Source: a virus. From it: a stretch of DNA of 21,232 nt. Positions 1 through 21,232 of this stretch are shown here, in pieces; positions within the stretch are counted from its first letter, which is position 1, and each line of letters starts with the position of its first letter. The position numbers and the translations under genes are program-made. The notes below the pieces were generated by a model, which was not told the DNA's origin, did not search any database, and saw only the letters and a list, made by a program, of their open reading frames with translations. Where the stretch lies: the IMG/VR virus record IMGVR_UViG_3300049736_000151, positions 1 to 21,232 of that record, one strand, 5' to 3'.

Positions 1-3000
1 ACGTTAACAGTTTGAGCAGCACTAACCTCTTTACCTTTTTTAGTACCTGTTTTAGCTATATCATATAGTAGTTTTGGATTTAAACCAAAAGCTTCTCCCC
101 ATGCTTTAGCTAATTCAGGACCTGGTCTCAATGATTTGTAATCCATAGACGCAAGGTCTAAAGCTATATTGTCTTTACCTATTGCCTCTATTAGTTTACC
201 CATAACAGAAGGATCTGTAAACTTTAAATCTTTAGGATCTGTTAGTTTTACTTCTCTAGTTGTTTTAGCATCAAAGTCTTTAGTTGTTTCAGCCATAACA
301 GACTGAGCCTCTCTGCTATCAAGATCTCTACCAAATAAATCTCCTTCTTGTCCTAGTCTTTTTAATATATTACCAAGTCTACCACCTCCAAAATTACCAC
401 CACCAAACAAGGCTTGTCTAGCGTATGCACCAAACGGAACATCTATATTTTCTTTACCTCTTTTTAAGTAAGTGCTAAGTATCTTATCATATATCTCTGT
501 GCCAACCTCCATCTCAAACATCTCTCTAGTAATACCTAAGCCTTCTTTAAACTTTGTGTTTATAAACTCCTGTATTAAACCTTGGTTGTTTTCATATACC
601 TTACCTATAAGATCTGTTTTATTACCTGTTCTCTCAAACTCTTCAAAAGCTTTTTTGTTTTCGTTAGAAATATCTTTTGATCTTTGATTTAACTCTCTTT
701 GAGCAACCTTATCTATACCTAAAGTTTCACCAGTCTTATAGTCTATAAGTTTCTTTCCGTTAAACTCTATGCCTTCAAACCTATTCATTAACTTAGGACT
801 GTAATTACCTTTAGCAAAATCTTGCCCTAACCTTTGCATGAACCTAATAACAGCATCTGGATTGTTTAACTTAGGTAATACATTTTGCAACGCAGTACCT
901 TCTAAAGCTTTTTCTAAAAAAGTAGTAATGTTTTGTTTTAAACTACCAAGTACCCCACTGTCAAGTACTCTTTGCTTGTTCTCAGGTCTTTGTAGTAAGT
1001 CTAATAAGTTAGCATTAAACTCTTCAAAAGTAGAACTTTTATCTTGAGTTTTTTCGTAAGCTTCTTTTATGGCCTCAGACAAATTGTCTATCTTAGTTAT
1101 TTCACCTGTTCTAGGATCTATAGATTCAAACTTCATTTTAGACACAGACTTAGCTAGCATGTCTTGTAGTGCTTTTTGCACGCCAACATCTTTAGCAAAC
1201 ATCTTACGCATAACAACATGATAAATTTCATGAGGCAAAGTACCTTCATTCATTTTAGATACATCAACACTTACGTGTAGTTTTCCATTACGAGTTGTTA
1301 CAGCAGCTGCTTCACCTGGTCCTAGTTTCATACCTCTACCATTTGTAGAGACTGTCATATTGAAAGCAGGTTCACCACCATTTTCTTTCATATAACTTCT
1401 GTTAAACCTTTCTAATAAACCTTGAGTATCTGCAGCTAATATATTTTTATCTAAAAATCTTTCCCTGTTTTCAGCTACTCTTATTTGTTTTATTAATTCA
1501 TTTCTTAATTGAAATTGATCACCAAGTTGCTCTGTGGTTTCTCCTTTTTCTAATCTACTTGTTATTTCTTTATCTGTTCTTAATAGTAAATTCCTTTTTG
1601 ACTGTACACTTAATCTTCTATCAGCTTTATTAGTATGGGTTAAACCTATTATACTGAACTGTAAAACCTCCATTAAAGTATGTTTAGCCCAGTCTTCCAT
1701 GTCTCCATACTTTTCTTCTACAAAAGTATCAAATTCTTTTTTGTTTTGCGCCGATGCTATCATAGCTTCTAATGGAGCCGCTGTTTGTGCACCAGCTGCA
1801 CCACCAAGACCTGAGTATAAACCTTTTTCCAAAGCGGTATTCATTGCAGATGCTCCGGCAAAACCTTTAAAAAGATTAGTAGGTAGTATTTTTCTCATAG
1901 CGTGACCACCAACTACAAAACCAAAACCAGCCCCAGTAGGCATATCTACACCAAACAATGGATCTAATAAAGCCATTTTACCTTCCTCTTGAAGTCCTTG
2001 TATAATTAAAGCTTGTGCTTTATTAAATGCAGTACCGGTAACTTTTGTTAGTCCTTTTGACTTAGAATAAGCATCTATAGTCATTTTAGCTTTCTTTGCT
2101 CTTGCAGCTACTATAGCTTGTGACAATGGTTTAACAGAGTTTTTACCAGCATTAGCCAAATAAGTAACATTTCTTAATTTACTTAAATAATTACCTATAC
2201 CTAAGGTTGTACCCATACCTCCAGTAGCGTAAGTAACAACACCAAGCTCTGCTAACATAGGAACAAAACCTCCTAGCCCAGTCCAAAACTGTTCTCCAAA
2301 ACCTTCTTCAAAAGAATCTAATTGCTCTGCAGACATGGTAAAAGGATCTTGACCTTCATCTAATGTTGTATTTATTTTATCCAACAAAGCCTCAGCATCA
2401 TTCAAATCATCTCTATCTGTTCTAAATAAATAATCTCTTCTAAAACTACCTGGACCAAACTCACCTTGACCAGGCAAAGCATCTAATACACCTGCTACAA
2501 AATTACCGCCCTGACTAACTATATCGTTAGCTTTTATAGAACCTGGATCTACATTTAATAAGTATAATTGTTTCCAAGCAGCGTGTTCTGTAGATAATCT
2601 TCTTTGAGTCTGTCTTGTGTTTTCTACATAACCAGCTAAATCGCTTATAGTTATAGTAGCTTCACCTGATTTACTTTCAGGTTTAGATATAATTATTTCA
2701 TCTGTAGCAAAACCAGGTTGTACTGCCATCAAGTCTTTTAGGGTAACTCCTTTTATAACCCCTTCTGTTGCATACTCTGAAGTTGTTTCCCTGCCTTTAG
2801 TATCAATCATAGAATAACCTCTATCAAATAATTTTTCGGCTAATGGTGAACCTTCTTGCAAGAATCCAGCTTTTATTTTAATATCAAACTTTTGAGTATT
2901 TATATCATTTTGAAATCCACTGAATTCAGCTAAGTGTATTCTATAATCGTTTTGTATTGTTTGAAAATCAGATGTATCTAATTTCTTTTTTAATTCTACT

Positions 3001-4295
3001 TTAGCTATGTTATAATCTTCTGTTAAGTCAACCACTTGTATACCACCTATTTTAGCAAGACCTTTGGTTGTTCTGGTTCCGTCTGGTGCAAACAAAAATT
3101 CAGCATCTCTATCTACTACGGTTCTTAGTATTAAATTGCTGGCTTTTATAGACTTTTCTAATTCATCTGTTAAGTCTCCTGTTGTAGAGTTTTCTAAACC
3201 ACCTGTTGGTTCGTTTAATAAGTTTTGTATTTCTCTTATTCTATTATTTAATTGAGCTAACTGCTTTTCTTCAGGATCAGTTATACTTTGTATGTGTTGT
3301 AGCTTTTCTCTATTACTTGCTTCCAACCAATTACCAGCATCTTGAAGAGGTTTAACATATTTTTTTATAATATTATAATTGTTCATTTCAACCTCTCTAG
3401 TAGCTACTTGTTGTAGCATTCTATCTACTATAGCATCTGGTTGAGAACCTGTTAAACCTACATCTTCTGGATTTATACCTCCAAAAAAACCAGATCCAGA
3501 AACACTTCTATTGGCAGCGTAGTTTTCAATAAGGTTTTTTCTCATGTAATCTCTAAAGCCATCTTTATCCATTAACGAGGTAATCATCATTGTTGGATCA
3601 TAAGCTATATCTTCTTCATTAGCAAAATCATAACTTAACTGCTTTAAGTTAATAGCTATAGAACCTTCAAAGTCATCAATATTTTTTTCATTTTCTATGT
3701 TTAATTTTTCATCAAAATTATCTTTAAGAAAATTATTTATTAACTTTTGACTATCATCAACTTGGTTGTTTAAACTACCAGTAAAATCTAATCCAGAAGC
3801 TGCTGTTATCATATCGCTTGGACTAAGTTCTGTTGTCCTTACTTTTATAGTATTACCATTTAAAGCTGTTATACTTATATTGTTTTTGTCGTAATCAAAT
3901 TCAAAGCCTCCATTTACACCACCATACATTTGAGAGTAAGCCGATGCTATGTCTTTGTTTGATTGACTTTTAAATTCTGGAATATTAAAAATAGTACCGT
4001 AGTCTCTATTTTTAGGTAGCTCAATTTTTACAACTGCATTCTTTTTTGCACGAGCCTTCGCAAGCCTGTCTAATTGTGTATCTCCAACCGAAGCTGTGCC
4101 TACCGAATCTAATTCCATATTCTCGGATGTTACCGGATCCACCAGTGCTACAGCCACATCCTCTGTTGCAACACTGTCTGCTTTTTTTAACGTAAAGCCT
4201 AGTCGTTTAGCTTGAGCCTCCCAATCATCACCGTATTGAGATTTGAATTTATCAGCAGATATTTCTCTGCCATTTGCATCTACATATATATCCAT
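1..4295 (-). CDS. Giant putative ejection/internal virion protein with HEIYH metallopeptidase motif (C-terminus cut off)
   Basis: The frame is open from the ATG at 4295 to the left edge, giving 1431 whole codons with no stop, so the C-terminus lies outside the window. The start MDIYVDANGREIS follows an A/T-only leader 13 bases after the upstream stop. The N-terminal part, to about residue 660, is hydrophilic and mixed helical. Residues about 668-717 and 772-852 are Gly/Ala-rich and hydrophobic, like membrane-active parts of ejection proteins. Residues 1019-1028 read TLPHEIYHVV, a zinc-peptidase HExxH signature with His1022, Glu1023 and His1026; Glu1091/1092 in TFEEFNANLL could supply a third ligand. 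The rest is charged and helical. Size, position at the end of the virion block and composition suggest a packaged protein injected with DNA, like T7 gp16 or large polyvalent phage proteins. I see no RNA polymerase DxDGD motif in the visible part. Frame certain; role inferred. Confidence 0.85.
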   Translation of the reverse strand, partial: MDIYVDANGREISADKFKSQYGDDWEAQAKRLGFTLKKADSVATEDVAVALVDPVTSENMELDSVGTASVGDTQLDRLAKARAKKNAVVKIELPKNRDYGTIFNIPEFKSQSNKDIASAYSQMYGGVNGGFEFDYDKNNISITALNGNTIKVRTTELSPSDMITAASGLDFTGSLNNQVDDSQKLINNFLKDNFDEKLNIENEKNIDDFEGSIAINLKQLSYDFANEEDIAYDPTMMITSLMDKDGFRDYMRKNLIENYAANRSVSGSGFFGGINPEDVGLTGSQPDAIVDRMLQQVATREVEMNNYNIIKKYVKPLQDAGNWLEASNREKLQHIQSITDPEEKQLAQLNNRIREIQNLLNEPTGGLENSTTGDLTDELEKSIKASNLILRTVVDRDAEFLFAPDGTRTTKGLAKIGGIQVVDLTEDYNIAKVELKKKLDTSDFQTIQNDYRIHLAEFSGFQNDINTQKFDIKIKAGFLQEGSPLAEKLFDRGYSMIDTKGRETTSEYATEGVIKGVTLKDLMAVQPGFATDEIIISKPESKSGEATITISDLAGYVENTRQTQRRLSTEHAAWKQLYLLNVDPGSIKANDIVSQGGNFVAGVLDALPGQGEFGPGSFRRDYLFRTDRDDLNDAEALLDKINTTLDEGQDPFTMSAEQLDSFEEGFGEQFWTGLGGFVPMLAELGVVTYATGGMGTTLGIGNYLSKLRNVTYLANAGKNSVKPLSQAIVAARAKKAKMTIDAYSKSKGLTKVTGTAFNKAQALIIQGLQEEGKMALLDPLFGVDMPTGAGFGFVVGGHAMRKILPTNLFKGFAGASAMNTALEKGLYSGLGGAAGAQTAAPLEAMIASAQNKKEFDTFVEEKYGDMEDWAKHTLMEVLQFSIIGLTHTNKADRRLSVQSKRNLLLRTDKEITSRLEKGETTEQLGDQFQLRNELIKQIRVAENRERFLDKNILAADTQGLLERFNRSYMKENGGEPAFNMTVSTNGRGMKLGPGEAAAVTTRNGKLHVSVDVSKMNEGTLPHEIYHVVMRKMFAKDVGVQKALQDMLAKSVSKMKFESIDPRTGEITKIDNLSEAIKEAYEKTQDKSSTFEEFNANLLDLLQRPENKQRVLDSGVLGSLKQNITTFLEKALEGTALQNVLPKLNNPDAVIRFMQRLGQDFAKGNYSPKLMNRFEGIEFNGKKLIDYKTGETLGIDKVAQRELNQRSKDISNENKKAFEEFERTGNKTDLIGKVYENNQGLIQEFINTKFKEGLGITREMFEMEVGTEIYDKILSTYLKRGKENIDVPFGAYARQALFGGGNFGGGRLGNILKRLGQEGDLFGRDLDSREAQSVMAETTKDFDAKTTREVKLTDPKDLKFTDPSVMGKLIEAIGKDNIALDLASMDYKSLRPGPELAKAWGEAFGLNPKLLYDIAKTGTKKGKEVSAAQTVN

Positions 4296-4308
4296 TTAAT
4301 TATATTTT

Positions 4309-6168
4309 TTAAAGGTTTTCTAATGCTACTATTTCTAATTCTTTCTGTATATAATCTTTGTCTGCTTTGCTTAATGGTAAAGAATATTTTGTTTTGCCCA
4401 TTCCAGGTACTGTTAAAGCTAATTGATTAAAATTAGTATCATCAATTTCAAATCCTTCAATTTGATCTGTCAGTTCTTGTATACTCATTAGTTTACCTTT
4501 TACATTTATTTTTTTATTTAACAAACTAGGTATACCCTCATCATCTTCTAACGCTGATAGGTTATTTAAGATATCTTGAGCAACATTTGTAGAAGCATTT
4601 TCATTAGGATCATATTCAACAGAGCTAAAGTCTCTACCTTCTGTTAAACCTAATATTCTTTTTAATTGCACAGCTCCTCTACTGTTAATATCTCCTTTAG
4701 GTATATAAAGTTCTTGAACTATGTCTTTAAAATCACCGTTAGCCAATGGTTCTGATTTAGTTACTGTGTAATAATTAGCAGCACCTCCTCTAGATATTTT
4801 AATATTATTCATTTCTGAAACTTGAGTTAAGTCTCCAGAGTTTATAGCTTTATCAATAGTTATATTATTGGCTATTGCTTTTCTTTCTGCTTCTGTTGTT
4901 GTACCACCACTAGACTTGCCTTTTCCATCTCCAGTTTGTGTTTCATTTTTAGTAACTAATGGAGTGTCTTTATAATATATTCCACTAGCTGGATCGTCTG
5001 ATTTTAAACCTAGTGTTCCTAGTGTTTGATCTATCAAAATTCTAGACATTCTAGCTTTAATCTCTTGATCGACTGTGCGTTCTCCACTTGTAACAGCCTC
5101 ACTGTTTTCTACTACTTTTAAAAATTCTCCATAACTTTTAGGTCCTGTTTTACTATCCAGCATACCTAAATTATATTCATAAAAGTTTTTAGCATCATTT
5201 AAAGAATTCATAGCACCGGCAACTTTTTTATTTGCTTCTTGAATCATTCTAGGTAAGGGCCCTATATCTGGTAAGCCTAAATTATAAGTAGTTCTTGTTT
5301 GGGCTGTAGAAGTTGTATCACTTCTTTTTCTTTTATTAACAGTATCAGAAGTAACTGTTTGTTCTTGATTTGTTATTAAATCCTGATTTAAACCACCGTT
5401 GCTGGTTATTAAATTAAAATTATCAGGTCCTAACATGGCTTGAAACTCTTGTGATATTTGAGGTATTTCCTGTATAAAATCATTGTCATCACTATCGTCT
5501 AACTCCATCCAAGCGTTAGCTGATATTGTTCTTGTAGGCATAATATTGCCATTACCATCTTTACCACTTACTTGTAAAAATAAATCATTTTTATCTTTAT
5601 CATAAGTTAAAGCTATTTTAGCACTTGGCATTTTACCAGACATCGCGTTTATTAACCATTGATTTGCTTCTGGTTCATACTGAGCAGAATCACCTTGCAA
5701 GGCTATTGTTTTACCTATATTAGCGTTTTGTTCCTGCCAATACGTTGTAACATCGTCCCAGCTTGATGCAAAGTTAGTTGTTAAGTTTAACAAGTTTTGA
5801 TAATTAGCTATTTCTTGTTTAGCCTCTTGTCTTTTTTTGTCATCACTAAAATCTGTCATTAGATACATTTGAGCCGCTGAAGCCACATTTATTCTATCTC
5901 TTAATATAGCTGTTACCTCATTGTCTAAGCCGTCAGGTTTTTCTATTTTATCTAGCACCTGAAGAGTTTTGACTTGGGCCATGTCAATATCATACTGCAT
6001 TTTCTGCATGTTAGCTATTTGATTCTGACGATCTCTTTCTTTTTGTAATCTTACCTTTTCTCTATTTGCTCTCTCTTGTTCTAACAAGCCTGTTGCTTTA
6101 TTGTAAGAATCAAAATAGGAATTTACTGGACTACCGCCCGATGGACCCGCTGGGTTTTCGTAACTCAT
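4309..6168 (-). CDS. Putative internal virion (ejection) protein, 619 aa, coiled-coil N-terminus
   Basis: This 619-residue protein starts MSYENPAGPSGG after an A/T-rich leader and lies 17 bases after the stop of the small Gly/Ala-rich protein. Residues about 25-75 are a highly charged Lys/Arg/Glu/Gln stretch with heptad character and likely form a coiled coil. The middle is mixed and acidic (for example ELDDSDDNDF). A low-complexity Gly/Ser/Thr/Lys linker lies near residues 406-430 and is followed by a compact alpha/beta-looking C-terminal third. There is no signal peptide, transmembrane helix or recognisable catalytic motif. It sits between the small and giant proteins of the ejection cassette, the place where podoviruses keep their middle-sized core protein (T7 gp15 is the functional analogue by position). 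No sequence family was recognised, so the role rests on context. Confidence 0.8.
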   Translation of the reverse strand: MSYENPAGPSGGSPVNSYFDSYNKATGLLEQERANREKVRLQKERDRQNQIANMQKMQYDIDMAQVKTLQVLDKIEKPDGLDNEVTAILRDRINVASAAQMYLMTDFSDDKKRQEAKQEIANYQNLLNLTTNFASSWDDVTTYWQEQNANIGKTIALQGDSAQYEPEANQWLINAMSGKMPSAKIALTYDKDKNDLFLQVSGKDGNGNIMPTRTISANAWMELDDSDDNDFIQEIPQISQEFQAMLGPDNFNLITSNGGLNQDLITNQEQTVTSDTVNKRKRSDTTSTAQTRTTYNLGLPDIGPLPRMIQEANKKVAGAMNSLNDAKNFYEYNLGMLDSKTGPKSYGEFLKVVENSEAVTSGERTVDQEIKARMSRILIDQTLGTLGLKSDDPASGIYYKDTPLVTKNETQTGDGKGKSSGGTTTEAERKAIANNITIDKAINSGDLTQVSEMNNIKISRGGAANYYTVTKSEPLANGDFKDIVQELYIPKGDINSRGAVQLKRILGLTEGRDFSSVEYDPNENASTNVAQDILNNLSALEDDEGIPSLLNKKINVKGKLMSIQELTDQIEGFEIDDTNFNQLALTVPGMGKTKYSLPLSKADKDYIQKELEIVALENL

Positions 6169-6185
6169 ATTTGTATTTTTTTATA

Positions 6186-6908
6186 TTAACCTTTTGGTGC
6201 AAATGGATTACCCATGCTTCCGGCTATACCACCTATAGCTCCAAACAAAGCGCCTGTTGCGGCTTCTCTAGCTCTACCGGCTTCTCTTTTTTCACCGTAT
6301 GCTCTATCAGCAAGACCCGCTACTCTATTCATTTTAGCAACCTCGCGTGATTCAACAGTGTTGAATTTAAACGCTCTACCTTGAGCATCTGCTTGTTGCA
6401 TTCTTTGACCTTCTGATATATTAATGTTTTGTATTCTTTGACCTTCAGCCATTTTCATTTGCTGCATTTGTGACTCTCCAGCCGCCCTCATTTTTTCATT
6501 TTGAGCTTCTTGAGATTCAATACTAGCTGCAACACCTTTCTTACTTTGTAAAGCTGCTTGAGCTAAAGCTGTAGCACCACCGGCACTTGCACCAGTGGCT
6601 CTTAACGTATCAAGAGTATTAGCTAAAGATATATCAGCCTGTTCAGCTTGCATTTCTGCTGCCTGAGTTGCAACACCTAAATTAGCATAAGGGTTTGTTA
6701 TCATGCTAGATAAATTCTCTGCTAAACCGCTTAGGTTAGTAAAGTTATCATATGGATTTATAGCAGGCTGTCTGCTATCCTCCAAACTTTTTAACTCTGC
6801 CTCTCGGCGTTTTTGCTCACGCGCGGCACGTCTTTGAGCTCGTCTGGCTCTTCTACCAGCACCTATCGCTCCGACTGCGCCAACAACGCCTTTAGCTACT
6901 CCTCCCAT
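6186..6908 (-). CDS. Putative small internal virion (ejection) protein, Gly/Ala-rich ends
   Basis: The protein has 240 residues and no Cys or Trp. Residues 1-18 are a Gly/Ala/Val hydrophobic segment (MGGVAKGVVGAVGAIGAG). Residues 19-38 are strongly basic (RRARRAQRRAAREQKRREAE). The middle is a long Ala/Gln/Glu/Met-rich helical stretch that includes a short repeat, EGQRIQ...EGQRMQ. The last 25 residues return to a Gly/Ala hydrophobic segment (ATGALFGAIGGIAG). This layout is typical of small ejected proteins of podoviruses such as T7 gp14, which is thought to insert in the outer membrane and start the DNA channel; that parallel is functional, not a demonstrated homology. The start is 2 bases after the acetyltransferase-like gene's stop, so the two are translationally close. 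The next gene is the coiled-coil protein. Ejection role is likely but inferred from composition and place. Confidence 0.82.
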   Translation of the reverse strand: MGGVAKGVVGAVGAIGAGRRARRAQRRAAREQKRREAELKSLEDSRQPAINPYDNFTNLSGLAENLSSMITNPYANLGVATQAAEMQAEQADISLANTLDTLRATGASAGGATALAQAALQSKKGVAASIESQEAQNEKMRAAGESQMQQMKMAEGQRIQNINISEGQRMQQADAQGRAFKFNTVESREVAKMNRVAGLADRAYGEKREAGRAREAATGALFGAIGGIAGSMGNPFAPKG

Positions 6909-6910
6909 AA

Positions 6911-7309
6911 TTATGCATATTTGTATATTATAGAGTGCTTATCTTTAAGCACGCTGTATTTTAATTTTTTTACCTTACTTATAATACCTTCCTCTTGAGA
7001 CGTGGCCCAAACAAACTTACAGCCAATGCTTAAAGCGTGGTTTACCATGTAGTCAATTAATTCGGTTATTATAGTGTTTCTGTCTTTTTCTCTATACTCT
7101 TTGTTAGATATAACAAAATCTATATAAGCTATTCTAGCATTTGTAAAGTATAAATATCCCGCCGCGACAGGCACGTTATTTTTAGTAGCAATATAACCAC
7201 CAGTGCTGTCATTCGGTAAATAATCAGGATCAGGTATGGGCTGTCCCCAGTCTAACCACCACTGACTTATAGTATTAAAGTCAGCTTCTGTAATTCTTTT
7301 TATTTTCAT
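6911..7309 (-). CDS. GNAT-like acetyltransferase-family protein, 132 aa
   Basis: The 132 residues follow a compact GNAT layout. A short N-terminal helix carries Trp17, Trp18 and Trp21 (QWWLDWG). A beta hairpin (GGYIATKNNVPVAAGYLYF, about 37-55) and the central strand YIDFVISNKEYR (about 62-73) come next, then the helix expected to bind acetyl-CoA (75-90) and a C-terminal beta region ending in IIYKYA. The usual RxxGxG/A pyrophosphate loop is degenerate: the matching place reads R-E-K-D-R-N-T, without glycines. Small GNAT-like proteins with a WxDWG start are, from memory, common in phage structural regions, but their substrate is unknown. The gene sits between a tail gene and the ejection genes, with 10-base and 2-base spacings, so it is co-transcribed late. 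It may modify or be part of the virion. Fold call fairly sure; catalytic activity uncertain because of the loop. Confidence 0.78.
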   Translation of the reverse strand: MKIKRITEADFNTISQWWLDWGQPIPDPDYLPNDSTGGYIATKNNVPVAAGYLYFTNARIAYIDFVISNKEYREKDRNTIITELIDYMVNHALSIGCKFVWATSQEEGIISKVKKLKYSVLKDKHSIIYKYA

Positions 7310-7319
7310 TTTATTATAT

Positions 7320-8813
7320 TTAATATGATGACTCTACGTAATTAGATGATACAGCAAATAACTCTTTAACACCACCAACGTCTGTAGAAAAATCTGTTCT
7401 TATTGTAACTGTACAATAATAACCTTTTATACCTGTCATTGAATCTCCAAAAACAACTTCAGCTTCTGAAGCTGGTGTGTTGTTTATTAGATTAGCAAAA
7501 TATTTATTTTCTTTTCTATCAAAACCAGCAAACTCTCTTGGTAAACCAGGATTAGGTGTACCAAACACAGACTGATAATCTAATCTATCTACAGCTTGCC
7601 CATCGGCAGGATTTATTACATACTCACCTTCATAAAAGCTATTAACGATAGTCGTAGTATCACTATAGTTTATGTAGTTTGTATTAAACTCATCTGGTCC
7701 AGTAAAGTCACTTGCAAATCGAGTTATCTTCCAGCCGTTACTACCTTCGTAGTTTACTGTTTTAAAGTTTTTAGATAAACTAACTTTAGGGTTAAATACA
7801 AATGTTAAATATGAGTCATATTGAGTATTGTAAAAATTAGCTCTTAAACCTTTGTTATGTTCCCATAAGTTTATGTAGCCTGAGTTTGAATCTGGACCTA
7901 TAGAATAAAATTTACTTTTTAAACTAAACATCCAACTAGGTGTATAGCTATATTTACTAGGCCAACCTAAAACTGTTTCATCAAACCCTAAGGTTTGAGA
8001 TCTACCATTAAATGGTTGTAGTGAAACTGTATATTGTTTTTGATGCATATCCCAACCACCAATAATTTTACCAGTATTTCTGCTATTTTCGTTAACAGTG
8101 CTTAGATTATCTCTAAAATAATCAAACATACCGTAATTAGATATTTCTGTTATACCGTCTTGAGATAGTCTTATCATAGCGTTTCTATCCATGTCAGAAA
8201 AATATTTTCTATATCCATAAACAGCAAAGCTTTCTGGGTTTTTACTTATACCATAATTACCAGCGTAAGGAATTATTTGACCTATAACTAATTGTAATTG
8301 ACTAACAGGTACTCCACCACCTTCGGCAGTGTATATAGCATCTTTATCTATTAAAGCTCTACTAACTTTATTTTCTTGAAATATAATTAAGTTTGTATCT
8401 TCAGCGTATAATCTTTGTATACTACCATTTGCTGGGTCTGCAGCTTTCGTTATATCTTCACCAACGCTAAACACATTGGTGTTGTTTATACCTGTTCTAG
8501 AATTGTATATACCAGAATATATTAAAGCATTACTTCTTACAGCTCCTTTCGGCTCATCTTCTACTAAATAAGCTTTTACACCAAGAGATACTGAAGTATT
8601 ATTATATCCTCCTCTTATTCTTGATTCTTCTATAGCCCAATCATTACCATCAGTGCTAACAGTAGCAAACAATGGATATCCACCTATTTGCTGTGGTATA
8701 CCTCTAGACCCATCATAGATAGGGAAACCAACGTTTCTACCCGTTTGAGTTGGATCGTTAACTTTCTTTAATAAGAAGGTATTGAAATATTTAACTTCTA
8801 TTATTGCAGCCAT
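7320..8813 (-). CDS. Tail stabilisation/nozzle-like protein, second (C-terminal-type) component, 497 aa
   Basis: This 497-residue, beta-rich protein starts MAAIIEVKYFNTF, with no signal peptide or membrane segment. Residues about 138-167 (EDTNLIIFQENKVSRALIDKD) and about 184-235 (YGISKNPESFAVYGYRKYF followed by SQDGITEISNYGMFDYFRDN) are strand-turn repeats like beta-propeller blades. I recall this pattern from the C-terminal part of long tail stabilisation/structural proteins of Bacteroidota phages, where it is usually in the same chain as the NKDLDDRL-type N-terminus. Here that N-terminus is in the gene immediately upstream, 29 bases away, so the function seems split over two polypeptides. 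It probably joins the tail tip or nozzle in the short tail (P22 gp10/T7 gp12 role). It ends with ESSY and TAA. Alternative: an independent tail-spike base or fibre-attachment protein. Confidence 0.8.
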   Translation of the reverse strand: MAAIIEVKYFNTFLLKKVNDPTQTGRNVGFPIYDGSRGIPQQIGGYPLFATVSTDGNDWAIEESRIRGGYNNTSVSLGVKAYLVEDEPKGAVRSNALIYSGIYNSRTGINNTNVFSVGEDITKAADPANGSIQRLYAEDTNLIIFQENKVSRALIDKDAIYTAEGGGVPVSQLQLVIGQIIPYAGNYGISKNPESFAVYGYRKYFSDMDRNAMIRLSQDGITEISNYGMFDYFRDNLSTVNENSRNTGKIIGGWDMHQKQYTVSLQPFNGRSQTLGFDETVLGWPSKYSYTPSWMFSLKSKFYSIGPDSNSGYINLWEHNKGLRANFYNTQYDSYLTFVFNPKVSLSKNFKTVNYEGSNGWKITRFASDFTGPDEFNTNYINYSDTTTIVNSFYEGEYVINPADGQAVDRLDYQSVFGTPNPGLPREFAGFDRKENKYFANLINNTPASEAEVVFGDSMTGIKGYYCTVTIRTDFSTDVGGVKELFAVSSNYVESSY

Positions 8814-8842
8814 ATATTATTATCACTTGTTTTTTTAGTAAA

Positions 8843-11800
8843 TTAGGTTAAAGGAATTTGAGAGCCAAGCACTACAGCGCCAGTACTGTCTACATCCATT
8901 TTCCACTGTCTTAATTCATGATCAGATCTATTCTGTTGAGTATTCTGTGTACTTGTTTGAGAGAATTCAAAAGCCCAGTTAGGAAAACCAGGATTTTGAC
9001 TAACCCAGTTACCCGCAGCGCTCCAGTTTGTTCCATTGTAATTAAAAGTTGTTACGTAGTAGGTATTAGTACCTGAAGAAAGTTGTGCTTTAGTTAAAAG
9101 TTCTGGATCTGAATAGAATTGACTAACATATCTAAATAAAGGTTCTTTTGCATAAAGTTGGGTTCCGGCAAAAGGAGAACTGCTAGAACTGACTTTATAT
9201 GAAAAAGCTCTATTAGATCCAAAGTCATAATAAAAATCGCCATAATCTATATTAAATCTATCTTGGCCATAGTTACCAACGCCTGTACCAGAAGATGAAC
9301 CACTTCCTGTTTCAAAATTTCCAGAACATATAGTGTTGTTACAATCCCAATTGTTTGTAACTAGGTTATCCGTAGTTATTCTATATTCTCCAGGTGTATC
9401 AAATGCAAACACTCTAGACGCTACACAGTCATAAGACGTTGCGCCTGATTGCGTTTGACCAATAATTCTAACAAGCCAATTACCGCTATTTCCAGATCCA
9501 AAAGCTTGAGGAAATTGATTATCTATATCTAGTTCACCATATATAAAATTTGCGGGACTGTTGTCATGCCTCCAAGTACCTTTAGATTGATTTGCTAATG
9601 AGGTTCCTCCACATACATCACCATTTAAATCTATAGCTGGCGTCCAAGCTTGGCTGTTGTTTAATCTATAATCTATATTAAATGATCCAAAAGTATATTT
9701 AACCGTGCTACTTCCACTGCTTATACCTGAACCAGAATTACCATCAAGACCACCACTTCCAGTTGACGAGCTACTACAAGCCGTATCGTTATTACTACCT
9801 ATCATTGATATACTAACATAAGCCGTTCCCTCTTGTATACCTTGTTTATTTGTGTATCCTTGCCCAGCTGGCGGTGCTATCCATCTGATTTCATTTGTAT
9901 ATTTAGCGTTTGTAGTTCCAGGAGTTACTATTTGTTGCGCGCAACTAGCTGCTGTTTCTGTTGAAGTTGAACTTCCGTAAGGTGGACTTGAAGGTACTGT
10001 TGATTGAGAACCAGTTCCAGATACAGGAGGAATACATCTAAATCCTTGATTAGCTTGAGTAGTCTGCGCATTCCAACCTTGTGCATTATTGATAAACAAC
10101 AATGTCATTGCGCTTCCAACACCTTTACCGAAACCACCAATGCTTTGTCCTAGAAAAGAACCAACTAAAGGAGTTTCACCAAATATATATTGAGAGCTAC
10201 ATTCTGTAAATAAACCACCTGAATCACTACATCTTATAGTCATAGTGTAAGAACCTATAGCTGTACCGTCTTGTATTAACCTACCGTATCTTTTTCCAGT
10301 TGCTGGGTCTTGATAGTTGCTTATATTAAAAGGTCCACATGTGCTACTATTACTACAAGAACTCGTGAAACCAGGTCCACCTAACGATTGTATAGTCCAC
10401 GTTAACGCATCTTCATACATTAAGTTTCCGTTTTGTAAAGGAGTTAAATTATTAACATTTGAACCATTGTCTCCAATAAAATCAACCATAGGTAAATTAG
10501 CTCCTGTAGGAGTTGATGGACCTGTTGGTCCTTGCCCTTGTAGAAACGCGAAGTTATATTGACCTTCGCAATTTTTTATAACAGGTGTTACGTTTAATAA
10601 TTGATTATTACTTATATTAAAAACAGTAGGGCTAGTTGGATCCCCATTTGAATCTACTGGTTGACCAGCTGCGTTTGTTTGTTGTAATGAAAATTGAAAT
10701 GAAAAATTATTAGCGGGACTATCAAAGCCATTATGTAGAAAATATTTATCTTTTGTAGATAAGTAGTAAGTATCCTGTGGGTAAACAGCTGCACTATTGT
10801 CTAGCATTGCGTCACCTTTTGCAACCCTTATTATTTGAAAGTGATCTGTTACGTCTAAATTATTATTATCTGTAACTGAAAATAATTGTTGATTGTTAGC
10901 GTCTAAACCTATTCTTGAATACTCTAACGCACTACCACCAGCATCTATGGGCCAGAAGTTACCATTTATATTTAACTTAGATACTCCAGCAAATTTTATT
11001 TCCGTACCTGGTGAAGGAAAGGTTCCTCCACCTATTATTGTTACTCTCCAATAGTTAGGTTGGTCTATTACTTCAGAAACTATAGCTGTTGTACCGTTAG
11101 CTCCTATAGCAGTAGTTCCAACAAGTTTTGTGCCATCACCTTGAAAAGTAGCTTTTTCAAATCTAGCTACAGTTTGAGCTGGTTGAGTTTGTGGTCTGTC
11201 AAAAACATTGCCTAGTCCTTGTAGACCTGGAAATAAATTTGAAGGAATTACGTTCCCATTGTTATCTGTAAATGGAGCACCTGTTATTTCTCCATTGTAT
11301 AACACAGCATCTTCTCTTAATAAAAAGTTAAAACCTTGTACACCACTCGCTATAGATGTGTTGTTTTCTACAACATAATTTAAATCTTGTATTAAACCAG
11401 CTGTTGTTGTTTCGTAGTATATATCTATTCTAGATATTGTAGGTTCAGTTTCGTAAACAGCTAAAAAAGGTGTCATTGCACTACTTACTTGACCTATAGT
11501 ACTAAAAGTACTTAATCTAGCTATGTAAGGTTGAGTATCTATTTGATATAAGTTATCTTGACCATCGCTGCTTAAAGTTTCAAATACCATGTTTGAGTCT
11601 GTGGTAGTACCTATATTGACAACTGTGTCTGAGTTTCTACCAGGGTAATATTGCTGATTACGATCACCTATTATAATTACACCACTTCCACTGCCTGGTA
11701 AGTTTGTAACTCTACCAAACAATCTTACAGAACTTCTAAACTGTCTTTGCTCTGGTCCTACCTCATTTAAATCTCTAGGTATTTTATTTATGTTATCATT

Positions 11801-13840
11801 AATTAAAACAATATTAGCTGTGTAACCTTCTTCACCTGTTGGAAACGGAACGTAGTCTGTTGCGGTGGAGTCTTGACCGGGATAACCATTAAGTATACCA
11901 GGTAAGTATACATTATAATAATCTTGTTCGTTTTGTTTTACTACTATTTTATAGGAATACCAACCTAATGGATTGTAGTCATCACTTGTAGGGTCTCCAT
12001 TATAAACACCCGGATAAAAATTAGTACCATCTAATACAGGTTCTACCGGTATAACGTTGTTAACATTAACCTTTAGAGAATCACCTGGCCAAACAGAGGC
12101 TGATGGATCTTGCTGTGGAGGAGATGGGTTTCTGTAAGGGTTAAAAATAGTAGACAAGCTACTCACAGAATCACTACCATCATTAGACAATATAGTAGTA
12201 GATGATCTACCGTATCTATCAGATAAAACAAAACCAACTTGATAGTTTCTATTTTGTTTTAAAGAATGATTAGGATATTCTATAATACTAGTAGTATACT
12301 GTACAGGTGTTTGCTCAGGTATACTAGCGTCATCTATACTGAAACTAGATTTTGGTGTAACATTAACATTGTAATCTATAGAATCAGGAGGTGAGTGCTT
12401 TGTTTGAAAATTACTATATACTATTCTGTTGCTTATTATTTCTTGTCCAAATGCTTTGACAGGTACTTTATCATAAACTCTAACCACTTCATCACCCGGT
12501 AGTGTTTGAAAAGGCTTAGTAGAGTTGTACATGTACTCAAACATGTTTGTAGAACCAGCCACAGCTGCAACTGTAGAAGCTGGAATAGTATCAACTACTT
12601 GTATTGCTTGAGCATCAGATTCTTTATATAGTATTTGTACGTTTTGTAATTTTAAAGCTCCAATTAAATCATCTCCAATATAAGGTAGTTGTATTCTAAG
12701 GCCTATTTGATTTATTTTGTTTTCCATAAACTGAACAACCGTACTTCTATAAGCGTTTTGCATATCTTCAGATAAAACAATAGGTGGATCGTCAAAAGAA
12801 CGCTCAGCTAAAAAATAACCATCTTGCTTAGGTATAAAACACTCTTGAGTGTAAGGTGCCATTATAGAATAAGTATTGTCTTCAAATTGAAACCTATAAC
12901 TAAACCTAGCGAATATATCTGTTAAATAATCTGGATCACCTTGAAAGTTTTGTTCATAATAAGGATTCGCACCAAATTTATACTCAGCCCCAGCAGTGTA
13001 TGTATTACTTACATTTGTATCAAAAGTAAATCCTGTTAATGGTAAAGTAGCCGCTGTTATAGCTGTAATGTTTGCTTCTGTAAAACCAACCTGATCCGAA
13101 ATTAATCTATCACCAACTTTTGGAACTCCTTGTATACCCGCTGGATCACAATCAAAACTTGTTCCAGTGTTTGTTGCATTAGGTGTTAATTGACCTCCTC
13201 CTGGGAAAAACTCGCTAACAACATCTTTCATTGTTGTTTCATAAAAACCAGGTGCTAAAGCGCTTTCTTGCCAAACATCTATAGGTTGATATGGATTATA
13301 AGAAGCTACCGATATTTGGTCTTCACTAGTGTAATAAGAGCTAGGTTTTGAAACATCTATTCTTCTTGGTTGATTTCTATTGTCTGTCCAAAATAATAAA
13401 TTTTCTATAAGATTAACTCCATATATAGGATTTCCTTCATAGAAATTCAAATAAGCTCCTTTAAGTCTAATAACTGGGCTAGCTGGCGTTTGAGTTGTGC
13501 CTTCTAAAACGTTGTAGCTAACTACAAAGTTATTAGCTGTAGCAACATAAACACCTTGAGGGTTAAGTACTTTTAAATTATCTGTTAAAAAGAAAAATAT
13601 AGTATTAGTATCTTCTGATCTCAAATAGCCTATGCAAATTAAATCATCAATAGCTAAAAAATTATAAAAATCTATAACACTTTCATTACCTACTATGTTT
13701 TCTAAAGCACCTACGTCTGAAGACTCTGATTTACTAACAGCTATATTCATAGCGTCTCTGTACTCTCCACTAGGTAGTAATCGATCGTCTAAGTCTTTGT
13801 TCATCTTAGACTTTATGAAAACATTTTTAACTTCAGCCAT
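8843..13840 (-). CDS. Giant tail stabilisation/nozzle protein (P22 gp10/T7 gp12-like role), 1665 aa
   Basis: The N-terminus carries SKMNKDLDDRLLPSGEYRDA (residues 11-30), followed by NIAVSKSESSDVGALENIVG. This is the signature start I associate with tail stabilisation/nozzle proteins of short-tailed phages, including crAss-like ones. The next region holds blade-like strands (GVYVATANNFVV; NPIYGVNLIENLLFWTDNRN). Residues about 460-560 contain further conserved-looking stretches (VPVKAFGQEIISNRIVYSNF; YQVGFVLSDRYGRSSTTILS). From about residue 1090 the character changes: Ser/Gly/Thr-rich, Ig-like or jelly-roll-like strands with 12 Cys between about 1090 and 1505, against three in the first 1090 residues. 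It should form the outer tail tube and may reach host receptors through its C-terminal half. It starts 6 bases after the connector gene. At 1665 residues it is far longer than P22 gp10 (about 470), and the extra C-terminal part is probably an accessory exposed region. No frameshift seen. Confidence 0.85.
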   Translation of the reverse strand: MAEVKNVFIKSKMNKDLDDRLLPSGEYRDAMNIAVSKSESSDVGALENIVGNESVIDFYNFLAIDDLICIGYLRSEDTNTIFFFLTDNLKVLNPQGVYVATANNFVVSYNVLEGTTQTPASPVIRLKGAYLNFYEGNPIYGVNLIENLLFWTDNRNQPRRIDVSKPSSYYTSEDQISVASYNPYQPIDVWQESALAPGFYETTMKDVVSEFFPGGGQLTPNATNTGTSFDCDPAGIQGVPKVGDRLISDQVGFTEANITAITAATLPLTGFTFDTNVSNTYTAGAEYKFGANPYYEQNFQGDPDYLTDIFARFSYRFQFEDNTYSIMAPYTQECFIPKQDGYFLAERSFDDPPIVLSEDMQNAYRSTVVQFMENKINQIGLRIQLPYIGDDLIGALKLQNVQILYKESDAQAIQVVDTIPASTVAAVAGSTNMFEYMYNSTKPFQTLPGDEVVRVYDKVPVKAFGQEIISNRIVYSNFQTKHSPPDSIDYNVNVTPKSSFSIDDASIPEQTPVQYTTSIIEYPNHSLKQNRNYQVGFVLSDRYGRSSTTILSNDGSDSVSSLSTIFNPYRNPSPPQQDPSASVWPGDSLKVNVNNVIPVEPVLDGTNFYPGVYNGDPTSDDYNPLGWYSYKIVVKQNEQDYYNVYLPGILNGYPGQDSTATDYVPFPTGEEGYTANIVLINDNINKIPRDLNEVGPEQRQFRSSVRLFGRVTNLPGSGSGVIIIGDRNQQYYPGRNSDTVVNIGTTTDSNMVFETLSSDGQDNLYQIDTQPYIARLSTFSTIGQVSSAMTPFLAVYETEPTISRIDIYYETTTAGLIQDLNYVVENNTSIASGVQGFNFLLREDAVLYNGEITGAPFTDNNGNVIPSNLFPGLQGLGNVFDRPQTQPAQTVARFEKATFQGDGTKLVGTTAIGANGTTAIVSEVIDQPNYWRVTIIGGGTFPSPGTEIKFAGVSKLNINGNFWPIDAGGSALEYSRIGLDANNQQLFSVTDNNNLDVTDHFQIIRVAKGDAMLDNSAAVYPQDTYYLSTKDKYFLHNGFDSPANNFSFQFSLQQTNAAGQPVDSNGDPTSPTVFNISNNQLLNVTPVIKNCEGQYNFAFLQGQGPTGPSTPTGANLPMVDFIGDNGSNVNNLTPLQNGNLMYEDALTWTIQSLGGPGFTSSCSNSSTCGPFNISNYQDPATGKRYGRLIQDGTAIGSYTMTIRCSDSGGLFTECSSQYIFGETPLVGSFLGQSIGGFGKGVGSAMTLLFINNAQGWNAQTTQANQGFRCIPPVSGTGSQSTVPSSPPYGSSTSTETAASCAQQIVTPGTTNAKYTNEIRWIAPPAGQGYTNKQGIQEGTAYVSISMIGSNNDTACSSSSTGSGGLDGNSGSGISSGSSTVKYTFGSFNIDYRLNNSQAWTPAIDLNGDVCGGTSLANQSKGTWRHDNSPANFIYGELDIDNQFPQAFGSGNSGNWLVRIIGQTQSGATSYDCVASRVFAFDTPGEYRITTDNLVTNNWDCNNTICSGNFETGSGSSSGTGVGNYGQDRFNIDYGDFYYDFGSNRAFSYKVSSSSSPFAGTQLYAKEPLFRYVSQFYSDPELLTKAQLSSGTNTYYVTTFNYNGTNWSAAGNWVSQNPGFPNWAFEFSQTSTQNTQQNRSDHELRQWKMDVDSTGAVVLGSQIPLT

Positions 13841-13846
13841 TTAATT

Positions 13847-15364
13847 TTAGTGTTTTATCCATTTAGATTTACCTCTCATTACTTGAGTAATTTCTTCTAA
13901 TTTAATATTAGATAATCTTATTTTAGCATTTCTAAGTTTAGCGTATCTTTCTTTTTTCAACCTCATAACTATGTACTCAGGTTGATTAGCTCTTGTAGAT
14001 ATTATAGCGTGCAATATAGATGCGTACATAGCTTCTTCTGCCATCTTAGGTACTCTAGTATCTAAGTCATATGCTAAGCCATCAGAGATGTACTCTAATA
14101 TTATGACTTTATCTCTTAGATTTGCTGAAAAAGATATTTTACCTTCTCTCTCGTTTATATTGTACCAACCATTTGCATTAGCATATTGTGGATCCATACC
14201 ATAAAGCTCACCCCATCCGGCGTATAAACCAAATCCCCAATCACCAAACTGTAATAAATAACCTAACCAAGTTTGATCTATTAGTTCATTGAAATTTTTA
14301 TAAGCATTAGTATTCCATCTTTCTTCTACTATAGAAGTTCCAGTTATATTAGTATCATATACATCTTGCATAGGAACACCTTTACCATCTTGTAGCGGCA
14401 TTCTGTAAGGGCTTTGAGTAAGGTTGTTAGTAGGATATATAGGGTGTTTTACACCTTGATTATCATACCAACCTATACTTACATGGTTCACATAATCTTG
14501 AGGCATTACTACGCTTAGATTGTGTGGTATAGTTAACTCTTGAGATTTAATACTTTTTAAAGTATCATAGCTAAACTCTTGCATAGATCGTTTAGCAAAA
14601 AATATTAGATCAGTTCTTTTCACGCTAGGTATTAGTTTGCCAGCGCCAACATATGCAACTTGAAAAGCATTTATTATATCTTTTAATTTAGTGTAAGCAT
14701 AGCTACCGTAGTTTTCTTCAACAACCTCACCAAAGGCTTTTTCTTGTAAACTTGAACCATACTTACCCCCGTCTAATTTTTTAAGTTGAACAACTAAATC
14801 TGAGCCAGCGGCAAAAGTATTAAATGGTATAAACTTTACATCTGCTACAGCGCTATTACCACCGTAAACTACTGTTCCATAAACAGCTTGATCCCATTCA
14901 CATTTATATCTACCATCATTTTGAAGTGTAACGGTTTCTATTATAGCATAGTTTATATTACCAGCAGATCCAGCGGTCCAAGATACAGAGCTACCAGTAA
15001 TTGTTATTTTATAACCTACTTGTGGTTCTATGTTTCCAGCATCTAATATAAATACAACTTCATTAGCTCCAGGAGGAGAAGTAGAAGTTGTGGTTGTTTG
15101 TCCTTCTCCTGTAAAATTTATAACATTACCTACAACGGAGTAAGGTATATTTGTTTTATGTAACTCCTCATAGCTACCTGGAAGTTTTGTAGCACTATAG
15201 TATAATTTAAAATTATTTTGATTATACTGTATACTTGTTTTATCGTCAGTAAAAAACTTTAAATTAGTGTCAAAAGTTGTGGTTATAGTCTCTCTCTGAT
15301 TAGATGCGCCAAAGCTTTGTGCACCCTCGTAATATTGTCTGTTGTTTTCTGTTACTAATGCCAT
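13847..15364 (-). CDS. Head-tail connector/tail tubular protein (T7 gp11/P22 gp4-type) with extra N-terminal beta domain
   Basis: The 505 residues fall in two parts. Residues 1 to about 210 are beta-rich and Thr/Ser/Gly-rich (FDTNLKFF, NNFKLYYSATKLPGSYEEL, GNVINFTGEG, EVVFIL) and loosely recall the N-terminal virion-binding domain of T7-type tail fibres. From about 220 the sequence matches what I recall of connector or tail tubular proteins in these phages: KLKDIINAFQVAYVGAGKLI, RTDLIFFAKRSMQEFSYDTL, DKVIILEYISDGLAYDLDTR, VPKMAEEAMYASILHAIIST and a basic helical end with LRNAKIRLSNIKLEEITQVM and KSKWIKH. Long helices next to a beta core suit a dodecameric ring under the portal. The gene is 4 bases after the adaptor-like gene and 6 bases before the giant tail gene, so the three form a tight translational unit. 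The C-terminal call is firm; the N-terminal comparison is tentative. Confidence 0.85.
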   Translation of the reverse strand: MALVTENNRQYYEGAQSFGASNQRETITTTFDTNLKFFTDDKTSIQYNQNNFKLYYSATKLPGSYEELHKTNIPYSVVGNVINFTGEGQTTTTSTSPPGANEVVFILDAGNIEPQVGYKITITGSSVSWTAGSAGNINYAIIETVTLQNDGRYKCEWDQAVYGTVVYGGNSAVADVKFIPFNTFAAGSDLVVQLKKLDGGKYGSSLQEKAFGEVVEENYGSYAYTKLKDIINAFQVAYVGAGKLIPSVKRTDLIFFAKRSMQEFSYDTLKSIKSQELTIPHNLSVVMPQDYVNHVSIGWYDNQGVKHPIYPTNNLTQSPYRMPLQDGKGVPMQDVYDTNITGTSIVEERWNTNAYKNFNELIDQTWLGYLLQFGDWGFGLYAGWGELYGMDPQYANANGWYNINEREGKISFSANLRDKVIILEYISDGLAYDLDTRVPKMAEEAMYASILHAIISTRANQPEYIVMRLKKERYAKLRNAKIRLSNIKLEEITQVMRGKSKWIKH

Positions 15365-15368
15365 TTAA

Positions 15369-16133
15369 TTAACTTTTTGCGTTTGCTTCATCTTGCATTA
15401 CTTGTTGCGTAGCTACTTGAATTATTGAAGGATCTTTTACTATAACACCAGCGTATGCTAATATTCTTAATATTAAGTTTGTTTGTTCAGAAGGGTGTAA
15501 TTGAAAATTTATAGATCCAGTTGGTGGAACCGTATTAGGGTCATATTGATTAGGACTATAAACGTACTGTCCTCTTCCTCCAACTGTAAAACCCCAAAGA
15601 GGATCTAAAGGTTTTTTCACAAAGTCTATTGATATAGTGTTTGATTGGTTTATTGTAGAAGGTGAAACAAATAATTTTTCATCTTCATATAAATAAACTG
15701 GATATTCTTCTGTTGCTTTTAACAACCCAGTGCTTTGAGCGTTATAAAAGTCAGTTCTATTAACTCTTTCAACTTCTGTTACATTGTTATAAGAATTAGT
15801 ATATGTTACAACCCCTAATCTATAAAAAGACACATTATCTCCGTAAGTGTCAGTTATTAGTTGGGGTAGTTGAAAGTAGTTTTGGATATATTCTAGGGAA
15901 GCAGATGTTTTAAATATAGATATTTTTTCATCTATATTCATTTGCCTATCAGCGTAATCAACATCAGCTTGAGGTACACGTAACTGTTGATTGATATCTT
16001 CAAAGTATTGCTCAAATATTTGTAGTTGCACTTGAGCTGCCACATTGTTGAATTCCTGAGGCGTCATATAACCACGCTGTTCTTTATTAAGAATCAACAA
16101 CACGGTTTGATATACAGTGTTTACGTTTACCAT
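15369..16133 (-). CDS. Head-tail adaptor-like structural protein, 254 aa
   Basis: The first 60 residues are helical (VNTVYQTVLLILNKEQRGYM; EFNNVAAQVQLQIFEQYFED) and are followed by a strand-rich middle containing VERVNRTDFYNAQSTGLLKA and EYPVYLYEDEKLFVSPSTI. A helical C-terminal tail follows (FQLHPSEQTNLILRILAYAG, then VATQQVMQDEANAKS). Helices around a beta core and a free helical C-terminus are what portal-binding adaptors such as P22 gp4 show, and the gene lies directly before the connector and tail genes. A first-ring (portal-proximal) adaptor is the best guess. It begins the neck/tail set just after the hairpin at 16157-16174, so its transcription either reads through that hairpin or starts nearby. 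The start is ATGGTAAACG after an all-A/T leader. I recognise it as a conserved phage structural family without a firm name. Confidence 0.8.
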   Translation of the reverse strand: MVNVNTVYQTVLLILNKEQRGYMTPQEFNNVAAQVQLQIFEQYFEDINQQLRVPQADVDYADRQMNIDEKISIFKTSASLEYIQNYFQLPQLITDTYGDNVSFYRLGVVTYTNSYNNVTEVERVNRTDFYNAQSTGLLKATEEYPVYLYEDEKLFVSPSTINQSNTISIDFVKKPLDPLWGFTVGGRGQYVYSPNQYDPNTVPPTGSINFQLHPSEQTNLILRILAYAGVIVKDPSIIQVATQQVMQDEANAKS

Positions 16134-16156
16134 TTTATATTTTTAAGTTAATATAA

Positions 16157-16174
16157 AGGCGGCCGAAACCGCCT
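16157..16174 (-). terminator. GC-rich hairpin, probable rho-independent terminator after the 257-aa gene
   Basis: On the minus strand AGGCGG, loop TTTCGG, CCGCCT forms a perfect 6-bp stem with a 6-base loop, followed by TTATATTAAC. It lies in a 58-base spacer, 18 bases after the stop at 16192 and 23 bases before the ATG at 16133. It is strikingly GC-rich against AT-rich surroundings. The T tract is weak, so it may be a partial terminator or an RNA 3'-end stabiliser rather than a full stop. Confidence 0.65.
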
Positions 16175-16191
16175 CATATTAAGATTACATG

Positions 16192-16965
16192 TTATTTTAA
16201 CTTTTTCTCTATTGACTTATATACTTCAACACCGTCATCGGTTTTAAAGAATGCTGCCATAGCAGAATATGGATTTTCATCAAATGGTATAGTCATAAGT
16301 TTTTTACCATTACTAGCCCAATTAAAAGTTCTTTGATCTTGTGATAATGAAATTATTTTAGCCTCTTGAGCTTTAATTGCAAAGTTTCTTAACTCTGTGT
16401 TTTCATCATTTGCGAGATCTAATAGTAACTGAGGATTTCTTTTTGCGAAAATCATTATATCTCTTTTTAACTCTTTTGAAGTTAATCCAGATACTTTGTT
16501 ACCAAATTCAACTCTTAATATAGCTTCAGCCATATCTACATCCATACTAGCAGCCGCGTTTAAAGCTTGTAATTCTAGTGCTATCCAATCTAAATCGTTT
16601 GCCGCATCTTGAACTTTATTTACTTCTGCGTATTTTTTGTTTAATAGAGGGTGATATAGTGAAAGTAATTTTTGTAATGATTGATATTGCTTTGGTACAT
16701 ATAATGCACCTTTTTTAAACATAATATGCCCTAATGTAGCTTCGCCTTTTTGCTCGTCTACAAACGGACTAGACATGTTTGTTGCATACCTTAATTCTCT
16801 TACTCCACCTTCTTCTTCATCAAACCAGGTTAGAGGGTATCTTCTACCGTGTCTTGATGGTATAGTTAATGTTAGTGGGTTGCTTTTACCCAAAACATAA
16901 TAATGTCTGTCTTTTATTTCCCAACCTTTTTCTAAGCTAGAAGACATTTTCTTTTCTTTTGTCAT
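16192..16965 (-). CDS. Conserved phage structural protein of unknown exact role, 257 aa (head/neck accessory)
   Basis: The N-terminal ~100 residues look like a compact beta domain (HYYVLGKSNPLTLTIPSRHG; YPLTWFDEEEGG; RELRYATNMSSPFVDEQKGE; LGHIMFKKGALYVPK). The rest is mainly helical (LDWIALELQALNAAASMDVD; LTSKELKRDIMIFAKRNPQL) and ends with a short domain containing KKLMTIPFDENPYSAMAAFF. I recall this two-part layout from widespread uncharacterised proteins of marine phages, always close to head genes, but know no experimental function. A second in-frame Met at residue 7 (MTKEKKM) leaves a shorter start possible. It is bracketed by two hairpins (17001-17027 upstream, 16157-16174 downstream), unlike its tightly packed neighbours, so its level is probably set separately from the coat gene. 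Candidate roles: head completion, neck or head decoration. Confidence 0.75.
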   Translation of the reverse strand: MTKEKKMSSSLEKGWEIKDRHYYVLGKSNPLTLTIPSRHGRRYPLTWFDEEEGGVRELRYATNMSSPFVDEQKGEATLGHIMFKKGALYVPKQYQSLQKLLSLYHPLLNKKYAEVNKVQDAANDLDWIALELQALNAAASMDVDMAEAILRVEFGNKVSGLTSKELKRDIMIFAKRNPQLLLDLANDENTELRNFAIKAQEAKIISLSQDQRTFNWASNGKKLMTIPFDENPYSAMAAFFKTDDGVEVYKSIEKKLK

Positions 16966-16979
16966 AATATAATATATAA
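16966..16979 (-). repeat. A/T-only leader shared with the scaffold gene
   Basis: The 11 bases before the ATG read TATATTATATT, identical to those before the scaffold-like gene (ATG at 19768). With the ATG included the match is 14 bases. In both places this is the ribosome-loading region and contains no purine-rich Shine-Dalgarno sequence. It may be a translation-enhancing leader or low-complexity coincidence. Confidence 0.35.
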
Positions 16980-17000
16980 TAAAATTAATAAAAGTAATAA

Positions 17001-17027
17001 TTACCCCCGTTTATTTAACGAGGGTAA
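17001..17027 (-). terminator. Hairpin terminator after the major capsid gene
   Basis: Minus-strand RNA TTACCCTCGTT, loop AAATA, AACGGGGGTAA makes an 11-bp stem, fully paired if one U-G wobble is allowed, followed by TTATTACTTTTATTAATTTT. On the plus strand the same place is a C-A mismatch, so the structure fits minus-strand transcription better. It lies 16 bases after the capsid TAG stop in the longest spacer of the window (78 bases). Partial termination here would leave coat mRNA more abundant than downstream mRNA. Confidence 0.7.
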
Positions 17028-17043
17028 GAATTACATTAATATA

Positions 17044-18549
17044 CTAGATACCTTTGAATAATACAAAGTTATTAGCAGCTTGTACACATAAACATCTTTC
17101 TGACAAGAAGTTTACTTCCATTGCATCAAGATCAGATGTGAACGCTCCACCAACAGAACCTGTTAGCCAAGATTTCATTCGTCTGTCATCAGCTTGTGAC
17201 GCTCTATATCTAACATGTAGGAATGGTCGTCTAATGTTTGTGCCTAAAATTTGGTCATAAACAGTAGATGTTCCAGCCGGTACTAATACACCGTCAATAG
17301 AACTTACACCGTATCCAACAACTGGAGCAGTCTCAATCGCGCCTCTTGTAGAAGCATCGTTTAAGTATTTCCAGTCTGTTTTATAGAAATCATAAGAACC
17401 TCTACGGAATCCAGAGAATCCTAAGTTAAGTGCCATTTGCTCAGAGTTTTCAAATAAACCATAAGCAGTACCACCTTCAGCTCCAGAAGAAATAGCAGCA
17501 AGCATGTCATCAAAAGTTAATGCAGTTTCTCTGTTTAAGAAAAGCATATTTTCTTCAATAGCACCTTGAGTGTCTAAGTTTCTAAGAATTGAATCAAAAG
17601 ACTCTAACTGAGTAGATCCACCAGCAGCAGGATTAAATCCAACGTTTACGTTACCTCTATCTTCAATAGCAGCAAATAAACCTTGAGTACCTTTAAAACC
17701 AGCGGCAGCGGCAGACCCAGCAGGAGCACCTGCAGCATCAGCTAACTCACCTTCAACAACAGACATTTCTAAGTAATCTTCAAAACGTAGTCTTGTTTCA
17801 GACTCAGCTTTTAAGTACCATAAATATCCAGATGTTCCGTCTTCAGTAGCTACTTCAACCCAACCGATCTGAGCAGTGTCAGAACCAGATACAACATATT
17901 TGTTTCTGATAATGATTGGTGAATTAGAAAACTGAGTGAATGATGGTGTTATACTTTGATAACCATTAACAGCACCCGCAGCGGCCGTGTTGTTAGCGAT
18001 AGAGCTTCCTTTTCCATACTCAGAACCTGAAACAAATATTTTAATGTTTGTTTGGGCTAAGTTAGCAAGGTTAGCTGCACCGTATACAGCTACAGTTAAA
18101 TCACCAGTTGCAGTGTTACTTGCAGTAACAACACCTTTAGCTTCTTGTCCAGTCTCGTCCATCATAACGATAGTTTGATTTGGAGATACAACGTTAGCTA
18201 CATAATCTTTAGGATCAGCTGGAGCTAAATCTACAGGAATTGTTATTGTGTTTACTTGATCGTTAGTACAACCTTCGTAACCGATGTGTAATCTGTTTTG
18301 TTCTGACCAGATAACTTGGTCTGATGTCATTGGCATTTCAGCGCCTACCATTCTTAAGAAACCAGATAAAGTTCTGTTTCCATATCTTTCTACTTCTTGT
18401 TCGTAGATTTCTGGTAGATATTGCTGAGCAAATGAATCAGAATCACCTGGATTTGCGCCTCCATTGAAAGACAAGTAGTTAGAATCTAATACTTGTTGTT
18501 TCTGAGAGGGTTTGATTGATCCGAATAATGGATCGATTAATTGACTCAT
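17044..18549 (-). CDS. Major capsid protein (HK97-fold type), 501 aa
   Basis: At 501 residues this is close to the usual size of crAss-like and related podovirus coat proteins. The N-terminus (DPLFGSIKPSQKQQVLDSNY, then FAQQYLPEIYEQEVERYGNR and LSGFLRMVGAEMPMTSDQV) is the helical arm that leads into the fold. The middle contains the strand-rich part and an Ala/Gly-rich insertion at about 271-288. The C-terminus has conserved-looking segments NIRRPFLHVRYRASQADDRR, MKSWLTGSVGGAFTSD and NFLSERCLCVQAANNFV, the A-domain-like end. Bases in the gene are richer in G+C than in neighbours, as often seen in strongly expressed coat genes. It follows the scaffold-like gene by 4 bases and ends in TAG, the only non-TAA stop visible; a terminator hairpin follows. 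The role is secure from context and sequence character, though the HK97 fold assignment is from family knowledge. Confidence 0.9.
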   Translation of the reverse strand: MSQLIDPLFGSIKPSQKQQVLDSNYLSFNGGANPGDSDSFAQQYLPEIYEQEVERYGNRTLSGFLRMVGAEMPMTSDQVIWSEQNRLHIGYEGCTNDQVNTITIPVDLAPADPKDYVANVVSPNQTIVMMDETGQEAKGVVTASNTATGDLTVAVYGAANLANLAQTNIKIFVSGSEYGKGSSIANNTAAAGAVNGYQSITPSFTQFSNSPIIIRNKYVVSGSDTAQIGWVEVATEDGTSGYLWYLKAESETRLRFEDYLEMSVVEGELADAAGAPAGSAAAAGFKGTQGLFAAIEDRGNVNVGFNPAAGGSTQLESFDSILRNLDTQGAIEENMLFLNRETALTFDDMLAAISSGAEGGTAYGLFENSEQMALNLGFSGFRRGSYDFYKTDWKYLNDASTRGAIETAPVVGYGVSSIDGVLVPAGTSTVYDQILGTNIRRPFLHVRYRASQADDRRMKSWLTGSVGGAFTSDLDAMEVNFLSERCLCVQAANNFVLFKGI

Positions 18550-18553
18550 AATT

Positions 18554-19768
18554 TTAATTTTTAAGTGTTACTTTTTTTATTTTAAGTTTTGAAGAGTCAA
18601 CACCACTTAATGCTTTTACTTTTATTCCATTAACAAAGACTTCGCCACTCGCTACTTTGCGAGGTTCTTGTTCTATGTTTTTAGATTTAGCCATCATATC
18701 TTTTACAGCATCAGCTTTGCCTTGCTCATAAAAATGATTAGCTATAGTGTCAACATTATCTGCGGCATATATAGCTTTGTGATATCCAGCAATATCTACC
18801 ACGTTGCCATCGTTATCAAGAAACTTCTTAATAGTGTTACCAACATCAGACTGTCTATCTGCAACTGCATCAGCATTTTTTAAACCATATCTAAAAGTTT
18901 TTTCACCTACCTTAATATCAAAACCTTTGAATTTATTAGTGAACCAGTCTTTAGTTTGGCTTTTAAACTGAACATGTTGTTCTGCAGCTATATCCTGCTC
19001 TTCGTTATATCGGTTGAAAAAGTCCATAGCTTTTTGTTGATCTTGAGTTACGCCCGGTCTCAACTTGATCTCGTCGTAATATTTACTCTTAGCATCTTCT
19101 AAAAAGTTCTGTGCTTTTGCAACTTCTTCTTTAAACGCAATTTTCTTTTTGCGTATTTCTTTTGGCTCATCTACATCTTCATCAAACAAATAATCTTCTA
19201 ATAAAAGACTAACATCTTCAGAATCTAAATGAGGTTTAGTTTGTTTATAATACTCTCTAATTAAAGCTGTATTATCAACATTAGAATAATCAGCGTTTAA
19301 TCTAACGTAATCTTCTAATGTACCGCCGGTATCATTCATAAATGTTACTAGCTTTTCAATATTTTCTGGCAAAGGTTGACCACTTAGTTTAGCATCTCTT
19401 TTTGCTTCTTTAATTTGGTTTTCAACTTGCTTTACCTCTTGTTGTACCTCTTGCTCCGTTATTTCTTGGATCGGAATGACAGCATCGGAGCTGGGCTCTT
19501 GTACTTGTTCTTCCACTTGAGATATATCTCCGGCTTGTTTAACTTCAGCCAGTTCTCCTGTTTCTTGCTTTGAAATGGCATTATCTTCTTTTTTTATTTC
19601 TACTTTAGTAACCTCAGGCACAACTTCACCTTGAGCTTCTTTAGCCGTTAAGTTCACTTTTACTGGTGAATCTTGTTTACCTAATTGTTTAGGTTTTGTT
19701 TTTAATTTACCTTTTAGTGTAAATTCTCCTTCCTGCTTTGCAGGTTGATTTGTTGTTTCTTCTGACAT
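18554..19768 (-). CDS. Scaffolding-like head assembly protein, 404 aa
   Basis: The sequence is very hydrophilic and charged, with no Cys or membrane segment. Residues 1-60 are Lys/Glu/Gln-rich and probably disordered. Residues about 80-125 (EITEQEVQQEVKQVENQIKE) form a strong coiled-coil candidate. A helical middle follows with acidic clusters (DSEDVSLLLEDYLFDEDVDE) and then basic helices. The C-terminus is markedly basic (VNGIKVKALSG, then SKLKIKKVTLKN). In P22 and many other phages a scaffold binds coat protein through a basic C-terminal element, and the scaffold gene lies between portal and coat genes, exactly as here. It starts 27 bases after the portal stop and ends 4 bases before the coat start. 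I did not recognise a named family; the call rests on position and composition. It could also be a head maturation partner or capsid-internal protein. Confidence 0.75.
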   Translation of the reverse strand: MSEETTNQPAKQEGEFTLKGKLKTKPKQLGKQDSPVKVNLTAKEAQGEVVPEVTKVEIKKEDNAISKQETGELAEVKQAGDISQVEEQVQEPSSDAVIPIQEITEQEVQQEVKQVENQIKEAKRDAKLSGQPLPENIEKLVTFMNDTGGTLEDYVRLNADYSNVDNTALIREYYKQTKPHLDSEDVSLLLEDYLFDEDVDEPKEIRKKKIAFKEEVAKAQNFLEDAKSKYYDEIKLRPGVTQDQQKAMDFFNRYNEEQDIAAEQHVQFKSQTKDWFTNKFKGFDIKVGEKTFRYGLKNADAVADRQSDVGNTIKKFLDNDGNVVDIAGYHKAIYAADNVDTIANHFYEQGKADAVKDMMAKSKNIEQEPRKVASGEVFVNGIKVKALSGVDSSKLKIKKVTLKN

Positions 19769-19782
19769 AATATAATATAATA
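19769..19782 (-). repeat. A/T-only leader of the scaffold gene, identical to that of the 257-aa gene
   Basis: The 11 bases before the ATG at 19768 are TATATTATATT, the same as those before the ATG at 16965. The whole 27-base portal-scaffold spacer is A/T-only except for one C, and no Shine-Dalgarno sequence is present. Confidence 0.35.
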
Positions 19783-19795
19783 GTTAATATAATTT

Positions 19796-21232
19796 TTATC
19801 TAGGATCAAATTGCTCTAATCCAAACCCACCTAAATTATCCATTCCTGCGGATTCAAAATTCTTAGGAAGACCATCTGTTTTCCTTTGATTTATCATTTG
19901 ACTTTGTTGTGTACCTTGTATTTTTACTCTTTTATCCTTTCTATCTTCAATCTCTTTTTCTCTCATGCTTTCTTCTCTTATTCTAGCTTGAGCTAATTGC
20001 ATTTGATAATTAAACTCTTCAGCCATTAAAAGCTTTTTAATTTCAGATTCTGTTTGCATGCGTTGTATTTCAAACTGAGACTTAGCTTGTTCTATTTGAA
20101 CCTTAGATTCTGTAAGAGCTTGTTGCTTCTGCATTTCTGCTAAAGCTGCTTTTTCTGCTGTTTGAGAATTAGCTTCTGCTTGAGCTTGAATATTCATCAT
20201 GCTAGCTTCTTGATCACGCTGACGTTTCTTTTCTTGACTAAGTTTTAATTTTTGATTAGCAAGTTTCAGGTTTTTTATTTGTCTAAGATCTATAGCGTCT
20301 GATAAACCAATACTCTGCTGCTGTAAAGCCATTTGAATATTTTGCTCTAACATCTGCTTTTCCTCTTCGTCTGGTTCTAGTTCTAGATAAATACCAAACT
20401 CCATTAATTGTTTTTCCATCAACTCACCCAATGTAGCTGTATTAAACATAGATATAGAATCTACTAAAGCCTGTCTAGTTAAAGGAAACTCTAAAGCATC
20501 GGCAGCTCTTAAAGCTATATTCTCACAATTTCTTAACGTTAAGTATAATTGCGCTTGCATTAAATGTCTAGTTGCTGTATTACTGTTTGCGGCTGCTAAT
20601 TTTTGTAATCCAACCAAAGAACCTACGGCTGGAGTACTAGCATCTCTAGCCTCGTTCAATCCGGTTACATCTCTTATCATTTGTAAATAATACTGATAAG
20701 TTTGAATCAAACTAGCTATCTTAGCATTACCACTACTTGTTTGTAGTTCTTGAATAGGTACTTTACCTCTGTTTGGATCTCCTTCTTGTGTTAAAGATCT
20801 ACCTACAATACTACCAGTTTGGAAATACATGTTTAACGCTTCTTGTGCATTATAGTTTGTTCCATTACCCAAATCAACTTCTGCTAATCCATCTACATCT
20901 ACAAATACTCCATCTGGAACCATTCTAGATAACACCTGCTGTAGTTTTAAATGAGTTAACTGTATCATATCTGCAAAACCAGTTATACGACTAACAGTGG
21001 ATTCTATTCTACCTTTATACATTTTAGGCGCAACAATGCTATAGTTCATATTAACTCTAGCTATATTACTTGATGGTCTAGTCATGTTTTTTGACATTTC
21101 CCATCTTAGCATTTTATCAAAACCTAATATCTTAGCTCCGCTATATAAAACTTCTATAGATCTAGAAGCTCTTTCAAAATTATCATTTTTAGGGGGATTA
21201 AATGTGTCTGGCTTTTCTAATGCTTTTTCTAA
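19796..21232 (-). CDS. Portal protein (N-terminus outside window)
   Basis: The frame stays open from the TAA at 19796 to the right edge, giving 478 codons. The ATG at 21112 is internal, since coding sequence such as ERASRSIEVLYSGAKILGFD lies upstream of it. The portal ring dodecamerises at one capsid vertex and passes DNA. Recognisable portal segments are VNMNYSIVAPKMYKGRIEST, TYQYYLQMIRDVTGLNEARD, LVGLQKLAAANSNTATRH and EFGIYLELEPDEEEKQML. These match the stem and wing regions of portals in this class of podoviruses as I recall them. The last ~130 residues are a long Gln/Glu/Lys-rich helical stretch (EIQRMQTESEIKKLLMAEEF and neighbours) that may build a barrel or a coiled coil into the capsid, as in P22. 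The end is Gly-rich (MDNLGGFGLEQFDPR). The gene heads the operon visible here; the large terminase gene would be expected just beyond the edge. Confidence 0.88.
   Translation of the reverse strand, partial: LEKALEKPDTFNPPKNDNFERASRSIEVLYSGAKILGFDKMLRWEMSKNMTRPSSNIARVNMNYSIVAPKMYKGRIESTVSRITGFADMIQLTHLKLQQVLSRMVPDGVFVDVDGLAEVDLGNGTNYNAQEALNMYFQTGSIVGRSLTQEGDPNRGKVPIQELQTSSGNAKIASLIQTYQYYLQMIRDVTGLNEARDASTPAVGSLVGLQKLAAANSNTATRHLMQAQLYLTLRNCENIALRAADALEFPLTRQALVDSISMFNTATLGELMEKQLMEFGIYLELEPDEEEKQMLEQNIQMALQQQSIGLSDAIDLRQIKNLKLANQKLKLSQEKKRQRDQEASMMNIQAQAEANSQTAEKAALAEMQKQQALTESKVQIEQAKSQFEIQRMQTESEIKKLLMAEEFNYQMQLAQARIREESMREKEIEDRKDKRVKIQGTQQSQMINQRKTDGLPKNFESAGMDNLGGFGLEQFDPR

Follow-up and report, generated by a model that had tools for sequence, protein, structure and literature searches.

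A predicted Glu-zincin domain in the giant terminal late protein of a short-tailed phage

The giant protein that ends the late operon of the window, as we call the whole stretch of viral DNA analysed here (21,232 nucleotides), almost certainly carries a Glu-zincin metallopeptidase domain at about residues 945-1110 (residues 927-1192 as aligned and folded; 720..1517, minus strand). It is a hitherto unannotated case of a known theme, the zincins in polyvalent proteins of phages (Iyer et al. 2017; PMC5512222), and the source is an uncultured marine phage, short-tailed and related to phages of Flavobacteriia. Taken as a whole, the explanation that we favour, with some reserve, is that of a Glu-zincin within an ejected giant virion protein which cuts the giant protein itself.

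The HEIYH motif and its conservation

The minus-strand open reading frame 3..4295 encodes 1431 amino acids and is open at the end of the contig, an IMG/VR record of 21,232 bases. The full-length giant protein has 2909 amino acids in a close relative (L002), which shares 96% identity with the window protein along its 1431 residues. As the initial annotation had read it, TLPHEIYHVV occupies residues 1019-1028 of this frame (window 1212-1241), and HEIYH (His1022-Glu1023-x-x-His1026; 1218..1232, minus strand) falls within the interval 1190-1265 marked there. Motif, alignment and structural model agree in predicting zinc ligands and a general base for this element, which is the sole HExxH in the 1431-residue frame. 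The supposed fit to the classical zinc metallopeptidase signature was borne out, as the decapeptide satisfies the strict PS00142 pattern. In composition shuffles of the frame any HExxH was found by chance in 0.4% and the full pattern in 0.02%, in agreement with the earlier argument that the flanking residues lower the odds of a coincidence.

A search with the whole protein led to six IMG/VR relatives. HExxH and the glutamates of EEFNA, whose loss from close homologues had been named as evidence against a peptidase, are kept in all of them that cover the region (L006 stops short of it). When the conserved C-terminal module served as the query, at least 498 relatives were matched, 80 of which were kept. 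HExxH is present at the equivalent place in 77 of 80 complete, non-redundant giant frames, 76 of them with exactly one copy, and the shuffle expectation was 0.41. Its distance to the shared C-terminal module, which follows downstream, has a median of 986 residues and a range of 801-1243. The exceptions show HExxxH (L041 and L056) or EELFH (L037). L037 and the incomplete L025 both retain the zincin domain with EELFH in place of HExxH, the first histidine being replaced in each.

In an alignment of 72 sequences with 11-97% identity to the window protein, the only invariant columns were His1022, Glu1023, His1026 and Glu1092. The rows had been chosen for HExxH alone, so that the invariance of the first three residues follows from the choice while that of Glu1092 does not, with the caveat that an aligner can favour the pairing of glutamates. 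The initial annotation had proposed that Glu1091 or Glu1092 (window 1020-1025) completes the site. Glu1092 (1020..1022, minus strand) is Glu in 72/72 and in 70/70 rows, Glu1091 in just 43/70; because only the former is conserved, the third ligand of the zinc is probably Glu1092 and not Glu1091. The structural protein gp18 of Elemovirus, which lies outside the profile, also has a Glu aligned at this column. A possible active-site residue is Tyr1080 (1056..1058, minus strand), which is conserved in 60 of the 62 rows that have a residue at this column.

Between the window protein and its closest relative, L002, residues 1005-1110 differ by 20 synonymous and 0 non-synonymous changes, and dN/dS over all 1431 residues is 0.094. 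Judged from these substitutions, the zincin core is under strong purifying selection.

Fold and family searches

An AlphaFold2 model of the domain reached a pLDDT of 80.0 and a pTM of 0.78. It comprises a helix (residues 950-972), three strands (979-983, 997-1002 and 1005-1011), a helix carrying HEIYH (1019-1033) and a helix carrying Glu1092 (1086-1101), which is the zincin order of a helix, three strands, the HExxH helix and the Glu helix. For the strand just ahead of the HExxH helix, predicted as LHVSVD (residues 1006-1011; 1263..1280, minus strand), alignment columns 1008 and 1010 are hydrophobic and column 1011 is N or D. An earlier AlphaFold2 model, built on 6 close sequences, was of poor quality (pLDDT 57.6), and its fold search was uninformative. 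The fold search with the domain model gave no match at E<0.001, and its lists hold unrelated proteins too. The weak matches include MATCAP at the top, 4l7a, SPRTN, PprI and M61, and also large phage structural or polyvalent proteins with a Foldseek probability of up to 1.00. The structure prediction proposed at the outset thus yields a modelled zincin element order, and no significant fold match.

Searches of Pfam, PHROG and PDB with the whole window protein returned nothing significant, and the domain profile matched PDB chains only weakly, the best being an M48 peptidase (E=0.056). PF18818 (MPTase-PolyVal), which is one Pfam family for the MPTase domains of polyvalent proteins and not a criterion of PMC5512222, was matched in 0/6 records of the family at E<=10. 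PF06114 (peptidase family M78, IrrE) gave no significant match, with weak ones in 6 of 72 members (best E 0.0097). Neither the window DNA nor the giant protein nor the C-terminal module had a match in the phage collection. The profile comparison with metallopeptidase and polyvalent-protein families, as suggested earlier, gave weak matches (M48 and M78). The original claim of a zinc-peptidase-type domain gains its support from the conserved ligand set, the order of the predicted fold and the purifying selection. The family is large and is recognised by neither Pfam nor PHROGs.

Operon context and C-terminal modules

Every window gene from the portal to the GNAT gene has a collinear homologue in Elemovirus, in MW202828 and in Cellulophaga phage phi40:1. 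The products gp99, gp100 and gp101 of phi40:1, which hold the slots of the 240-aa, the 619-aa and the giant protein, are virion proteins by MS/MS. By this synteny it is highly probable that the giant protein is located in the virion. No HExxH and no match to the profile was found in phi40:1 gp101, phi18:3 gp123 or the Panino giant protein; the MS/MS evidence therefore comes from a protein without the zincin. In agreement with the initial annotation, which spoke of a terminal virion protein, the motif lies in the product of the gene that closes the virion operon. In several relatives, too, no large gene of the operon comes after the giant gene, and genes on the opposite strand follow either at once or behind a few small genes.

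Two neighbouring proteins are candidate ejection partners, the 619-aa protein encoded directly upstream of the giant gene (4309..6168, minus strand), by its position in the phi40:1 gp100 slot only, and the 240-aa protein (6186..6908, minus strand), by a weak blastp match to phi40:1 gp99 (E=0.003). The structural operon also contains a GNAT acetyltransferase gene (6911-7309, minus strand; Pfam E=0.00031), the phi40:1 homologue of which, gp98, is likewise a virion protein by MS/MS. The giant protein of MW202828 (L011; 3859 aa, same operon slot) has two HEFGH motifs, neither of which matches the zincin profile. When the L002 protein was scanned for hydrophobicity, no 19-residue segment reached 1.4, so that classical membrane helices are unsupported.

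Other enzymatic domains are fused to the zincin in the giant protein of relatives; this part of the protein lies beyond the window. Residues 2073-2258 of the L002 protein match a PHROG family of polynucleotide-kinase/HAD type (E=7.6e-6). At residues ~2096-2340 of the L003 protein the HAD-type phosphatase (DFDDTLA) is interrupted by a P-loop kinase-like stretch (GGPGAGKT), and the two make up a polynucleotide-kinase/phosphatase-like pair. The same kinase insert occurs in the giant proteins of L026, L031, L087, L094, L096, L098 and L102, and L064 has a different insert within its HAD-type phosphatase. The giant gene is represented by two overlapping frames in L005 (8749-8810) and L003 (12532-12548), the parts of which align to adjacent segments of the relatives; we rejected natural processing as the source of these splits, which look like frameshifts or sequencing errors.

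Proposed role and comparison with known systems

Zinc binding, proteolysis, packaging, injection and self-cleavage are all steps that we infer. His1022, His1026 and Glu1092 would bind zinc, with Glu1023 as the base. The zincin would be one of several domains in a giant virion protein whose gene closes the late operon. This protein would be packaged and then ejected together with the DNA, as the N4 virion RNA polymerase (vRNAP) is. The zincin may cleave the giant protein, either in cis or from one copy to another, while still in the head or on entry, and the cut would set C-terminal modules, among them the HAD-type phosphatase, apart from the N-terminal part. We rate self-cleavage by the zincin at about even chances, and self-processing is modestly favoured because the zincin is near-universal within the family. 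Points against the whole explanation are the lack of significant family and fold matches, the origin of the virion evidence in a protein that has no zincin, the EELFH of L037 and L025, the lack of any cleavage site found, and the packaging of N4 vRNAP in uncut form (PMC5512222). It is possible, if doubtful, that the entire family in marine phages, with at least 498 relatives in one collection, cuts its giant protein on entry and thereby frees effector enzymes, such as the polynucleotide-kinase/phosphatase-like module, into the host.

A less probable reading takes the zincin for an injected effector directed, soon after entry, at a protein of the host or of a resident prophage, for example a defence protein or a repressor. 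Repressor cleavage is an activity of the M78/IrrE-type family, to which the weak matches in 6/72 members point, as does PprI among the weak fold matches. A role against host proteins is permitted for polyvalent-protein zincins by Iyer et al. (PMC5512222), who proposed self-processing or host targeting and left the choice open. However, nearly all relatives have the domain, and its spacing from the C-terminal module is roughly constant (801-1243 residues), which a task inside the giant protein would explain equally well or better; none of our results points to a host target. Self-processing and host attack could be told apart directly in cultured relatives, such as Elemovirus on Flavobacterium sp. 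BAL314.

We regard it as improbable that the zincin fold lacks catalytic activity and persists for the sake of the structure or packaging of the giant protein. Such a role has a parallel in N4 vRNAP, which is packaged unprocessed and needs the region around its zincin for encapsidation (PMC5512222), and the domain persists in the two relatives with EELFH. On the other hand, even very divergent sequences preserve all of the ligands, and purifying selection on the core is strong. That HEIYH is a chance motif of a long protein is extremely improbable. In favour of chance, the window protein matches no curated family, but the shuffle odds within the frame, the motif in 77/80 relatives where 0.4 were expected, the independent invariant Glu1092 and the coherent predicted fold all speak against a coincidence.

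Zincins are the commonest domain of phage and plasmid polyvalent proteins, where they are grouped in 12 clades (PMC5512222). The core described there, with an N-terminal helix, a three-stranded sheet, the HExxH helix and a later Glu helix, has the element order of our model. As in those proteins, the domain is one of several in a giant late protein, and the HExxxH variant reported among these zincins recurs in some relatives of the window protein, whereas PF18818 matches none of the six records of the family.

N4 vRNAP (gp50) is likewise a giant virion protein that ends a late operon, accompanied by virion proteins of 16.5 kDa and 66 kDa. Its C-terminal zincin resembles the window domain in a strand, HELVH and a later NEF glutamate; a profile comparison of the two gave a probability of 84% and P=7e-6 over ~33 columns, which comprise the strand and HExxH only. 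Unlike in N4, the family search found no polymerase domain in the window protein. Phage phi40:1 gp101 has the same terminal slot, is present in virions by MS/MS and is related to Elemovirus gp18, but is shorter (1691 aa) and has neither HExxH nor a profile match. Elemovirus gp18 itself (NC_055854), a structural protein of Flavobacterium phages, is longer (3694 aa) and otherwise of very low sequence similarity, yet it holds the same slot of the collinear operon and carries the same zincin (VAHEIFH, 45.7 bits).
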